Shown piece after piece: positions 1 to 64,000 of a DNA stretch of 64,000 bases. Every line of letters begins with the position of its first letter. Positions within the stretch are counted from its first letter, which is position 1. The notes beneath the pieces are model-generated. The model was not told the origin of the DNA. It did no database searches and was given only the letters and a program-made list of their open reading frames with translations. The position numbers were made by a program, and so were the translations under genes. The stretch is from Modestobacter versicolor (GTDB taxonomy: Bacteria > Actinomycetota > Actinomycetes > Mycobacteriales > Geodermatophilaceae), in assembly GCF_014195485.1 (NCBI RefSeq), contig NZ_JACIBU010000001.1, positions 496,001 to 560,000 on the forward strand, given 5' to 3'.

Positions 1-98
1 GCCTGCTGGGGTGTCCCGGGCCGTACCGGGGGGTGACGCCGAGCGGGACCCGCCCGCCCTACGGTCGCCGCCCCACGACGTCGAGAGGTTGGCAGACC

Positions 99-650
99 AT
101 GGCCCCCAGCGGTTCCCGGTACACGCTCGCACCGATCGCCACCCGGGTCGCCCACCCGTTGCTCCGGGCCCGCTCGCTCCCCCCGGCGGCGGTCGCGCAC
201 GCCGTCCACGGTCTCGTCCTGTTCGTGGCCGTCGTCGGCGCGACGTACGTGGCGGACTACCCGGCGAGGAAGGTGCTGCTCTTCTCCACGGGGGCGGTCG
301 TGCTCTTCTGGGTGGCGCACGTGTACGCGGCGGCGCTGGCCCACCAGCACGAGCCGGAGGACTCCGGGCGCACCGGGCCGGCGGTCGTCGCCCGCGAGGC
401 GCGGCGCGCGCTGCCGTTGCTGGAGGCGTGCGTCGTCCCGGCGCTGCCGCTGGTCCCCGCCGCGTTGGGGCTGCTCGCGCTGCCGCTCGCCTACGCCGCG
501 AGCGTGACCATCGGCATCGTCGTCCTCGCCGCGGTCGGCTTCGCCGCCCTGCACGCCCGGCAGGCGTCCGTGCGCCGGTCCCTGGCGGCCGCCGCCGCGA
601 CCGGGGGCATCGGTGCCGTCATCATCGCGGCCGAGACCTTCTGGCACTGA
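99..650 (+). CDS. Small hypothetical multi-pass membrane protein
   Basis: The product is about 183 residues and has no function I recognise. It shows hydrophobic stretches near residues 29-50, 57-78 and 105-160 that look like four or so membrane helices, separated by a short charged loop containing HQHEPED. The ATG at 99 is chosen because hydrophobic membrane protein follows it directly; an in-frame ATG at 33 would add 22 Arg/Pro-rich residues typical of non-coding G+C-rich DNA. It stands alone upstream of a divergent-looking dyad (657-674) and the kinase gene. The call as a real membrane protein is fair; any role is unknown. Confidence 0.7.
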   Translation: MAPSGSRYTLAPIATRVAHPLLRARSLPPAAVAHAVHGLVLFVAVVGATYVADYPARKVLLFSTGAVVLFWVAHVYAAALAHQHEPEDSGRTGPAVVAREARRALPLLEACVVPALPLVPAALGLLALPLAYAASVTIGIVVLAAVGFAALHARQASVRRSLAAAAATGGIGAVIIAAETFWH

Positions 651-656
651 GCCCGA

Positions 657-674
657 CCCGTACGCCGGTACGGG
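657..674. promoter_or_regulatory. Dyad upstream of sensor kinase gene (copy 1)
   Basis: An 18-bp perfect inverted repeat, CCCGTAC-GCCG-GTACGGG. Its centre lies 27.5 bp before a GTGACGAC sequence at 693-700, and TACTGT (719-724) precedes the GTG start at 733 of the kinase gene. The same dyad/GTGACGAC arrangement with identical spacing recurs at 2681-2723 in front of the FAH-fold gene. I infer that it is a binding site for the response regulator encoded at 1995-2669. Confidence 0.5.
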
Positions 675-732
675 GGGAGGCCCTCCGTCGAGGTGACGAC
701 GGGCGGGCCGGCTCGCCCTACTGTTCTCGCTC

Positions 733-1998
733 GTGACCGCCCGGGGACCGCGCCGCTCGGAGGTCGTCCTTGCCGACCTCCCGACCCGGAGGCGTCCGGC
801 CGCGCCGTTGTCGTTCCGGGCGTGGTGCACCGTGGCCGTGTTCTGCGCGGCGCTCTACACGGTGGCGGTGCCGCTCACGAGCGCGACCTACCACCTGCAC
901 CTCGTGGTCGCGTTCACCGTGGCCACCATCCAGTGCGGCTCGCTCGTCGTCGCGGTGCACCGACCGCTCGTCGGCTCCGTGCTGCACGTGCTGTGCATCG
1001 TCGCGCTGGCGTTGGCGGTCCGTGACTCGGGCGCAGGACCGTGGCCGTTGCCGGTCACCGGACTGGTGTCGCTGGGCGCGCTGGTCCTGCTGGTGGGGAT
1101 CCGCGAGCGGTGGACCGTCTCGGTCTCCGTCTGGTGGCTCAGCGTCGTCGCCCTGGTCGCCGTCATCGCCGCCTCCCCGGCGCGGTACGAGGTCGACGGC
1201 GAGTGGGGCACGAACCTGACGGTGTACGCCAGCTACACCGCCACGGTCCTCGTGGCGGCCATCGCGATCGGCCAGCGGCACCGCATCCGCGCCGACCTGG
1301 CGGAGGCGCGGCGGGACGCCGAGCTCGAGCACGCCCAGCGTCTCTACGTCGAGGAACGCGCCCGGATCGCGCGGGAGCTGCACGACATCGTCGCCCACAG
1401 CATGTCCGTCATCCACATGCAGGCGCTCTCCGCGCCGTACCGGCTCCCCGAGGTGCCGTCGCCGGCGGTGCGGGAGGAGTTCCAGGACATCGCCCGGTCG
1501 GCTCGCGGCGCCTTGGGGGAGATGCGCCAGATGCTGGGCGCGCTCAGGTCGGAGGACGACGAGGCCGAGCTCGCCCCGCAACCGCGGATCAGCGACATCC
1601 AGCAGCTCGCCGACGCCACGTCGCGGGCCGGCAGCCCCGTGTCGGTCCGCATCGACGCCGAGACCGGCACCGTGAGCGGGCCCGTCCAGCTGACGACCTA
1701 CCGCGTCGTGCAGGAGGCGCTGAGCAACGTGGTGCGCCACGCACCCGGGGCGCCGGCGACGGTGTCCGCGACGCTGGACGGCGGGGCGCTGCGCATCTGC
1801 GTGCAGAACGCCCCGCCCCTGGCGCGGGCGGGGCTCCCCGGCGCACCGACCCCCGATCGGGGCGGGCAGGGGATCCGAGGGATGCGCGAGCGGCTCGGTG
1901 TGCTCGGCGGTCAGCTCTCCGTGCGCGCGACCGCCGACGGGGGCTACCTCGTGGACGCCACGATCCCGGTGGAGAGCGCCCCGGGGGAGGGGCGATGA
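733..1998 (+). CDS. NarL-type sensor histidine kinase
   Basis: A membrane histidine kinase of the HisKA_3/HATPase_c class, which autophosphorylates on His and passes phosphate to its partner regulator. Residues 28-180 contain about five to six hydrophobic segments with almost no extracytoplasmic domain, so it may sense within the membrane. The H-box is ARELHDIVAHS with the phospho-acceptor near His217. The C-terminal ATPase domain has an N-box (VVQEALSNVVRHA, about 328-340) and a glycine-rich box (GGQGIRGMRERLG, about 377-389). The GTG at 733 is the likely start and the transcript may be almost leaderless. Its stop overlaps the regulator start as ATGA. The signal is unknown. Confidence 0.93.
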   Translation: MTARGPRRSEVVLADLPTRRRPAAPLSFRAWCTVAVFCAALYTVAVPLTSATYHLHLVVAFTVATIQCGSLVVAVHRPLVGSVLHVLCIVALALAVRDSGAGPWPLPVTGLVSLGALVLLVGIRERWTVSVSVWWLSVVALVAVIAASPARYEVDGEWGTNLTVYASYTATVLVAAIAIGQRHRIRADLAEARRDAELEHAQRLYVEERARIARELHDIVAHSMSVIHMQALSAPYRLPEVPSPAVREEFQDIARSARGALGEMRQMLGALRSEDDEAELAPQPRISDIQQLADATSRAGSPVSVRIDAETGTVSGPVQLTTYRVVQEALSNVVRHAPGAPATVSATLDGGALRICVQNAPPLARAGLPGAPTPDRGGQGIRGMRERLGVLGGQLSVRATADGGYLVDATIPVESAPGEGR

Positions 1999-2669
1999 CC
2001 ACCCGCGTCCTCGTCGTCGACGACCAGCCGATGTTCCGCGCGGGGCTGAGCGCCATCCTGGGTGCGGAGCCGGACATCACCGTGGTGGGGGAGGCCGGCG
2101 ACGGCGACGAGGCCCTGGCCCGCAACCGGGCGCTGCACCCGGACGTCGTGGTGATGGACGTGCGGATGCCGGGGAAGAACGGCATCGACGCCACCCGTCA
2201 GCTGACCCGGCCCGCCGGCGCCGCGCACGTCCCCCGGGTGCTCATGCTGACCACGTTCGACATCGACGAGTACGTCTACGCCGCGCTCGAGGCCGGTGCC
2301 AGCGGGTTCCTGCTCAAGGACGCGGACGCGCCCGAGCTGGTGACGGCGGTGCGGACCGTGGCGCAGGGCGACGCACTGCTGGCGCCGCGGGTCACCCGGC
2401 GCCTCATCGAGGACTTCGTCGCCAGCAAGCCGGCCGGCCTGACGTCGACGACGGTGTTCAACAGCCTCACCGACCGCGAGCGCGAGGTCTTCCTGCTCAT
2501 CGCCACCGGTCGGTCGAACGCCGAGATCGGCCGCGAGCTGTACATGGCCGAGCAGACGGCGAAGAGCCACGTCAGCCGGATCCTGTCCAAGCTCCAGCTC
2601 CGCGACCGGATCCACGCCGTGATGCTCGCCTACGACACGGGGCTGGTGACCCCGGGCGAACCGCGCTGA
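1995..2669 (+). CDS. NarL/FixJ-family response regulator
   Basis: A 224-residue DNA-binding response regulator and partner of the kinase immediately upstream, with which it is translationally coupled (ATGA). The receiver domain (1-120) has the acidic pair VVDDQ at its N-terminus, phospho-acceptor Asp near 55 in VVMDVRMPG, and conserved Lys in FLLKDA. The LuxR-type helix-turn-helix is at about 158-205 (LTDREREVFLLIATGRSNAEI). An inverted repeat present both before the kinase gene and directly after this gene, in front of the next one, is the best candidate for its binding site. Confidence 0.95.
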   Translation: MTTRVLVVDDQPMFRAGLSAILGAEPDITVVGEAGDGDEALARNRALHPDVVVMDVRMPGKNGIDATRQLTRPAGAAHVPRVLMLTTFDIDEYVYAALEAGASGFLLKDADAPELVTAVRTVAQGDALLAPRVTRRLIEDFVASKPAGLTSTTVFNSLTDREREVFLLIATGRSNAEIGRELYMAEQTAKSHVSRILSKLQLRDRIHAVMLAYDTGLVTPGEPR

Positions 2670-2680
2670 CCCGGCCCGGC

Positions 2681-2696
2681 CCGTACGCGGGTACGG
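2681..2696. promoter_or_regulatory. Dyad upstream of FAH-fold gene (copy 2)
   Basis: CCGTAC-GCGG-GTACGG, followed after 27.5 bp (centre to first base) by GTGACGAC at 2716-2723 and a TAGCTT hexamer at 2743-2748. This repeats the layout at 657-724. It could also form a hairpin ending the kinase/regulator transcript, but the conserved downstream GTGACGAC favours an operator plus promoter for the gene at 2799. Confidence 0.5.
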
Positions 2697-2798
2697 CCGG
2701 ACGAGCACCGGCCGGGTGACGACCGGCCGGTGTCCTCGCTCCTAGCTTTCGGCCACCGCCAGCGAGGCGGGTGGCCGGACGCACCAGGAGGACCTGAG

Positions 2799-4070
2799 AT
2801 GAGCAGCACCGAGAAGACCGCGACGAAGGCGAGCCCCACCCGCCGCCGCCGGAAGGCCCTCGTCATCGCCGGGGTCGTGGCGGCCGGCCTGGTCGTCGCC
2901 GGCGGGGGTTCCTACGGGGTCGCCCGCGCCATGTCGTCGGACTTCCCGCTCGTGTACTCGGAGCAGCTGGAGCCCAGGGCCACCGAGGGCGTCACCATCG
3001 CCGACCCGGCCACCGCGCTGACCTTCGCCCGGGTGGCCACCGGCAGCGGCGTGACGGTGCTCGCCGTCACCGGCTACGCGGAGCACCGGATCAGCGGGGT
3101 GGACCTCAACGCCGCCGCCGGCACCAGCTTCACCGAGCCGATCGCGGCCTTCAACGAGCTGGGGTACGAGGCCGTGCGCGCCCTCGCCGCCGACCCCGCC
3201 CAGCCGATCGTCACGGTGGAGGCGTCGACCGTCCTCACCGCCATCGAGACGCACACCCAGCACGTGGGCACCGGCACCAACTACCTCGAGCACCAGGCCG
3301 AGGCCACCATCGAGGAGCAGTACCTCTTCCCGAAGATCGGGGCCATCACCGACTCCGACGAACCCCTCCTCGCCGGCAGCGGGCTGCTGGACTACGAGGT
3401 GGAGCTCGGCTTCGTCCCGCTGCACGACATCACCGCGCAGACCGGCATCCCCGAGCACATGGGCCTGATCCTGTCCAACGACTGGACCGACCGCGAGCTG
3501 CTGGTCAGCCAGATCGAGGTCGACAACCTGACCGGTGGTGCGGGCTTCACCAACGCCAAGAGCCAGCCGGGCTTCCTCAGCACCGGCGACCTGTTCGTCG
3601 TCCCGGCCGACTGGCAGACCTACTACCAGGAGCTCCAGCTCGACCTCTTCGTCAACGGGGACCTGCGTCAGCGTGCCCACCCGGAGGAGATGGTCTGGGA
3701 CGCCCCGCGGGTGATCGAGGAGATCCTGGCCGCGGGTGACCGGACCTGGGACAGCGACGGCGAGCAGGTGCCGCTGACCGCAGAGCCCGGCGTGATCCGG
3801 CAGGGCACCATCATCCAGAGCGGCACCCCGGAGGGCGTGGTCTACCGGGCGCCGGACACCCGCCAGCGCTTCCTCGGCTTCATGGAGTGGGTCGGCAGCT
3901 TCGGCACGAACGCGGAGTCCGTCGTGGCCTCCGCCCTCGACGTCTACGTCCGGGACGCCCACGAGGCGGGCGTGTACCTGCAGCCGGGCGACGAGATCGT
4001 GACCCGGGCCGACGGCCTCGGCCAGATCTTCACCACCGTCGTCGCCGGGGAGCGTGCCGAGACGGAGTGA
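2799..4070 (+). CDS. Membrane-anchored fumarylacetoacetate hydrolase (FAH)-fold protein
   Basis: The 423-residue product starts with a basic N-terminus (RRRRK) and one hydrophobic helix (about 20-40), a signal anchor. The rest resembles FAH-family proteins: GTNYLEHQAE matches the usual GxNYxxHxxE, YEVELGF carries the paired metal-binding Glu residues, NDWTDREL matches the ND-x-x-x-R-D segment, NAKSQPGF is the usual AKSxD-like Lys region, and GTIIQSGTPEGVV matches the GTPxGV turn. Retention of these residues suggests a functional C-C hydrolase or decarboxylase fold, but outside the membrane, which is unusual. A strong AGGAGG lies 7-12 bases before the ATG. It probably belongs to the regulon of the preceding two-component system. 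Confidence 0.75.
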   Translation: MSSTEKTATKASPTRRRRKALVIAGVVAAGLVVAGGGSYGVARAMSSDFPLVYSEQLEPRATEGVTIADPATALTFARVATGSGVTVLAVTGYAEHRISGVDLNAAAGTSFTEPIAAFNELGYEAVRALAADPAQPIVTVEASTVLTAIETHTQHVGTGTNYLEHQAEATIEEQYLFPKIGAITDSDEPLLAGSGLLDYEVELGFVPLHDITAQTGIPEHMGLILSNDWTDRELLVSQIEVDNLTGGAGFTNAKSQPGFLSTGDLFVVPADWQTYYQELQLDLFVNGDLRQRAHPEEMVWDAPRVIEEILAAGDRTWDSDGEQVPLTAEPGVIRQGTIIQSGTPEGVVYRAPDTRQRFLGFMEWVGSFGTNAESVVASALDVYVRDAHEAGVYLQPGDEIVTRADGLGQIFTTVVAGERAETE

Positions 4071-4092
4071 TCCCGGGGTGACCGGCCGGCCC

Positions 4093-4120
4093 TGCCCCCT
4101 CGTCCGCCGACGAGGGGGCA
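4093..4120 (+). terminator. Perfect 12-bp stem hairpin
   Basis: TGCCCCCTCGTC and its exact reverse complement are separated by CGCC. It lies 23 bp past the stop of the FAH-fold gene and ahead of the methyltransferase. There is no T tract, as is usual in high-G+C actinobacteria. Confidence 0.7.
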
Positions 4121-4210
4121 GCTCGCCGTCCCCGTCCGGGCGGCCGGCGGGCCGGACGTGCCCCGCTACAGTTGCCCCCCGCTCGACGGGTCACCGGAGG
4201 CGAGGCCCAC

Positions 4211-4909
4211 GTGACGGCCAACGACTACGACAGCTTCGGCGCGGCGTACTCGGCGGAGAACGACGCCAACCTGATCAACGCCCACTACGAACGGCCCGCG
4301 ATGCTCGACCTGCTCGGGGACGTGCGCGGTCGCCGTGTCCTCGACGCCGGGTGCGGCTCCGGCCCGCTGGCGGCGGCGCTGCGCGACCGGGGAGCGGTCG
4401 TGACCGGATTCGACGCCAGCCCGCTGATGGTCTCGCTGGCGCGGGAGCGGCTCGGTGCCGACGCCGACGTGCAGGTCGCCGACCTGGCCACGCCGCTGCC
4501 CTTCGCCGACGGGGGCTTCGACGACGTAACCGCGTCCCTCGTCCTGCACTACCTGCGCGACTGGGCCGCGCCGTTGGCGGAGCTGCGCCGGGTGCTGCGG
4601 CCGGGTGGCCGGCTCGTGCTGTCGGTCAACCACCCGTTCCTCTACAAGGCGCTGCACCCGCAGGCCGACTACTTCGCCACCGTCCAGTGGACCGACGACC
4701 ACGTCTTCGACGGTCAGCCCGCCGTGCTGGAGTACTGGCACCGGCCCCTGCACGCCATGACGGACGCGTTCTCCGAGGCCGGCTTCCGGATCGGCGTGGT
4801 CAGCGAACCGCCGTGGTCGCCGGACACCCCGGCGGAGCTGCTGCCGCCGGGCTTCGAGGGCCGCACGGCCTTCATCAGCTTCCTCTTCTTCGTGCTGGTC
4901 GCGAGCTGA
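4211..4909 (+). CDS. Class I SAM-dependent methyltransferase
   Basis: A 232-residue Rossmann-fold methyltransferase of the Methyltransf_11/25 type. Motif I is VLDAGCGSGPL (about 40-50), followed by an acidic end of strand 2 (VTGFDASPLM), the post-motif region VADLATPLPF, and VLRPGGRLVLSVNH, the usual motif preceding strand 5. The acceptor substrate cannot be told. The GTG at 4211 is chosen because GGAGG lies about 10 bases before it and the Tyr/Asp-rich N-terminus (YDSFGAAYSAEND) typical of the family follows immediately. It is convergent with the regulator gene to its right. Confidence 0.9.
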   Translation: MTANDYDSFGAAYSAENDANLINAHYERPAMLDLLGDVRGRRVLDAGCGSGPLAAALRDRGAVVTGFDASPLMVSLARERLGADADVQVADLATPLPFADGGFDDVTASLVLHYLRDWAAPLAELRRVLRPGGRLVLSVNHPFLYKALHPQADYFATVQWTDDHVFDGQPAVLEYWHRPLHAMTDAFSEAGFRIGVVSEPPWSPDTPAELLPPGFEGRTAFISFLFFVLVAS

Positions 4910-4981
4910 GCAGGCCACCCGCCGGCGCTGAGCGCACAGCCGCGGTCGACGGCCGGCGGCCCGGGAACCGCCGTGCCCCAC

Positions 4982-5833
4982 CTACCTGCTCGCCGTGGCG
5001 CTCTGGACGCCGAGCATGCCCAGCAGCGCGAGGGCCTCCGCGTCCCGGGACCCCGGCGGTGCCGTGTAGAGCACCAGGTGCTGGTCGCGGTCGGGGAGCG
5101 CGAGCGAGTCGCAGTCGACGGTGACCTCCCCGACGGCCGGGTGCCGGAAGGTCTTGGTGAGCATCGGTGCCGCCTGCACGTCGTGCCGCTCCCAGAGCTC
5201 GGCGAACTCGGCACTGCCGTCGCGGAGCTCCGCCACGAGACCGGTCACCGCGGGGTCCGACGGGTACCGGGCCAGCGCGGCACGGAGGTCCATGACGACG
5301 TTGCGCCGGAAGGCTGCCCCGTCGGAGATCCCGTACAGGGTCGAGCCGGGCGCCACCGGCCCGAGGAACGCCCGCCGCGCGAGGTTGCGCTCCCCTGGAG
5401 CGAGGGCAGCGAAGTCCTCCATGAGCGCTGCCGCGAGGTCGTTCCAGGCGAGCACCTCCAGCGTCGCGGAGACCACGATCGCCGCCGTCTGCGGGAGGCG
5501 GTCGAGGACTGCGAGGATGCTCGGCCGGACGTCGCGCCGGTGCACCCTGGTACGGATCGGCGCAGTGCCCGCCAGGAGGTGCAGGTGGGTGGACTCCGCG
5601 TCCGTGAGCCGCAGGGCGGCCGCGATCCCGGCGAGGACCTCGCCCGACGGGCGCGGTGCCCGGCCCTGCTCGAGCCGCACGTAGTACTCGGTGGAGATGT
5701 GCGCGAGCACCGCGACCTCCTCGCGGCGGAGCCCGGGGGTCCGGCGGCGCGGACCTGACGGGAGGCCGGCGTCCACGGGGCGGAGCCGCTCGCGTCGGCT
5801 GCGGAGGAACGCCCCGAGCTCCTGCTTGTCCAT
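4982..5833 (-). CDS. MmyB-like XRE-family transcriptional regulator (copy 1)
   Basis: A 283-residue regulator with an N-terminal lambda-repressor-type HTH (LGAFLRSRRERL, then RTPGLRREEVAVLAHISTEYYVRLEQGR, about 8-58) and a C-terminal MmyB-like ligand-binding domain (about 100-270) with the family hallmarks WNDLAAAL, LWERHDV and HPAVGEVTVDCDSL. Such proteins commonly control a divergent oxidoreductase gene, and here an SDR starts 86 bp away on the other strand. The ATG at 5833 gives the normal start (MDKQELGAFL). Two more MmyB/SDR pairs are present at 20402-22093 and 42615-44286. Confidence 0.92.
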   Translation of the reverse strand: MDKQELGAFLRSRRERLRPVDAGLPSGPRRRTPGLRREEVAVLAHISTEYYVRLEQGRAPRPSGEVLAGIAAALRLTDAESTHLHLLAGTAPIRTRVHRRDVRPSILAVLDRLPQTAAIVVSATLEVLAWNDLAAALMEDFAALAPGERNLARRAFLGPVAPGSTLYGISDGAAFRRNVVMDLRAALARYPSDPAVTGLVAELRDGSAEFAELWERHDVQAAPMLTKTFRHPAVGEVTVDCDSLALPDRDQHLVLYTAPPGSRDAEALALLGMLGVQSATASR

Positions 5834-5866
5834 GCCCGCAGTGTGCTCGCCGGCCAGCCGCGGAGC

Positions 5867-5885
5867 CTGGTACCGGCTGTGCCTG
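5867..5885. promoter_or_regulatory. Candidate operator between MmyB regulator 1 and its SDR
   Basis: CTGGTACCGGCTGTGCCTG in the 85-bp divergent region. It loosely matches, on the opposite strand, CTGG...GTGGCAGG elements in the two other MmyB/SDR divergent regions (21290-21309 and 43506-43520). The match is imperfect, so this is a tentative regulator site. Confidence 0.3.
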
Positions 5886-5918
5886 CCTCCGGGGGCCGGG
5901 AGCCGCGACGGTCTCGGG

Positions 5919-6701
5919 GTGACCACCATCGACACCACCCCCATCGGCCTGCTCTCCGGCAAGGTCGTCCTCATCACCGGCGCCAGTCGCGGCATCGGCG
6001 CAGCTGCGGCCCGGCTCTTCGCGCGGGAGGGCGCCGCGGTCGTGCTCGCCGCGCGGAGCACCGACGCCCTCGACCGCGTCGTGGCCGAGGTCCGCGCGGA
6101 CGGCGGCGTCGCCGACGCCGTCGCCCTGGACCTCGCCGACCGGGCGAGCGTCCGCGCCGCCGTCGACCGGGCCGAGGAGCTGCACGGCCGGCTCGACGGC
6201 GCCTTCAACAACGGCGCCGCGATCCAGCGCCGGCCCGGACCGCTGGACACCACCAGCGACGAGGACGTCGAGGAGCAGTTCGCCGTCAACTTCCGGGGTC
6301 ACTGGACCGCGATGAACGCCGAGGCCGCGGTGATGCGCCGGGGGGACGGCGGGGCGATCGTCAACACCTCGAGCATCGGAAGCCGCCGCGCGAACCCCGC
6401 GCTGCCGGCCTACGGCGCCATGAAGCGGGCGCTGAACAGCCTCACCGAGACCGCTGCCGTCACGTGGGCCGCACAGGGCATCCGGGTCAACGGCATCACC
6501 CCCGGTGGCACCGCCACGGAGATGATCGACGCGTGGGAAGCGGCGACCCCGGGCGTCGTCCAGCAGATCACCGCCTCGGTCCCGCTGGGCCGGATGGCCG
6601 AGCCGCACGAGGTCGCCGAGGTGGCGGCGTGGCTGCTCAGCGACCGGGCGTCGATGGTGACCGGCGCGATCGTGCCGGTCGACGGCGGCGCCGGCGCCTG
6701 A
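5919..6701 (+). CDS. SDR-family oxidoreductase (divergent from MmyB regulator 1)
   Basis: A 260-residue classical short-chain dehydrogenase/reductase. It has the NAD(P)-binding TGASRGIG (about 22-29), a catalytic Ser in NTSSIGS, and YGAMK as the YxxxK motif (about 168-172). Arg and Ser after the first strand (ARSTDAL) favour NADP. The usual NNAG motif reads FNNGAAIQ, an Ala/Gly swap. The C-terminus PVDGGAGA is standard. The GTG at 5919 begins MTTIDTTPIG just before the first beta strand; upstream in-frame ATGs would add sequence antisense to the regulator gene. Substrate unknown; control by the adjacent regulator is likely. Confidence 0.92.
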   Translation: MTTIDTTPIGLLSGKVVLITGASRGIGAAAARLFAREGAAVVLAARSTDALDRVVAEVRADGGVADAVALDLADRASVRAAVDRAEELHGRLDGAFNNGAAIQRRPGPLDTTSDEDVEEQFAVNFRGHWTAMNAEAAVMRRGDGGAIVNTSSIGSRRANPALPAYGAMKRALNSLTETAAVTWAAQGIRVNGITPGGTATEMIDAWEAATPGVVQQITASVPLGRMAEPHEVAEVAAWLLSDRASMVTGAIVPVDGGAGA

Positions 6702-6771
6702 CCCGGACGGCGGCGGCCGGTGGCTCGGGGCCGGGCGGGCGGCACCCCAGCGGGCCCCACCCCGGGAGCCG

Positions 6772-7965
6772 CTACATGAAGTTGCGGGTGTGCAGCGCGG
6801 AGAGCTCGGCCGCCTCGTCGTCGGGGAACCCGAGCCGCTGCAGCCGCTGCCGGCGGCCGTCGTCCATGGTGCCGTGCAGCCGCTGCACCGCCCGGTGCCC
6901 CCGGGCGATCGCCTCCGGCGTCCACTCGCCGGCGGCGAGCACCACCAGGGAGTCGAAGACGTCGGCGTTGAGCCCGGCGGTGTCGACCAGCACGTCGTGC
7001 CGGCGCTCGACCGCGGCCCGCAGCCGGCCGCGCAGGGTGGGGTCGAGCTGGCCCTCGTGCTCCAGGTGCGCGACCCCGAAGGCGACGTGCCGGGCCTCGT
7101 CGACCCGGGCCAGCCGGGTCACCTGCCGGGTCACCGGGTCGGGGGCGTGCTCGTCGATGAAGCCGAGGAGCGACAGGAAGCTGCCCTCGCCGAGCACGGA
7201 GAGCAGGAACGAGGCGAGGGAGAAGTCGGCCTCGTTGAGCAGCGAGTTCAGCGACTCCCGCCCACCCGCGGACGACGTGCCCATCTGGCCGCCGGTCAGC
7301 AGCGCCCGGCGGGTGAACACCTCCATGTGCCGGGCCTCGTCGGCGGCCTGGACGGCGAGCAGCTGCAGCACCTCCCGGAAGTGCGGGTGCACCCGGGCCA
7401 GCAGCCGCGCCGGGATGACCAGCGCGGCCTGCTCGTTCTCCACCAGGTAGGTCATCACCTGGACGACGGCGGCCTCGATGTCGGCGGGCAGCGGCTCGGG
7501 GATGGTCCAGTCGACGGCGGTCGCCGGGTCCCACTGCGCCGCCGCCGCGTGGGCGTACAGCCGGGGGGCCAGGTCCGCCCAGACGACGTCCCGGTCGGCG
7601 ACGTCGAAGCCCGGGGCCGGCCCGCCCGCCTCGACCAGCGCACCGCGGGCGGCCAGCCCCCAGTGCGCCGGCGGCCGCCGCACGACGCCCTGCGGGGACG
7701 GGTCGCCGGCCCGCTCGGCACCGGCCCAGCGCAGCTGCTCGGCCTCGCCGCGGACGACGTCGTAGCCCCCGTCGGGGTCGACGGAGAACCCGTGCCCCTC
7801 GGCCCGGCACCAGGCGCGCAGGTGCACGCCCAGCGCCGGGTCGTCGCCCCGCACCCGCAGCCGCCCGCCGATGGGCACCTCGCGCAGGCCGCGCCGCACC
7901 AGCAGGTGCGCCCCGGCGTCGAAGCCCAGCCGGTCGAGGTCGACGAGGGCCGCGGGGGGCGTCAC
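6772..7965 (-). CDS. Ferritin-like diiron protein with N-terminal TusA-like domain
   Basis: A 397-residue product. Residues 1-60 resemble a TusA/SirA fold (LDRLGFDAGAHLLVRRGLREV...DDPALGVHLRAWCRAEGH), but the catalytic Cys-Pro is replaced, so it cannot be a normal sulfur carrier. Residues 160-397 are an all-alpha ferritin-like domain with a complete diiron ligand set: a Glu in VENEQAAL (176/178), E210-A-R-H213, Glu260 in LGEGSF and E290-A-R-H293. That pattern fits an oxygen-activating oxygenase or oxidase. The GTG start overlaps the upstream stop (GTGA), making this the third gene of a coupled cassette. Enzymatic role unknown. Confidence 0.75.
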   Translation of the reverse strand: MTPPAALVDLDRLGFDAGAHLLVRRGLREVPIGGRLRVRGDDPALGVHLRAWCRAEGHGFSVDPDGGYDVVRGEAEQLRWAGAERAGDPSPQGVVRRPPAHWGLAARGALVEAGGPAPGFDVADRDVVWADLAPRLYAHAAAAQWDPATAVDWTIPEPLPADIEAAVVQVMTYLVENEQAALVIPARLLARVHPHFREVLQLLAVQAADEARHMEVFTRRALLTGGQMGTSSAGGRESLNSLLNEADFSLASFLLSVLGEGSFLSLLGFIDEHAPDPVTRQVTRLARVDEARHVAFGVAHLEHEGQLDPTLRGRLRAAVERRHDVLVDTAGLNADVFDSLVVLAAGEWTPEAIARGHRAVQRLHGTMDDGRRQRLQRLGFPDDEAAELSALHTRNFM

Positions 7966-8822
7966 GGCCGGTACCCCGCGGCGAGCACGCTCCCGTCGGC
8001 GCCGTAGAACCCCTGCTCGTCGACGGCGGTGGTCAGCGGGCCGAAACCGCTGGTCCGGCCCACCCGCCACTGCCGCAGCCCCTCGAGGTCCAGCAGCGGG
8101 CGCACCACCGGGTCGCCGTAGGACATCGACAGCAGCAGGTCGACGAACCGGTCGGCGAGCTCGGCCGGCGCGGTGTCGACCAGCGTCATCGTGCAGTGGT
8201 CGTACACCGGCGTCTGGGCCAGCACCCGGGTGGCGCCGGACGGCAGCACGCCCTCCTGGCTGAACAGCAGGTGGTTGCCGTCGATCATGCAGGCGGCGTC
8301 GACCTGGCCGGCCATCAGCGCCCGGGCGGCGTCGCGCTCGCCGCCGATGTGGTCGCCGTGCAGCCCGACCCCCACGTCGAACCGCCGCACGGTCAGGTCG
8401 CCCTCCGTGTCCAGCCCCTGGGCGCGCAGGAAGGACAGCGGGAGGAGCGTCGCCTGCGGCGAGTCGACCGCGCCGGTGGCCAGGGTGCGGCCCTTCAGGT
8501 CGGCGACCGCCTCGATGCCGGAGTCGGCGCGGACGACGACCACCGAGGTGAGGTCCTGGTCGGTGTCCCGCATGACCGCCGAGCGCACCGTCCGGCCCGA
8601 GGCCCCGGCCAGCCGCACCGAGCGCACCCAGGCCAGCGGCGAGTTCCAGGCGGCGTCGATCGACCCGGCGACCAGGTCGGCGACCTGCCGCTCGTAGTGG
8701 GAGTAGAGGACGAAGTCGAACGGCAGCCCGGCCTCGGTCAGCCAGCGGCGGAAGCCCTCCCAGATGGTGACCACCTTGGGGTCGTAGGCCACCGCGCCCA
8801 TCACCAGCACGTCGCCGGGCAT
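7962..8822 (-). CDS. PhnD-like substrate-binding protein without signal peptide
   Basis: A 286-residue protein with the fold signature of PhnD/NMT1-type periplasmic binding proteins: VMGAVAYDPKVVTIWEGFRRWL, an Asn-Ser-Pro ligand loop (IDAAWNSPLAWV), LKGRTLATGAVDSPQATL, and VDAACMIDGNHL. It starts MPGDVLVMG with no signal peptide or lipobox, and no permease or ATPase is nearby. It is therefore probably a cytosolic ligand-binding or catalytic derivative. The start ATG overlaps the upstream gene's stop as TGATG, and its own stop overlaps the next start as GTGA. Confidence 0.75.
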   Translation of the reverse strand: MPGDVLVMGAVAYDPKVVTIWEGFRRWLTEAGLPFDFVLYSHYERQVADLVAGSIDAAWNSPLAWVRSVRLAGASGRTVRSAVMRDTDQDLTSVVVVRADSGIEAVADLKGRTLATGAVDSPQATLLPLSFLRAQGLDTEGDLTVRRFDVGVGLHGDHIGGERDAARALMAGQVDAACMIDGNHLLFSQEGVLPSGATRVLAQTPVYDHCTMTLVDTAPAELADRFVDLLLSMSYGDPVVRPLLDLEGLRQWRVGRTSGFGPLTTAVDEQGFYGADGSVLAAGYRP

Positions 8823-9979
8823 CAGGCGGCCGGCCCGTCGAAGAGCGGCTGGCCCAGGCTGATCCGGCCGACGAAGTCGTGCAGCGCGGCGGTGGTGGGG
8901 GCCATCACCCGGGCGGCCAGCGAGTCGCGGAACCGCCGCTCCACGCCCAGCTCCTTGCGGAACGCCGCACCGCCGCACAGCTTCATCACCCCGTCGGCGA
9001 CCTCCGCGGCGGCCTCGGCGGCCACCGCCTTGACCTCGAGCACCCGCAGCGTCGCGTCCGGGCGGCCGGAGCCGAGCGCGGCCAGCGTGTCGGCGAGGAA
9101 CGCGCGGACCCCGTCGACCTGCAGCTTCAGCCGGGCGAACTCGCCGCGGGTCAGCGGCTGCTGGGCGAGGGTCTGGCCCAGGTGCTCCAGCCGGGTGCGG
9201 GTCAGGTGGGCCGCGGCGTCGGCGAGCAGCGCCTCCATCAGCCCGAGGGAGAACGCGGCGCTGCCGACGAGGAAGGTGGGCAGCGCGGTGCCCAGCGCGA
9301 TGTCCAGGCCGGCGCCGTCCGGGCCGAGCTGGGCTGACGCCGGCACGGTCGCACCGTCGGCGCGCACCGGCCGGGAGGAGTTGCCGCGCAGCCCCACCCC
9401 GTCGAACGGGCCGGCCACCGTGACGCCCGGGGTGCTCGAGGGCACCAGCCACAGGGTCATCGGGCCGTCGGCGGCCAGCGGCCGGCTGGACCACAGGTAG
9501 CTGTCGGCCTCGCCGGCGGAGGTGACCCAGCTCTTGGCGGCGTCCAGCCGGACCCGGTCGCCCTCGGCCGTCGCGCTGCTCATCGGCGCCCAGAAGTGGC
9601 TGCGCGACCCCGCCTCGGAGAACGCCAGCGTGCTCAGGTGCTCGCCGCGGACGATCGCCCGGCGGACGTCGTCGGGCCCGTGCGCCTCCAGCACCGCGGT
9701 GGCCGCGTAGTGCATGAGCAGCACCATCCCGGTCGAGCCGTCGGCCGTGGCCACCTGCTCGACCACCCGGGCGACGTCGGCCAGCGAGCCGCCGGCACCG
9801 CCCACCTCGGGGGAGCTGAGCAGGCCCAGGGCGCCGGCGCGGGCCAGCGCCTCGATGCCCTCGCGGGGGAAGGTGCCGGTGGCGTCGACGGTGGCGGCGG
9901 CGGGCGCGATGGTCCCGGCGACGACGGCGTCGACGCGGCCGGCCAGGTCGGTGTCCGGCTGGGTCGGTGCGGTGGTCAT
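8822..9979 (-). CDS. Acyl-CoA-dehydrogenase-fold flavoprotein (possible monooxygenase)
   Basis: A 385-residue flavoprotein of the ACAD superfamily: N-terminal helical domain (LGLLSSPEVGGAGGS at about 51-65), FSEAGSRSHF and KSWVTSAGEADSYLW in the beta domain, and a C-terminal four-helix domain ending KLCGGAAFRKELGVERRFRDSLAARVMAPT. The EGT segment that supplies the catalytic Glu in many ACADs reads APTTA here, which argues against ordinary acyl-CoA oxidation and is compatible with an FMN-dependent N- or S-oxygenase of the DszC/SfnB kind. The ATG at 9979 fits the family start. First gene of the coupled three-gene cassette; a 16-bp dyad lies 44 bp upstream. Confidence 0.82.
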   Translation of the reverse strand: MTTAPTQPDTDLAGRVDAVVAGTIAPAAATVDATGTFPREGIEALARAGALGLLSSPEVGGAGGSLADVARVVEQVATADGSTGMVLLMHYAATAVLEAHGPDDVRRAIVRGEHLSTLAFSEAGSRSHFWAPMSSATAEGDRVRLDAAKSWVTSAGEADSYLWSSRPLAADGPMTLWLVPSSTPGVTVAGPFDGVGLRGNSSRPVRADGATVPASAQLGPDGAGLDIALGTALPTFLVGSAAFSLGLMEALLADAAAHLTRTRLEHLGQTLAQQPLTRGEFARLKLQVDGVRAFLADTLAALGSGRPDATLRVLEVKAVAAEAAAEVADGVMKLCGGAAFRKELGVERRFRDSLAARVMAPTTAALHDFVGRISLGQPLFDGPAA

Positions 9980-10022
9980 GATCGCGATCCTGCCGCGCGG
10001 TCCGGGCAGCGCCAAGGCCGGT

Positions 10023-10038
10023 TTCCGGCAGGCCGGAA
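10023..10038. promoter_or_regulatory. Dyad upstream of the three-gene cassette
   Basis: TTCCGGC-AG-GCCGGAA, perfect 7-bp arms, in the 76-bp gap between the MerR gene end and the ACAD-fold gene start. The short spacing and position suit an operator for the cassette or its promoter; a terminator for the MerR gene is the alternative. Confidence 0.4.
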
Positions 10039-10055
10039 GACGGCGGACCGGGCGC

Positions 10056-10850
10056 TCAGCGGGGCGCCACCCGGAAGACCGGCCAGCCGATCTCGGTGCG
10101 CCAGGCGGCCGGGTCGGGGGTGTCTCGGGGGCCGACGAGGTAGGTCTCCCGCACCGGGCCGGCCACGGCCAGCGCGTTGCCGACCACCCACCGTCCGAGC
10201 TCGCCGTAGGTGACGTCGATGTCGTCGTGCTCCCCGGCGTGCACGGTGACGGCGAGCTCGACGGCCGGCAGGGTGACCGGCCGCACCCGGCCGCTGCACG
10301 GCGGGTCCGCCGTCGGCAGGTGGACGAGCAGGTGCCCGCGGCCGTCCTCGAACAGCGCGTTGTCGTACAGGCCCCCCGGGACGCCGGTGGGCGCCGTGAC
10401 CAGCGCGTCCAGCTCGGCCATCGCGCCGGCGTACCAGGCGAGGACGTCGTCGGCGGCCACGTCGTCCTCGATGGCGGCGACCGTGGTCGCCGGCACCGCG
10501 CGCAGCTCGACGTCCAGCGGGGCCGGCCCCGGGCGGAGCAGCCGGCGCAGCGACACGACCGCGGCGCGGGTCCGGTCCAGCTCGGACTCCAGCCGCTGCA
10601 GGTGGTCGGCGACCAGCCCGGCCCGGGTGCGGGGGTCGGGGGAGCGCAGGATCCGCTCGACGTCGGGCAGCGGGACGTCGAGCTGGCGCAGCCGGTGGAT
10701 GACCTGGGCGGTCGGGATCTGGTCGGCGCTGTAGGAGCGGTAGCCCGTCCCGTCGTCCACCGCGGCCGGCTCGAGCAGCCCGGCGTCGTGGTAGCGCCGC
10801 AGGGTGCGCACGCTGAGGTGGGTCAGCCGCGAGAACTCGCCGATCGACAT
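10056..10850 (-). CDS. MerR-family regulator with GyrI-like effector domain
   Basis: A 264-residue MerR protein: winged helix MSIGEFSRLTHLSVRTLRRYHDAGLL at 1-26 with GYRSYSADQI in the wing, a dimerisation coiled coil (about 75-110) and a C-terminal GyrI/AraC-type effector-binding domain (about 118-264: VELRAVPATTVAAIEDDV ... YLVGPRDTPDPAAWRTEIGWPVF). Such domains bind small hydrophobic or drug-like ligands. It is divergent from the SnoaL-like gene; two dyads of MerR-operator form lie between them, one next to each start. The ATG at 10850 is the canonical MerR start. Confidence 0.92.
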   Translation of the reverse strand: MSIGEFSRLTHLSVRTLRRYHDAGLLEPAAVDDGTGYRSYSADQIPTAQVIHRLRQLDVPLPDVERILRSPDPRTRAGLVADHLQRLESELDRTRAAVVSLRRLLRPGPAPLDVELRAVPATTVAAIEDDVAADDVLAWYAGAMAELDALVTAPTGVPGGLYDNALFEDGRGHLLVHLPTADPPCSGRVRPVTLPAVELAVTVHAGEHDDIDVTYGELGRWVVGNALAVAGPVRETYLVGPRDTPDPAAWRTEIGWPVFRVAPR

Positions 10851-10866
10851 CACGCGTGCACTGTGC

Positions 10867-10917
10867 ACCCTCTCCCTGCGGGAGGGTCCAGCGCTTGACC
10901 CTCCCGTAGCGGGACGG
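10867..10917. promoter_or_regulatory. Paired MerR-type operators in a divergent promoter
   Basis: Two dyads sit 31 bp apart: ACCCTC...GAGGGT (10867-10887) on the MerR side and CCCTCCCG-TAG-CGGGACGG (10899-10917) on the SnoaL side. Each is preceded, for its own gene, by a -35-like hexamer (TGGACC on the minus strand at 10885-10890, TTGACC on the plus strand at 10895-10900). Between them a larger perfect repeat, CGGGAGGGTC/GACCCTCCCG (10879-10888 and 10897-10906), reflects the mirror arrangement. This is the classic MerR layout with the operator in the promoter spacer. Confidence 0.6.
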
Positions 10918-10931
10918 CGCACGGTCGCTGC

Positions 10932-11288
10932 ATGACCACACCGACAGCAGTCCCGCCCACCGGGCTCCCGGCCCGCGTCCAGGAGTTCCTCACCGCGCAC
11001 ACCGCCCGCGACGCCGACACCGCCGTCCGCGCGTTCACCCCGGACGCCGTCGTCACCGACGAGGGGCGCACCTTCCGCGGCACCGAGGAGCTGCTCGGCT
11101 TCCTCCGGCACTCGGGCTCGGAGTTCAGCTACACGACCGAGCTGACCGCGGTCGAGCGCCTGGACGACGAGCACTGGGTGGCGGTCAACCACCTGGAGGG
11201 GGACTTCCCCGGCGGCGTCGTCGACCTGGCCTACCGCTTCACCCTGGTCGGCGACCTGATCGCGGAGCTGGTCATCGCCCCCCGCTGA
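10932..11288 (+). CDS. SnoaL-like (NTF2-fold) small protein
   Basis: A 118-residue cone-fold protein: helix VQEFLTAHTARDADTAVRAFTPDAVVTDEGRTFRG is the usual opening of SnoaL-like/DUF4440-type domains, followed by a curved sheet (WVAVNHLEGDFPGGVVDLAYRFTLVGDLIAELVI). These folds serve as small-molecule isomerases or binding proteins; no catalytic residues can be assigned. It is divergent from the MerR gene and probably its target. The ATG at 10932 lies 15 bp past the operator dyad, so the message may have a very short leader. Confidence 0.85.
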   Translation: MTTPTAVPPTGLPARVQEFLTAHTARDADTAVRAFTPDAVVTDEGRTFRGTEELLGFLRHSGSEFSYTTELTAVERLDDEHWVAVNHLEGDFPGGVVDLAYRFTLVGDLIAELVIAPR

Positions 11289-11297
11289 CCCGGGGTC

Positions 11298-12281
11298 TCA
11301 GGTGGCGGCGAAGCGGGTGCGGTACTCCGTGGGGCTCAGCCCGGTGTGCCGCCGGAGCTGGGTGCGCAGGTTGGCGGTGCTGCCCAGCCCGCTGCGGTGG
11401 GCGACGGCGTCCAGGGTCAGCTCACCGCCCTCCAGCAGCCGCCGCGCGAGGTCGACGCGCTCACCGGTCAGCCAGGCCAGGGGAGTGGTGCCCAGCTCGG
11501 CGCGGAACCACCGGTGCAGGGTCGTGACGCTGGTGTGCGCCTGCCGGGCGAGGTCGGCGACGGTGAGCGGGGAGTCCAGCCGGCCCTGGGCCCAGGCCAG
11601 GGTCGCCGTCAGCGGCCGCTCCACGACCGCGGGCACCGGGCGTTCGACGAACTGCTGCTGGCCGCCGTCCCGGAACGCGGCGAACACCAGCCGCCGGGCC
11701 ACCGAGGTGGCGGCCTCCGCGCCGTGGTCGCGGCGCACGACGTGCAGCGCGAGGTCCAGCGCGGCGGCGCTGCCGGCCGAGGTCAGCACGTCGCCGTCGT
11801 CGACGAACAGGACGTCGGGGCGCACCTCGACGGCGGGGAACCGGCGGCGGAACTCGTCGACGAGCTGCCAGTGCACCGCGGCGGGGCGGCCGTCGAGGAC
11901 ACCCGCCTCGGCCAGCGTGAACGCGCCGGTGCACAGGCCGACCAGCCGGGCCCCGCGGGCGTGCGCCCGGCGGACGGCGTCGAGCACGGCGGCGGAGGCG
12001 GCGGAGTCGACGTCCGGCCGGTTCGGCACCACGACGGTGTGCGCCTCCTCGACCACCGCCAGGTCGCCGGTCCCGGTCAGCGTGAACAGCCCGTCGCGCA
12101 TGGTCGTGCTGCCGCTCGGGGCGACCACCCGGAGGTCGTAGAGCTCCCGGCCGAGGTCGGCGCGGCGGCGGGCGCCGAACACCTCGCACGCGCAGCCGAC
12201 CTCGAAGGGGTTGGAGTTCTCGTCGACGATCAGCACGACGGAGATCGGCGCGTCCGCCGGCTGGCAGGATCCGTGCGGCAT
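11298..12281 (-). CDS. GlxA-family transcriptional regulator (DJ-1/PfpI + AraC HTH)
   Basis: A 327-residue regulator. Residues 10-180 form a DJ-1/PfpI (glutamine amidotransferase-like) domain with the nucleophile-elbow-like GLCTGAFTLAEAGVLDGRPAAVHW. Residues 220-327 form the two AraC-type HTHs (LTVADLARQAHTSVTTLHRWFRAELGTTPLAWLTGERVDLARRLL and the signature LRRHTGLSPTEYRTRF). Members often activate catabolic genes. The ATG at 12281 is preferred to one 42 bases further upstream, since the conserved VVLIVDENSNPFEV strand follows shortly. Convergent with the SnoaL gene; target unknown, possibly the divergent cupin. Confidence 0.92.
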   Translation of the reverse strand: MPHGSCQPADAPISVVLIVDENSNPFEVGCACEVFGARRRADLGRELYDLRVVAPSGSTTMRDGLFTLTGTGDLAVVEEAHTVVVPNRPDVDSAASAAVLDAVRRAHARGARLVGLCTGAFTLAEAGVLDGRPAAVHWQLVDEFRRRFPAVEVRPDVLFVDDGDVLTSAGSAAALDLALHVVRRDHGAEAATSVARRLVFAAFRDGGQQQFVERPVPAVVERPLTATLAWAQGRLDSPLTVADLARQAHTSVTTLHRWFRAELGTTPLAWLTGERVDLARRLLEGGELTLDAVAHRSGLGSTANLRTQLRRHTGLSPTEYRTRFAAT

Positions 12282-12376
12282 GCGCCAATCCTGGCACTGT
12301 CCGGGCCGCCGGCCGGGTGCCACCGTCGGGGGCAGCCCCGCGGCAGCTCGCGGCGGGCCGACCGGACGGCGGGACG

Positions 12377-12745
12377 ATGGACGCGGTGCACCTGGCAGGC
12401 GAGACGGCGGAGCTGACCGAGTTCTGGTCGCAGCGGGTGGTCGCCCGGGCCAACGGCAACCTGTTCAAGGTGGCCAAGGGGATCGGCTCCACCCGGTGGC
12501 ACACCCACGACGACCAGGACGAGACCTTCCTGGTGCTCGAGGGGCGGCTCACCAACCAGCTCCGGGACGGCGACGTCCAGCTGACCGCCGGCGACCTGCT
12601 CGTCGTCCCGCGGGGCACCGAGCACTGCCCGGTCGCCGACGAGGAGGTCCGGTTCCTGCTGGTCGGCCCGGACGTCACCTCCACCGCCGCGGGCGGCAAG
12701 CCCGAGTGGAGCCGCGACGGGGGCACGCCGCCGACCGCCCCCTGA
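12377..12745 (+). CDS. Cupin-domain protein
   Basis: A 122-residue single-domain cupin with the metal-binding motif HTHDDQDETFLVLEG (about 46-60) and the second motif GDLLVVPRGTEHCP (about 77-90), supplying three His and one Glu ligand. Small cupins of this kind act as isomerases, dioxygenases or ligand sensors; nothing points to one. Start ATG 12377 gives MDAVHLAGE; GACGGCGGGACG before it is only a modest ribosome site. Divergent from the GlxA regulator with 95 bp between the starts. Confidence 0.88.
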   Translation: MDAVHLAGETAELTEFWSQRVVARANGNLFKVAKGIGSTRWHTHDDQDETFLVLEGRLTNQLRDGDVQLTAGDLLVVPRGTEHCPVADEEVRFLLVGPDVTSTAAGGKPEWSRDGGTPPTAP

Positions 12746-12749
12746 CCGG

Positions 12750-13211
12750 TCAGCCGGCGGGCCTGCTGGGCTCCGGCCCGCTCCGCACCGCCTGGGCGCA
12801 GCGGAGCAGGTCGCCGTGCAGCCGGGTCCGGTCCCCGGTGGAGAACGGCTCCAGCATGCGGTGCTCGACCTCCGCCACGGCGCGGCTGGCGTCGCGCAGC
12901 AGGGCGCGCCCGGCGGCGGTGAGCTCGGTGGGCAGCGCCCGGCCCTGCGGCGCCGCCTCCGGCCGGGTGAGCAGGCCGCGGGTCGCCAGCCCCTGCAGCA
13001 CGCCCTGCATCGACTGCCGGGTGACGAAGGTGCGGCGGGCGAGCTCGGCGGCGGAGATACCGGGCTGCTGGCCGAGCACCTCCAGCGAGGAGTACTGCGA
13101 CACCGTCAGGTCGAGCGGCCGGAGCGCGTCGTCCATGGCGCTGCGCAGCGCCGAGGCGGCCTCCTTCAGCGCGTAGCCGATCGACAGGCCGAGGTCGCCC
13201 ACTTGCTTCAT
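12750..13211 (-). CDS. MarR-family transcriptional regulator
   Basis: A 153-residue MarR-type winged-helix repressor: helices LDLTVSQYSSLEVLGQQPG, recognition region ISAAELARRTFVTRQSMQGVLQGLATRGLL (about 50-80) and a wing with TRPEAAPQGRALPTELTAAG. It is divergent from a VOC-family gene. An 18-bp operator-like palindrome overlaps its own start codon and a second, weaker copy lies 27 bp further toward the VOC gene, consistent with autorepression and repression of the neighbour. Confidence 0.93.
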   Translation of the reverse strand: MKQVGDLGLSIGYALKEAASALRSAMDDALRPLDLTVSQYSSLEVLGQQPGISAAELARRTFVTRQSMQGVLQGLATRGLLTRPEAAPQGRALPTELTAAGRALLRDASRAVAEVEHRMLEPFSTGDRTRLHGDLLRCAQAVRSGPEPSRPAG

Positions 13212-13254
13212 GTCAGCATCCTGACATACGGTCGGCATGTAAGGACCTTGACAT
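13210..13254. promoter_or_regulatory. Two MarR operator copies
   Basis: ATGTCAG-CATC-CTGACAT (13210-13227) has perfect 7-bp arms and overlaps the MarR start codon. ATGTAAGGACCTTGACAT (13237-13254) is a degenerate second copy (5 of 7 arm positions) with the same 18-bp size, one 27-bp step away. It leaves 17 bp before the VOC gene start. Confidence 0.7.
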
Positions 13255-13271
13255 ACCCCTCGGGAGGAACC

Positions 13272-13643
13272 ATGACCGTCACCGGACCGGACTTCATCGC
13301 GCTGCAGGTGCGCGACCTCGAGGCCGCCGCCCGCTTCTACGAGGAGCGTCTCGGCCTGCGCCGCGCGCCCGTGGCCCCGCCCGGCGCCGTCGTCTTCGCC
13401 ACCGAGCCGATCGCCTTCGCCGTCCGCACGCCGCTGCCGGGCACCGACCTGGACGCCGTCCGGCCCCGGCCGGGCGCCGGGGTGGCGCTGTGGCTCGCCG
13501 CCGACGACGCGCAGGCCCTGCACGACGACCTGGTGTCGCACGGCGTGCCGGTGCTCGCGCCGCCGTTCGACAGCCCCTTCGGCCGCACCTTCACCTTCGC
13601 CGACCCGGACGGCTACGCGGTCACCGTGCACGACCGGGCCTGA
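13272..13643 (+). CDS. VOC-family (glyoxalase/bleomycin-resistance-like) protein
   Basis: A 123-residue protein with the beta-alpha-beta-beta-beta pattern of the vicinal-oxygen-chelate fold: FIALQVRDLEAAARFYEERLGL at the start and the closing FGRTFTFADPDGYAVTVHDRA. Only a single copy of the module set is present, so it would act as a dimer. Such proteins bind antibiotics or detoxify reactive compounds; the MarR gene next door suggests inducible stress or drug response. GGGAGGAACC before ATG 13272 is a good ribosome site. Confidence 0.9.
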   Translation: MTVTGPDFIALQVRDLEAAARFYEERLGLRRAPVAPPGAVVFATEPIAFAVRTPLPGTDLDAVRPRPGAGVALWLAADDAQALHDDLVSHGVPVLAPPFDSPFGRTFTFADPDGYAVTVHDRA

Positions 13644-13877
13644 GGGTGGCCCGGGCGCCGGTCCGGCCGAGGTGGCCGCGGCGTGGTGCCCGGGGTGGCC
13701 CCGGGTCGTGGCACGTCGTCACCGTCCGGCGACGCCCGACGTATCTGCACCCGCCTGTCGAGCCTCTCCTGGGACGAGGGCCCGATCGTGCGCGGTCGCC
13801 GGCCGTCATCGGGGACCAGGGGTGGGACGCTTCGGAGCGGTGGCCCACCCACCGCGCGGGGTCATGACAGGAGCCTG

Positions 13878-15200
13878 ATGGCAATGACGTCCTCGTCCGG
13901 AGCAGGCACCCTCCCTCGCCGGGAGCCGCTCGTCGGCGGCGACCTCCACGTCCCGGTCGGCGGCGAGCTGCGTCGCTACGTGGACCTGGACGCCGCGGCC
14001 ACCACGTCGGCGTCGGCGGCCGTCGTCCGTGCCGTGGCGGACTTCCTGCCGTGGTACTCCAGCGTCCACCGGGGAGCCGGGCAGAAGTCGCAGGTCGCCA
14101 GCGCCCGGTACGAGCAGGCCCGCGAGAGCCTCGTCCGGTTCGTGGGAGCGGACCCGGCGACGCACGTCGCCCTGTTCCCGCGGAACACCACGGAGGCCCT
14201 GAACCTGGTCGCCTTCCGGCTCGGTCTCACCCGGGACGACGTCGTCGTCACGACCGCGGTCGAGCACCACGCCAACCTGCTCCCGTGGCGGCGGCACGCG
14301 CGGTTGCGGGTCGTCGACGTCGACCGGACCGGCACCTACGACGTCGAGACGGTCATCGCCGCCCTGGACGAGCGCCCCGCGCCACGCGTGCTGGCGGTCT
14401 CCGGGGCGTCCAACGTCACCGGCTGGCTGCCCGACCTCGCCGCGATCGCCGCGGCGGCGCGGGACCGTGGCGTGCTGGTGGTGGTCGACGGCGCGCAGCT
14501 GGTGCCGCACCGGCAGGTGGAGATGGCGGCGCTCGGCATCGACGTGCTGGCCTGGTCCGGGCACAAGATGTTCGCGCCCTTCGGCGCCGGTGGCCTGGTC
14601 GTCCCGCGGCGGTTGCTCGCCGACGGTGAGCCCTTCCTCGTCGGGGGTGGGTCGGTCAAGGCGGTCTCCTACGACGAGGTCGTCTGGGCGGACACCCCCG
14701 ACCGGGACGACGCGGGCTCGCCCAACGTCGTCGGCGTCGTGGCGCTCGCCGCGGCCGCCGAGGAGCTGGCCGCCGGCCGCGGGCGGGACCGGGTCCGGGA
14801 GGAGGCGCTCGTCCACGCGCTGGACGACGAGCTCGCCACCGTCCCGGGGCTCCGTCGCCTGGGGGCCACCACCGGCGACCGGCTCCCGGTGGCCGCCTTC
14901 GTCATCGACGGGGTGCACCACGGCGAGGTCGCCGCCCGGTTGGCCCGCGATCACGGGATCGGGGTGCGCAGCGGCTGCTTCTGCGCGCACCCCTACCTGG
15001 GCCGCCTGCTCGAGCTGACCGCGAGCGAGGTGGAGCAGTTCCACCGGGACGCCCGCGCGGACCTCCACGACCGGCTCCCGGGGGCGGTGCGCGTCAGCTG
15101 CAGCTCGGCCACCCCGCTGGCCGACGTCGCCCTGCTGGGCGGAGCCCTGCGCGGGATCGCCTCCTCCGTGCCGCAGCGACGCCTGACCGCCGTGCCCTGA
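13878..15200 (+). CDS. Class V aminotransferase / cysteine desulfurase-like PLP enzyme
   Basis: A 440-residue fold-type I PLP enzyme. The Schiff-base Lys is near 230 in SGHKMFAPFGAGGL; the His of EHHANLLPW stacks on PLP; DGAQ supplies the pyridine-N Asp. A Cys-containing loop RSGCFCAHPY (Cys near 367 and 369) recalls SufS-type desulfurases. The N-terminus YVDLDAAATTSASAAVVRAVADFLPWYSSVHRGAG matches the family. No Suf or Isc partner is adjacent, so it may serve a dedicated role rather than housekeeping Fe-S assembly. AGGAG lies 5 bases before ATG 13878; a second ATG is 6 bases later. A 234-bp gap with no recognisable gene precedes it. Confidence 0.9.
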   Translation: MAMTSSSGAGTLPRREPLVGGDLHVPVGGELRRYVDLDAAATTSASAAVVRAVADFLPWYSSVHRGAGQKSQVASARYEQARESLVRFVGADPATHVALFPRNTTEALNLVAFRLGLTRDDVVVTTAVEHHANLLPWRRHARLRVVDVDRTGTYDVETVIAALDERPAPRVLAVSGASNVTGWLPDLAAIAAAARDRGVLVVVDGAQLVPHRQVEMAALGIDVLAWSGHKMFAPFGAGGLVVPRRLLADGEPFLVGGGSVKAVSYDEVVWADTPDRDDAGSPNVVGVVALAAAAEELAAGRGRDRVREEALVHALDDELATVPGLRRLGATTGDRLPVAAFVIDGVHHGEVAARLARDHGIGVRSGCFCAHPYLGRLLELTASEVEQFHRDARADLHDRLPGAVRVSCSSATPLADVALLGGALRGIASSVPQRRLTAVP

Positions 15201-15219
15201 CGTCGAGAGCTGCGCGTTC

Positions 15220-15266
15220 GTGCGCGGATCGCGGTGTCCGCGGGCCGGACACCGCGATCCGTGCAC
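15220..15266. repeat. 20-bp-stem perfect-class hairpin
   Basis: The arms 15220-15239 and 15247-15266 pair over 20 bp with one G-T wobble (core GGATCGCGGTGTCC/GGACACCGCGATCC), with a 7-base loop. It starts 20 bp after the desulfurase-like gene stop. It is longer and more perfect than the other terminators here, so it could be a terminator or a repetitive extragenic palindrome. Confidence 0.7.
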
Positions 15267-15290
15267 AGCGGCGTCCCGGTGATACATGCT

Positions 15291-15304
15291 CATATGGGTA
15301 TATG
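15291..15304. promoter_or_regulatory. A/T-rich dyad before ArsR gene
   Basis: CATAT-GGGT-ATATG lies 9 bp before the ArsR start codon, in the only A/T-rich patch of the area. Short AT-rich dyads overlapping the promoter are typical ArsR operators. It may also include a -10-like TATGGT. Confidence 0.45.
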
Positions 15305-15312
15305 GTGCCGCC

Positions 15313-15651
15313 ATGGCCAGAGCAGCAACGACGTCGGACGTGTTCAACGCGATCGCCGAACCGCAGCGCCGCCGGATCCTGGTGCTGCTGCGAGGGGGCG
15401 AGCGGCCGGTGACCGAGGTGGCCCGGGAGCTGGGGATGCCGCAGCCGGGCGCCTCCAAGCACCTGCGGGTGCTCCGCGAGGTCGGGCTGGTGCGCGACCG
15501 CACATCGGGCAGGCAGCGGCTGTACGGCCTGGACGCCCGTGGGTTGCGGCCGGTGCACGAGTGGACCGGCGGGTTCGAGGAGTTCTGGGCCGGGAGCTTC
15601 GACCGGCTGGACGCGTACGTGCAGGAGCTGGCGCAGGAGGAGCGGCGATGA
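15313..15651 (+). CDS. ArsR-family transcriptional regulator
   Basis: A 112-residue winged-helix regulator: DVFNAIAEPQRRRILVLLRGGERPVTEVARELGMPQPGASKHLRVLREVGLV (about 9-60) is the full ArsR HTH. It has no metal-binding Cys motif, so it probably belongs to the non-metal subgroup that sits next to SRPBCC/AHSA1 genes. ATG 15313 is the family start; the upstream AT-rich dyad would be its operator. Its stop overlaps the next start as ATGA, heading a three-gene coupled operon. Confidence 0.93.
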   Translation: MARAATTSDVFNAIAEPQRRRILVLLRGGERPVTEVARELGMPQPGASKHLRVLREVGLVRDRTSGRQRLYGLDARGLRPVHEWTGGFEEFWAGSFDRLDAYVQELAQEERR

Positions 15652-16124
15652 GCGCGACGGCCGATCGGGAGATCGTCGTCTCGCGGGTCGTCCACGCCCC
15701 ACCGGAGCTGGTGTTCGAGGCGTTCACCGAGGTGCGGCACCTGTCGCGGTGGTGGGGCCCCGACGGGTTCAGCACCACCACGCGGTCCTTCGCGTTCCGC
15801 CCCGGTGGGGAGTGGGAGTTCGTGATGCACGGACCGGACGGGACCGACTACCCCGAGTGGATCTCCTGGACCGAGATCGTCCCGCCGGAACGGATCGCGC
15901 TGCTGCACGGTGAGCGCCCCGGCGACCCGGACGCCTTCGAGTCGGTGATCACGTTCGCGCCCGACGGTGCGGCGACCCGGGTCGAGATGCGCACGGTGTT
16001 CGCCACCCGGGCGCAGCGCGACGAGGCCGTCGAGCGGTACTCGGCGATCGAGGGCGGCCGGCAGACCCTGGCCAACCTGGCCACGTACGTCACCGAGGTC
16101 GGCCGGACGGGGGCCCAGGGCTGA
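15648..16124 (+). CDS. SRPBCC / AHSA1-domain protein
   Basis: A 158-residue helix-grip protein of the AHSA1 (DUF1801-like START) group: VVHAPPELVFEAFTEVRHLSRWWGPDGFSTTT, FRPGGEWEFVMHGPDGTDYPEWISWTEIVPPERI, then a long C-terminal helix region. It probably binds a hydrophobic ligand. Its place after the ArsR gene is a widespread actinobacterial arrangement. It overlaps both neighbours (ATGA upstream, TGATG downstream), so the three proteins are made together. Confidence 0.92.
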   Translation: MSATADREIVVSRVVHAPPELVFEAFTEVRHLSRWWGPDGFSTTTRSFAFRPGGEWEFVMHGPDGTDYPEWISWTEIVPPERIALLHGERPGDPDAFESVITFAPDGAATRVEMRTVFATRAQRDEAVERYSAIEGGRQTLANLATYVTEVGRTGAQG

Positions 16125-16744
16125 TGGCCGGGAAGGTGTTCTTCAGCGTGTCGATGTCGCTGGACGGGTTCATCGCGCCCGAGCCGCCCGAGGAGCTCAT
16201 GGGACGGCAGTGGCGGGAACTGCAGGCGTGGGTCTTCCCGCAGCGGTACTTCCGCGAGCGCCTCCACCTGGGCGAGGGCGGAGAAGAGGGGCGGGACAAC
16301 GACGTCCTGCGGGAGACGTTCGAGCGCACCGGCGCGAGCGTGATGGGCAGGCGGATGTTCGACGCCGGTGAGCACGCGTGGCCGGAGGAGGCGCCGTTCC
16401 GCACACCGGTCCTCGTCGTCACGCACCAGGAGCGGGACCCGTGGGAGCGACCGGGCGGCACCACCTTCTCCTTCGTCACCGACGGCATCGAGGCCGCGCT
16501 CGACCGGGCCCGCGAGGCCGCCGGTGACCGGGACGTCCGGATCGCGGGCGGCGGGGCGACGATCGGGCAGTACCTGGACGCCGGCCTGGTCGACGAGTTC
16601 TCGGTCGCGGTCTCCCCGGTGCTGTTCGGCTCCGGCGTCCGCCTGTTCGACGGGGTGGACGCCGGCCGGGTGGCCTTGGAGCAGGTCCGCGCGGAGTCCA
16701 CGGCGCGGGTGACCCACCTGACCTACGCCGTCCGGCGGCGGTGA
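16124..16744 (+). CDS. Dihydrofolate-reductase-family (RibD C-terminal-like) protein
   Basis: A 206-residue protein with the DHFR/RibD-C fold: VFFSVSMSLDGFIAPE at the N-terminus, SVMGRRMFDAGEHAW, TFSFVTDGIEAALDRAREAAGDRDVRIAGGGATIGQYLDAGLVDEFSVAVSPVLFGSGVRLFDG. These bind NADPH and reduce unknown substrates; true DHFR or riboflavin activity is unlikely. It is third gene of the ArsR-SRPBCC operon and starts within the preceding stop codon (TGATG). A second family member lies at 62795-63421. Confidence 0.92.
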   Translation: MAGKVFFSVSMSLDGFIAPEPPEELMGRQWRELQAWVFPQRYFRERLHLGEGGEEGRDNDVLRETFERTGASVMGRRMFDAGEHAWPEEAPFRTPVLVVTHQERDPWERPGGTTFSFVTDGIEAALDRAREAAGDRDVRIAGGGATIGQYLDAGLVDEFSVAVSPVLFGSGVRLFDGVDAGRVALEQVRAESTARVTHLTYAVRRR

Positions 16745-16909
16745 CCTCGCCCCGCTGAGCGTGCGCGGCCGACCGGTCCGGCGGCCCGCGGTGTGCGTCC
16801 GGCCACCCGTGGAATGCTGCTGCCCGCAGGAGCGGTTCCCCGTGGCGGCGGCGGGGAACCGACCTGCCGGACGCCGAACACCTGACCCCCATGAACCCGG
16901 AGCCCCACC

Positions 16910-17692
16910 GTGCGCACGCGCCTGCCCGTCACCGTTGCCCTCGCCACCGCTCTGCTGCTGACCTCCTGCGGCGGCGACTCCGACGACGCCGGGGGCGGCA
17001 GCGGCTCGGGCGACGTGCTGCGCGTCGCCACCGAGGGCACCTACGCGCCGTTCTCCTTCCACGACCCGGACAGCAACGAGCTGACCGGCTACGACGTGGA
17101 GGTGGCCCAGGCCGTCGGCGACGAGCTCGGCATGGAGGTCGAGTTCAGCGAGACGCAGTTCGACGCGATCTTCGCCGGCCTGGAGGCCGACCGGTACGAC
17201 GTGATCGCCAACCAGATCGGCGTCAACCCCGAGCGCGAGGAGAAGTACCTGTTCTCCACGCCGTACACCTACTCCAACGGCGTGGTGATCACCCGCGCCG
17301 ACGACACCAGCGTCAGCTCGCTGGCCGACATCGCGGGCAAGACCAGCGCGCAGTCGACGACGAGCAACTTCGCCGAGGTCGCCACCGAGGCCGGCGCGAC
17401 GATCGAGGCCGTCGAGGGCTTCACGCAGGCGATCACGCTGCTCAAGCAGGAGCGGGTCGACGTCACCGTCAACGACAGCCTGGCCTTCCTGGAGTACCAG
17501 AAGACCACCGGTGACCAGGACGTGAAGGTCGCCGCCGAGATCGACGACCAGAGCCGGTCGGCCTTCGCCTTCCGGCAGGACAGCGCCGACCTGCAGGGCC
17601 GGGTGGACGAGGCCCTGGAGTCGCTGCGCGCCGACGGCACGCTGGCCGAGATCTCGGAGAGGTACTTCGGCGAGGACGTCAGCGCCGAGTGA
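16910..17692 (+). CDS. Polar amino-acid ABC transporter substrate-binding lipoprotein
   Basis: A 260-residue family-3 solute-binding protein. The signal peptide ends in lipobox LLLTSC (Cys near 20), followed by a Gly/Ser/Asp linker. The mature domain has [34 protein letters not shown], the typical opening of glutamine/cystine/arginine binding proteins, and ends [13 protein letters not shown]. Captures an amino acid outside the cell for the permease and ATPase downstream. The GTG at 16910 gives the basic n-region MRTRLP. Overlaps the permease start (GTGA). The 165-bp gap before it shows no clear promoter to my eye. Confidence 0.93.
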
Positions 17693-18357
17693 GCGCGATC
17701 GACTGGGACCTGGTCCGCTCCAGCCTCTGGCCGCTGGGCCGGGAGCTGCTGCGCGGGACGCTGCCGCTGACGGCGGTGAGCTTCGCGCTGGGGTTGGCGC
17801 TGGCCGTGCTGGTCGCGCTGATGCGGCTGTCGGGCAACCGGCTGATCGCGGCGCCCGCCCGGTTCTACGTCTCGGTCATCCGCGGCACCCCGCTGCTGCT
17901 GCAGCTGTTCATCATCTTCTTCGGGTTGCCGTCCTTCGGCGTCACGATCGACCCGTGGCCCAGCGCGATCATCGGCCTGTCGCTCAACGTCGGGGCCTAC
18001 GCGTCCGAGGCGGTGCGGGGCGCGATCCTGGCGGTGCCGCGCGGGCAGTGGGAGGCGGCGATGACGGTCGGGATGGGGCGGGTGACCACGCTGCGCCGGG
18101 TGGTGCTGCCGCAGGCCGCCCGGATCGCCGTCCCCTCGCTGAGCAACACGCTCATCTCGCTGGTCAAGGACACCTCGCTGGTCTCCGTCGTCCTGGTCAC
18201 CGAGCTGCTCCGCCAGGCCCAGGTCATCGCCGGGCAGACGTTCGAGTACTTCACGCTCTACGGCGTCGCGGCCGTCTACTACTGGGTGGTGTGCCTCGTG
18301 CTGTCCTTCGGTCAGACCCGGCTGGAGACCCGGCTGTCGCGGCACGTGGCCGCATGA
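17689..18357 (+). CDS. Polar amino-acid ABC transporter permease
   Basis: A 222-residue HisM/GlnP-type permease with about five membrane helices, the N-terminal TM region [42 protein letters not shown], and the cytoplasmic EAA-like loop [28 protein letters not shown] that docks the ATPase. A single permease gene implies a homodimeric channel. Start GTG 17689 overlaps the previous stop, and the stop overlaps the ATPase start (ATGA). Confidence 0.95.
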
Positions 18358-19109
18358 CCGCCCCGCTGCTCGAGGCCCGCGGCCTGGTCAAGACCTTCGG
18401 GGAGAACCGCGTGCTGCGCGGCGTCGACGTGGCGGTGCCGGCGGGCTCGGTCACCTGCCTCATCGGACCGTCGGGCTCGGGCAAGACCACGGTGCTGCGC
18501 AGCCTCAACGGGCTGGAGGCGCCGGAGTCCGGGACGGTGCGGATCGGCGACGTCGAGCTGGACTGGGCTTCCCGGCCCGACGCGCGCGCGGTGGCCCGGT
18601 TGCGCGGTCAGAGCGGCATGGTGTTCCAGGCCCACAACCTCTTCCCGCACCTCACCGTGCTGCAGAACGTGACCTCCGGGCCGGTGTTCGCCCAGGGCCG
18701 GCCCCGCGCGGAGGCGGAGCAGGAGGCCCGGGCGCTGCTCGAGCGCGTCGGTCTGGCCGAGAAGGCGGACGTCTTCCCGGTGCAGCTGTCGGGTGGGCAG
18801 CAGCAGCGCGTCGGCATCGCCCGCGCGCTGGCCACCCGCCCGCAGGTGGTGCTGTTCGACGAGCCGACCAGCGCCCTCGACCCCGAGCTGGTCGGCGAGG
18901 TGCTCCAGGTCATGCAGTCGCTGGCCGCCGAGGGCTGGACGATGGTCGTGGTGACCCACGAGATGCGGTTCGCCCGGCAGGTGGCCGACCAGGTGCTCTT
19001 CCTGGACGGCGGGGTCGTGGTGGAGCAGGGCCCGCCGTCCGAGGTGCTGGTCGAGCCGCGCGAACCCCGCACCCGGCAGTTCCTGCAGCGCCTGCTCGAC
19101 CCGCTGTGA
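18354..19109 (+). CDS. Polar amino-acid ABC transporter ATP-binding protein
   Basis: A 251-residue GlnQ-type ATPase: Walker [10 protein letters not shown] (about 37-45), Q-loop [16 protein letters not shown], signature [15 protein letters not shown], Walker [15 protein letters not shown]-loop VVTHEM. It energises import by the two preceding proteins and is translationally coupled to the permease. The substrate within the polar amino-acid class cannot be fixed; no metabolic gene is attached. Confidence 0.95.
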
Positions 19110-19135
19110 CCCGCCGTCCGCGCTGGCGTCCGAGA

Positions 19136-20350
19136 TCAGCCGCCGTCGCCCGGTCGCGGGGTCAGCAGCAGCAGGACGAGCGCGACCGCGGCGAGCGCCG
19201 CGCCGGTGAGCGCGAGCACCGGGGGGTCGGCGACCGCGAGCTCCCGGCCGCCGAGCAGCGCACCGCCGGCGATGCCGATGTTCGTGGTGGCGTTGGTGAT
19301 GCCCGGGGCGGCGTCGCCGGCGTCCGGGGTGGCGCGTCGGGCCGCCGTCTGCAGCAGCGTCGGCTGGGCGCCGAACGCCACCCCCCAGACGACCGTGGCC
19401 ACCACGGTGACCACCAGCGAGCCGCCCGCCGAGCCGATGGCGGCGAGCGAGAGCCCGACGACCACGATCGCGCCGACCAGCGCGGGCCGCGGGAACCGGT
19501 CGGCCAGCGCGCCGGCGAGCACCAGGCCCAGGGCCCCGGCGGCCCCGTAGCCGAAGAGCACGAGGCTGGTCGAGGCCTCACCGACACCGGCGGCCCGCAG
19601 GATCGGGGACACGTACGTGAACGCCGTGTAGTGCCCGAGCGTGAGCACCACGCTGACGGCGACGACCAGCAGCACCGGGCGGCGGCGCAACACCTGGCGC
19701 AGCGGGGTGGGGTCGGCCGCGGCCGGCGGCGGTGATGCCGGCAGCAGGGCGGCCGCGGCCCCGGCCAGCAGCAGCAGGAGCGCGGCGATGCCGGCGAAGG
19801 CCCAGCGCCAGCCGACCGCCGTCCCCAGTGCCGTGCCGGCCGGCACCCCGAGGGTGAAGGCGAGCGTCACCCCGGCGAAGACCCAGGCGGTCACCCGCCC
19901 GGCGCGGGAGGGCGGGACCAGGCTCACGGCGGCGCCGACGGCCACGGAGAAGAACCCGGCGTGCGCCAGCCCGGCCAGCAGGCGGGCGGCCACCGCCACG
20001 GCGTAGCTGTCGGTGGCGGCGAAGACGGCGTTGCCCACCGCGTAGGCGAGCAGCAGCCCGGTCAGCGCGCGCCGGCGGGGCCAGCGGCCGAGCAGTGCGG
20101 TGAGCGGCAGGGACGCGACCGCGACCACGACCGCGTACGCGGAGACCAGCAGGCCGACCCGCGGCTCGGTCGTGCCGAGGTCGCGGGCGATCATCGACAG
20201 CAGCCCCACCGGCAGCGTCTCGGCGGTGACGGCGGCGAAGGTCGCCACGGTGAGCACCGCCAGTGCCGCGGCGACGCGGCGTCCTCCGGGCGGGGGAGTG
20301 GTCGCGGTGGTCGCCGGGGACGCGACAGGCGGGGTCACCCGGCCATCCAA
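19136..20350 (-). CDS. MFS transporter (DHA1-like efflux pump)
   Basis: A 404-residue 12-helix major facilitator. The motif near helix 1 (VTAETLPVGLLSMIARDLGTTEPRVGLLVSAYAVVVAVASLPLTALLGRWPRRRAL) and the loop 2-3 motif A region are those of AraJ/YdhP-type drug or sugar efflux proteins. LGHYTAFTYVSPILRAAGVGEASTSLVLFGYGAAG marks the start of the second half. ATG 20350 is used; a GTG at 20338 is an alternative. The 52-bp gap to the MmyB regulator upstream lets both be on one transcript, although no overlap is seen. Confidence 0.9.
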   Translation of the reverse strand: MDGRVTPPVASPATTATTPPPGGRRVAAALAVLTVATFAAVTAETLPVGLLSMIARDLGTTEPRVGLLVSAYAVVVAVASLPLTALLGRWPRRRALTGLLLAYAVGNAVFAATDSYAVAVAARLLAGLAHAGFFSVAVGAAVSLVPPSRAGRVTAWVFAGVTLAFTLGVPAGTALGTAVGWRWAFAGIAALLLLLAGAAAALLPASPPPAAADPTPLRQVLRRRPVLLVVAVSVVLTLGHYTAFTYVSPILRAAGVGEASTSLVLFGYGAAGALGLVLAGALADRFPRPALVGAIVVVGLSLAAIGSAGGSLVVTVVATVVWGVAFGAQPTLLQTAARRATPDAGDAAPGITNATTNIGIAGGALLGGRELAVADPPVLALTGAALAAVALVLLLLTPRPGDGG

Positions 20351-20401
20351 CCCCGGGGCCGAGCTCGGGCAGGCGACCCCCGGTCGGTGCCGCCGGCCGG
20401 C

Positions 20402-21250
20402 TCAGCTCTCCTGCTGGACGGCGGCGGGCGGCCGGCTGCCGGCGCGCGCCAGCGAGGCCAGCGCCTGCAGCTTCCCGGCGCTGTCGCTGCCCACGTCGGC
20501 GTAGTAGAGCACCAGGGTCAGGCCGGCGACGGGCAGCTTGTCGCGGTGCAGCCGGAGCTCGCCGACGACCGGGTGGACGACGGTGGTCGTGCCGCCCTCG
20601 AGCCGGCGGACGTCGTGGCGGGCCCACAGCGCACGGAACCGCGCGCTGGCCAGGGACAGCTCGCCGACCAGCTCGACGATGCGCGGATCGCCGTCGTCGG
20701 CACCGACGGACCCGCGGAACGACCCGACGAACTCCGCCGTCGCCGCCTCCCAGTCGACGTGGAACTCGCGTTCCTCGGGGTCCAGCAGCAGCGACCGCAG
20801 CCGGTTCTCGCCGGGGCGCAGCCGGGGGGAGAACGCGAGCGCGAGCGGGTTCGAGGCGAGCACGTCGAACGCCCGGCCCTCCACGAACGCCGGCACCTCG
20901 AGGGCGGCGAGCAGGTGGTGCAGCCGGTCGGGGACGCGTTCGGGCCGTACGCGGGGGCGGGCACGGCGCGTCGGCGTGGCCAGCGCGAGCAGGTGCTGGT
21001 GCTCGACCTCGTCCAGGTGGAGCACGCGGGCGAGGGCGGAGAGCACCTGCGGCGAGGGGTTCGTGTCCCGCCCGCGCTCCAGCCGCAGGTAGTAGTCCGC
21101 GCTGATCCCGGCCAGCAGGGCGACCTCCTCGCGCCGGAGCCCGGCGACCCGGCGGTGCGATCCCGGGGGGATGCCGGCCTGCTCCGGTGTCACCAGGCCC
21201 CGCCGCGCCCGCAGGTAGTCGCCCAGCCGGTTGGCCCCTCCGTCGTCCAC
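20402..21250 (-). CDS. MmyB-like XRE-family transcriptional regulator (copy 2)
   Basis: A 282-residue regulator with HTH LGDYLRARRGLVTPEQAGIP...VAGLRREEVALLAGISADYYLRLERGRD (about 9-62) and the MmyB ligand domain (about 100-270; SNPLALAFSP, LWARHDV, HPVVGELRLHRDKL). GTG 21250 starts MDDGGANRLGDYL. Divergent from an SDR gene starting at 21353, with the MFS gene behind it, matching the layout of copy 3, where an SDR and an MFS gene are also adjacent. Probably senses a small planar molecule handled by the SDR or exported by the pump (inference). Confidence 0.92.
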   Translation of the reverse strand: MDDGGANRLGDYLRARRGLVTPEQAGIPPGSHRRVAGLRREEVALLAGISADYYLRLERGRDTNPSPQVLSALARVLHLDEVEHQHLLALATPTRRARPRVRPERVPDRLHHLLAALEVPAFVEGRAFDVLASNPLALAFSPRLRPGENRLRSLLLDPEEREFHVDWEAATAEFVGSFRGSVGADDGDPRIVELVGELSLASARFRALWARHDVRRLEGGTTTVVHPVVGELRLHRDKLPVAGLTLVLYYADVGSDSAGKLQALASLARAGSRPPAAVQQES

Positions 21251-21289
21251 ACCTCGACGCTAACCGGGCCCGGGCCCGGGAGAGGGGGC

Positions 21290-21309
21290 CCTGCCACTAC
21301 CCGGACCAG
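21290..21309. promoter_or_regulatory. Candidate operator between MmyB regulator 2 and its SDR
   Basis: CCTGCCACTACCCGGACCAG in the 102-bp divergent region. Its first 13 bases recur as CCTGCCACACCCC at 43506-43518 in front of regulator 3, and both are preceded by a GGGGG run. It is the best shared element of the two regions. Confidence 0.4.
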
Positions 21310-21352
21310 CGGGGAGTCCCCGGCGGGCGAGCGGCCGGGCGAGCGTGGGTCC

Positions 21353-22093
21353 ATGCAGATCACCCACCGCACAGTCCTCGTCGTCGGCGGCACCTCCGGG
21401 ATCGGCCGCGGCCTCGCGCAGCGGTTCGCCGACGCCGGCAGCACGGTCGTCGTCGGCGGCCGCGACCCCGGCCGACCGGCCGGCCTGGAGACCGTCCGCA
21501 TCGACGTCACCGACCCGGAGTCCGTGCTCCGCGCCCGCGACGAGGTGCTCGACGCGCACCCCGACCTGGACGTCGTCGTCACGATGTCCGGCGTCATGCT
21601 CACCGAGGACCTGCGCGACCCCGCGCACATCGCCGCCGCCGAGACGACGATCGCCACCAACCTGCTCGGCACCATCCGGGTCGTCGACGCCTTCACCCCC
21701 CACCTGCTCGCCCGGGGACACGGGACGATCCTGACGGTGAGCTCGGGCATCGCCTTCCTCCCGTTCCCGCTGATGCCCAGCTACGGCGCCTCGAAGGCCG
21801 GTGTGCACGCCTACACCGAGGCGCTGCGGGCGCAGCTGGCCGGGACGGGGGTCGAGGTCGCCGAGCTGGTGCCGCCCGCCGTCGCCACGGCCGGGCAAGA
21901 GCGGGTGAACCCGGCGGCCCTGCCGCTCGACGCGTACCTGGACGAGGTGGTGGAGCTGCTGGCCGCGGAGCCGACGCCCGCCGAGGTGCTCGTCGAGGGC
22001 GTGCGCATGCACCGGTGGGCCGAGCGCGACGGCACCTACGCCGAGCTGGTGGAGCGGAGGTCGCAGTCGCTGCGCACGCTGCCCGGCCGCTGA
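21353..22093 (+). CDS. SDR-family oxidoreductase (DltE-like; divergent from MmyB regulator 2)
   Basis: A 246-residue SDR: GGTSGIGRGLAQRFADAG for cofactor binding, Ser in LTVSSGIAFLPF, and YGASK as YxxxK (about 143-147). The NNAG position reads VTMSGVML, as in DltE-type members. The C-terminus extends past the Rossmann core (PTPAEVLVEGVRMHRWAERDGTYAELV) as in that group. ATG 21353 is followed at once by the first strand. Activity unknown; regulation by the adjacent MmyB protein is likely. Confidence 0.9.
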   Translation: MQITHRTVLVVGGTSGIGRGLAQRFADAGSTVVVGGRDPGRPAGLETVRIDVTDPESVLRARDEVLDAHPDLDVVVTMSGVMLTEDLRDPAHIAAAETTIATNLLGTIRVVDAFTPHLLARGHGTILTVSSGIAFLPFPLMPSYGASKAGVHAYTEALRAQLAGTGVEVAELVPPAVATAGQERVNPAALPLDAYLDEVVELLAAEPTPAEVLVEGVRMHRWAERDGTYAELVERRSQSLRTLPGR

Positions 22094-22104
22094 GGCCCGG
22101 GCGC

Positions 22105-22467
22105 TCACCCCAGCGCCAGCACGAGCCCGGCTGCGACGAGCAGTGCAGCGGTGACGCCGTGGACGCCGAACGCGGTGGCCGGCCTGCCGCCGTTGGTCAG
22201 CACGATCACCGCGTCCGCGGCCGGGGTGAGCGCCGCGGCGACCAGCCCCCAGCCGAGCGCGGTCTGGCCGGCGGCGGCCCACACCACCAGCAGCACGGTG
22301 CCGGAGGTGATGTCGCGGACGCCCTTGATCGCGGTCAGGGCGCGGGTGCTGCCCGGCGCGACACCGAAGCCGGCCGTCGCCTGCCGCGGTCGCAGCAGGA
22401 AGCGGACCCCCAGGGCGATGATGCCGGCGCAGGCCAGGACGGCGAGCACGAGTGCGGGAACGGTCAT
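22105..22467 (-). CDS. DUF4267-type small membrane protein
   Basis: A 120-residue protein with four hydrophobic helices. The sequence GVRFLLRPRQATAGFGV, KGVRDITSGTVLLVVWAAAGQTALGWGLVAAALTPAADAVIVLTNGG resembles the DUF4267 family. Function unknown. It is divergent from a TetR gene whose likely operator fills the gap, so it is the probable target of that regulator. ATG 22467 with GGAGGAGCTCC... GAGGAGCTCCGCATG-type purine stretch (GAGGAGC) upstream on the minus strand. Confidence 0.85.
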   Translation of the reverse strand: MTVPALVLAVLACAGIIALGVRFLLRPRQATAGFGVAPGSTRALTAIKGVRDITSGTVLLVVWAAAGQTALGWGLVAAALTPAADAVIVLTNGGRPATAFGVHGVTAALLVAAGLVLALG

Positions 22468-22489
22468 GCGGAGGAGCTCCTCAGGTTGG

Positions 22490-22515
22490 CTAGCGCCGTT
22501 ATCTAACGATGCTAG
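22490..22515. promoter_or_regulatory. TetR operator palindrome
   Basis: CTAGC-GCC-GTTA-TC-TAAC-GAT-GCTAG: the outer 5-bp and inner 4-bp arms are perfectly symmetric over 26 bp. It lies 9 bp before the TetR start and 22 bp from the DUF4267 start, so one bound repressor could block both genes. Confidence 0.75.
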
Positions 22516-22524
22516 AGTCTCCGC

Positions 22525-23067
22525 ATGTCACCGCGTCCAGCCCCGGACCTCGACACGAGGCGGGACCAGGTCGCCCGCGCCGCCCGGGAGCTCGCCGAGG
22601 CCGAGGGCTGGCCCGCCGTCACGATGCGCCGCCTCGCCGGCGAGCTCGGCGTCACCCAGCCGGTGCTGTACTCGGCGTTCGCCGGCCGTCAGGCGCTCGT
22701 CGACGCGGTGGCGCTGGACGGCTTCGCCGAGGTCGCCGCGGCGCTCGAGGCGGTGGAGGCCGTGCCGGTGGCGCGGATGCGGGCCTACCTCGACTTCGCC
22801 GCGGCGCACCCCCGGGTGTACGAGGCGATGTTCTCGCTGCCCTCGGGCCTGGCCTTCGCCGCCGAGGGCACCCCCGCGCCGCTGCGGCGCGCCTTCGCCG
22901 GCATCAGCGAGGTGTTCCCGGGTGAGGCGGGCACCCGCGCGGAGGTCGCCTGGTCGACGCTGCACGGGCTCGCCACCCTCGCGGCCGGCGGACGCCTGCG
23001 CGCCGGGGAGGCGGCGGCCCGGCTCGACCTCGCGCACCGCCTGCTCACCGGGGAGGGCACCGGCTGA
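22525..23067 (+). CDS. TetR/AcrR-family transcriptional regulator
   Basis: A 180-residue TetR protein: N-terminal three-helix HTH RRDQVARAARELAEAEGWPAVTMRRLAGELGVTQPVLYSAFAGRQALVDAVALDGF (about 11-67), then a WHG-type C-terminal domain (RMRAYLDFAAAHPRVYEAMFSLPSG ... AEVAWSTLHGLATLAAGGRL). The near-perfect 26-bp palindrome just upstream is the likely operator, giving autoregulation and control of the divergent DUF4267 gene. Ligand unknown. Confidence 0.93.
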   Translation: MSPRPAPDLDTRRDQVARAARELAEAEGWPAVTMRRLAGELGVTQPVLYSAFAGRQALVDAVALDGFAEVAAALEAVEAVPVARMRAYLDFAAAHPRVYEAMFSLPSGLAFAAEGTPAPLRRAFAGISEVFPGEAGTRAEVAWSTLHGLATLAAGGRLRAGEAAARLDLAHRLLTGEGTG

Positions 23068-23076
23068 CGACGTCGC

Positions 23077-23901
23077 TCAGCGCTGCGGGGAGCCGAACGC
23101 CTCGAGCGCGACCGGCTCCCACTCCCGCCAGGTGTCCAGCCGGTCCTGGTAGATCGCGGCGACGTCGCTGAACGAGCGCCCGAAGAAGACCCGGTGCGGC
23201 GGCTCGGGGGAGTCGACCACCTGCAGCATCGCGGCCCGGGTCGCCGCCGGGTCGCCGAGCTGCCAGCCGCCCTCGCCCGCGGCGCGCACCGCGTCGTACG
23301 CCGGCAGCGGCGCGCTGGTCCGCGACCCGCGCGCCAGCCAGTCGGTGGCGTAGGGGCCCGGCTCCACGTTGGTCACGTGGATGCCCATCGACCCGACCTC
23401 CTGCCACAGCGACTCGGACAACCCCTCCACGGCCCACTTGGAGGCGTGGTACGCGCCGATCCCCGGGAAGGCGCGGACGCCGCCCTCGCTGGTCACCTGC
23501 ACCAGGTGCCCGTGCCCCTGGGAGCGGAACACCGGCAGCGCCGCCTGGGTCACCCAGACGGCGCCGAAGAAGTTCGTCTCCAGCTGGTCGCGCAGCTCCT
23601 GCTCGGTCAGCTCCTCGACCATCCCGAAGTGGCCGTAGCCGGCGTTGTTGACCACCACGTCGAGCACGCCGAAGTGCTCCTGCGCTCGCTGCACCGCGGC
23701 GCGGACCGCCTCGCGCCCGGTGACGTCGAGCTCGAGGGTGAGGACGTCGCGCCCGAAGCGCTCGGGGTAGTCGGCGATGGTCTCCGCACGCCGGGCGGTG
23801 GCGACGACCCGGTCGCCGCGCTCCAGCGCCGCCTCCGCCCAGTGCCGCCCGAACCCGGTCGACGTCCCGGTGATGAACCACGTCTTGACTGCTGTTCCCA
23901 T
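23077..23901 (-). CDS. SDR-family oxidoreductase (divergent from LysR)
   Basis: A 274-residue classical SDR: TGTSTGFGRHWAEAAL cofactor loop, DVTG acidic turn, VNNAGYGHFG (NNAG), catalytic Ser in VQVTSEGGVRAFPG and YHASK (about 157-161). The C-terminal extension with VDSPEPPHRVFFGRSFSDVAAIY is that of the SDR5-like group seen in many actinobacterial paralogues. ATG 23901 (MGTAVKTWFITG) places the first strand correctly. Substrate unknown; the LysR gene opposite is the probable regulator. Confidence 0.92.
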   Translation of the reverse strand: MGTAVKTWFITGTSTGFGRHWAEAALERGDRVVATARRAETIADYPERFGRDVLTLELDVTGREAVRAAVQRAQEHFGVLDVVVNNAGYGHFGMVEELTEQELRDQLETNFFGAVWVTQAALPVFRSQGHGHLVQVTSEGGVRAFPGIGAYHASKWAVEGLSESLWQEVGSMGIHVTNVEPGPYATDWLARGSRTSAPLPAYDAVRAAGEGGWQLGDPAATRAAMLQVVDSPEPPHRVFFGRSFSDVAAIYQDRLDTWREWEPVALEAFGSPQR

Positions 23902-23942
23902 GCCCCCACCCTGCGCTGCGGCCGGGCCCCCCACCAGCGACG

Positions 23943-23960
23943 ATGCGGCACCCGGCGCAT
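23943..23960. promoter_or_regulatory. Dyad between SDR and LysR genes
   Basis: ATGCG-GCACCCGG-CGCAT, 18 bp, in the 92-bp gap. Size and placement suit a LysR recognition site. It includes the ATG at 23943, an alternative LysR start that I therefore disfavour. Confidence 0.45.
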
Positions 23961-23993
23961 TCCCCCGAGGACTGGCAGGAGGACGATCGGCGT

Positions 23994-24917
23994 GTGCCCC
24001 TGGACCTGACGACGCAGTCGCTGCGGTCGCTGAAGGCGGTCGCCGAGGCGGGCTCGTTCACGGTGGCCGCCGAACGGCTGGGCTACACCCAGTCCGCGGT
24101 CTCCAAGCAGGTCCGGGCCCTGGAGACGGCGACGGGCGCGACGCTGTTCACCCGCACCGCCCGCGGGGTGCAGCCGACCGCTGCGGGGCGGGCGCTGCTG
24201 CAGCGGGCCACCGCGATCCTGGACCAGCTGGACGCCGCCCAGCACGACGTCGACGCCCTCGCCGGGCGGCCCGCCGGCCGGGTCACGCTCGGCGGCTTCC
24301 CGGCCACCGCCGTCCAGCTGGTGCCGCAGGCGCTGGCCCAGCTGGCCGTCGACCACCCGGACGTCGAGGTCGAGTTCCGGGCGCTGTCGACGCCCGCCCA
24401 GATTCGGCAGCTGCGCTCGGGGCGCATCGAACTCGGGGTCATCGCGGTCGGCGAGGCGCTGCCGGACTACGACCTCACCGGCCTGGAGACGGCGGTGCTG
24501 CCCGGCGGCCCGATGCTCGTGGCCGTCTCCGCCGAGCACCGGTGGGCCGGCCTGGCACGGGTGTCGCTGGACGAGCTGCGCACGGAGCGCTGGATCGAGG
24601 GCCGGGGGGAGGCGGGCGAGCCGCAGTTCGGCGTCTGGCCGTCGCTCGGGGCGGCCGACGTGGTCCACACGGCGCGGGACTGGTCGACGCGGCTGGGCCT
24701 GGTGGCCGCCGGGCTGGGCGTGACCACCGTGCCCAGCCTGCTCGCCGCGGGGCTCCCGCGGACCGTCGCGGTGGTCCGGGTCGACGACCCGTCGCTGCCG
24801 GCGCGCCGGCTGACGCTGGCCTGGGCCGGCCGGCCCTCGCCGGCGGCCGCGGCGGTGCGCGCCGCCGTGGGCGCCGCCGCGGAGTCGATCGCCCGGACGT
24901 GGTCGGGCGCGCGCTGA
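23994..24917 (+). CDS. LysR-family transcriptional regulator
   Basis: A 307-residue LTTR: winged HTH LDLTTQSLRSLKAVAEAGSFTVAAERLGYTQSAVSKQVRALETATGATLFTRTARGVQPTAAG (1-65) and a periplasmic-binding-like effector domain (about 90-300). GTG 23994, with AGGAGGA about 10-16 bases upstream, gives the normal LysR N-terminus; an in-frame ATG at 23943 would add 17 atypical residues and lie in the dyad. Probably regulates the divergent SDR gene. Convergent with msrA, with a hairpin between. Confidence 0.92.
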   Translation: MPLDLTTQSLRSLKAVAEAGSFTVAAERLGYTQSAVSKQVRALETATGATLFTRTARGVQPTAAGRALLQRATAILDQLDAAQHDVDALAGRPAGRVTLGGFPATAVQLVPQALAQLAVDHPDVEVEFRALSTPAQIRQLRSGRIELGVIAVGEALPDYDLTGLETAVLPGGPMLVAVSAEHRWAGLARVSLDELRTERWIEGRGEAGEPQFGVWPSLGAADVVHTARDWSTRLGLVAAGLGVTTVPSLLAAGLPRTVAVVRVDDPSLPARRLTLAWAGRPSPAAAAVRAAVGAAAESIARTWSGAR

Positions 24918-24952
24918 CCCGGCAGCGCTGCGACCCGGGCCCACGACGCAGC

Positions 24953-24988
24953 GAGGGGTGGACGCCCCGGTCGGGACGCCCACCCCTC
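24953..24988. terminator. Bidirectional hairpin between LysR and msrA
   Basis: GAGGGGTGG (24953-24961) pairs with CCACCCCTC (24980-24988) around an 18-base insert that can itself pair partly (CCCG/CGGG). It sits 36 bp after the LysR stop and 17 bp from the msrA stop. Confidence 0.7.
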
Positions 24989-25004
24989 GTGTCGCTGGTG
25001 GTGG

Positions 25005-25517
25005 CTAGGCGGTCTGCGCCGCCCGGCGCGGGAGCACCCAGTCCGGCCGCACGAAGTGGCAGGTGTAGCCGAACGGGATCTTCTGCAGGTAGTCCTGGTG
25101 CTCCTCCTCGGCCTGCCAGAAGGGGCCGGCCGGCTCCACCTCGGTGACGACCTTGCCGGGCCACAGCCCCGAGGCGTCCACGTCGGCGATCGTGTCGAGC
25201 GCGACCCGCTGCTGCTCCTCGGACGTGTAGTAGATCGCCGAGCGGTAGCTGCGGCCCACGTCGTTGCCCTGCCGGTCCTTCGTCGACGGGTCGTGGATCT
25301 GGAAGAAGAACTCCAGCAGCTCCCGGAAGGAGATCACCTCGGGGTCGAAGACGATCTCGACCGCCTCGGCGTGGTCACCGTGGTTGCGGTAGGTGGCGTT
25401 CGGGGTGTCACCCCCGGAGTAGCCGACGCGGGTCGAGATGACGCCCGGGCGCTTGCGCAGCAGGTCCTGCGCGCCCCAGAAGCAGCCGCCGGCGAGGATC
25501 GCGGTCTCAGTGGTCAC
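25005..25517 (-). CDS. msrA: Peptide-methionine (S)-S-oxide reductase MsrA
   Basis: A 170-residue MsrA that repairs oxidised methionine. It has the catalytic motif [11 protein letters not shown] (nucleophile Cys12), the family segments [35 protein letters not shown] and [33 protein letters not shown], and the [17 protein letters not shown]-terminus. There is no fused MsrB domain and only distal Cys in GYTCHF as a possible resolving residue. Start ATG 25517 follows AGGGAGGCACACC, a good ribosome site. Confidence 0.98.
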
Positions 25518-25628
25518 GGTGTGCCTCCCTCTTGTCGAGCACGTGGGGTGAACACCGGGACCGGTGCCCGTGCTTCCCGCCTCCGACGGGCCCGCGCCCG
25601 ACCACCGTAGGTGGTGGGTGGGCAGCGG

Positions 25629-25847
25629 TCAGCGAGGGTCCGCGGGGCTGCCCGGTGCCGCTGCGGCAGCGGGCAGGAAGCCGACGGAGGTGACCAGCCG
25701 GCAGGTCCGGCAGAGGCTCGCGCCGTCGTGGGCGCACGCCGCCGTCTCCAGCCGCCGTTCCAGCGACGCCACCAGGTGCCGCGCCCACCGCTGCTGCCAC
25801 CGCTGCCGCCACCCGGTGCCCGGACGCCGCCCGGCCGCCGTGCTCAC
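25629..25847 (-). CDS. Small CxxC protein, last gene of the ABC/reductase operon
   Basis: A 72-residue hypothetical. The N-terminus is Arg/Trp/Gln-rich (RPGTGWRQRWQQRW), followed by an amphipathic helix HLVASLERRLETAACAHDGASLCRTCRLV with Cys, His and a CRTC pair that could bind a metal or cluster. Its GTG start overlaps the reductase stop (GTGA), which is the main reason to call it a gene. A role as accessory to the reductase or to a downstream oxygenase is conceivable but unsupported. I recognise no family. Confidence 0.55.
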   Translation of the reverse strand: MSTAAGRRPGTGWRQRWQQRWARHLVASLERRLETAACAHDGASLCRTCRLVTSVGFLPAAAAAPGSPADPR

Positions 25848-26827
25848 GCGTCGAAGTCCACGGTCACGGTCCGGCTGAGCGGCCGGGTCCGGCAGGTGAG
25901 CACCGCCCCCGCGGCCACCTCGGCCGCGCCGAGCTGGTGGTTGGTCACCATGTCGACCTCCCCGTCGACGACGCGGGCCCGGCAGACGCCGCACATCCCG
26001 CCCAGGCAGGAGAACGGGACGTCCAGCCCCAGCCCGCGGGCGGCGTCCAGCAGCCACCGGGACCGCGGGACGGTCGAGGTGACGGCCGCACCGCCGGACA
26101 GCAGGCGCACGGTGCTGGCACCGCCGAGCGGGGCCACCTCGGCCGGGGTGGCGTCGAACAGCTCGGTGTGCACGCGCCGGTGCGGCACGCCCAGCGAGGC
26201 CAGGACCGGCCGCAGCTCGCCGACCAGGCCCTCGGGCCCGCACAGCCACACGCCGGCCAGCCGGGACAGCGGGCCGTCGGCCCCGAGCAGCCGGCGCCAG
26301 TCCTTCGCCGACGGGCGGCCGGCGCCCGGCGTCCGGGTCCAGACCTGGGTGCGGGAGAACCGGCCGGGGTGCTCGTCGAGCAACCGGTCGACCTCGGCGC
26401 CGAACAGCCGGCTGGACGGCTCCCGGTCGACCTGGACCAGCCGGATCCGAGCCCGGGGGTCGCGCAGCCGGGTGGCGACGACGGACAGCACCGGGGTGAT
26501 GCCGGCGCCGGCGGCCACGAACAGCGCGTCGCCACCGGGGGCACCCGCCCCGAAGGTCCCGGCCGGTTCGCCGACCTCGACCAGGTCACCCGGTGCCAGC
26601 CGGTGCACCAGCCACGAGGACACCCGCCCGCCCCCGGGGCGTTCCCGCACCCCGATGCGGAGCGGGCCGCCGGCCGGCGCGCAGACCGAGTACGACCGGC
26701 GCAGCTCCGCACCACCCACCCGGCGGCGCACGGCGACCCACTGCCCGGCCCGGAAGGCGAAGCGGCCGCGCACGGCAGCCGCCACCTCGAAGGTGACGGC
26801 TGCCGCGTCCGGGCCCAGGCGGTCCAC
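25844..26827 (-). CDS. Flavin/[2Fe-2S] reductase (FNR-type with C-terminal ferredoxin domain)
   Basis: An electron-transfer protein: an FAD/FMN-binding barrel with RRSYSVC (RxYS motif), an NAD-binding domain (FVAAGAGITPVLSVV and VWLCGPEGLV) and a plant-type ferredoxin domain with PFSCLGGMCGVCRARVVDG and a distal Cys in VLTCRTRPL, four cluster ligands. PaaE/VanB-type reductases like this feed oxygenases. GTG 26827 is the nearest standard start, but family members normally include the FHTLPVARV segment just upstream; extending to 26854 would need an ATC start inside the preceding stop (TGATC). It follows a ribose-type ABC transporter in the same operon. Confidence 0.85.
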   Translation of the reverse strand: MDRLGPDAAAVTFEVAAAVRGRFAFRAGQWVAVRRRVGGAELRRSYSVCAPAGGPLRIGVRERPGGGRVSSWLVHRLAPGDLVEVGEPAGTFGAGAPGGDALFVAAGAGITPVLSVVATRLRDPRARIRLVQVDREPSSRLFGAEVDRLLDEHPGRFSRTQVWTRTPGAGRPSAKDWRRLLGADGPLSRLAGVWLCGPEGLVGELRPVLASLGVPHRRVHTELFDATPAEVAPLGGASTVRLLSGGAAVTSTVPRSRWLLDAARGLGLDVPFSCLGGMCGVCRARVVDGEVDMVTNHQLGAAEVAAGAVLTCRTRPLSRTVTVDFDA

Positions 26828-26853
26828 CCGGGCGACGGGCAGGGTGTGGAAGA

Positions 26854-28032
26854 TCAGGAGAGGCCCCAGACCTGCCGGTACACGTCGGTGTAGGTGTCCC
26901 CGCCCCACAGCGACTCGTCGTCGAAGCTGGACTGGTCCACCTCCACGGAGTCGATGTTCGAGGAGTCGAACGCGCGGCTCGGGCCGATCGAGGTCTCCAG
27001 CGGCTGGGCACCGGTCAGCATCCGGAGCACCTGGTCGGTGATCGCCCAGCCCGCCCAGCGGTTGCTGCCCAGGGCGTCGTAGGCCTGCTGCCCGGAGGCG
27101 ACCCGCTCCAGCGAAGCGATGTCGCCGATCGCGCTGACCACCTTGACGTCCTTGCCCGTGGGCGCGTTCTGCAGGCCCTGGAGGATGTAGCTGACGTTGG
27201 CGTCGAACTCCGACACGACGTAGTCGATGTCCGGGTTCTGCAGCAGCTCGGTGCTGACCTGGCTGCCCAGCTGGGTGAGCTGGGACGCGGTCGTGGTCGT
27301 CACCGTCGTCGTGCAGTCGGGGCACACCTCCTCGAAGCGGGGGATCAGGCCCTCGTCGATGTAGGCCTGCTGCCGCGGGCTGTCGGCCTGGGCGACGACG
27401 AGCACGTTCGCGTCGCCCCCGGAGTCGACGGTCACCCAGTCGGCCATCGAGGTGATGATCTCCGCGCCTCCGGTGTCGAGGTAGGCCAGCTCCGCGGTGC
27501 CGGGAGCCGGCTCCTGCCCGCTGACCAGGATCGAGATGCCGGCCGCCTGGAGCTGCGCGACACCCTGCGCCGCGAGGCCGAGCGGGACCTGGTCGAGCAC
27601 CACGACGTCGACGTCCTGGGCGAGTGCCTGGTTGATGCAGGCCGCGACACCGGCCGGGTTGAACTTGCCGTCGCAGGAGCTCACCTCCATGCCGACCTCG
27701 CCGGTGGCCTCCTGCACCGCCGCGTACACCGACTGGAACGCCGGGATCTGCAGCGAGATCGGGATGTAGAGCACCTTCTTGCCGGCCACCTGGTCGACGC
27801 CCTCGAGCGCCGGACCGGGGGCCTCGAACGGCTCGGGGACGGCGAGGTCCTCCTCCACGGCCGCCTGGGCGTCGCTGTTGACCTCGGCGGAGGTGCCGCT
27901 GCCGCCGTCCCCGGCCGACGCGGCGTCCGCGTCCTCGGCGGACGAGCAGGCGGCCGTCAGCAGCAGCGTGCCGGCGCAGGCCAGGGCGGTGAGGCCTCGG
28001 ACCACGACGGTGTGGCGAGGGGGTGTCGACAT
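26854..28032 (-). CDS. Ribose/sugar-type ABC transporter substrate-binding lipoprotein
   Basis: A 392-residue type-1 periplasmic binding protein (Peripla_BP_4 group). Signal peptide with lipobox LLTAAC (about 27), an acidic linker, then KKVLYIPISLQIPAFQSVYAAVQEATGEVGMEV and INQALAQDVDVVVLDQVPLG, the repeat unit typical of RbsB-like proteins. Two extra Cys (CDGKFNPAGVAAC) and CPDC may form disulfides. Ligand uncertain: RbsB-type systems also carry aromatics, polyols or lactones, and the nearby ring-cleavage operon shares its upstream element. Start ATG 28032 follows GAGAAAGGGACACCC. Confidence 0.93.
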   Translation of the reverse strand: MSTPPRHTVVVRGLTALACAGTLLLTAACSSAEDADAASAGDGGSGTSAEVNSDAQAAVEEDLAVPEPFEAPGPALEGVDQVAGKKVLYIPISLQIPAFQSVYAAVQEATGEVGMEVSSCDGKFNPAGVAACINQALAQDVDVVVLDQVPLGLAAQGVAQLQAAGISILVSGQEPAPGTAELAYLDTGGAEIITSMADWVTVDSGGDANVLVVAQADSPRQQAYIDEGLIPRFEEVCPDCTTTVTTTTASQLTQLGSQVSTELLQNPDIDYVVSEFDANVSYILQGLQNAPTGKDVKVVSAIGDIASLERVASGQQAYDALGSNRWAGWAITDQVLRMLTGAQPLETSIGPSRAFDSSNIDSVEVDQSSFDDESLWGGDTYTDVYRQVWGLS

Positions 28033-28073
28033 GGGTGTCCCTTTCTCAGGAGGTGCGGGGTGGGGGAGGAGCG

Positions 28074-29147
28074 TCAGAACCGGGACCTGCGCCGACGCAG
28101 CAGCGTCGACACCGTCACCGCGACGACGAGCGAGCCGCCGAAGAAGACGTCGCTGATCCAGCCGGTGAGGCCGAGCAGCTGGAGCCCGACGATGCCGGTC
28201 GCGAGGAAGAACACCGCGATCCAGGTGCCGAGCGGGTTGAACCGGCCGGGGAAGAGGATCGCCGTGCCGAGGAAGGTGGCGGCCAGGGCCGGGAGCAGCT
28301 GGATGCCCGAGCTGGTCGGGTCGAAGCCGCCGATGTTGGCCGCGAGCAGCACCCCGGCGAGCCCGGCGATCGTGCCGGCGAAGGTGAACGCGCCGAAGCG
28401 CATCCGGTCGACCCGGATCCCGGCCAGCCGGGCGACCTCCCGGTTGGCGCCGACGAAGGCCATGTGCCGGCCGAGAGGCGTGACGTGCAGGACGTAGGCG
28501 AAGGCCAGGGTGAGGGCCAGGCCGTACCAGAAGAACAGCGGCATCCCCAGGAACCGGTCGGTGACGACCCGGCCGAAGGAGACCGGCAGCCCGGTCACCG
28601 TGCTCATCCCCGAGATCCAGAGCGCGACGCCCTGCAGGGCGGTGGCCACCCCGAGGGTGGTGATGATCGGGTCCACGCCCAGGACGACGACGATGAAGCC
28701 GTTGAGCGCACCGGCGAGGGCGCCCAGGAGCAGTGCGAAGGCCACCGCCGCGGGCAGGCTCCAGCCCTGCTGGGCGTACATGACGGTGACCGTCACGCCG
28801 GTCATGCCCATCACGCCGGCGACCGAGAAGTCGAACTCGCCGACGCAGAACGGGGCGAGCACGGCCATGCAGAGGAAGACCAGCTGGCCGTTCGCGCCGA
28901 AGACGATGTTGAACGTCCCCTCGCGGAGGAACAGGTCGGGGTTGGCCACCGCGAAGGCCGCGGCCATGGCGATCCACAGCAGGACCACCGCCCACCGCCG
29001 GAGCAGGTCGGCGCCGGACACCCGGCGACCGCCGCGTGCCGGGCGGTTGGGTGCGCCAGGGCCGGCGGGGGCCGGGGCGCCGGTGTGCTCGGCCGGCGGC
29101 TGGTCCGCGGCGCCGGAGCGGTCGGCGGCGGAGACGGAGGTGCTCAT
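28074..29147 (-). CDS. Ribose-type ABC transporter permease
   Basis: A 357-residue RbsC/BPD_transp_2 permease with about 9-10 helices, a long Pro/Gly-rich cytoplasmic N-terminus (1-45) and the family segments ANPDLFLREGTFNIVF, GEFDFSVAGVMGMTG, GVDPIITTLGVATALQGVALWISG, RHMAFVGANREVARLAGIRVDRMRFGAFTFAG. Forms a homodimeric pore with the ATPase upstream; starts 4 bases inside the ATPase gene end (ATGA-type overlap). Confidence 0.94.
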   Translation of the reverse strand: MSTSVSAADRSGAADQPPAEHTGAPAPAGPGAPNRPARGGRRVSGADLLRRWAVVLLWIAMAAAFAVANPDLFLREGTFNIVFGANGQLVFLCMAVLAPFCVGEFDFSVAGVMGMTGVTVTVMYAQQGWSLPAAVAFALLLGALAGALNGFIVVVLGVDPIITTLGVATALQGVALWISGMSTVTGLPVSFGRVVTDRFLGMPLFFWYGLALTLAFAYVLHVTPLGRHMAFVGANREVARLAGIRVDRMRFGAFTFAGTIAGLAGVLLAANIGGFDPTSSGIQLLPALAATFLGTAILFPGRFNPLGTWIAVFFLATGIVGLQLLGLTGWISDVFFGGSLVVAVTVSTLLRRRRSRF

Positions 29148-30727
29148 GCGGGCTGCCCTTCGGTCGTGGTCTCGGAGCGGAAGACGGCGTCGAGGACCTG
29201 GTCGGCGGTGAGCGGTGCCCGCAGCTCGCCGGCCACCGCCCCGCCGTCCAGGACGAGGACGCGATCGCAGACGCTGGCGAGGTCCTCGTTGTCGATGGAG
29301 GAGACGAGGACGGCGGCACCGGCCGCGGCGGCCTCGCGGACGGTCCGCAGGATGTCCCGCCGGGCGCCGACGTCGACGGCCTGCGTCGGCTCGTGCAGCA
29401 CCAGCACCCGGGGTCCGGCGACCAGCCACTTGCCCAGCAGCAGCTTCTGCTGGTTGCCCCCGCTCAGCGCCGCCACCGGGAGGTCGCCCTGCGGCGGGGT
29501 GATGCCGAGCCGCTCGACGACCCAGGCGAACTCGTCGCGCTGCCAGTCCCGGGTCACCCGCCAGGGCCCGCTGCGGGCGCGCACCCGCGGCAGGCACAGG
29601 TTGTCCTGGGCGGTCATCGTCACCGCGAGCCCCTGCTGCGCCCGGTCCTGCGGCACCAGCGCGAGCCCGGCGTCGAGCAGCGCGCGGGGGTCGGCGCCGG
29701 TCAGCTCGACCTGCTGGTCACCCACCCGGACGCTGCCCCGGCCGGGGCTGACGCCGGCCAGCACGTAGGGCAGCTCGTCGTGGCCGGACCCGGTCGTGCC
29801 GGTGACACCGACGACCTCGCCCGCGTGCACGGTCAGGTCGAGCCCGTGGAGGGTGGGCGAGGTGACGCCGCGCAGCTCCAGCACGGCCGCACCGGGCCGG
29901 GTGGGGACGGCGTCGTGCAGGGCCTGGGTGTCGGCGTCGGCACCGAGCATCAGCCGGGTGATCTCCCGGCGGCTGGTCCGCGCGGTCGGGATCCCGGCGG
30001 CCGCGACCCGCCCGTCCTTGAGCACGGTGACCCGGTCGGTGAGGGCGATGACCTCGTCGAGCTGGTGGCTGACCAGCAGGACCGCGCTGCCGGCCGCGGC
30101 GAGCTCGCGGACCGTCGCGTAGAAGCCGGTGAGCACCTCGCGGGGGAGCGACTGGGTGGCCTCGTCGAAGACCAGCACGCCGCCGTCGCCGCTGTTCTGC
30201 AGCGCGCGGGCGATCGCCACCAGGGCGCGGTCGGCGGGCGGCAGCGTCGCGACCAGCGCGTGCGGGTCGATGTCCGAGCGCAGCCGGGCCAGCGAGGCGG
30301 CGACCGCCTGCGCCTCGAGGTCGCGGCGAACCCGGCGGCTGAACCGGCCGCGCTGGTAGCGGCCGACCCGGACGTTGTCCAGCACGGTCTGGTTCTCGAC
30401 CAGGCCCAGGTCCTGGTGCACGAACGCGACGCCCAGGGCGTCGAGCTGGGCCACGCTGAGCGGCAGCGGGTGGCTCTCCCCGCCGCTGACGGCGGAGCCG
30501 GCGTCCGCCCGGTGCAGCCCGGAGAGGACCTTGATCAGCGTCGACTTGCCCGAGCCGTTCTGGCCGACCAGGCCGTGCACCTCACCGGCGTGCAGCTCGA
30601 GGCTGACGTCGTCGAGCACCCGGGCCGGGCCGAAGCTCTTGGACACCGAGACCAGGGCCAGCGCGGGACCGGCGCCCGGTGCGCGCTCGGCGCCGGGGCG
30701 GACGGGTGCGGACGACGTCGTGGGCAC
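29144..30727 (-). CDS. Ribose-type ABC transporter ATP-binding protein (two ABC domains)
   Basis: A 527-residue RbsA/MglA-type duplicated ATPase. Domain 1 has Walker A GQNGSGKST but an altered signature (LPPADRALVAIARAL) and Walker B VLVFDEATQSL. Domain 2 has a degenerate P-loop (GTTGSGHDE), signature LSGGNQQKLLLGKWL and Walker B VLVLHEPTQAVD, as usual for the family, where only one site is fully catalytic. GTG 30727 (MPTTSSAPVRPG) is favoured, with GAGGTCGCAG just upstream. First gene of the five-gene operon; the 34-bp shared element lies about 103 bp upstream. Confidence 0.93.
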   Translation of the reverse strand: MPTTSSAPVRPGAERAPGAGPALALVSVSKSFGPARVLDDVSLELHAGEVHGLVGQNGSGKSTLIKVLSGLHRADAGSAVSGGESHPLPLSVAQLDALGVAFVHQDLGLVENQTVLDNVRVGRYQRGRFSRRVRRDLEAQAVAASLARLRSDIDPHALVATLPPADRALVAIARALQNSGDGGVLVFDEATQSLPREVLTGFYATVRELAAAGSAVLLVSHQLDEVIALTDRVTVLKDGRVAAAGIPTARTSRREITRLMLGADADTQALHDAVPTRPGAAVLELRGVTSPTLHGLDLTVHAGEVVGVTGTTGSGHDELPYVLAGVSPGRGSVRVGDQQVELTGADPRALLDAGLALVPQDRAQQGLAVTMTAQDNLCLPRVRARSGPWRVTRDWQRDEFAWVVERLGITPPQGDLPVAALSGGNQQKLLLGKWLVAGPRVLVLHEPTQAVDVGARRDILRTVREAAAAGAAVLVSSIDNEDLASVCDRVLVLDGGAVAGELRAPLTADQVLDAVFRSETTTEGQPA

Positions 30728-30829
30728 CTGCGACCTCGCTTCGGGTGGGGGGACGGGGGAGCCGCTCCCGGCGCCGGTGTGACCCGGGCTACATCGGGAG
30801 TGGGGAGAGCATGGGAGCAGCCGAGGGCC

Positions 30830-30863
30830 CGGCGGAAACGCCGTTCGCGTATGGCCGACCATC
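30830..30863 (-). promoter_or_regulatory. 34-bp element upstream of the ABC operon (copy 1)
   Basis: CGGCGGAAACGCCG, 5 bases, GTATGGCCG, 3 bases, ATC (plus-strand reading). It matches the element at 37117-37150 at 29 of 34 positions, with the same orientation toward a minus-strand operon and similar distance (103 against 93 bp) to the start codon. The first block is itself a dyad (CGGCG-GAAA-CGCCG). Likely a common activator site plus promoter. Confidence 0.7.
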
Positions 30864-30913
30864 AGGCCGGCGGATGCCCGGGCCCCGGCGCGGCGTCCCC
30901 GCGCACGGCTCGG

Positions 30914-30946
30914 GACCGGCAGCCGTCCGGGGGACGGCTGCCGGTC
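30914..30946 (-). terminator. Perfect 15-bp stem hairpin ending the ring-cleavage operon
   Basis: GACCGGCAGCCGTCC and GGACGGCTGCCGGTC with a 3-base GGG loop. It begins 24 bp after the stop of the metallo-beta-lactamase-fold gene on the minus strand, separating that operon from the ABC operon whose promoter region starts just beyond. Confidence 0.8.
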
Positions 30947-30970
30947 CGGCAGCGAGCGGGCGACCCGGGG

Positions 30971-31921
30971 TCAGGCCAGGCAGGTCAGCGGGCGGCCGTC
31001 GTTGTAGGCGACCATCTCCCGCAGGGCGGCCATCACGTCGATCGGCCGGCCGCGTTCCCCGGGCGTCCCGGACAGGTCGGCGTAGGCCCGGTGCAGGTTC
31101 CCCACGATGCGCTCGGGGTCGCTGAGCTCGGCGAAGCGGCCCAGGTCGGTGGCTCGGGCCAGCTCCAGCGGCGTGACCCCCGCTGCCAGCCCCTCACGGG
31201 CCAGGGACTCGACGAAGTGCAGGTAGGCCAGCACGTCGTCGATCACCTCCGGACCGGTGACGGCGCCGTGCCCGGGCACGATCGTGCGCGCGCCCAGCGG
31301 CCGGACGAAGTGCTCCAGGACGTCGATCGCCCCCAGCACCGACCCGGACAGCAGGAACGGCGTGCCCCCGTTGAACAGCAGGTCGCCGGCGAAGAGCACC
31401 GAGCGGTCGGGGATCCACACCACGACGTCGTTGGTGGTGTGCGCCGGGCCGCCGCTGTGCACGACCTGGCACTCGAGGTCGTCGGACCACAGGGTGACCC
31501 GGTCGGTGAAGGTCAGGAACGGCGGCGCCAGCGGCACGTCCCCGAAGTCGATCGGCGTCCAGATCGGGCCGTTGCCCACCTGGCCCAGCGCCAGCACCTC
31601 CCGGCGCGCGTCCTCGTGGGCCACGATCGTGGCCCCGGTGAACAGGCCGTTGCCGCCGGTGTGGTCCGGGTGGCTGTGCGTGTTGACCAGCGTCCGCACC
31701 GGCGCGGGGCTGCGTTGCGCGATCGCGCCGAGCAGGTCGCGGGTGCGCCGCTCGGTGGAGGCCGCGTCGATGACGCTCACCCCGGTGCTGCCGACGACGA
31801 AGCCGGCGTTGTTGATCATCCAGCTGCCGTCGGGCTGGACGAAGGCGAAGACGCCGTCGGCGACCTCGTCGGCCCGCCCCGGTCCGAGGGCCAGCCGGTC
31901 GACGGCGTGGTGGGCGCTCAC
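30971..31921 (-). CDS. Metallo-beta-lactamase-fold hydrolase
   Basis: A 316-residue MBL-fold protein with metal ligands NTHSHPDHTGG (HxHxDH, about 112-122), His in SGGPAHTTND, Asp in LFAGDLLF and His in VPGHGAVTG. The overall form (WMINNAGFVVGSTGVSVIDAASTERRTRDLL) resembles the SoxH/quinoprotein-relay or glyoxalase-II-like group, not a beta-lactamase. In this operon it may hydrolyse a lactone or thioester intermediate of ring degradation (inference). GTG start overlaps the FAH gene stop (GTGA). Last gene of the operon. Confidence 0.9.
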   Translation of the reverse strand: MSAHHAVDRLALGPGRADEVADGVFAFVQPDGSWMINNAGFVVGSTGVSVIDAASTERRTRDLLGAIAQRSPAPVRTLVNTHSHPDHTGGNGLFTGATIVAHEDARREVLALGQVGNGPIWTPIDFGDVPLAPPFLTFTDRVTLWSDDLECQVVHSGGPAHTTNDVVVWIPDRSVLFAGDLLFNGGTPFLLSGSVLGAIDVLEHFVRPLGARTIVPGHGAVTGPEVIDDVLAYLHFVESLAREGLAAGVTPLELARATDLGRFAELSDPERIVGNLHRAYADLSGTPGERGRPIDVMAALREMVAYNDGRPLTCLA

Positions 31922-32859
31922 GCGGTCCGCCAGGGGGTGATCGGGTGCCGGGCCGCGCCGGGCACGACCCGGTTCCGGGTCCCGCCCAGCGCCTCGACCG
32001 ACGTCGTCACGACGTCGCCCGGCCGCAGCGGCGGCAGGTGGTCGCGGCCGTACCGGCCCCACAGCTCCGCGAGGCAGCCGTTCTGGCAGGTGCCCGAGCC
32101 CAGCAGGTCGCCGGGGCGGACGTCGGCACCGCGCGAGGCGTAGGCCAGCAGCGCCTCGAACGACCAGGACATGTTCGCCAGGGTGTCGCCGCCGATGAGC
32201 TGGTCGTTGACCCGCACCTCCATCCGCAGGTCGTAGGAGGGGCCCGAGCGGAACGGCGCCAGCTCGTCGGGGGTGACGAAGAACTGCCCGAGCGTGGTGC
32301 TGCCGTCCTTGCCCTTGGCCGGGCCCAGGCCCATGCGCATCTCGTGGAACTGCACGTCGCGGGCGGAGAAGTCGTTGACGACGACGAAGCCGGCGATGTG
32401 CTCGGCAGCCTCCTCGACCGGGACGTCCCGGCCGGCCGGCCCGACGACCGCGCCCACCTCGAGCTCGAAGTCGAACAGCTCGCAGCCCGGCGGCACCGGC
32501 ACGTCGGCGTACGGGCCGGTGATCGCGTGCGGGTTGGAGAAGTAGAAGGTCGGGATCTCGAAGAACTCCGGGGCGACCCCGCCCTCCGGCCGGCCGTTGC
32601 GGGAGATGCCGTTGGCGTGCTCGTAGAACGTCGAGAAGTCGCGGAAGGTCGGCGGCGCGAGCGGCGCCAGCAGCTCGGTCCCCGCCAGCGGGACGACGTC
32701 CGCCCGGAACCGCAGGGCCGCCTCGGCGGCGGCCGCCAGGCGCCCCGGGGTGCCGATGAGCTCGGGCAGCTCCACCCCGGCGTCCAGGCCGACCAGCTCG
32801 TCGCCGTCGACGACGGCCAGCCGCGGCCGGCCGCCCGTCGCGTGCCGGGTGATCCTCAT
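31918..32859 (-). CDS. Fumarylacetoacetate hydrolase-family protein (operon copy 2)
   Basis: A 313-residue FAH-family enzyme. Metal ligands are in FDFELEVGAVVG (Glu-x-Glu) and VVNDFSARDVQFHEMRMGLGPAKGKD (Asp and Lys). It is longer than bacterial single-domain FAHs, with the arrangement FYEHANGISRNGRPE ... FYFSNPHAITGPYADVPVP, close to the true fumarylacetoacetase-like group (SNPHAI). Probably cleaves a C-C bond of an acylpyruvate-like ring-fission product. GTGA and ATGA-type overlaps tie it to both neighbours. Confidence 0.9.
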   Translation of the reverse strand: MRITRHATGGRPRLAVVDGDELVGLDAGVELPELIGTPGRLAAAAEAALRFRADVVPLAGTELLAPLAPPTFRDFSTFYEHANGISRNGRPEGGVAPEFFEIPTFYFSNPHAITGPYADVPVPPGCELFDFELEVGAVVGPAGRDVPVEEAAEHIAGFVVVNDFSARDVQFHEMRMGLGPAKGKDGSTTLGQFFVTPDELAPFRSGPSYDLRMEVRVNDQLIGGDTLANMSWSFEALLAYASRGADVRPGDLLGSGTCQNGCLAELWGRYGRDHLPPLRPGDVVTTSVEALGGTRNRVVPGAARHPITPWRTA

Positions 32860-33887
32860 CGGGTCGCCTCCTGGGTCGCGGGGGTGTCGAGCCCGAGCAG
32901 CCGGGCCGCGTTGCCACCGCGCACCGCCTCCGTGGTCGCGGCGTCCAGGCCGGCGGCCTCGAGCCGGTCGACGGGGTCCTCGACGCCCATGTCGAAGGGG
33001 TGGTCGCTGCCCAGGGTCACCTGGGTCGGGCCCATCACCGCGACCAGGTGCCGCAGCTGCTCGGGGTCGTAGACCAGGGAGTCCACGTAGGTGCGGCGCA
33101 GCAGCTCGCTCGGCGGCGCCTCGGTGGTCCGGGCGTCGCCCCGTACCCGCCACGCGTGGTCGGCCCGGACGGCGTAGCTGCCCAGGTAGCCACCGCCGTG
33201 CGCGGACCAGATGCGCAGCCCGGGGTGCCGCTCCAGCAGGCCGGAGAAGACGATCCGGGAGAGCGCCAGCGCGGTCTCCGTGGGGTTGCCGACGGTGTTG
33301 AACAGGTAGTACGCGTCCAGCCGCTCGCCGAGCGTGCACCCCCAGGGGTGGATCAGCACCGCCGCGCCCAGCTCCTCGGCGGCGGCCCAGAACTCCGCCA
33401 GCGACGGGTGGTCCAGCTCCCGGCCCGGGCCGGCCGAGGTGGAGATCTGCACCCCGCGGAGCCCGAGGTCGCGCACGCCGGTGCGCAGCTGCTCGACGGC
33501 GAGGTCCGGCTCGTGCAGCGAGACCGTGCCGATCGGCAGCAGCCGCCCGGGAGCCTTGTCGCAGTACGCCCGGACCCCCTCGTTCGTCGTCGTGACGAAC
33601 CGGTCGGCCAGCTCGCGGTCGGCCCAGTGCGCCGGCGCCGGCATGGGGCTGACCACCTGGAGGTCGACCCGCGCGGCGTCCATCGCGGCCAGCCGCAGGT
33701 CGAGGCCGACCAGGCGGGGCATCAGCTGGGCGAGCTGGCCGATGTTGTACTGCAGGGACGCCTGCCCGAGCGTCGCGGCGTCGGCGCGCCGCTGCTCGGC
33801 CAGCCCGGCGGAGCCGTCGAGCAGGGCGTCGACCTGGGGGAGGGCGACGTGCGCGTGCACGTCGATGGTGGGTGGGGGCGTCGTCAC
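32856..33887 (-). CDS. ACMSD-like amidohydrolase / decarboxylase
   Basis: A 343-residue amidohydrolase_2 protein: IDVHAHVALP (HxH metal motif near the start), LIHPWGCTLGERL, WSAHGGGYLGS and the catalytic/metal Asp in LGSDHPFDMGVEDP. Relatives are aminocarboxymuconate-semialdehyde, gamma-resorcylate and 5-carboxyvanillate decarboxylases, so decarboxylation of an aromatic acid or ring-cleavage product is the best guess. GTG 33887 with GAGGAG 5 bases upstream; the in-frame sequence before it is antisense to other genes. Stop overlaps the next gene. Confidence 0.9.
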   Translation of the reverse strand: MTTPPPTIDVHAHVALPQVDALLDGSAGLAEQRRADAATLGQASLQYNIGQLAQLMPRLVGLDLRLAAMDAARVDLQVVSPMPAPAHWADRELADRFVTTTNEGVRAYCDKAPGRLLPIGTVSLHEPDLAVEQLRTGVRDLGLRGVQISTSAGPGRELDHPSLAEFWAAAEELGAAVLIHPWGCTLGERLDAYYLFNTVGNPTETALALSRIVFSGLLERHPGLRIWSAHGGGYLGSYAVRADHAWRVRGDARTTEAPPSELLRRTYVDSLVYDPEQLRHLVAVMGPTQVTLGSDHPFDMGVEDPVDRLEAAGLDAATTEAVRGGNAARLLGLDTPATQEATR

Positions 33888-33913
33888 TGGCACTCCTCGG
33901 GGGTGGTGGGCGC

Positions 33914-35044
33914 TCAGGCCGGCTGGGCGATGACGGCCTGGACGCCGCCCATGAGCCCGGGCAGGTCGCCCTGCACGTGCTCGAGCTGCCAGCGGGCCAG
34001 CGTCACCGAGCCCTCCACGACCGCCTGCACCCGCGGGAGCCGGCGGGCGTGGAACTGGTCCCACAGCTCGTCGTCGACGGTGGTCGCTGCCCGGAGCAGC
34101 TCGGTCAGCACCAGCGCGTCCTCCAGCGCCAGCGCCGCGCCCTGGGCGAAGGTCGGCGGGCAGACGTGCGCGGCGTCGCCGATGACCACGACCCGGCCGC
34201 GGTTCCACGGCGCCGGGAGCAGGTGCTCCTCGAACTGCGTGTAGTGGATGGCGTCCGGGTCGGTGATCGACTCGCGGATCTCGTCCCAGGGGCCGGAGTA
34301 GTGCGAGGCCAGCTCGCGCACGATCGCGACCTTCTCCTCCGGCGTCACCTGCGAGCGGTCCTGCGCGTCCTCGACCAGGAAGGCGTAGAGCCGGTCGGCC
34401 GAGGTGGGGGTGTACCCGGCGATGTAGCAGTGGCCGCCGTAGTACAGCTCGCCGGTGGGCACGTCGGCCGGCCGCGGCGCGAACACCCGCCAGATGCCCA
34501 TGCCGAGCGGCCGGGTCTCCAGGTCGATGCCGAGCTGGGCGCGGGTGGCCGAGCGCACGCCGTCCGCGGCGACGACCAGGTCGTAGCGGCGCACCGAGCC
34601 GTCGTCCAGGGTCACGTCGACGCCGTCGTCGTCCTGGTCGAGCTGCGCCACCGTGGTCGCGAACCGGAAGCGGACGCCGAGCTCCAGCGCCCGCTCGGTG
34701 AGCAGCCCGGCCAGGGCCGGCCGGTACATGCCGATGGCGTTCGGGAGGTCGGTCGGCCCCCGGCCCTCGGCGCCCATCGTCGCCAGCACGGTCGCCTGCG
34801 GGTCGGGTGCCCGCAGCCGGAGCTGGGTGGAGTCGGCGCCCTCGACCAGGCACTGGTCGAGGATCCCGACCTCGCGCAGCACCCGCAGGGCGTTCGCCTG
34901 CAGGGTGATGCCCGAGCCCAGCGCGGACACCTCGGGCTTGGCCTCCACCAGGTCGACCTGGACACCGGCGTCGGCCAGCAACGCCGAGGCGGTCAGGCCG
35001 GCGGCACCGGCACCGATCACCAGGACCTTCTGCACTGCGGTCAT
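33914..35044 (-). CDS. Class A FAD-dependent aromatic monooxygenase
   Basis: A 376-residue flavoprotein hydroxylase: N-terminal GxGxxG in VLVIGAGAAGLTASALLADAG, the DG motif VVAADGVRSATR (about 160-171) and the GD motif VVVIGDAAHVCPPTFAQGAALALEDALVL (about 292-320). Similar to salicylate and 3-hydroxybenzoate hydroxylases (UbiH/NahG type); it would use NAD(P)H and O2 to hydroxylate, perhaps with decarboxylation, giving the diol for the next enzyme. It ends 26 bp before the amidohydrolase start and starts 19 bp after the dioxygenase stop. Confidence 0.92.
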   Translation of the reverse strand: MTAVQKVLVIGAGAAGLTASALLADAGVQVDLVEAKPEVSALGSGITLQANALRVLREVGILDQCLVEGADSTQLRLRAPDPQATVLATMGAEGRGPTDLPNAIGMYRPALAGLLTERALELGVRFRFATTVAQLDQDDDGVDVTLDDGSVRRYDLVVAADGVRSATRAQLGIDLETRPLGMGIWRVFAPRPADVPTGELYYGGHCYIAGYTPTSADRLYAFLVEDAQDRSQVTPEEKVAIVRELASHYSGPWDEIRESITDPDAIHYTQFEEHLLPAPWNRGRVVVIGDAAHVCPPTFAQGAALALEDALVLTELLRAATTVDDELWDQFHARRLPRVQAVVEGSVTLARWQLEHVQGDLPGLMGGVQAVIAQPA

Positions 35045-35063
35045 CTCAGCTCCTCCGTGCCGC

Positions 35064-36002
35064 TCAGACCGGGGGCGCGACGTAGACGCCGGGGTCGGGG
35101 TCGTTGAAGCTGGCCGTGCCGACGAGCTCGTCGAACGGGTTGGCCGTGCCCCACTGGTCCTGCACCTCGAGGTCGGTGACGTCGTAGAGGCTGGGGTGCC
35201 AGCTGTCCTCGTCGAGCTGCTCGAGCTCGGTCGTGTACTCCATCGTGTTGCCGTGCGGGTCGATGAAGTAGCTGAAGGTGTTGTCGCCGGCGAGGTGCCG
35301 GCCCGGGCCCCAGATCATCTTCGTGCCGGCGCGCAGCAGCCGGCCGGTGCCCCGCATGTACTCGTCCAGCCCGCGCATCTCGAAGGAGACGTGGTGCAGC
35401 GAGGCGTGCGGCGCCTTGGCGACGGCGAAGCTGTGGTGCTGGGGGTTGCACCGCATGAACGTCATCAGGTCGCCGACGTAGGGGTGGGTGAGCTTGTCGG
35501 AGGTGGCGAACCCGAGGTGCTGCTCGTAGAACGCCTGGGTCCGGGCGGTGTCGGGGGAGTTGACCACCACGTGGCTCAGCCGCACCGGGATGGCCTCGCG
35601 GTCCTCGATCCGGCGGTGCTGCCGGTTCTCCACCTCGGTGGAGATCTCGACGGTGCGGCCGTCGCAGTCGAAGAACCGGAAGCCGTAGCCGCCGCCCAGG
35701 GTCTGCAGGACGTCGGGCTCGCTGACCAGCTGCACGCCGGCCGTGCCGAGCTGCGCGGCCATCGTGTCGACGTCCTCGCGGGAGGCCGCGCCGTAGGCGA
35801 TGAGGTCCAGCCGCTTGTCGGCGTCCTTGCGCAGCCGGACGACGTACTGCTCCGGGGAGCCCTCCGCCGCCAGGTAGACCAGGCCGCTGTCCTCCGCGAC
35901 CGGGGTGAGACCCCACAGCTGGGTGTAGAACTCGCGCTGCTTGGCGTAGTCGGGCACGGCGATGTCGACGTGCCGCAGGTGGGTGATGAGCCGGTCGGAC
36001 AT
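35064..36002 (-). CDS. Two-domain VOC extradiol-type dioxygenase
   Basis: A 312-residue protein with two VOC modules (about 8-125 and 142-270). In the C-terminal module, His of RLSHVVVNS, His of SLHHVSFEM and Glu of GNTMEYTTE occupy the positions of the ferrous-iron 2-His-1-Glu triad of catechol 2,3-dioxygenases. It should cleave a catechol or hydroxylated ring beside the hydroxyls. The FAD monooxygenase downstream and FAH hydrolases on both sides make a short meta-cleavage route plausible. ATG 36002 gives MSDRLITHLRHVDIAVPD. Confidence 0.92.
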   Translation of the reverse strand: MSDRLITHLRHVDIAVPDYAKQREFYTQLWGLTPVAEDSGLVYLAAEGSPEQYVVRLRKDADKRLDLIAYGAASREDVDTMAAQLGTAGVQLVSEPDVLQTLGGGYGFRFFDCDGRTVEISTEVENRQHRRIEDREAIPVRLSHVVVNSPDTARTQAFYEQHLGFATSDKLTHPYVGDLMTFMRCNPQHHSFAVAKAPHASLHHVSFEMRGLDEYMRGTGRLLRAGTKMIWGPGRHLAGDNTFSYFIDPHGNTMEYTTELEQLDEDSWHPSLYDVTDLEVQDQWGTANPFDELVGTASFNDPDPGVYVAPPV

Positions 36003-36034
36003 GGCTGCCCTCTCACGGTGCGGTCGGTGGGTGG

Positions 36035-37024
36035 TCAGGTCTCGTCGACGCAGCGGTTGGACTGCGCGCCGAGGCCGGTGATGGTGGAGTGCATGACGTC
36101 GCCGGCGCGCAGCAGCCGGCCGTGGGCCAGGCCGTTGCCGGCGGGGCTGCCGGTCAGCACGAGGTCACCGGGCAGCAGGGTCGCCACCTCGGAGCAGTAG
36201 GCGACCAGCCGGGCGACGTCGACGACCATGTCCTTCGTCGACTCGTCCTGCATGACGTCGCCGTTCAGCCGCAGCGTGAGGCGCAGGTCGCCGGGGTCGG
36301 GCAGCGCCTCGCGGGGCACCAGCACCGGGCCGGTCGGCAGGAACGTCGGGGAGTTCTTGGCGGCCAGCCAGTCCGCGCCCAGGGCGGGGGAGTCCTTGCG
36401 GAAGACCTTCTCCCGCAGGGTGAGGTCGTTGACGATCGTCCAGCCGGCCACCACGTCCAGGGCGTCGGCCACCGGCACCCGGCGGGCCCGCCGGCCGATG
36501 ACCACGGCCAGCTCCAGCTCCCAGTCCGGCTGCTCGCCGTCGCGGGGCAGCACCACGTCGTCGGAGGCGCCGCAGATGGCGCTCGGCAGCCCCTGGAACA
36601 CGAACGGCGGGAGCGCCAGGCGCTCGTCCATGTGCGCCGCGGCGTCCGCCCGGACCTGCTCCGGGGTGCGGCCGTCCGAACCGTCGTGGTGCGCGACGAC
36701 CAGGTCGAGCACGTGGGTGCGGTAGTTGGCGCCGGCCTGGAACACCTGCCGGGGCGTGACCGGGCTGAGCAGCGTGGACCCGGCCAGCGGGGCCCAGCCC
36801 TCGGTGCTGCGGGCGAGCTCGCGCAGCACCGGCAGGACGTCGTCCCACCGGTCGAGCAGCGGCGCGGTGCCGTCGGGGCGGCCGAGCTCCGCGCGGTCGG
36901 ACAGGTCCAGGACGCGGTCCCGGCTGACCAGGGCGGGGAACACCCGGCCGGCCGCGTCCTGCAACCGGGCCAGGGCCCACGTCCCCGCGTGGTCGATCTC
37001 CGCCACGCCGGCGTCGCTGTGCAT
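36035..37024 (-). CDS. Fumarylacetoacetate hydrolase-family protein (operon copy 1)
   Basis: A 329-residue FAH-family enzyme: GANYRTHVLDLV, DWELELAVVIGRRARRVP (metal Glu pair), WTIVNDLTLREKVFRKD, AAKNSPTFLPTGPVLVPR, LNGDVMQDESTKDMV and VLTGSPAGNGL in place of the common GTPxGV. Likely a C-C hydrolase, decarboxylase or isomerase acting on the ring-fission product. It is the first gene of the six-gene operon and is divergent from the LysR gene; the 34-bp shared element is 93 bp upstream. ATG 37024 is chosen over an upstream ATG because the extra 25 residues would run through the promoter region. Confidence 0.9.
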   Translation of the reverse strand: MHSDAGVAEIDHAGTWALARLQDAAGRVFPALVSRDRVLDLSDRAELGRPDGTAPLLDRWDDVLPVLRELARSTEGWAPLAGSTLLSPVTPRQVFQAGANYRTHVLDLVVAHHDGSDGRTPEQVRADAAAHMDERLALPPFVFQGLPSAICGASDDVVLPRDGEQPDWELELAVVIGRRARRVPVADALDVVAGWTIVNDLTLREKVFRKDSPALGADWLAAKNSPTFLPTGPVLVPREALPDPGDLRLTLRLNGDVMQDESTKDMVVDVARLVAYCSEVATLLPGDLVLTGSPAGNGLAHGRLLRAGDVMHSTITGLGAQSNRCVDET

Positions 37025-37116
37025 CTGGGTGGGCCCCTCACGTGTGGCTCGTCGGTGGACGCCGTCGCGGACCAGGGCGTCCGGAGGCGGGCCCAGCATC
37101 TGCGACGGGCGTCACA

Positions 37117-37150
37117 CGGCGGAAACGCCGGTTGGGTATGGCCGGTCATC
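37117..37150 (-). promoter_or_regulatory. 34-bp element upstream of the ring-cleavage operon (copy 2)
   Basis: CGGCGGAAACGCCG, 5 bases, GTATGGCCG, 3 bases, ATC, identical in all three fixed blocks to 30830-30863. It lies in the 280-bp divergent region between the FAH gene and the LysR gene. The rest of that region shows no gene. A LysR protein encoded next to it is the natural candidate to bind both copies. Confidence 0.7.
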
Positions 37151-37304
37151 CGCGCGCCTTATGCCGGGCCGTCGTCCGGGGGCTCGGAGCGGGCCGGAAC
37201 CCGCCCGGACGGGTGGACGAGGCGCCGCCTGGTCCCCGGAGCGCGTCGGCCGATCTACGATCCCGCGGCAGCCCGGTCACCGACGACCTGGAGGAGGAGA
37301 GCGC

Positions 37305-38264
37305 ATGGAGCTGCCCAGCCTCGACGTGAACCTGGTGATCGTCCTGCACGCGCTGCTCGAGGAGCGCAACGTGACCCGGGCCGGCGAGCGGGTGGGCCTG
37401 AGCCAGCCGGGCACCAGCGCGGCGCTGGCCCGGCTCCGCCGCCACTTCGACGACCCGCTGCTGGAGCGGACGGGCACGACCTACGAGCTGACGCCGCTGG
37501 CGCACGCCCTGCGCAGCCAGGTCAGCGACACCATCCAGCGGCTGGAGCGGCTGCTCAACGCCCGGCCGGACTTCGACCCGGCCACCTCGGAGCGCCAGTG
37601 GGTGCTGCAGTGCTCGGACTCGGTGCAGACGCTGCTGGGGCCGGGCATCGTGCGGGCGGTGATGGCCGAGGCGCCGCACGTGAGCCTGGACTTCCAGCCG
37701 CTGGACCCCCGGTTCGCGCTGGACCCGCTGGGCTCGGCGCGCGACATCGACGTGATGATCGCCCCGCGGGGGCTGTTCACCGCCCCCACGCTCACCGACG
37801 TCGAGCTCTACAGGGACCACTGGATCTGCGTCACCTCGGCGGGCAACACCTCCGTGGGCGACCGCCTCGACCCGCAGCAGATCGCCGACGCCCGGTGGGT
37901 CGTCTCCTTCCGCGACCCCCCGATGAACTCCCCGGTGGACGCCGCCCTGGCCGCGCTCGGCATCGACCGGCGCAGCGCGGTGAAGGTGCAGAACCTGACG
38001 CTGCTGCACCGCCTGGTCGCCGGCACCGACCTGCTGGTCCTCGCCCACGAGCTGGTCGCCGGGGACCTCGCGTCGCAGGGCCTGCGCCGGGTCGAGCTGC
38101 CGCTGGAGCTGCCGCCGGTGATCGAGACCGCGTGGTCGCACCCCAGCCGGCAGCTGGACCCCGGCCACCACTGGCTGCTCGGCATGCTGCAGCGGGTGGC
38201 GGCCGGGGTCGAGTGCGCACCGCAGCGGGACCGGGTGCCGCTCGCGGTGACCGCGCCGGCCTGA
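37305..38264 (+). CDS. LysR-family regulator of the ring-cleavage operon
   Basis: A 319-residue LTTR of the NodD/PcpR-like type: LDVNLVIVLHALLEERNVTRAGERVGLSQPGTSAALARLRRHFDDPLLERTGTTYELTPLA (6-66) and an effector domain containing SARDIDVMIAPRG and YRDHWICVTSAGN. Members usually activate aromatic catabolic genes on binding an aromatic or its ring-cleavage product. ATG 37305 has a strong GGAGGAGAG just upstream. Divergent from the FAH-led operon; the two 34-bp elements are its likely targets. Confidence 0.93.
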   Translation: MELPSLDVNLVIVLHALLEERNVTRAGERVGLSQPGTSAALARLRRHFDDPLLERTGTTYELTPLAHALRSQVSDTIQRLERLLNARPDFDPATSERQWVLQCSDSVQTLLGPGIVRAVMAEAPHVSLDFQPLDPRFALDPLGSARDIDVMIAPRGLFTAPTLTDVELYRDHWICVTSAGNTSVGDRLDPQQIADARWVVSFRDPPMNSPVDAALAALGIDRRSAVKVQNLTLLHRLVAGTDLLVLAHELVAGDLASQGLRRVELPLELPPVIETAWSHPSRQLDPGHHWLLGMLQRVAAGVECAPQRDRVPLAVTAPA

Positions 38265-38282
38265 CGTCCCGGCCGCCGGGCC

Positions 38283-38954
38283 TCAGCCGGTGCGGTCGGC
38301 GGCCGGCAGGTCGCCGGTCGGGAGGCTGTGCCAGGTGTCGTAGGCGACGCCGGCCGCACCGGCCACGTCGCCCGCGGCGCAGAGCCGGATGAACTCCTCG
38401 TGCCGGGCCACGGACGCGTGCCCCTGCGCCGAGCCGAACTGCAGTCGCTCCGCACGGCGGATCGTCGGGGTGAACTGCTCGAGGACCGTGGCGAGCGCGC
38501 GGTTGCCGCCGACGGTGACCGGGACGCCGTGCAGCTCGTCGTCCGCCTGCAGGGCCGCCTCGACGTCGCCGCGGTCGACGGCCGCGGCGAACCGGCGGTT
38601 CGCGTCCCGCATGGCGGTCAGGTCGGCCTCGGTGAGCGCGGGGACGGCCTCCCGGACCGCCACCTCGTGCATCGCCGCGACCACGTCCCGGGCGTCGCGG
38701 ATCTCCCGGACGTCGAGCGGGCTCACGATGGTCGACCGGCCGGGCTGCGCCAGGACCAGGCCGCTGTGCGCCAGCCGCAGCAGCGCCTCGCGGACCGGGG
38801 TCCTGCTGACCCCGAGCCAGGTCGCGAGCTCCAGGTCCCGCAGCTGCTCGCCGGGCGCGAAGGTGCCGTCGACGATGGCGTCGCGGAGCCGGCGGTGGAC
38901 GTCGTCGCGCAGCAGGGTGCGGCCGACGCCGGGGTCGTTCGGCGGGATCGGCAT
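38283..38954 (-). CDS. GntR-family (FadR/FCD) transcriptional regulator
   Basis: A 223-residue regulator: winged HTH LLRDDVHRRLRDAIVDGTFAPGEQLRDLELATWLGVSRTPVREALLRLAHSGLV (about 15-68) and an all-helical FCD effector domain (about 82-205) with His residues suited to metal and carboxylate binding. Such proteins usually repress organic-acid or aromatic catabolic genes. Start ATG 38954; a CAACATGTTG palindrome lies immediately upstream. Convergent with the LysR gene, divergent from the alpha/beta hydrolase. Confidence 0.9.
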   Translation of the reverse strand: MPIPPNDPGVGRTLLRDDVHRRLRDAIVDGTFAPGEQLRDLELATWLGVSRTPVREALLRLAHSGLVLAQPGRSTIVSPLDVREIRDARDVVAAMHEVAVREAVPALTEADLTAMRDANRRFAAAVDRGDVEAALQADDELHGVPVTVGGNRALATVLEQFTPTIRRAERLQFGSAQGHASVARHEEFIRLCAAGDVAGAAGVAYDTWHSLPTGDLPAADRTG

Positions 38955-39260
38955 GCAACATGTTGGGCCGACCGCGCGCCGTTCCGCAAGCCCGCCTCCC
39001 GTCGGGGTGATCCGGCATCGAACTGGACCTCTGTGCGGGAGACCCTTGACCGACCAGGGAGCCGCATCCAATATATCGCGCATGCCAGTTGGTCGGCCTG
39101 TCGTCCACGACGGGTGCCGCGGGGGCGGGCGACCGGTGTGCGGCGATCAGCACGGACGGGTGGCCCTCCGGCCAGGTCGCCGTGCCTCGCAGACCCGCGG
39201 CACCCGCGCCGCGGCGTCGGGCAGGGCGGTCCACCGCCCGCGATCGAGAGGAACCCCCTG
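38955..39260. promoter_or_regulatory. 306-bp divergent intergenic region, GntR/hydrolase
   Basis: No gene is seen here. CAACATGTTG (38957-38966) is a perfect 10-bp palindrome 2 bp from the GntR start, a possible operator. TTGACC (39046-39051) followed by AATATA (39070-39075, 18-bp spacer) is a plausible plus-strand promoter, and the AATATAT patch stands out in this G+C-rich DNA. GAGAGGAACCCCC just before 39261 is the ribosome site of the hydrolase gene. Confidence 0.45.
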
Positions 39261-40004
39261 ATGTCCCTCAGCACCGGAGCCCGCCCAGCAGACGCGACCA
39301 CGCCGACCGTGGTGCTCGTCCACGGGGCCTTCGCCGAGTCGTCCAGCTGGAACGGGGTGATCGAGCGGTTGCAGCGCAGCGGCCTCCCGGTCGTGGCGGC
39401 GGCCAACCCGCTGCGCGGCCTGCGCTCCGACGCGGCGGACCTGCGCAGCGTCCTGGACCAGCTGACCGGCCCGCTCGTCGTGGTCGGGCACTCCTACGGG
39501 GGCTCGGTGGTGAGCGAGGCAGCCGACGGCCACCCCGGCGTCCGGGCGCTCGTCTACGTCGGGAGCTTCCTGCTCGCCGAGGGGGAGAGCACCGGCGAGC
39601 TGGCCGGGAGGTTCCCGGGCAACGAGCTGGGGTCCGCCCTGGTCCAGGTCCCGGTGCCCGGCAGCCCGCCGGTGACCGACCTCTACATCCAGCCGGACAG
39701 GTTCCGGCCGGTGTTCGCCGCCGACGTCCCGGCGGAGGTCACCGAGCTGATGGCCGTCACCCAGCGGCCCATCACCTCCGACGCGCTCGAGGAGAAGGCG
39801 ACGCGGGCGGCCTGGCGGACGATCCCGTCGTGGACCCTGGTCACGCTCCAGGACCTCGCCGTCCCGGCCGCGGCGCAGCGCTTCATGGCCCAGCGCGCCG
39901 GCTCCACCGTGGTGGAGGTCGACGCCTCGCACGCGGTCGCGGTGTCCCGGCCCGACGTGGTCGCCGACCTGGTCCTCGAGGCCGTCCGCGCCACCGCCGG
40001 CTGA
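39261..40004 (+). CDS. Alpha/beta hydrolase
   Basis: A 247-residue alpha/beta-hydrolase (Abhydrolase_6, pyrethroid-hydrolase/MES-like group). Oxyanion segment VVLVHGAFAESSSW, nucleophile elbow GHSYGGSVV (Ser near 75), and catalytic His in VEVDASHAVAVSRPD near the C-terminus. Acts on an unknown ester or lactone. GAGAGGAACC gives a fair ribosome site at ATG 39261. It is divergent from the FCD-GntR gene, which may regulate it. Confidence 0.92.
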   Translation: MSLSTGARPADATTPTVVLVHGAFAESSSWNGVIERLQRSGLPVVAAANPLRGLRSDAADLRSVLDQLTGPLVVVGHSYGGSVVSEAADGHPGVRALVYVGSFLLAEGESTGELAGRFPGNELGSALVQVPVPGSPPVTDLYIQPDRFRPVFAADVPAEVTELMAVTQRPITSDALEEKATRAAWRTIPSWTLVTLQDLAVPAAAQRFMAQRAGSTVVEVDASHAVAVSRPDVVADLVLEAVRATAG

Positions 40005-40013
40005 GCCGTGCGA

Positions 40014-40054
40014 CCCCGGCCCGCCCCGTCGACGGACGACGGCGCGGGCCGGGG
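40014..40054. terminator. Bidirectional hairpin between hydrolase and SDR genes
   Basis: CCCCGGCCCGC (40014-40024) and its exact complement GCGGGCCGGGG (40044-40054) flank 19 bases. It lies between two convergent stops at 40004 and 40062. Confidence 0.7.
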
Positions 40055-40061
40055 CCGGTGG

Positions 40062-40961
40062 TCAGTCCACCCGCGGGGTGAGCAGGTCCGGCAGACCGAT
40101 GCGGTCGTAGAACTCCCGCCGGACCCGGTCGCCGACGCCGTAGACCTCCTCGGCGCCGTCGCCGGCCGGGTCGATGTGCACCCGGTAGGGCCGGCTGCCC
40201 CGGGGCGCGTCCACCGCGGCGACGATCTGCCGGGCCACCTCGGCCGGGTCGGCGTCGGGCGGGGACAGCTCCGCCAGCCGCGCCGACACCTGGTCCATGA
40301 GCCCCGCGTAGCGCTCCTCGTAGGCAGCCGCGACCGCCTCGTCGGCGGCGTGCCCGGCGTTGGCGAAGTGGTGGGTGCCGGTGGTGAACGACCCCGGGAC
40401 GACGATCGTCGTCTCGATGCCGAACCGGGCGAGCTCGGCGGCGTAGCTGACCGCCAGCGAGTCCTCGGCCGCCTTCGCCGCGAAGTACGGCGCCAGGTAG
40501 GGCGGGGTGCCGCCGCGCGCGCTGGAGGACCCGACCCAGACCAGCAGGCCCCGCCCGCGGGCGCGCATCGAGGGCAGCACCGCCCGGTTGACCCGCTGGG
40601 TCGACAGCACGTTGACGTCGTAGGTGGCCGCCAGCTGCTCGGGGGTGAAGGCCTCGGTCGGGCCCAGCACCATGTGCCCGGCGTTGTGCACGACGACGTC
40701 CAGGTGGCCGTGCTCGGCGAGCACCTCGGCGACCCCGGCGTCCACCGACGCCTGGTCGGACACGTCGAGCTCCACCGCCCGCACGTCGGCGCCGTGCTCG
40801 GCGGCGAAGGCCGCCAGGTCGGCCACCGCCTGCGCGTTGCGGCCGGTGGTCGCGCGCATGCCGGCCCACACCGAGTGCCCGGCCTCGGCCAGGGCCCGCA
40901 CGGTCATGGCGCCGAAGCCGCTGGAGGCCCCGGTGACCAGGACGCTCTGCCCGGCGGTCAC
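40062..40961 (-). CDS. SDR-family oxidoreductase (second of a coupled pair)
   Basis: A 299-residue SDR: VLVTGASSGFGAMTVRALAEAGHSVWAGMR, ELDVSD, VVHNAGHMVLGP (HNAG variant of NNAG), Ser in VWVGSSSARGGTPPYLAPYFAAKAA, with YFAAK as the YxxxK motif. A long C-terminal extension ends RREFYDRIGLPDLLTP. GTG 40961 overlaps the stop of the upstream SDR (GTGA), so the two SDRs are co-translated, suggesting successive or joint redox steps. Substrate unknown. Confidence 0.9.
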   Translation of the reverse strand: MTAGQSVLVTGASSGFGAMTVRALAEAGHSVWAGMRATTGRNAQAVADLAAFAAEHGADVRAVELDVSDQASVDAGVAEVLAEHGHLDVVVHNAGHMVLGPTEAFTPEQLAATYDVNVLSTQRVNRAVLPSMRARGRGLLVWVGSSSARGGTPPYLAPYFAAKAAEDSLAVSYAAELARFGIETTIVVPGSFTTGTHHFANAGHAADEAVAAAYEERYAGLMDQVSARLAELSPPDADPAEVARQIVAAVDAPRGSRPYRVHIDPAGDGAEEVYGVGDRVRREFYDRIGLPDLLTPRVD

Positions 40962-41713
40962 CGGGCCACCCCGCCGTTGACCAGCAGCACCTGGCCGTTG
41001 ACCCACCGGCCGGGACCGGCGAGGAAGGCGACGGTCTCGGCGATGTCGTCGGGCTGCCCGAGCCGCTCGAGCGGTGGGGCGGCGGCCAGCCGGTCGATGG
41101 TCTCCTGGTCCTTGCCGTCCAGGAACAGCGGCGTCGCCGTGGGCCCGGGGGCCACCGCGTTGACCGTCACGTCGCGGCCGCGCAGCTCCCTGGCCAGCAC
41201 CATGGTGAGCGCGTCGACCGCGCCCTTGGTGGCGACGTAGGCGCCGTAGGTGGGCAGCGCCAGCGAGGTGACCGACGTCGAGAAGTTGACCAGCGCGCCG
41301 CCGGGCCGCAGCCGCCGCACGGCCTGCTGGTCGACGACGACGGTGCCGCGCACGTTGGTCCGGTGCATCCGGTCGAAGTCGGCCAGGTCGAGCTCCGCCA
41401 GCGGGGCCAGCAGCATGATGCCGGCGGTGTGCACGACGACGTCGACGCCGCCGTGCGCCTGCTCGACGCGGTCGAAGAGGGCGGCGACCTCGCCCTCGTC
41501 CGCGACGTCGGCCTGCTCGGCGGTGGCCTGCCCGCCGGCGGCGACGATGTCGGCCACGACCTGCTCCGCCCGGTCCGGCCGCCCGGCGTAGGCGACGACC
41601 ACGGTCATGCCGTCCCGCGCCAGCCGCCGGGAGACAGCGGCGCCGATGCCGCCCGAGCCGCCGGTCACGACGGCGACCCGCGGGAGCCGTTCTGGGAGGG
41701 GTGTCTGCGTCAT
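40958..41713 (-). CDS. SDR-family oxidoreductase (first of a coupled pair)
   Basis: A 251-residue classical SDR: VAVVTGGSGGIGAAVSRRLA, ADVADEGEV, VVHTAGIMLLAPL (TAG variant of NNAG), Ser of VNFSTSVTSLALPTYGAYVATKGA and YVATK (about 156-160), then NAVAPGPTATPLF and the C-terminal WVNGQVLLVNGGVAR. The form is that of FabG-like 3-oxoacyl or sugar dehydrogenases. ATG 41713; the AraC regulator gene ends 60 bp upstream on the same strand. Confidence 0.92.
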   Translation of the reverse strand: MTQTPLPERLPRVAVVTGGSGGIGAAVSRRLARDGMTVVVAYAGRPDRAEQVVADIVAAGGQATAEQADVADEGEVAALFDRVEQAHGGVDVVVHTAGIMLLAPLAELDLADFDRMHRTNVRGTVVVDQQAVRRLRPGGALVNFSTSVTSLALPTYGAYVATKGAVDALTMVLARELRGRDVTVNAVAPGPTATPLFLDGKDQETIDRLAAAPPLERLGQPDDIAETVAFLAGPGRWVNGQVLLVNGGVAR

Positions 41714-41772
41714 GCGGGGACGCTCGCGCGGCGCGGGCGGTGACCGCTTCCACCGCGTTGCTGCCCGACCGC

Positions 41773-42615
41773 CTACTTCTTGCGGTGCCCGCCCACGTCC
41801 GCCCGGTAGCGGGTGGGCGTGGTCTGCAGCTCCCGCCCGAACGCGGCGGTCAGGTGGCCGGGGCTGCTGAACCCGCAGGCGTAGGCGATGTCGGTGACCG
41901 ACCGCGCCGTCGTCCGCAGCAGGTGCTGCGCCGCCTCCACCCGCAGCCGGGCCACGAACCGCATCGGCGTGCTGCCGGTCTCGGCCTTGAACACCCGGAG
42001 GAAGTGCCAGGGCGAGAGGTCGGCGACCGCGGCCAGCTCGGCGAGGGTCAGCGGCTCGGCCAGGTGCGCGGTGACGTAGGACCGGACCACCGCCGTTCGC
42101 CGGGTCTCCGGGCGCGGTGCCGGCAGCGGGGGCAGGGCGCCGTACCGGGTGAGCAGGTGCACGGCCAGGAACTGGGCGGCGGTCTCGGCGTACAGCTCCG
42201 GCGCGCCGCTGGCCCGGGCGCGCGCCAGGGCGGTCACGACGGCGACGGTGGTGTCGTCGGCGGCGTCCAACCGGTCCATCTCGGGGAGCGTCGTCCGGCC
42301 CCACAGCTGTGCGGCGACCTCGCCGATCGTGCGGCCGGGGATGCCCACCTGGACGGTGACCACCGGCTCGTCGGACGTCGCGCGCCACCGCAGCCGGGTG
42401 CCGCGCCCCGGGGCGGTCAGGCTCACCGTGCCCGGGCCGTGCTCGGCCCCCCGCCACTGCCCGGAGGAGCCGGACTCGATGCGCTTGTGGCCGCTCTCCA
42501 GGACCACCACCCGCTGGACGTCGGCCGGCGCGATCCGCAGCTCCTCGACCTCCGCCGGGTCGTGCACCCGGCGGACGGACAGCGACCGCCAGGGGCTGCT
42601 GTCCAGGTCCAGCAT
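41773..42615 (-). CDS. AraC-family transcriptional regulator
   Basis: A 280-residue regulator. The N-terminal half (about 30-165) is a cupin-like AraC-binding-domain type with LSVRRVHDPAEVEELRIAPADVQRVVVLESG. The C-terminal double HTH is LTLAELAAVADLSPWHFLRVFKAETGSTPMRFVARLRVEAAQHLL and SVTDIAYACGFSSPGHLTAAFGRELQTTPTRYR. Start ATG 42615 lies inside the stop of the upstream MmyB gene (TGATG). Downstream on the same strand are the coupled SDRs, its probable targets. Confidence 0.9.
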   Translation of the reverse strand: MLDLDSSPWRSLSVRRVHDPAEVEELRIAPADVQRVVVLESGHKRIESGSSGQWRGAEHGPGTVSLTAPGRGTRLRWRATSDEPVVTVQVGIPGRTIGEVAAQLWGRTTLPEMDRLDAADDTTVAVVTALARARASGAPELYAETAAQFLAVHLLTRYGALPPLPAPRPETRRTAVVRSYVTAHLAEPLTLAELAAVADLSPWHFLRVFKAETGSTPMRFVARLRVEAAQHLLRTTARSVTDIAYACGFSSPGHLTAAFGRELQTTPTRYRADVGGHRKK

Positions 42616-43466
42616 CACGGCCGGGAGCTCCGCGCGACGTCCGGTGCCGTGGCGGCGGCGGAGGCGAGGAGGGTCAGCTTCTCGGCGTCGCTGGAGCCGG
42701 CATCGGGGTGGTAGACGACCAGGTTCAGGTCGTCCGCGCCGTCGATGGCCAGCCGCTCGCGGTTGAGCGTCAGCTCCCCGACCTGCGGGTGGTCGAACAG
42801 GATCGGCGTCCCGCGCTGCCCGCGCACCTCGTGCCGCGCCCAGAGCTGGCGGAACCGGGCGCTCGCCAGGCACAGCTCGCCGGTGAGCTCGATGAACCGG
42901 GGGTCGTCGACGTCGGTGCCCACCGCCTGCCGCAGGTTCGCGACGTAGCACTCCGTGACGGCCTCCCACTGGACGTGCAGCGCCTGCACGGCCGGGTCCA
43001 GGAAGAGGTCGCGCAGCTGGTTGGTGCCGACGGCGAAGGTGGGGGAGAGCGCCGTGGCCAGCCGGTTGACGGCCAGCACGTCGAAGTAGCGGTCCTCGAT
43101 GAAGGCCGGCTGGGCGAGGGAGTCCAGCAGCTTGAGCGCCCCCGGGGGCGGGGCCTGCCGGCGGGGCCGGCGCCTGCGCTGCCGCGGGACCTCGGCGACC
43201 AGCGACAGCAGGTGGGCGAAGTGCTCGTCGTCGAGCTGCAGCACCCGGGCGATGGACTCCAGCACCTGGACCGAGGGGTGGCGGTCGCGGCCGCGTTCCA
43301 GTCGCAGGTAGTAGTCGGCGCTGATGCCGGCGAGCATCGCGACCTCCTCGCGGCGCAGCCCCGGCACCCGCCGCACACCGACGTCGGGCACGCCCGCCTG
43401 CTGCGGGGTCACCAGCCCGCGGCGGGCCCGCAGGAAGGCCCCGAGCGCGTTCGTCGACTCACTCAC
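42615..43466 (-). CDS. MmyB-like XRE-family transcriptional regulator (copy 3)
   Basis: A 283-residue regulator with HTH LGAFLRARRGLVTPQQAGVP...VPGLRREEVAMLAGISADYYLRLERGRD (about 8-61), a basic linker (RQRRRRPRRQ) and the MmyB domain (VNRLATALSP, LWARHEV, HPQVGELTLNRERLAI). GTG 43466 starts MSESTNALGAFL. Divergent from an SDR followed by an MFS gene; its stop is coupled to an AraC gene (TGATG). Third of three such regulators in the window. Confidence 0.92.
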   Translation of the reverse strand: MSESTNALGAFLRARRGLVTPQQAGVPDVGVRRVPGLRREEVAMLAGISADYYLRLERGRDRHPSVQVLESIARVLQLDDEHFAHLLSLVAEVPRQRRRRPRRQAPPPGALKLLDSLAQPAFIEDRYFDVLAVNRLATALSPTFAVGTNQLRDLFLDPAVQALHVQWEAVTECYVANLRQAVGTDVDDPRFIELTGELCLASARFRQLWARHEVRGQRGTPILFDHPQVGELTLNRERLAIDGADDLNLVVYHPDAGSSDAEKLTLLASAAATAPDVARSSRP

Positions 43467-43505
43467 CCGCCGAGCGTAGGACGCCGCGCGCCGGTCAGCG
43501 GGGGT

Positions 43506-43520
43506 CCTGCCACACCCCAG
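43506..43520. promoter_or_regulatory. Candidate operator between MmyB regulator 3 and its SDR
   Basis: CCTGCCACACCCCAG after a GGGGG run, in the 136-bp divergent region. It matches CCTGCCACTACCC at 21290-21302 in front of regulator 2, which is the same family in the same arrangement. Confidence 0.4.
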
Positions 43521-43602
43521 GCTGCGCAGGGCTCTGGGTGGACCGGGCCGCCGTTCCTAGCGTCGTCGACGGCTCAGCCGAGCCACCGACGAGAGAGAAG
43601 AC

Positions 43603-44286
43603 ATGACCGTCACACTGATCACCGGGGCCAACAAGGGCATCGGGTACGAGACCGCCCGGCAGCTCCTGGAGCGGGGGCACGAGGTCTACCTCGGCGCCCG
43701 GGACGTCGAGCGCGGGGAGAAGGCCGCCGCGGAGCTCGGGGCGCGCTCGGTCCAGCTCGACGTCACCGACGACGCGTCGGTGGGCCGCGCGCTGGCGACG
43801 ATCGAGGCGGCCGAGGGCCGGCTGGACCTCCTGGTGCACAACGCGGGCGTGCTGGAGACCGGGCTGGACGGCCCCGCCGCGCTGCGCTCCTTCGACGTCA
43901 ACGCGGTCGGGATCGTGCGGGTCACCGAGGCGGCGCTGCCGCTGCTGCGCAGGTCCGCCGCGCCGAGGGTGGTCACGATCTCCAGCAGCATGGGGTCGTT
44001 CTGGGCGGTCACCAACCCGGACCGGCCGGAGTCCGCCATGCCGCTCGCGCTGTACGCGGCGTCCAAGGCCGCCGCCACCATGCTCACGCTGCAGTACGCC
44101 AAGGCGCACCCGGGCATCACGTTCACCGCGCTCGAGCCGGGCACCACGGCCACCGACATGACCGCCGCCTTCGGGATCGGGCGGCCGGTGGCCGACAGTG
44201 CCCGGGTCGTCGTCCGGCTGGCCACCCAGGACCCGGCCGGTCCGTCGGGGACCCTGCAGGACGAGGCGGGCCTGCTCCCGTGGTGA
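43603..44286 (+). CDS. SDR-family oxidoreductase (divergent from MmyB regulator 3)
   Basis: A 227-residue SDR: LITGANKGIGYETARQLLERGHEVYLGARD, LVHNAGVLETG (HNAG variant), Ser in VVTISSSMGSFWAV and YAASK (about 149-153). It is slightly short and ends SGTLQDEAGLLPW, a carbonyl-reductase-like tail. AGAGAGAAGAC precedes ATG 43603. Its stop overlaps the MFS start (GTGA), forming a two-gene unit opposite the MmyB regulator. Confidence 0.92.
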   Translation: MTVTLITGANKGIGYETARQLLERGHEVYLGARDVERGEKAAAELGARSVQLDVTDDASVGRALATIEAAEGRLDLLVHNAGVLETGLDGPAALRSFDVNAVGIVRVTEAALPLLRRSAAPRVVTISSSMGSFWAVTNPDRPESAMPLALYAASKAAATMLTLQYAKAHPGITFTALEPGTTATDMTAAFGIGRPVADSARVVVRLATQDPAGPSGTLQDEAGLLPW

Positions 44287-45488
44287 CCACCGGTGAACGG
44301 GTCGACGTCCCCGCTGCGCCGCCGCGGGGTGCGTCCTGGGCCGGCGTCGTCTCGCTGGGCCTGGGGGTCTTCGCCATCGTCATGTCGGAGTTCCTGCCGG
44401 CCAGCCTGCTGCCGCGGATCGCCGACGACCTGGGCGTGTCCGCCGGCACGGCCGGTCAGAGCGTCACGATGACGGCCCTCGCGGCGGCGGTCTCGGCGCT
44501 GTGCATCTCGGTGGTCCTGCCCCGCGCGGACCGGCGCCGGGTGATGATCGGGCTGACCGCGCTCGCGGTCGTCTCCGACGTCGTCGTCGCGCTGGCGCCG
44601 AACCTGGTGGTGCTGCTGGCCGCGCGGCTGCTGCTGGGCGTCGCCCTCGGCGGGTTCTGGGCCATGGCCACCGCGATGGCGGCACACCTGGTGCCCGCCG
44701 ACCACCTGGGGCGCGCGCTGACCGTCATCAACGCCGGTGTCGCGCTGGCCACCGTCGCCGCCGTCCCGCTGGGGTCGTGGCTCGGCGAGGTGTGGGGGTG
44801 GCGCGGCGTCTTCGCCCTGGGCGCCGGCGTCGCGGTGCTGGCGCTGACCGTGCAGGCGGCGACCCTGCCGCGCGTCCCGCCCACCGCGGCGAGCGGGCTG
44901 CGGGCGCTGGGGTCGGTGTTGCGCTCCCGTGTCGTGCTGCTCGGCCTGCTCGCGCTGCTGTTGGTGTTCGGCGGGCACTTCAGCGGCTTCACCTACATCC
45001 GGCCGGCCGTGCAGGGCATGTCCGACGTCGGGGCCGCTGGGCTCGCCGCGCTGCTGCTCGTGTTCGGGATCGCGAGCTTCCTCGGCACGGCGGTGAGCGG
45101 GCCGCTGGCCGACCGGGCGCCGCGGGTGGGGGTCATCGGCTTCCCCGCCGTCCTCGGGGTCGGGATGCTGGCCCTGCTCGCCGGCGGCGGGTCGACCGTC
45201 GGCCTGTTCGGCGCGGCCGTGCTGTGGGGGTTCGGCTTCGGCGGTGTGCCGACGACGGTGCTGAGCTGGGGTGCCCGGACCGAGCCGGCCCGGCTGGAGC
45301 AGGTCGGCGGGCTGATCGTGACGGTCTGCAACGTCGCGATCGCCGTCGGGGCGATCGCCGGCGGGTTCCTGGTGGACGGCGTCGCCACCGGCGCGCCGCT
45401 GGTCGCCGGCGGCGTCGCCGCGATCGCCGGCGCCCTGGTGTTCAGCGGCCTCCGGGGCGGGGAGCGCGTCCCCGCCCCGGCGGGCTGA
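44283..45488 (+). CDS. MFS transporter (DHA1-like efflux pump)
   Basis: A 401-residue 12-helix MFS protein, close in form to the one at 19136-20350: FAIVMSEFLPASLLPRIADDLGVSAGTAGQSVTMTALAAAVSALCISVVLPRADRRRVMIGL, and GGHFSGFTYIRPAVQGMSDVGAAGLAALLLVFGIASFLGTAVSGPLADR at the start of the second half. Probably drug or metabolite efflux. GTG 44283 is coupled to the SDR stop. Adjacent MmyB regulator, SDR and pump suggest a small detoxification unit. Confidence 0.92.
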   Translation: MTTGERVDVPAAPPRGASWAGVVSLGLGVFAIVMSEFLPASLLPRIADDLGVSAGTAGQSVTMTALAAAVSALCISVVLPRADRRRVMIGLTALAVVSDVVVALAPNLVVLLAARLLLGVALGGFWAMATAMAAHLVPADHLGRALTVINAGVALATVAAVPLGSWLGEVWGWRGVFALGAGVAVLALTVQAATLPRVPPTAASGLRALGSVLRSRVVLLGLLALLLVFGGHFSGFTYIRPAVQGMSDVGAAGLAALLLVFGIASFLGTAVSGPLADRAPRVGVIGFPAVLGVGMLALLAGGGSTVGLFGAAVLWGFGFGGVPTTVLSWGARTEPARLEQVGGLIVTVCNVAIAVGAIAGGFLVDGVATGAPLVAGGVAAIAGALVFSGLRGGERVPAPAG

Positions 45489-45498
45489 GCTGCCGGCG

Positions 45499-45525
45499 GG
45501 GCGCCCCTGGACCGCAGGGGCGCCC
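45499..45525. terminator. Bidirectional hairpin between MFS and MaoC genes
   Basis: GGGCGCCCCT (45499-45508) and AGGGGCGCCC (45516-45525) with a 7-base loop, between the convergent stops at 45488 and 45531. Confidence 0.8.
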
Positions 45526-45530
45526 GCGGG

Positions 45531-45989
45531 TCAGCCGCCGTAGGTGCGGGTGACCCACTCGGCGATGCAGACGGGCTTGTCGCCGCCCTCCCGCTCCACG
45601 GTGACGGCCAGGGTGTTCTGCACGCCGCCGGCGACCTGCTCGACGTCCTTGAGGGTCACCCGGGCGCGGACCTTCGACCCGACCGGGACCGGGGCGGGGA
45701 ACCGGACCTTGTTCAGGCCGTAGTTCACGCCCATGGTCGCGTCGGTGACCGTGTAGGTCTGCGAGACCAGCGGCACGATCAGCGACAGCGTCAGGTAGCC
45801 GTGCGCGATCGGGCCACCGAACGGGCTCTCCGCCTTGGCCCGCTCGACGTCGACGTGGATCCACTGGTGGTCACCGGTGGCCTCGGCGAACAGGTCCACC
45901 GCCTGCTGGGTCACCTCGTACCAGTCGCTGGTGCCCAGCTCCTGGCCCACGAGCTCGGGCAGCTCGGCGATGGTCGTGGTGGTGGTCAT
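45531..45989 (-). CDS. MaoC-family hydratase
   Basis: A 152-residue single hot-dog protein with the MaoC/(R)-hydratase motif FAEATGDHQWIHVDVERAKAESPFGGPIAHGYLTLSLI (about 34-71), where Asp and His form the catalytic pair. It ends VEREGGDKPVCIAEWVTRTY. Hydrates a trans-2-enoyl-CoA. In this operon it follows an acyl-CoA ligase and an SDR of the hydroxyacyl type, making activation, hydration and oxidation of a carboxylic acid side chain plausible. Start overlaps the ligase stop. Confidence 0.95.
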   Translation of the reverse strand: MTTTTTIAELPELVGQELGTSDWYEVTQQAVDLFAEATGDHQWIHVDVERAKAESPFGGPIAHGYLTLSLIVPLVSQTYTVTDATMGVNYGLNKVRFPAPVPVGSKVRARVTLKDVEQVAGGVQNTLAVTVEREGGDKPVCIAEWVTRTYGG

Positions 45990-47530
45990 GCGTCCTCCTC
46001 GGTGGGCACGTAGGTGTGCCGCAGGTCGGGCTTGCGGATCTTGCCGGTGGCGGTCTTCGGCAGCTCGGTCACGTAGCGGACCTGCTTGGGGACCTTGAAC
46101 CCGGCGAGGCGGGCGCGCAGCGTCGCGCGGAGCGCGTCGCCGTCCTGCGGGGCGCCGGGCGCCGGGACGACGATCGCCAGGCCGACCTCGCCCCAGTGCG
46201 GGTCGGGCACCCCGATCACCGCGACCTCCTGCACCTCGGGCAGCTCGAGCATCACGGACTCGACCTCGGCGGGGTACACGTTCTCCCCGCCCGAGATGAT
46301 CATGTCCTTGTACCGGTCGCGGATGTAGAGGTAGCCGTCCTCGTCGGTCGAGCCGGCGTCCCCGGAGTGGTACCAGCCGTCGACGATCGCCGCCGCGGTG
46401 GCCTCCGGGGCGTTCCAGTAGCCAGCCATGATGTTCGGCCCGGAGAGCACGATCTCGCCGACCTCGCCGGGCAGGCACTCGGTGCCGTCGGGCCGCACCA
46501 CCCGGACGTCGGTGAAGAACTGCGGCTTGCCCGCCGACCCGACGTGGCTGACCGCGTCGGCGCTGTCCAGGGCCGTGCCGGCCGGCGCCGACTCGGTCAT
46601 CCCGTACGCCTGCTGGACGGTGACCCCGCGGTCGAGCCAGGTGCGCAGCAGCGGCAGGGGGAGCGGGGCCCCGGCCGCGCCGATCGTGCGCAGCGCCGAC
46701 AGGTCCAGGGTGGTGAAGCCGGGCTGCCGGCTGAGCGCGTCCAGCATCGTCGGGACGGCGAAGAACGACGTCACCCGCTGCTCGGCGATGACCGCCAGGG
46801 TGGCCGGGGGGTCGAACCCGCGGACCAGCACCCCGCACCCGCCGCGCAGCAGGGTCGGGTTGAGCGTGCCGTTCAGCCCGCCGATGTGGAACAGCGGCGC
46901 CAGGGCGAGGGTGCGCTCGTCGGGGGTGAAGTCGAACCCGAGCACCTGGCTCATGCAGGCCCAGGTCATGTTGCCGTGGGTCAGCACCGCGCCCTTCGGA
47001 CGGCCCGTGGTGCCCGAGGTGTACATGATCAGGCAGTGGTCGTCGAGGGTGACGGTCTCGTCGCGCTGCACCGGCTCGGCGGCGGCGAGCAGCTCCTCCC
47101 AGTCCAGGGAGCCGGCACCGCCGGCCAACGGCGGCTCGGCCGCGACCCACGCCCGGACGGCGGGCAGGGCGGCGCGCAGCACGTCGGCCGTCCCGCCGTG
47201 CTCCCGGCCGTGCACGACCAGCGAGGCGCCGGAGTGCTCGAGCACGTACTGCGCCTCCGGCGGGGTCAGCCGGGCGTTGACCGGCACCCAGGTCGCGCCC
47301 AGCTGACCGCAGGCGTAGAGCGTCTCCAGCCCGGCGGGGTGGTTGGCGCCCAGCCAGGCGACCCGGTCACCCCGCTGGACGCCGAGCCCGGCCAGCGCCG
47401 ACGCGGCCCGCCGGACCCGCAGCGCGAACTCGCCGTGCGTCGTCGTGGCGCCCTCGAACCACAGCGCCGGCTTGTGCGGCGAGCTGCGCAGGTGCCGCTC
47501 GGGCCAGGAACCCAGACCGGCGTTCCTCAC
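45986..47530 (-). CDS. Acyl-CoA synthetase (AMP-forming ligase)
   Basis: A 514-residue ANL-superfamily ligase: P-loop-like LIMYTSGTTGRPKGAVLTH (about 168-186), LAPLFHIGGLNG, GAAGAPLPL, QAYGMTES (A5), YHSGDAGSTDEDGYLYIRDRYKDMIISGGENVYPAEVE (A7-A8 hinge) and the catalytic C-terminal Lys in LPKTATGKIRKPDL. Forms an acyl adenylate then the CoA thioester. Resembles long-chain/fadD3-type ligases. GTG 47530 is coupled to the amidohydrolase stop (GTGA). Confidence 0.95.
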   Translation of the reverse strand: MRNAGLGSWPERHLRSSPHKPALWFEGATTTHGEFALRVRRAASALAGLGVQRGDRVAWLGANHPAGLETLYACGQLGATWVPVNARLTPPEAQYVLEHSGASLVVHGREHGGTADVLRAALPAVRAWVAAEPPLAGGAGSLDWEELLAAAEPVQRDETVTLDDHCLIMYTSGTTGRPKGAVLTHGNMTWACMSQVLGFDFTPDERTLALAPLFHIGGLNGTLNPTLLRGGCGVLVRGFDPPATLAVIAEQRVTSFFAVPTMLDALSRQPGFTTLDLSALRTIGAAGAPLPLPLLRTWLDRGVTVQQAYGMTESAPAGTALDSADAVSHVGSAGKPQFFTDVRVVRPDGTECLPGEVGEIVLSGPNIMAGYWNAPEATAAAIVDGWYHSGDAGSTDEDGYLYIRDRYKDMIISGGENVYPAEVESVMLELPEVQEVAVIGVPDPHWGEVGLAIVVPAPGAPQDGDALRATLRARLAGFKVPKQVRYVTELPKTATGKIRKPDLRHTYVPTEEDA

Positions 47531-48402
47531 CGCAGCCCCAGGGCCCGGATCGCGTTCTCCTTCATGATCAGCGGCACGACCTCGGGCTTGACGTCCAGCT
47601 GCGCGAAGTCGGCGATCCAGCGCTCCGGACGCAGCAGCGGGTAGTCGGAGCCGAAGAGCACCTTGTGCTTGAGCAGCCCGTTCGCGGCCTTGACCAGCTG
47701 CGGCGGGAAGTACTTCGGCGACCAGCCGGACAGGTCGATGTAGGCGTTGGCCTTGTGCGTGGCCACCGAGATGGCGGCGTCCTGCCAGGGCACCGACGGG
47801 TGGGCCATGATGATCGTCAGCCCGGGGAAGTCGGCGGCGACGTCGTCGAGCAGCATCGGGTCGGAGTAGCGCAGCTTGATGCCCCGCCCGCCCGGCAGCC
47901 CGGCGCCGATCCCGGTCTGGCCGGTGTGGAAGAGCGCCGGCACGCCCAGGGACTGCAGCTCCTCGTACAGCGGGTAGACCGCCCGGTCGTTGGGCTCGAA
48001 GCCCTGCAGCGACGGGTGGAACTTGAACCCCCGTACGCCGTGGTGCTCCACCAGCTTGCGGGCCAGCCGGATGCCGGCCACCCCGCGGGCCGGGTCGACC
48101 GAGCCGAACGGGATGAGCACGTCGGGGTGCTCGGCCGCCAGGTCGGCGATCTCCTCGTTGGACAGCGGCGGCTGCCCGGTGGCCATCTCGGTGTCGACGG
48201 TGAAGACCACCGCGGCCATGTTGCGGGCGCGGTAGTCGGCGGCGATGTCGGGCACCGTCGGGTCGTAGGGGTCGCCCTTGAAGTACCTCGAGGCCGCCGC
48301 CGACAGCTCGTCGTCCAGCGCCATGTGGCCGTGGGTGTCGGCGTGCACGTGGGTGTGCACGTCGATGGCGACCAGCGCGTCGAGGTCCAGCTGCAGGGTC
48401 AC
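47527..48402 (-). CDS. Amidohydrolase_2-family protein
   Basis: A 291-residue amidohydrolase: IDVHTHVHADTHGH (HxH), GFKFHPSLQGFEPND, ALFHTGQTGIGAGLPGG, IIMAHPSVPWQD and the Asp in LFGSDYPLLRPERW. The Lys of GFKFHP replaces a usual bridging residue as in TIM-barrel decarboxylase-like relatives. Probably hydrolyses or decarboxylates an intermediate. GTG 48402 overlaps the SDR stop; the stretch upstream in frame is antisense-like filler. Second gene of the four-gene operon. Confidence 0.9.
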   Translation of the reverse strand: MTLQLDLDALVAIDVHTHVHADTHGHMALDDELSAAASRYFKGDPYDPTVPDIAADYRARNMAAVVFTVDTEMATGQPPLSNEEIADLAAEHPDVLIPFGSVDPARGVAGIRLARKLVEHHGVRGFKFHPSLQGFEPNDRAVYPLYEELQSLGVPALFHTGQTGIGAGLPGGRGIKLRYSDPMLLDDVAADFPGLTIIMAHPSVPWQDAAISVATHKANAYIDLSGWSPKYFPPQLVKAANGLLKHKVLFGSDYPLLRPERWIADFAQLDVKPEVVPLIMKENAIRALGLR

Positions 48403-49322
48403 TGCGCCGTCTCCTTCGCGGGCGGCTCCGGCAGCTGCTGGCCGACGGTCTGCAGCGAGCCGGCGAAGGCCTTCGGCCACACCTCGTCGATGGCGTCCGC
48501 GGACCAGCCGGCGCCGTCGGCGAACTCGACGACGACCTCGGTCGGGTGCGACCAGAGCGCGAGCCGGTCGCCGCCGATGCCGATGGCCTGGCCGGTGATC
48601 CCGGCGGCGGCGTCGGAGGCGAGGAAGGCGACCAGCCCCGCGGCGTCCTCCGGGGTGCCGAAGCCGAGCTCCTGCCGGGCGAAGGACGGCAGCGGCTCGC
48701 CCTTCTTCAGCATCTCGATGTAGGGCTGCACGAACGGCACGGTCTCGGTCATCGCCGTGGCCGCGACCGGGATGACCGCGTTCACGGTGATCTGCGCCCG
48801 GGCCAGCTCCATGGCCCAGGTGCGGACCATGCCGACGATGCCGGCCTTGGCCGCGGCGTAGTTGGTCTGGCCGAAGTTGCCGACCTGGCCGGTGGGGGAG
48901 CCGATGCAGATGACCCGCCCGCCCTCACCCTGCTCGCGCATCCGGACGGCCGCGGCGCGCGTGCAGGTGAAGGTGCCGCGCAGGTGGGTGGTGATCACGG
49001 CGTCGAACTGCTCGTCGGTCATCTTCCACAGCGTCGTGTCCCGCAGGATGCCGGCGTTGTTCACCAGCACGTCGAGGCGACCGAACTCGTCGACCGCCCG
49101 GCCGACCAGCGCCTGCGCGGCCTCGCTGGTACCGACGGGGACCACCTCGGCGACGGCGGTGCCGCCGGCCGCGGTGATCGCCGCGACGGCGGCCTCGGCG
49201 ACCTCGGCCTCGACGTCGTTCACCACGACGGCGGCGCCCGCGCGGGCCAGTTCGGTGGCGTAGGCGAGGCCGAGGCCCCGTCCGGATCCGGTGACGACGG
49301 CGACCTTGCCGGTCAGGTCCAC
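48399..49322 (-). CDS. SDR-family dehydrogenase (hydroxyacyl-CoA/17-beta-HSD4-like)
   Basis: A 307-residue SDR: VAVVTGSGRGLGLAYATELARAGAAVVVNDVEAE, VNNAGILRDTTLWKM, Ser in ICIGSPTGQVGNFGQTNYAAAKAG with YAAAK (about 159-163), then VIPVAATAMTETVPF. NDVEAE after strand 2 (Asp) favours NAD. Architecture matches multifunctional-enzyme-type (3R)-hydroxyacyl-CoA dehydrogenases, which pair with MaoC hydratases as here. GTG 49322 reads MDLTGKVAVVTG. First gene of the operon, divergent from a MarR gene. Confidence 0.93.
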   Translation of the reverse strand: MDLTGKVAVVTGSGRGLGLAYATELARAGAAVVVNDVEAEVAEAAVAAITAAGGTAVAEVVPVGTSEAAQALVGRAVDEFGRLDVLVNNAGILRDTTLWKMTDEQFDAVITTHLRGTFTCTRAAAVRMREQGEGGRVICIGSPTGQVGNFGQTNYAAAKAGIVGMVRTWAMELARAQITVNAVIPVAATAMTETVPFVQPYIEMLKKGEPLPSFARQELGFGTPEDAAGLVAFLASDAAAGITGQAIGIGGDRLALWSHPTEVVVEFADGAGWSADAIDEVWPKAFAGSLQTVGQQLPEPPAKETAQ

Positions 49323-49400
49323 GGGTGCTCCTCATCGAGACGGGGGTGGTGCGGCGACGGTAGGTGCGTATCTTGGAGGTTGTCAACGATGGAGGTGACC

Positions 49401-49829
49401 ATGGGACGCACGTTCGCCGACGACCTCGGCTTCCTGCTGTCGCGGGCCAGCGGGGTGGTCGTCCGGGCGACCAACGCGGCCCTGGCCGAGCACGGGCTGC
49501 GGGTGCGCCAGTACTCCGTGCTGGCCCTGGCCGAGGAGTCCCCGGAGGGGCTGTCGCAGCGCGAGCTCGGCACCGTGCTGGGGCTGGACCCCTCCCAGGT
49601 CGTGCTGCTCGTCGACGAGCTCGTCGCCGCCGGGCTGGTCGAGCGGCGGACGTCCCCGTCGGACCGGCGCACCCGGCTGGTGGTCGCCACCCCTGAGGGG
49701 CGGCGGGTGCGCGAGGCGGCCGGGCAGGCTGCCGACGCCGCCCTGGAGGGTCCGCTCGCGCTGCTCGGCGAGGCCGAGCGCGACCGGCTGAGGGACATGC
49801 TCACCCGGGTCTGGACCGCCGCGGGCTGA
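49401..49829 (+). CDS. MarR-family transcriptional regulator
   Basis: A 142-residue MarR protein: LGFLLSRASGVVVRATNAALAEHGLRVRQYSVLALAEESPEGLSQRELGTVLGLDPSQVVLLVDELVAAGLVERRTSPSDRRTRLV contains the whole winged HTH. ATG 49401 is preferred to ATG 49389 because GGAGGTG lies just before it. The 78-bp divergent gap (49323-49400) must hold promoters for both it and the ligase/MaoC operon, which is the likely target. Convergent with the PaaX-like gene. Confidence 0.93.
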   Translation: MGRTFADDLGFLLSRASGVVVRATNAALAEHGLRVRQYSVLALAEESPEGLSQRELGTVLGLDPSQVVLLVDELVAAGLVERRTSPSDRRTRLVVATPEGRRVREAAGQAADAALEGPLALLGEAERDRLRDMLTRVWTAAG

Positions 49830-49850
49830 CGGGGCCCCGCCGCCCGGAGG

Positions 49851-50720
49851 TCAGCGGGAGGTGGCCCGCCGGAGCGCTGCGGCAGCGGCCGGCTGGAGGG
49901 CCGCGGCCACCCGCGTGTAGAGGGCGGTGCTGGCCGCCGCCGGGTCGTCGGCGCCCAGCTGGCCGGCCGGCAGCCCGGGGTCGGTGCGCAGCAGCAGCAG
50001 CCAGTCCGCGCCCAGCAGGGTGCGCTGGGCCAGCGAGCCGGTGACCCGGGGCGGGGCGCTCCAGTCGGCGACGAACCGCAGGTGGGCGCGGCGCAGGGCG
50101 GCCACGTCCCAGGCGCGGCGCACCAGCCGGTCGACGTCGGTGCCCGGCAGCGGCCGGGCCGCGAAGGCGTCGGCGAGGTCGGCCGCCTCGGTCAGCTCGC
50201 CGGGGGCCAGCACCGCGCCGACGTCGACCGTGCCGGGGGCGATCCACAGCCCGTCGCGCAGCCCGCCGAACCCCGCCCAGGTCAGCCGGGAGCGGACCTT
50301 GTGCCGCAGGTCGCGCCGGCTCTCCGGGACCGAGTAGCTCAGCAGCGTCCACTCGCCGGGGGGATGGGCGAACGGCGCGGGCGAGCTCACCCGCTCGTCG
50401 GCCCGGCGGAGCACCCGCTCGGCCAGCGGGGTGAGCGTGTACTGGGCGGACCGGCCGACCTGCCCGCGGTCCAGCAGGCCCCGCTGGGTCATCCGCTTCA
50501 GCGTCGCCCGGGCCGCCGCCTCGGTGACGCCGAGGTCGGCCAGCACGTCCAGCAGCACGGCGGAGGGCACCGGTGGCAGCTCCTGGTCGAGCACCACCGA
50601 CCCGAGGAGGCTCAGCAGCAGCGTCTGCGGCCGGTGCGCGGGCGCGGCGGCCGGTGTCGCGCCCTGGTCCGCGCCGAGGTCCGGCCACGGGTCGTCCGGT
50701 TCAGCTGCCAGCGCGCTCAT
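49851..50720 (-). CDS. PaaX-family transcriptional repressor
   Basis: A 289-residue protein with the PaaX layout: N-terminal winged HTH PQTLLLSLLGSVVLDQELPPVPSAVLLDVLADLGVTEAAARATLKRMTQRGLLDRGQVGRSAQYTLT (about 31-97), a central domain beginning GEWTLLSYSVPESRRDLRHKVRSRLTWAGFGGLRDGLWIAPG (about 122-163) and a C-terminal helical domain. PaaX binds phenylacetyl-CoA; related proteins sense other acyl-CoAs. It is divergent from the Liv transporter genes and so may tie their expression to a CoA thioester made by the ligases nearby. Confidence 0.92.
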   Translation of the reverse strand: MSALAAEPDDPWPDLGADQGATPAAAPAHRPQTLLLSLLGSVVLDQELPPVPSAVLLDVLADLGVTEAAARATLKRMTQRGLLDRGQVGRSAQYTLTPLAERVLRRADERVSSPAPFAHPPGEWTLLSYSVPESRRDLRHKVRSRLTWAGFGGLRDGLWIAPGTVDVGAVLAPGELTEAADLADAFAARPLPGTDVDRLVRRAWDVAALRRAHLRFVADWSAPPRVTGSLAQRTLLGADWLLLLRTDPGLPAGQLGADDPAAASTALYTRVAAALQPAAAAALRRATSR

Positions 50721-50788
50721 GACCCTCCCCGGTCCTCGGCCGATTCCAGCACGAGCGGCCGGAGTCAGCCGGGACGTTAGACACAGTC

Positions 50789-50817
50789 TTGACGGACGTC
50801 GAGATGCTCTCTAGCTT
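50789..50817 (+). promoter_or_regulatory. Sigma-70-type promoter of the Liv operon
   Basis: TTGACG (50789-50794), 17-bp spacer, TAGCTT (50812-50817), 69 bp before the LivF-LivG fusion start at 50886. It is the clearest vegetative promoter in the window. Confidence 0.65.
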
Positions 50818-50885
50818 TTCGGTGACTCCGACCACAGCGACCCGTTGTCGGAGCGGCCCCCTGGCGCAGCCCTGGAAGGACGTCG

Positions 50886-52439
<1,554 letters not shown>

Positions 52440-52448
<9 letters not shown>

Positions 52449-52527
52449 GCGACCAGCGAGCGAGCATCGCAGCGAGGTCTGCGAGCGAGGAGCGGGACGA
52501 GCGCCGGAGCGGGGTCGCAGCGTGAGC
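52440..52527 (+). repeat. MIRU-like 77-bp element bridging livFG and livH
   Basis: An 11-bp direct repeat, GCAGCGTGAGC, at 52440-52450 and 52517-52527 marks a 77-bp unit between the ATPase and permease genes. The unit is rich in GCGAGCGAG-type words and carries a 26-codon reading frame (52445-52525) whose GTG overlaps the livFG stop (GTGA) and whose TGA overlaps the livH start (GTGA). Without it, the two genes would meet in one GTGA overlap. Mycobacterial MIRUs have just this size and insertion logic; the sequence itself differs. Confidence 0.75.
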
Positions 52528-53415
52528 TACTTCCTCGAGCAGGTCCTCAACGGGCTCTCCTTCGGCCTGGTGCTCAGCCTGATCGCCGCGGGCTTCGCCA
52601 TCGTCTTCACCTCCACCGGCGTGCTGAACTTCGCGCACGGGTCGGTGGTGCTGCTGGGCGCCTACCTCGTCGCCGTGCTCCACCCGACCATCGGCTTCTG
52701 GCCCTCGCTGCTGGTCGCCATGGCCGGGGCGGCGCTGGTCGGGGTGCTGATCAACACCCTGCTGGTGCGCCACCTGGCCGACCAGAACGCCGGCACCGCG
52801 GCGATCCTGATGCTCGGCGTCGACATCGTCCTGCTGACCGAGCTCACCCGGCGGATCGGCAACCAGGTGCTCACCCTGGGCGCGCCGTGGGGTGCCTCGG
52901 TGGTGCGGGTGGGAGACGTGTCCCTGCCGACCGGCCGGGTGGTCGCCGCCGGCGTGACGGTCGTGGCCTTCGCCGCGCTCTGGTACCTCTTCTCCCGCAC
53001 CGACCTCGGCGTGGGCATGCGCGCCGCCGCGGCCGACGGGCCGACCGCCTCGCTGATGGGCATCCGGCTGTCCCGCACCGCGGCCACCGGCTGGGCGCTC
53101 GCGGGGGTGCTGGCCGCCGTCGCCGGTGTCTTCCTCACCTCGTTCCCCGCCCCCGGGGTGGCCCCGACGGTCGCGCTCAGCGCCTTCGCCGCGATCCCGG
53201 CCTGGGTGCTCGGCGGCTTCGACTCGGTGCCCGGCGCCGTCGTGGGCGGCCTGGTCATCGGGCTCACCAGCGCGCTGGTCACCGGCTACGAGGGCGACCT
53301 CGAGCGGTTCGTCGGCACCGGCTTCGGCGAGATCGCCCCCTACGTCGTCATGATCATCGTCCTGCTCGTGCGGCCCTCGGGCCTGCTGGGCAGCAAGGAG
53401 GCCGTCCGTGTCTGA
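52522..53415 (+). CDS. livH: Branched-chain-amino-acid-type ABC permease LivH
   Basis: A 297-residue LivH-type permease with eight or so helices: SYFLEQVLNGLSFGLVLSLIAAGFAIVFTSTGVLNFAHGSVVLLGAYL is the classic N-terminus, and DLGVGMRAAAADGPTASLMGIRLSRTAATGWALAGVLAAVAG is the coupling loop. GTG 52522 overlaps the mini-ORF stop of the MIRU-like element. In the context of acyl-CoA ligases, the cargo may be a carboxylic acid rather than an amino acid (inference). Confidence 0.95.
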   Translation: MSYFLEQVLNGLSFGLVLSLIAAGFAIVFTSTGVLNFAHGSVVLLGAYLVAVLHPTIGFWPSLLVAMAGAALVGVLINTLLVRHLADQNAGTAAILMLGVDIVLLTELTRRIGNQVLTLGAPWGASVVRVGDVSLPTGRVVAAGVTVVAFAALWYLFSRTDLGVGMRAAAADGPTASLMGIRLSRTAATGWALAGVLAAVAGVFLTSFPAPGVAPTVALSAFAAIPAWVLGGFDSVPGAVVGGLVIGLTSALVTGYEGDLERFVGTGFGEIAPYVVMIIVLLVRPSGLLGSKEAVRV

Positions 53416-54568
53416 GCTGCCGCGCCGGGTCGCCGGCGCCGTGCTCGTGCTGGTCGCCCTCGCCCTGCCCCTGGTGCTGTCGGACTTCTGGCTGCAGACC
53501 GGCCTGTTCGTGATGGCCACCGCCATCGGTGCGGTCGGGCTCACCCTGCTGGTCGGCGTCGCCGGGCAGCTGTCGCTCGGGCACGCCGCCTTCGCCGCGA
53601 TCGGCGCCTACGTCTACGCCTGGTCCTCCGGCGAGTCGACGACGACGGTCGACGGGGCCGGCCTGCCGCCGCTCGTCGGGCTGCTGCTCGCCGCGGTGGT
53701 CAGCGCGCTGGTCGGGGCCGCGTTCTCCCCGGTCGCCGGCCGGTTGCGCGGCATCTACCTGGGGCTGGCCACGCTGGGGCTGGTCTTCGTCGTCCGGCAC
53801 CTGCTGGTCAACCTGGACCAGTGGACCGGCGGGTTCACCGGCCGCTCGGTCGAGCCCTTCGCCCTCGGCGGCTTCAGCTTCAGCAACTCCGACCCCGACT
53901 ACCTCGCCGTGGGCGGCGTGGAGTTCGAGGGGCTGCACCGGCTCTGGTACCTGTTCCTCGTCCTCGCCGTGGCCGCCTGCTGGCTGGCCGGGAACCTGCG
54001 GTCGGGTCGCACCGGGCGGGCCTGGGCGAACGTCCGGGACTCCGAGACCGCCGCGGCGGCCATGGGGATCGGGGTGGCCCGGGCCAAGGCGTCGGTGTTC
54101 GTCGTCTCCTCGGCCTACGCCGGGCTGACCGGGGCGATGCTCGCGCTGGCCTACGGGCGGGTGGCCCCCGACGTCTTCAGCCTCACCGCGTCCGTCGACT
54201 TCCTGGTGATGATCGTGCTCGGCGGGCTGGGCTCGGTGGGTGGCGCGGTCGTGGGGGCGCTGTTCGTCACCGCCCTGCCGCTGGTGCTCGCCGAGTACAG
54301 CTCCGCGCTGCCGTTCCTGGCCGCGCCCGGGTCCGGCGGGCTGGACCCCTCGACGGCCTCCCGGCTGGTCTACGGGCTGGCGATCATCGCCGTCCTGCTG
54401 TTCCTCCGCGGCGGGCTGGCCGGTGCGGCCCGCCGGCTCCGGCAGCGCACCTCCCGCGGCTCCACCGCGCCCCCGGCGGGCCCCGCCCCGCGCGACCCCC
54501 TCAGCACCGATGACGTCGGCCGCCCGGCCGCGGTCACTCCATCACGGTCGAAGGAGACCACCCGATGA
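53408..54568 (+). CDS. livM: Branched-chain-amino-acid-type ABC permease LivM
   Basis: A 386-residue LivM-type permease: LTLLVGVAGQLSLGHAAFAAIGAYVYAW, GRLRGIYLGLATLGLVFVVRHLLVNLDQWTGGFTGRSV, and the coupling region RAWANVRDSETAAAAMGIGVARAKASVFVVSSAYAGLTGAMLAL. It has a Pro/Ala-rich cytoplasmic tail of about 50 residues. GTG 53408 lies 8 bases before the end of livH, and the stop overlaps the binding-protein start (ATGA). Confidence 0.95.
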   Translation: MSELPRRVAGAVLVLVALALPLVLSDFWLQTGLFVMATAIGAVGLTLLVGVAGQLSLGHAAFAAIGAYVYAWSSGESTTTVDGAGLPPLVGLLLAAVVSALVGAAFSPVAGRLRGIYLGLATLGLVFVVRHLLVNLDQWTGGFTGRSVEPFALGGFSFSNSDPDYLAVGGVEFEGLHRLWYLFLVLAVAACWLAGNLRSGRTGRAWANVRDSETAAAAMGIGVARAKASVFVVSSAYAGLTGAMLALAYGRVAPDVFSLTASVDFLVMIVLGGLGSVGGAVVGALFVTALPLVLAEYSSALPFLAAPGSGGLDPSTASRLVYGLAIIAVLLFLRGGLAGAARRLRQRTSRGSTAPPAGPAPRDPLSTDDVGRPAAVTPSRSKETTR

Positions 54569-55833
54569 AGCACCTGCCCCGCGCCCGTGCCCTCTCGCTC
54601 GCGGCCGTCACCGCACTCGCGCTGGCCGCCTGCAGCACCACCGACCCCGACGACGCCGGTGGCTCCGACAGCGCGGGCTCGGGCGACGTGGAGACCGGCA
54701 ACGGCGTCTCCGACAGCGAGATCCGGATCGGCATGCTCACCGACCTCTCCGGGCCGTTCGCCGCCGGCGCCGCGGTGCAGGTCACCGAGACGCAGGCCTA
54801 CTGGGACCAGGTCAACGCCGACGGCGGGGTCTGCGAGCGCGACGTCGTCGTCGACGTGCAGGACCACGGCTACGACCCGCAGCGGGCGGTGACCCTCTAC
54901 CGCAGCATGGCCCCCGACGTCATCGCGCTGCAGCAGGTCCTCGGCGGCCCGACCAGCGCCGCGGTGCTGCCGCTGGCCGAGCAGGACCAGGTCTACGTCG
55001 GGGGCGTCGGCTGGACGGGCTCGGCGCTCGCGTACGAGAACAACCAGCTGCCCGGCGCCTCCTACGCCATCGAGGGGGCCAACGCGATCGACTACCTGGT
55101 CGACGAGCTGGGCGTCGCCGAGGGCGCGAAGGTCGGCGTCGTCTACTTCGCCGGCGACTACGGCGCCGACGCGCTCGCCGGTGCCGAGCACGCCGCCGAG
55201 GAGCGCGGGCTGGAGATCGTCGCGCAGGAGATCACCTCGGCGACGACGGACCTCTCCTCCCAGGCGTCCGCGCTCGCCCAGGAGGGCGTGGCCGGCGTCG
55301 TGCTGGCCGCCGCCCCCACCCAGCTCGCCTCGCTGGCCGGCGTGCTCGCCTCGCAGGGCGCCGACGTCCCGCTGATCGGGATGAACCCGACCTTCAACCC
55401 CTCGCTGCTGACCACCCCGGCGGCCGACGCCCTGCTGGCGAACGCCTACTCGATCACCAGCGTCGCGCCGTACGCCTCGGACGCGGAGGGCGTGCAGACG
55501 GCCAACGAGCTGTACACCCAGGCCGACCCCGACGGTGCGATCGGCTGGGAGGTGCCGCTGGCCTACGTGCAGGCCGAGCTGCTCAAGCAGTCGCTGGACG
55601 GGGCCTGCGAGTCCGGTGACCTGACGCCCGAGGGCGTCGTCGCGGCGCTGCGCGAGAGCACGTCGGTGGACACCCGCGGGCTGCTCCCGGACGGCCTGGA
55701 CTACTCGGAGGTCGGCCAGTCGCCGACCACCACCGTGTACCTGTCCAAGGTCGACGCGGACGCCCCGGCCGGGCTCGCCCTGCTGGAGGAGCTGAGCGGG
55801 CCCAGCGCGGAGTCCTTCCGCTACGGGGACTGA
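54565..55833 (+). CDS. livK: Branched-chain-amino-acid-type substrate-binding lipoprotein LivK
   Basis: A 422-residue Peripla_BP_6 lipoprotein: signal peptide with lipobox ALAAC (about 18-22), an acidic linker, then IRIGMLTDLSGPFAAGAAVQVTETQAYWDQVNADGG and VLGGPTSAAVLPLAEQDQVYVGG. It delivers substrate to LivHM. Length and layout match binding proteins used for aromatic acids and amides as well as for amino acids. GAAGGAGACCACCCG precedes ATG 54565, a good ribosome site despite the overlap with livM. Confidence 0.93.
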   Translation: MKHLPRARALSLAAVTALALAACSTTDPDDAGGSDSAGSGDVETGNGVSDSEIRIGMLTDLSGPFAAGAAVQVTETQAYWDQVNADGGVCERDVVVDVQDHGYDPQRAVTLYRSMAPDVIALQQVLGGPTSAAVLPLAEQDQVYVGGVGWTGSALAYENNQLPGASYAIEGANAIDYLVDELGVAEGAKVGVVYFAGDYGADALAGAEHAAEERGLEIVAQEITSATTDLSSQASALAQEGVAGVVLAAAPTQLASLAGVLASQGADVPLIGMNPTFNPSLLTTPAADALLANAYSITSVAPYASDAEGVQTANELYTQADPDGAIGWEVPLAYVQAELLKQSLDGACESGDLTPEGVVAALRESTSVDTRGLLPDGLDYSEVGQSPTTTVYLSKVDADAPAGLALLEELSGPSAESFRYGD

Positions 55834-55836
55834 CCG

Positions 55837-57399
55837 GTGGCCGCACTCGCCGTGAGCGAGCTGCGGGTACCGGCCACCGGCCCGGCGGACGGCGTCCTGG
55901 GTGACGTCCTCCGCCGGGCCGTCCGGCTCGCGCCCGACGCGGTCCTGCTCTCCACCCCGGAGACGGGCGAGCGCTGGACCGCCACCGAGCTGCTGGACGC
56001 CGCGGGGTCCGTGGCCGCCGGGCTGCTCGCCCGGCACGCGCCGGGCGCCCGGGTCGCGACCTGCCTGGGCAACGGGCCGGCGGCCGTGCTCCTGCAGCTG
56101 GGCACGGCGCTGGCGGGCATGACGCTGGTGCCGGTGAACCCGCGCTCGCGGCCCGCGGAGGTGGAGCACGCGCTCCGGCTGTCCGGCGCGGTCCTCGCGG
56201 TGGCCGCCGAGGAGGTCGCCGGCAACCCGGTGGCCGACCTCTGCGCCGCCGTCGAGGGGGTCGACGTCGTCCGGGTGGGCGTGGACTGGCGGGCGGCCGT
56301 GCCGTGGGCGACGCCGGGTGAGCTGCCGGCCGTGGACCCGCAGTCGCTGGCCCAGGTGCAGTTCACCTCCGGGACGACCGGCCGGGCCAAGGGCGTGCGG
56401 ATCACCCACGCCGGGATGGTCGCGACCGGGACGGCGTTCGCCGAGCGGCTGGGCCCGACCACCGGCCGGGTCTGGTGCAACCCGATGCCGCTGTTCCACA
56501 CCGCCGGCAACGTCCTCGGCGTGGTCGGGGCGCTGGCGTCGGGCGCCGAGCACGTCGTGCTGCCCTTCGCGCCGGGCCCGGTGCTCCGGGTCGTCGAGGA
56601 GCGGCAGGTGACGCTGCTGTCGGCCGCGCCCACCCTGCTGGACCTGCTCGCCGCCCACCCCGACCTGGCCCGCACCGACCTGTCGTCCCTGCGGGTGCTG
56701 TTCACCGGCGGCATGACCGTCACCCCGGCCTTCGTCGACCGGGTCGAGCAGGTCTTCGGTGCGCGGCTGTCGATCACGTTCGGCATGACCGAGACCTGCG
56801 GCGCCGTGCTGCAGACGTCGCCGGAGGACCCCGACCCGGTGCGCCGGGAGACCGTGGGGGCACCGCTGGCGGGCACCGACGTCCGGATCGCCGGCCCGGA
56901 CGGCGCCGCCGTGGCACCGGGGACACCGGGGGAGCTGTGGGTCCGCGGCGAGCGGATCACCCGCGGCTACCTCGACGACCCGGTCGCGACCGCCGAGGCG
57001 ATCGACGCCGACGGCTGGCTGCACACCGGCGACCTGGCCGAGATGGACGGCCGGGGCGCCTGCCGGGTGGTCGGCCGGCTCAAGGACATGATCAAGACCG
57101 GCGGGGAGAACGTCTCGCCGGTCGAGGTCGAGGAGGTGCTGGTGGCCCACCCCGACATCGCCCGGGCCGCCGTCGTCGGCGTCCCCGACCCGCGGTGGGG
57201 CGAGCTGGTGGTGGCCTTCGTCGTCCCGGCCGGTGACCGGGACCCGAGCCCGGACGAGCTGACCCGGCACTGCCGCGACCGGCTCTCCCCGTTCAAGGTG
57301 CCCCGCCACTGGCGGGTGGTCGACGAGCTGCCGATGACCGCCTCGGCCAAGGTGCAGCGCGCGGAGCTGCGCCGGATCGCCGCGGCGGACGCCGGATGA
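55837..57399 (+). CDS. Acyl-CoA synthetase (AMP-forming ligase)
   Basis: A 520-residue ANL-family ligase: [21 protein letters not shown] (about 173-193), [29 protein letters not shown] (A5), [38 protein letters not shown] and C-terminal catalytic Lys in [14 protein letters not shown]. It lies 3 bp after livK, so uptake and CoA activation appear to be linked. GTG 55837 gives [13 protein letters not shown]. Second ligase of the region; overlaps the next gene as ATGA. Confidence 0.94.
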
Positions 57400-58172
57400 G
57401 GGCGGCGCTGCTGGCCGACCTGGCGGCCGAGGGTTCGGCGCTCGAGGAGCTGCTCGTGCCGCTCGACGCCGCGGGCTGGGCGCGGCCCACCCCGGCGGCG
57501 GGCTGGTCGGTCGCCGCCCAGGTGGCGCACCTGGCCTGGACCGACGACGTGGCCCTGCTCGCCGTGACCGACCCCGCGGCCTTCGCCGCTCGCGCAGCCG
57601 TTGACCCGGCGGGGGGCGGGGACCGCGGCGCGTCGACGGGCGCCGGCTTCGCGCCGGAGGTGCTGCTGGCCCGGTGGCGCGCCGGCCGGCAGCGGCTGCT
57701 CGATGCGCTGGCCGCCGCGCCCGAGGGCGCCCGGCTGCCCTGGTTCGGCCCGCCGATGAGCGTGGCGTCGATGGCGACCGCCCGGCTGATGGAGACCTGG
57801 GCGCACGGGGTCGACGTCCGCGATGCGCTCGGCCGGGCCGTCGAGGGGTCCCGACGGCTGGACCACGTCGCCCACCTCGGCGTCCGCACCCGGGCCTTCG
57901 CGTTCGGCGCCCACGGGCTGCCCGCCCCCGAGCAGCCGATCCGCGTCGAGCTCACCCGGGCCGACGGGTCGCGGTGGGCCGACGGTCCCGAGGACGCCGG
58001 GCAGCGCGTGACCGGGCCGCTGCTCGACTTCTGCCTGCGGGTGGTCCAACGCCGCCCGCGCGCGGCCCTGCAGCTGGTCGCCGTGGGCCCGGACGCCGAC
58101 CGGTGGCTGGACGTCGCCCAGGCGTTCGCCGGGGAGCCCGGCGCCGGCAGCGAGGGCCCGCGCCGGTCCTGA
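57396..58172 (+). CDS. TIGR03084-family DinB-like metal-binding protein
   Basis: A 258-residue protein with a DinB/mycothiol-maleylpyruvate-isomerase-type N-terminal bundle: [30 protein letters not shown] (His near 48), [15 protein letters not shown] and [24 protein letters not shown] provide the three His metal ligands. The C-terminal part ([15 protein letters not shown]...[22 protein letters not shown]) is typical of TIGR03084. Function is undefined; mycothiol-dependent chemistry is a guess. Last gene of the Liv operon, coupled to the ligase (ATGA). Confidence 0.92.
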
Positions 58173-58192
58173 CCAGCGCCGGACGTGCGGAA

Positions 58193-58219
58193 GCCCCGGC
58201 CCGCAGCGCGGACCGGGGC
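58193..58219. terminator. Bidirectional hairpin between TIGR03084 gene and katG
   Basis: GCCCCGG-C-CCGC and GCGG-A-CCGGGGC with a 3-base loop and one internal mismatch, between the convergent stops at 58172 and 58235. Confidence 0.7.
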
Positions 58220-58234
58220 ATCCAGACGAGGTGC

Positions 58235-60463
58235 CTACCGCAGGTCGAAGCGGTCGAGCTCCATGACCTTCACCCAGGCAGCGGCGAAGTCCCGCACGAA
58301 CTTCTCCTGGGCGTCGTCGGCGGAGTACACCTCGACGATGCCCCGCAGGATGGAGTTCGAGTTGAACACCAGGTCGGCCGCGGTGGCCGTGCGCACGACG
58401 GTGCCGTCGGCGTCCAGCCCCTCGTAGACGTCCTCGGCCTCGGCCGAGGTGCGCCAGGAGATGCCCAGGTCGAGCAGGTTGCGGAAGAAGTCCTGCGACA
58501 GCACGCCGGGCCGGTCGGTGAAGACGCCGTGCGTCACGCCGCCGGTGGTGGCGCCGAGCACGCGGAGCCCGCCGAGCAGGACCGTCATCTCCTTCGGGGT
58601 CAGCTCGAGCATGTAGGCGCGGTCGACCAGCAGCGTCTCCGGCGCGAGCTTGGCGCCCGGCTGGAGGTAGTTGCGGAAGCCGTCGGCCCGCGGCTCGAGC
58701 CAGCGGAAGTTGTCGACGTCGGTCTGCTCCTGTGAGGCGTCGGTGCGGCCCGGGGAGAAGGGCACGGTGACCTGCACACCGGCGTCGGCCGCGGCCTTCT
58801 CCACGGCGGCGGTGCCGCCGAGCACGATCAGGTCGGCGAGCGAGACCCGCTTGCCGGTCTGCTGCTCGAACTCGCCCTTCACCCGCTCGAGCACCGGCAG
58901 GACGTCGCGCACACCCTCGTTGGCCGCCCAGCTGATCTGCGGCTCCAGCCGGAGGCGGGCGCCGTTCGCCCCGCCGCGCTTGTCGGTGCCGCGGAACGAC
59001 GCGGCGGCCGACCAGGCGGTGTGCACCAGCTGCGGGACGGTGAGGCCGGAGGCCAGCAGGCGCTGCTTGAGGTCGGCGACCTCGGCCTCGCCCACCAGCT
59101 CGTGGTCGACCGCCGGCACCGGGTCCTGCCAGATCAGCTCCTCGGCCGGCACGTCCGGGCCGAGGTAGCGGGTCCTCGGCCCCATGTCGCGGTGCAGCAG
59201 CTTGAACCAGGCGCGGGCGTACTGGTCGGCGAAGTACTCGGGGTCGTTGTAGAACCGCTCGGAGATCTCCCGGAAGCCGGGGTCGGCCATCAGCGCGAGG
59301 TCGGTCGTCGCCATCATCGGCGGGTTCTTCTTGCCCTCGATGTGCGCGTCGGGCACCAGCTCCTGCGCCTCGGCGTCCTTCGGCTTCCACTGCTTCGCGC
59401 CGGCCGGGCTCTCGGTGAGCTCCCAGTCGTAGCTGAACAGCATCTCGAAGTAGGTGTTGTCCCAGGTGGTCGGCGTCGGGGTCCAGGCGCCCTCGAGACC
59501 GCTGGTGATGGTGTCGGCGCCCTTGCCGGTGCCGTGCTGGTTGGTCCAGCCCAGGCCGTTGCCGTGCACCGGGCAGCCCTCCGGCTCCGGGCCGACGAGC
59601 TCGGGGTTCCCGGCGCCGTGCGTCTTGCCGAACGTGTGCCCGCCGGCAATCAGCGCGACGGTCTCCTCGTCGGTCATCCCCATCCGGCTGAAGGTGACCC
59701 GGATGTCGTGGGCCGAGGCGAGCGGGTCGGGCCGGCCCTGCGGGCCCTCCGGGTTGACGTAGATCAGGCCCATGGTGACCGCCGCGAGGTGGCCCTCGTC
59801 GAGGTCGAGCGGGTCGTCGCCGCCGTAGCGCTCGTCGCCGAGCCAGGTGTCCTCCGGACCCCAGAAGACCTCGTGCGGCTCCCAGACGTCCTCTCGGCCG
59901 AAGGCGAACCCGAAGGTCTTCAGGCCCATGTCGTCGTGCGCCACGTTGCCGGCCAGCACCAGCAGGTCGGCCCAGGAGAGCTTGCGGCCGTACTTCTGCT
60001 TGATCGGCAGCAGCAGGCGGCGCGCCTTGTCCAGGTTGGCGTTGTCCGGCCAGCTGTTCAGCGGGGCGAAGCGCTGCTCGCCGGCGCCGCCGCCACCGCG
60101 GCCGTCGGCGATGCGGTACGTGCCGGCGGCGTGCCAGGACATCCGGATGAAGAGCGGGCCGTAGTGACCCCAGTCGGCCGGCCACCAGTCCTGCGAGGTG
60201 CGCATGACCTGGACGACGTCGCGCTTGAGCGCCTCGACGTCCAGCGTCGCGAACTCGGCCCGGTAGTCGGAGTCACCGAGCGGGTCGGAGTCCTTCGACG
60301 GCTTGTTCAGCACGCCCAGGTCGACCTGGTTCGGCCACCAGTCGCGGTTGCTGCGCGGGCGCTGGTCGGTGTGCGCCTTCGGCGCGGGGATCGCCGGGTT
60401 CTCGCTCTCGCTGGTGCTCTCCGTCGGGGTCTTGTCGTAGACGGTCTCGTCGGTCTGGCTCAC
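58235..60463 (-). CDS. katG: Catalase-peroxidase KatG
   Basis: A 742-residue bifunctional haem catalase-peroxidase, close to the usual 740 or so. The N-terminal haem domain has the distal triad in [13 protein letters not shown] (Arg, Trp, His), the Tyr of [11 protein letters not shown] and a downstream Met (SRMGMTDEE) that form the Met-Tyr-Trp adduct of catalatic KatGs, and the proximal His in [11 protein letters not shown] second, haem-free domain follows from about 430. Removes H2O2 and alkyl peroxides. GTG 60463, with AGAGAGG upstream, overlaps the Fur-family stop (GTGA), so regulator and enzyme are co-translated. Confidence 0.98.
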
Positions 60464-60930
60464 GGAGTACCTCTCTCTGGTGCGGCGTCGGGCTCGTGCG
60501 GGGTCGCCGGGGCCGCTGCGCAGGACCGGCACCGGCCCCAGTAGACGACCTCGGCGTGGTCGACGAGGAAGCCCCCGTCGACCGGGGGAGCGAGGCAGGA
60601 GGTCTCCCGGACGGCGCCGTCGACGTCGCTGACGGCACCGCAGGAGCGGCAGACCAGGTGGTGGTGGTCGTCGCCGACCCGCGCCTCGTACAGCGCGACG
60701 GAGCCCTGCGGCTGGATGCGCCGCACCAGACCCCGGTCGGTGAGCACGCGCAGCACGTCGTACACGGCCTGGTGCGAGACCGCGCCGAGCTGGGCCCGGG
60801 CGGCACCGATCAGCGCCTCGGTGTCGGCGTGCGGGTGCGCGTGGACGGCGTCCAGCACCGCCAGGCGGGGACGGGTGACCCGCAGACCCGCCGTGCGCAG
60901 GACCCGCTCGAGGTCAGCGGCGTCCGGCAC
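60460..60930 (-). CDS. furA: Fur-family regulator (FurA-like)
   Basis: A 156-residue ferric-uptake-regulator-type protein: winged [66 protein letters not shown] (about 9-71), metal site [17 protein letters not shown] and a second Cys pair in YWGRCRSC. Coupling to katG by GTGA is the same as in mycobacterial and streptomycete furA-katG operons, where it represses katG until oxidised. GTG 60930 gives [12 protein letters not shown] perfect 15-bp palindrome lies 22 bp upstream. Confidence 0.95.
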
Positions 60931-60951
60931 GGGCCCATCGTCACGGCTTCC

Positions 60952-60966
60952 CTTGACCCGGTCAAG
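60952..60966. promoter_or_regulatory. Fur-type operator for furA-katG
   Basis: CTTGAC-CCG-GTCAAG, a perfect palindrome 22 bp upstream of the furA-like start, on the divergent side toward the TetR gene. On the minus strand it supplies a TTGACC -35-like hexamer, so binding would occlude the promoter. Confidence 0.65.
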
Positions 60967-61047
60967 ATCCGGCCGCGACGTGCCCGGCCGGGTGCGCCAC
61001 CAGGCACACTGGGTCGCCCGACCGGTGCCGAGGCGGAGGGGGTCCGG

Positions 61048-61641
61048 GTGGCGAGCGAGCTGGACGACCGCGGCGTCGCAGGCGTCCGCGAGCGCAAGCG
61101 GGCGCACAGCCGCGCTGCCACGGTCGACGCCGCGCTGGCGCTGTTCGCCACCCGCGGCTACGACGAGGTCACCGTCGCCGACATCTGCGAGGCGGCCCAG
61201 ATCGCGCCGCGGACGTTCTTCCGCTACTTCCCCAGCCGGGAGGACGTCCTCGCCGAGCCGGCCCGGCAGATGGCCGCCCGGCTGACCGCGGCGATCAGCA
61301 CCGCTCCCGAGCAGCTGGGGGACGCCGGGACGCTCGACCACGCACTGCGCTCGGTGGGCGGCTACGTGGTCGACCACCGCGACCGGCTGGCCCTCTTCCT
61401 GCGCGTGGCCGCCGAGTCCGCCGCCTCCCGGCCGAGCCCGTTCCTGCACCTCGCCGACCGCGAGCGCGACGTGGCCGAGCGGCTGCTGGCCCGGCGCGGG
61501 GCCCTGCCGCCGGCGGACTGGCGGACCCGGCTGGTCGTCGCCCGCGGGGTGGCCACCTTCCGGGTGTGGCTGGACGACGTGATCGCCCGCGACGTGCCCG
61601 ACCCGCTGGGCCACCTGGACGAGCTGCTCGCCACCCGCTGA
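61048..61641 (+). CDS. TetR/AcrR-family transcriptional regulator
   Basis: A 197-residue TetR protein: RKRAHSRAATVDAALALFATRGYDEVTVADICEAAQIAPRTFFRYFPSREDVLAEPARQM (about 15-74) is a complete HTH; the C-terminal domain (about 90-190) is helical and ends WRTRLVVARGVATFRVWLDDVIARDVPDPLGHLDELLATR. Similar to MftR/SACE-type regulators with the RTFFRYF signature. GTG 61048 follows GGAGGGGGTCC. Divergent from furA; target not apparent. Confidence 0.9.
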   Translation: MASELDDRGVAGVRERKRAHSRAATVDAALALFATRGYDEVTVADICEAAQIAPRTFFRYFPSREDVLAEPARQMAARLTAAISTAPEQLGDAGTLDHALRSVGGYVVDHRDRLALFLRVAAESAASRPSPFLHLADRERDVAERLLARRGALPPADWRTRLVVARGVATFRVWLDDVIARDVPDPLGHLDELLATR

Positions 61642-61746
61642 CCCGGCGGGGTCGGCCAGGCCGGCCGTCACCCCCGCGAGCAGCTCGGGGACGGCGTCAT
61701 CGGCGCCGACTTCCCAACCGCCGGAGCACGTCGCACACTGCGCGGT

Positions 61747-62010
61747 GTGCCGCAGGTCACCGGCGACCTGCGCGGCTGGACGGAGGTCCCCGTGTCCGAG
61801 ACGACCGCCACGTTCCTGGACATCGTCGGTCCCCTGCGGGCCGAGTTCGCCATCGACCCGGTGACCGGCGATCTGGTGGGCCGCCGTCCGCGGCTGCTGG
61901 TGCGGCTGCTCCGCGGGCTCGCCGTGCTCGGCTGCGTGCAGGGGCACGCCCTGGTCACCCCGGCGGTGCTGGGCACCGACGCGGCCGAGGGCCGCTCTCC
62001 GGAGGCGTGA
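61747..62010 (+). CDS. Short hypothetical protein
   Basis: An 87-residue frame (GTG start; another GTG at 61792 would give about 72 residues starting SETTATFLDIVGPL). It contains AEFAIDPVTGDLVGRRPRLLVRLLRGLAVLGCVQGHALVTPAVLG. I recognise no family. Composition and third-position G+C look like a coding frame but the evidence is weak; the opposite strand is also open. It stands between the TetR and phosphoribosyltransferase genes. Confidence 0.4.
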   Translation: MPQVTGDLRGWTEVPVSETTATFLDIVGPLRAEFAIDPVTGDLVGRRPRLLVRLLRGLAVLGCVQGHALVTPAVLGTDAAEGRSPEA

Positions 62011-62131
62011 CCCGCTCGACGGGCGGTGCCCACCGCCGCGAGCCGCGGGCAGCCTGAAGCGGTGCCGGCCAGGCCGTGTCGCGCGGCCGTGGCGGTGGCC
62101 CTGGACAGCCGGGCCGCGGGCGCCGAGGGTC

Positions 62132-62776
62132 GTGGCCGTGCGGTGGTTCCGCGACCGGGCCGACGCCGGCCGGCAGCTGGCCGGGCGGCTGGCCCACCTG
62201 CGCGGTGCGCACCCCGTGGTGCTCGGTCTCCCGCGCGGCGGGGTCCCGGTCGCCGCCGAGGTGGCCGCCGCGCTGGGCGCCCCGCTGGACGTGGTCGTCG
62301 TCCGCAAGCTCGGGGTGCCGGCCCGGCCCGAGGTGGCGATGGGGGCCGTCGGCGAGGGGGGCGTGCTGGTGGCCGACGACGAGGTGCGCGCCCTGGCCGG
62401 TGTCGGCGCGGCGGAGTTCGCCGACGTCGCGCAGCGCGAGCGCCGGGAGCTGGAGCGGCGGGCCTCCCTCCTCCGCCGCGCCCGGCCCCGGGTGCCTCTG
62501 CCCGGCCGGACCGCGCTGGTGGTCGACGACGGGATCGCCACCGGCGCGACGGCACGGGCCGCCTGCCAGGTCGTCCGCGCGCAGGGGGCCGCCCGCGTGG
62601 TGCTCGCGGTCCCGGTGTGCGCGCCCCGGGCCGCCGGACGCCTGCGCGCGGAGGTGGACGAGCTCGTCGTCGTGGCGACGCCGGGCGACTTCTCCGCCGT
62701 CGGCCGGGCCTACGTCGACTTCGCGCCGGTGACCGAGCAGCAGGTCGTCGACCTGCTGGCCCGGGGCCCGGCGTAG
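62132..62776 (+). CDS. Phosphoribosyltransferase-domain protein
   Basis: A 214-residue type I PRTase of the group often found with dienelactone-hydrolase or erythromycin-esterase modules: VVLGLPRGGVPVAAEVAAALGAPLDVVVVRKLGVPARPEVAMGAVGEGG at the start and the PRPP loop TALVVDDGIATGATARAA (about 126-143). The substrate base is unknown. GTG 62132 (MAVRWFRDRADAGRQLAG) fits the family. No neighbour explains it. Confidence 0.9.
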   Translation: MAVRWFRDRADAGRQLAGRLAHLRGAHPVVLGLPRGGVPVAAEVAAALGAPLDVVVVRKLGVPARPEVAMGAVGEGGVLVADDEVRALAGVGAAEFADVAQRERRELERRASLLRRARPRVPLPGRTALVVDDGIATGATARAACQVVRAQGAARVVLAVPVCAPRAAGRLRAEVDELVVVATPGDFSAVGRAYVDFAPVTEQQVVDLLARGPA

Positions 62777-62794
62777 GCCCCGGACCGGCGTCCG

Positions 62795-63421
62795 TCAGGC
62801 GCGATCGGTCATGTCCCCGGTCGCGGGCGTGCCCGGGACCAGGCCGTAGCGCAGGTACACCGTGCCCGACGGGCCGGCCGCGGGTGGCTCGAGGAGGGTG
62901 GTGTTCGTCGGCACCGCGCCGCCGGCGAAGACCTTCTTCCCGACACCGAGCACGACCGGGTGGAGCCACAGGTCGAGCCGGTCGAAGAGCTTCTCGCGCA
63001 GCAGCGTCTGCACCAGGTCCAGGCTGCCGACCACCGCCACGTGCTCGTGCCGGTCGCGCACCTCGCGCACCGAGGCGGCCAGGTCCGGGCCGAGCTGGGT
63101 GGAGCCGGCCCACGACAGGTCGGGCGTCCCGCGGGAGGCCACGTACTTGGGGACGCGGTTGAACAGCGTGGCGATCTCGTCGTCCTCGCCGCCCTGCTGG
63201 TGCGGCCAGAAGGCCGCGAAGATGTCGTAGGTCCGCCGGCCGAGCAGCAGCGCGTCGGTGCCCTGGTACGCCGCGGAGACCTGCGCCCCGGCGACCTCGT
63301 CCAGCAGCGGGGCCTGCCAGCCGCCGAACGGGAACCCGCCCTCCGGGTCCTCCTCGGGTCCGCCGGGCGCCTGCCCGACGAGGTCGAGGGTCGCGAACAG
63401 CTCGATGTGGATGAGGCCCAT
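62795..63421 (-). CDS. Dihydrofolate-reductase-family (RibD C-terminal-like) protein
   Basis: A 208-residue DHFR-fold protein: MGLIHIELFATLDLVGQAPGGPEEDPEGGFPFGGWQAPLL, LLLGRRTYDIFAAFWPHQ, KYVASRGTPDLSWAGSTQL, VAVVGSLDLVQTLLREKLFDRLDLWLHPVVLGVGKKVF. These are typical of the YwjB/YyaP-type group, NADPH-binding reductases of unknown substrate. Good GGAGCGCGGC before ATG 63421. Paralogue of the gene at 16124-16744; divergent from the ABC ATPase. Confidence 0.92.
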   Translation of the reverse strand: MGLIHIELFATLDLVGQAPGGPEEDPEGGFPFGGWQAPLLDEVAGAQVSAAYQGTDALLLGRRTYDIFAAFWPHQQGGEDDEIATLFNRVPKYVASRGTPDLSWAGSTQLGPDLAASVREVRDRHEHVAVVGSLDLVQTLLREKLFDRLDLWLHPVVLGVGKKVFAGGAVPTNTTLLEPPAAGPSGTVYLRYGLVPGTPATGDMTDRA

Positions 63422-63527
63422 GCCGCGCTCCCTGCGGTCGGTCGTCCCGGTCGAGGTGTGGACCGCTGCCCGCCGGCGAACTCATCGCTGCCCCGGCGGG
63501 AGGTGCTCGGCAGGTCGGGCTTGACCT

Positions 63528-63540
63528 TGACGCAGCGTCA
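63528..63540. promoter_or_regulatory. MerR-operator-like dyad before the ABC ATPase gene
   Basis: TGACG-CAG-CGTCA preceded by T to form TTGACG as a -35-like hexamer, 18 bp before the ATPase ATG. TTGAC also occurs just before it at 63521. The compact form resembles promoters controlled by MerR-family proteins; no MerR gene is adjacent within the window. Confidence 0.45.
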
Positions 63541-63558
63541 GGGCTCGACGCTGTCGCC

Positions 63559-64000
63559 ATGACACCGACACCAGCCATCGAGATCGCCGGGCTGACCAAG
63601 TCCTACGGCGACCACGCGGTGCTCCGGGGGGTCGACCTCACCGTCGCCCCGGGCACCGTGCACGCCCTGCTGGGCTCCAACGGCGCGGGCAAGACCACCG
63701 TGGTGAAGATCCTGGCCACGCTGCTCCGGGCCGACGGCGGGACCGCCGCCGTCCACGGGCACGACGTCGCCACCCGGGCCGCGCAGGTGCGCGCGTCGAT
63801 CAGCCTCACCGGGCAGTTCGCCGCTGTCGACGAGGTGCTGACCGGGCGGGAGAACCTCGAGCTCATCGCCGAGCTGCGGCACCTCGCGCGGCCCCGCCGG
63901 GTCGCCGACGACCTGCTCGACCGGTTCGACCTCACCGCGGCCGCCGGGCGCCCGGCGGCGACGTACTCCGGCGGGATGCGCCGTCGCCTGGACATCGCGA
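63559..64000 (+). CDS. DrrA-type ABC transporter ATP-binding protein (cut by window end)
   Basis: The first 147 residues of an ABC ATPase: ITKSY-like IAGLTKSYGDHAVLRGVDLTVAPGTVHALLGSNGAGKTTVVKILATLLRADGG with Walker A GSNGAGKTT, Q-loop SLTGQFAAVDEVLTGRENLELIAELRHL and signature YSGGMRRRLDIA, where the window stops. FAAVDEVLTGRENL is characteristic of daunorubicin-resistance DrrA-like exporters. A DrrB-type permease would be expected beyond 64000. Leader is very short after the MerR-like dyad. Confidence 0.92.
   Translation, partial: MTPTPAIEIAGLTKSYGDHAVLRGVDLTVAPGTVHALLGSNGAGKTTVVKILATLLRADGGTAAVHGHDVATRAAQVRASISLTGQFAAVDEVLTGRENLELIAELRHLARPRRVADDLLDRFDLTAAAGRPAATYSGGMRRRLDIA

What the first reader, a model, noticed from the sequence alone, without database searches (positions are those of the whole stretch)
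6772..9979. Coupled three-gene cassette: ACAD-fold flavoprotein, cytosolic PhnD-like binder, TusA-like/diiron protein
Seen: three minus-strand genes joined by TGATG (8820-8824) and GTGA (7962-7965) overlaps, so their products are made in fixed proportion. A flavin-dependent enzyme lacking the usual ACAD catalytic EGT segment, a soluble solute-binding-type protein without export signal or transporter, and a complete four-helix diiron protein form a combination I cannot match to a described pathway. Inference: the binding protein could hold or present a small phosphonate, sulfonate or amine substrate to the two oxidative enzymes, for example for heteroatom oxidation. This is my best candidate for an undescribed system in the window.
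Basis: partly seen in the sequence, partly recalled or inferred. Interest (0 to 1): 0.78.

Follow-up and report, generated by a model that had tools for sequence, protein, structure and literature searches.

The report
Selenium-linked three-gene operon of unknown function
Three tightly coupled bacterial genes (a flavin enzyme, a cytosolic small-anion-binding protein and a predicted iron oxygenase) turned up, in the genomes checked, only together with the machinery for the selenium amino acid selenocysteine, so they probably belong to an undescribed, oxygen-using part of selenium metabolism.

Summary
The cassette is real. P0001 (ACAD fold, catalytic Glu lost), P0002 (cytosolic PhnD/PtxB fold) and P0003 (TusA-like plus AurF/ferritin-type diiron domain) overlap by TGATG and GTGA. 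Order and coupling recur in 65 of 67 loci that passed a full-length filter, among 80 loci from seven phyla. SelD is present in 49 of 49 searched genomes holding such loci, against 70 of 246 class genomes; SelA in the same 49. SelA, SelB or SelD lie within the held flanks of 16 of 80 loci, in orders such as selD-trio-selA-selB. Formate dehydrogenase and UGSC selenoproteins do not account for it. P0001 and P0002 are distant kin of Rv1679 and Rv1680; there the third gene (Rv1681 type) is a TusA-like radical SAM protein, and the three such genomes seen have no SelD match. My best reading is an oxygen-dependent route that frees selenium from a small, probably methylated, compound to feed SelD: an aerobic analogue of anaerobic corrinoid (mlp) methyl-selenide salvage. 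The selenium link is strong; the chemistry is inference. No structure of P0003 was obtained.

The parts
8822..9979 (-). P0001, ACAD-fold flavoprotein, 385 aa; catalytic YEGT replaced by MAPT (residues 359-362)
7962..8822 (-). P0002, cytosolic PhnD/PtxB-fold binding-type protein, 286 aa; H155-G-D157 and D208-H209-C210 invariant in 47 aligned sequences
6772..7965 (-). P0003, TusA-like domain fused to AurF/ferritin-type diiron domain, 397 aa, GTG start
7753..7941 (-). TusA-like N-terminal domain of P0003 (about residues 9-71), without the CPxP cysteine
6976..7593 (-). Predicted diiron four-helix domain of P0003 (about residues 125-330, bounds estimated); ligands E178, E210, H213, E260, E290, H293
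   Evidence: structure model not obtained
8820..8824 (-). TGATG stop/start overlap P0001/P0002
7962..7965 (-). GTGA start/stop overlap P0002/P0003

Best explanation
The trio is an accessory operon of selenium metabolism in selenocysteine-decoding bacteria (association shown; P about 0.9). Most likely it frees selenium from a small, probably methylated, organoselenium compound with O2, so that selenite or selenide can reach SelD and then SelA. Inferred steps: the ACAD-fold flavoprotein P0001, which has lost the dehydrogenase base, oxygenates the selenium compound; P0002 holds the small oxyanion-like intermediate (methylseleninate and selenite resemble the methylphosphonate and phosphite bound by its nearest structures), possibly acting chemically through its conserved His/Asp/Cys; P0003's diiron site removes or oxidises the carbon substituent, with the TusA-like domain as docking or delivery module. 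None of these reactions is shown. In the genomes seen without SelD a TusA-like radical SAM protein replaces P0003, and the neighbours suggest a methylthio (sulfur) substrate.
For: SelA in the same 49. Ten further trio genomes all have SelD and SelA (G477 a fragment below cut-off). SelA/B/D lie within the flanks of 16 of 80 loci: selD-trio-selA-selB in L118, selD-trio-selA in L099, selD-selA-selB-trio in L101 and L148, selA-trio-selB in Variovorax L135. The linkage label changes at least 10 times on the P0003 tree, and G151 keeps a 56-residue P0003 remnant beside selD. P0002's nearest folds are PtxB, PhnD1 and HtxB (phosphite, methylphosphonate, hypophosphite) and ArrX/AioX (arsenic). Anaerobes have a described parallel: corrinoid mlp clusters for methyl-selenide, 87% of species with Sec machinery, and a non-selenium clade tied to methylthioadenosine salvage (PMC10418091 passages). 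Trio relatives outside Sec genomes sit near MTAP-like genes.
Against: No reaction, ligand or mutant phenotype is known. In 64 of 80 loci, and in the window, no sel gene is in the flanks. Most SelD-positive Actinomycetes lack the trio (full length in 3 of 70), so it is dispensable. A pure selenium-supply role should also help genomes with SelD but no SelA; none was seen, though such genomes were not sought. P0003 has no close match in two Sec genomes that keep P0001 and P0002 (G284, G500). The methyl group in the substrate rests on analogy and on MTAP-like neighbours of relatives, not on neighbours of the close orthologues.
Confidence: 0.38

Rival explanations
1. Selenium-chaperone reading: P0002 binds selenophosphate or selenite inside the cell (both resemble phosphite) and passes it between SelD and SelA, while the two redox proteins keep selenium in the right oxidation state.
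For: Trio lies between selD and selA in L118 and L099; SelA and SelD in all trio genomes searched; fold nearest to phosphite and hypophosphite binders.
Against: Two oxidative enzymes are hard to explain for a chaperone; most SelD-positive class genomes do without it; relatives occur in genomes without a SelD match.
Confidence: 0.15
2. Biosynthetic reading: the trio makes a selenium-containing or other small molecule whose enzymes need a selenoprotein, hence the dependence on Sec machinery.
For: Dependence is on SelA as well as SelD, as expected if a selenoprotein is needed; relatives with other third genes sit with sugar-transfer genes and an MTAP-like phosphorylase.
Against: The two selenoproteins tested do not track it: UGSC in 8 of 36 trio genomes, against 1 of 27 SelD-positive genomes without a full-length trio (Fisher p 0.066); formate dehydrogenase over the cut-off in 48 of 59. 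No common selenoprotein neighbour was identified.
Confidence: 0.17
3. Maturation or support factor of the selenocysteine formate dehydrogenase.
For: Formate dehydrogenase genes lie in the flanks of 8 of 80 loci, in L077 about 70 bases downstream of P0003.
Against: Four trio genomes have no match at 1e-40, six have only 140-150 bit matches and one only fragments, while SelA and SelD are present.
Confidence: 0.08
4. Hitch-hiking: the trio travels on mobile Sec islands and has no functional tie to selenium; it oxidises a phosphonate, sulfonate or amine.
For: The P0003 tree puts Streptomyces in several separate places, so the gene moves between genomes.
Against: Travel together cannot explain SelD in all trio genomes where the genes are far apart, as in G000, where they are about 1.2 Mb apart; 64 of 80 loci have no sel gene in the flanks.
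Confidence: 0.1

Closest known systems
M. tuberculosis-type Rv1679 (FadE16) - Rv1680 - Rv1681 cluster (NCBIfam NF049984, NF049985, NF049973)
   Same: Homologous first two genes in the same order; third gene also begins with a TusA-like stretch (Pfam TusA E 0.032, below gathering).
   Different: Third gene continues as a radical SAM domain, not a diiron domain; the three such genomes seen (G082, G428, G625) have no SelD match at 1e-40. Window proteins score 349 of 600 and 243.7 of 400 bits. One paper calls Rv1680 a putative phosphonate transporter component (PMC8562490, one passage).
Anaerobic type I mlp gene clusters (corrinoid methyltransferases, methyl-selenide salvage; PMC10418091, passages seen)
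   Same: Strong co-occurrence with Sec machinery, sometimes in one cluster; a non-selenium branch linked to methylthioadenosine salvage.
   Different: Unrelated proteins: none of the three trio proteins is a corrinoid protein or Mlp homologue. O2-dependent chemistry is expected from the predicted diiron domain.
PhnD/PtxB/HtxB periplasmic binding proteins
   Different: No export signal, no transporter genes directly beside it, and HGD and HC motifs that the transporter-type protein in L150 lacks.
ACAD-fold flavin monooxygenases such as SfnB/MsuC/DszC (roles recalled)
   Same: ACAD fold with the catalytic Glu replaced; weak NCBIfam matches to SfnB (82 bits) and DszC (41 bits).
   Different: Scores higher with dehydrogenase and reductase models; no activity shown.
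YedF selenium-associated protein (PMC5322559, passages seen)
   Same: Also a TusA/SirA-like domain fused to a second domain and linked to selenium genes.
   Different: Second domain is DsrE-like and its SirA-like domain keeps CPxP; P0003 has a diiron domain and no CPxP.

Membership tests
Acyl-CoA dehydrogenase (enzyme) | Three ACAD domains | tested here: met
   PF02771, PF02770, PF00441 over gathering
Acyl-CoA dehydrogenase (enzyme) | Catalytic glutamate in the C-terminal YEGT segment | tested here: not met
   Aligned residue is Ala360 in MAPT, invariant in 43 aligned sequences
Rv1679 family NF049984 | Score over curated cut-off 600 | tested here: not met
   349 bits
Rv1680 family NF049985 | Score over curated cut-off 400 | tested here: not met
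   243.7 bits
TusA sulfurtransferase | CPxP active-site cysteine (recalled) | tested here: not met
   No cysteine in that stretch of P0003; Pfam score 20.6, below gathering 28.6
AurF-like diiron oxygenase | Pfam AurF over gathering score | tested here: met
   31.9 of 29.6; of five orthologues scanned, two are over, one below and two unmatched
AurF-like diiron oxygenase | Two E...ExxH iron-ligand sets | tested here: met
   E178, E210, H213, E260, E290, H293 invariant
AurF-like diiron oxygenase | Bound diiron centre and oxygenase activity | not testable with these tools
   Needs protein; the structure model of P0003 was not finished
PhnD-type ABC transporter binding protein | Fold | tested here: met
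PhnD-type ABC transporter binding protein | Export signal and neighbouring transporter genes | tested here: not met
   No signal in sequence; nearest neighbours are MerR and SDR genes
Selenocysteine-linked module | Present only in genomes with SelD and SelA | tested here: met
Type I mlp methyl-selenide salvage cluster | Corrinoid methyltransferase and corrinoid protein | tested here: not met
   The three proteins match other families

The most novel reading that the evidence does not exclude
An oxygen-dependent pathway for freeing selenium from organic, probably methylated, compounds to feed selenocysteine synthesis in aerobic bacteria. It is built on a core flavoprotein and cytosolic binding protein whose third enzyme is interchangeable on a shared TusA-like docking domain: a diiron oxygenase for selenium, a radical SAM enzyme for sulfur.
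Probability: 0.3. Interest if true: 0.9.

Novelty: categorically new. Interest (0 to 1): 0.76.

Why it matters
How aerobic selenocysteine-using bacteria obtain selenium is poorly known (general knowledge). A compact operon tied to Sec machinery in all trio genomes searched, with loci from seven phyla and sometimes inserted between selD and selA, gives a direct handle on that question. It would also put a functional label on the unexplained Rv1679-Rv1680 type families, and it suggests that a diiron and a radical SAM domain can replace each other behind the same TusA-like domain.

Tried and rejected
Formate dehydrogenase as the sole partner: rejected as universal. UGSC selenoprotein as partner: rejected, 8 of 36 trio genomes, though it was in only 1 of 27 SelD-positive genomes without a full-length trio. 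Trio members as selenoproteins: no internal stop in the best matches. A scan for conserved in-frame TGA near the trio gave synteny and shadow-frame noise in the part of the output shown and was not used. Plasmid-borne copies: no match in PLSDB. A family tally over 98 of 176 flanking proteins, picked by hand for size and with one SelA of L148 that was not among the nearest genes, had SelD as its commonest family (5 of 98); the rest were scattered. The ABC ATPase cluster holds different kinds of transporter. Literature: five papers name Rv1679 or Rv1680 (listing; one passage seen); Rv1681/moeX papers were seen as a listing only; searches for the combination or for aerobic organoselenium salvage gave no such operon in the listings. 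This covers the open PMC library only.

Results against my reading: weak Rv1681-like radical SAM proteins (261-279 bits, cut-off 380) occur in six SelD-positive genomes of the order, matched only outside the TusA-like part and without P0001 in the 14-18 kb stretches of four of them, so radical SAM versus selenium is not a clean opposition; the radical SAM type beside P0001 and P0002 rests on three genomes. SelD is common in the window's own order (84 of 121), so co-occurrence there alone says little. The Fisher values ignore relatedness, and its linkage estimate assumes two sel loci in 8 Mb. In one search, 87 of 246 genomes match P0003 at E 0.001, but only G000, G163 and G046 over its length; the others are partial or remnant matches, mostly to the diiron part or the TusA-like part.
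Full report
What is there. Three minus-strand genes lie at 9979-8822 (P0001, 385 aa), 8822-7962 (P0002, 286 aa) and 7965-6772 (P0003, 397 aa), joined by TGATG and GTGA. P0001 has the three acyl-CoA dehydrogenase domains, but the segment that carries the catalytic glutamate in solved relatives (YEGT) is MAPT, invariant in 43 aligned sequences. P0002 matches the phosphonate-binding Pfam family at 107.5 bits and has no export signal. P0003 is an N-terminal TusA-like domain (below Pfam's gathering score) followed by a domain over the AurF gathering score. Its six expected iron ligands are invariant in 39 aligned sequences and in three distant ones, but the CPxP cysteine of TusA (motif recalled) is missing.

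The unit is conserved. A scan of the species-genome collection with three P0003 orthologues gave 224 relatives, of which the best 80 were held. By record title these belong to Actinomycetota, Chloroflexota, Planctomycetota, Myxococcota, Pseudomonadota, Acidobacteriota and Rokuibacteriota, several only as metagenome bins. P0001 is found in 75 of 80 loci; four of the five without it are cut by a contig end and one, L074, is a real exception. Of the 80, 67 passed my filter for three full-length genes, and 65 of these are collinear and close, with median gaps of -1 and -4 bases. L114 has a 693-base gap and L127 has P0003 first. Ten loci failed the filter on one or more genes; in six of them (L102, L112, L122, L130, L135, L138) P0001 failed only because the alignment ran past a natural gene end. 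No internal stop was seen in the trio genes.

The link to selenium. Clustering of neighbours put SelD, SelB, SelA and a formate dehydrogenase read in two halves among the most frequent clusters outside the trio, if Micromonospora synteny is set aside. SelA, SelB or SelD lie in the held flanks (at most 10 kb) of 16 of 80 loci. In L118 the order is selD, trio, selA, selB on one strand; in L099 selD, trio, selA; in L101 and in the distant L148 selD, selA, selB, trio; in Variovorax L135 selA, trio, selB, with selD on the other strand. A rough chance rate is 0.7% per locus. On a tree of 83 P0003 proteins the linkage label needs 13 changes, at least 10 of them forced by well-supported branches, so the neighbourhood arose or was lost many times. 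Genome G151 keeps only a 56-residue P0003 remnant, directly before selD.

In the class sample it was found in 70 of 246. Within Streptomyces (group g23, recognised because a contig of G163 has the length of that of L078) it is 12 of 12 against 2 of 20. SelA is in the same 49. Ten more trio genomes (G000, G163, G046 and seven with distant P0003: G419, G399, G340, G330, G360, G337, G477) all have SelD, and all have SelA, G477 as a fragment. In the window genome SelA and SelD lie about 1.2 Mb from the trio, so joint transfer does not explain their joint presence there. The trio is an accessory: full-length orthologues were found in 3 of the 70 SelD-positive class genomes and in none of the 176 others.

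What it is not tied to. Formate dehydrogenase alpha subunit (TIGR01553) passes its cut-off in 48 of 59 trio genomes; four have no match at 1e-40, six only 140-150 bits, and G419 fragments. The UGSC selenoprotein family is in 8 of 36 trio genomes tested, and in 1 of 27 SelD-positive genomes without a full-length trio (Fisher p 0.066). So the association is with the Sec machinery itself rather than with one of these two products; other selenoproteins were not tested.

Relatives with other third genes. NCBIfam places P0001 and P0002 nearest to the Rv1679 and Rv1680 families, far below cut-off. In genomes G082, G428 and G625 the order is P0001-like, P0002-like, TusA-like radical SAM protein. The third protein is over the Rv1681-family cut-off in G082 and G625, and that of G428 is 42% identical to the G082 protein over its length. 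None of the three genomes has a SelD match at 1e-40. The G082 protein begins with a weak TusA-like match. In G453 a MetE-like protein follows P0002; that genome has SelA but no SelD match at 1e-40. In G284 and G500, both with SelD, and with SelA (in two pieces in G500), no close P0003 was found: none in G500, and one weak 41-bit partial match in G284. Loci of G428, G453 and G625 also hold an MTAP-like phosphorylase, a family 2 glycosyltransferase, a TIGR04282-like protein and a DoxX-like protein, and an MTAP-like gene is present in the loci of three distant trio genomes (L144, L147, L149). This resembles the genes for methylthioxylose in mycobacteria (gene list recalled; here I saw only passages of a review on the glycan) and suggests a methylthio compound for the non-selenium branch.

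How it may work. The parallel that decided me is the anaerobic type I mlp cluster, a corrinoid methyltransferase system with evidence for methyl-selenide use, with Sec machinery in 87% of species and a branch without selenium tied to methylthioadenosine salvage (passages of PMC10418091). The trio has a similar two-branch pattern with unrelated, O2-type enzymes. I therefore propose oxygen-dependent freeing of selenium from a small methylated compound. The flavoprotein as oxygenase, P0002 as holder of a methylseleninate- or selenite-like anion, and P0003 as oxidative demethylase are inferences from fold and context. A word search of one study and two reviews on selenium genes found no mention of acyl-CoA, phosphonate or TusA (SirA-like proteins, a related name, are discussed in the study). 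Passages of a review on selenium cycling name methanogens, iron reducers and sulfate reducers for demethylation.

Limits. No structure of P0003 could be obtained (queue busy until, job unfinished). The co-occurrence test is not corrected for phylogeny. The non-selenium branch rests on three genomes, and weak radical SAM relatives also occur in SelD-positive genomes. Function is unproven.

Noticed in passing
L168 5097-5188 minus (G000, outside the window): The window genome has a tRNA-Sec (RF01852, 64.3 bits) whose anticodon reads CTA, and its formate dehydrogenase and two UGSC-family genes carry an in-frame TAG, so it appears to read UAG as selenocysteine, as reported for Geodermatophilaceae (PMC5330540 passages).
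   Followed up: partly
window 10056-11192 minus: A MerR regulator with a GyrI-like ligand domain lies 76 bases upstream of P0001 in the same orientation and could be co-transcribed with, or control, the trio; its conservation beside other trios was not checked.
   Followed up: no
L167 6175-9565 (G000): A PhnD-like protein with a possible export signal followed by a permease-like protein, about 16 kb from selA; possibly a selenium oxyanion importer of the TIGR04553 kind (labels from reading the sequence).
   Followed up: no
L135 14506-16201: In Variovorax a second PhnD-like protein (72 bits to P0002, 166 bits to the transporter-type protein of L150) and an ABC ATPase cluster member lie directly beyond selD in the trio's Sec cluster.
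   Followed up: partly
L180, L181, L182: Rv1681-like radical SAM proteins lie beside PhnD-like binding proteins in SelD-positive genomes, without P0001; a possible further variant.
   Followed up: partly
L074: A P0003 match lacking the first 44 residues stands without P0001 and P0002 in Actinomycetospora straminea, apparently a decaying copy.
   Followed up: partly
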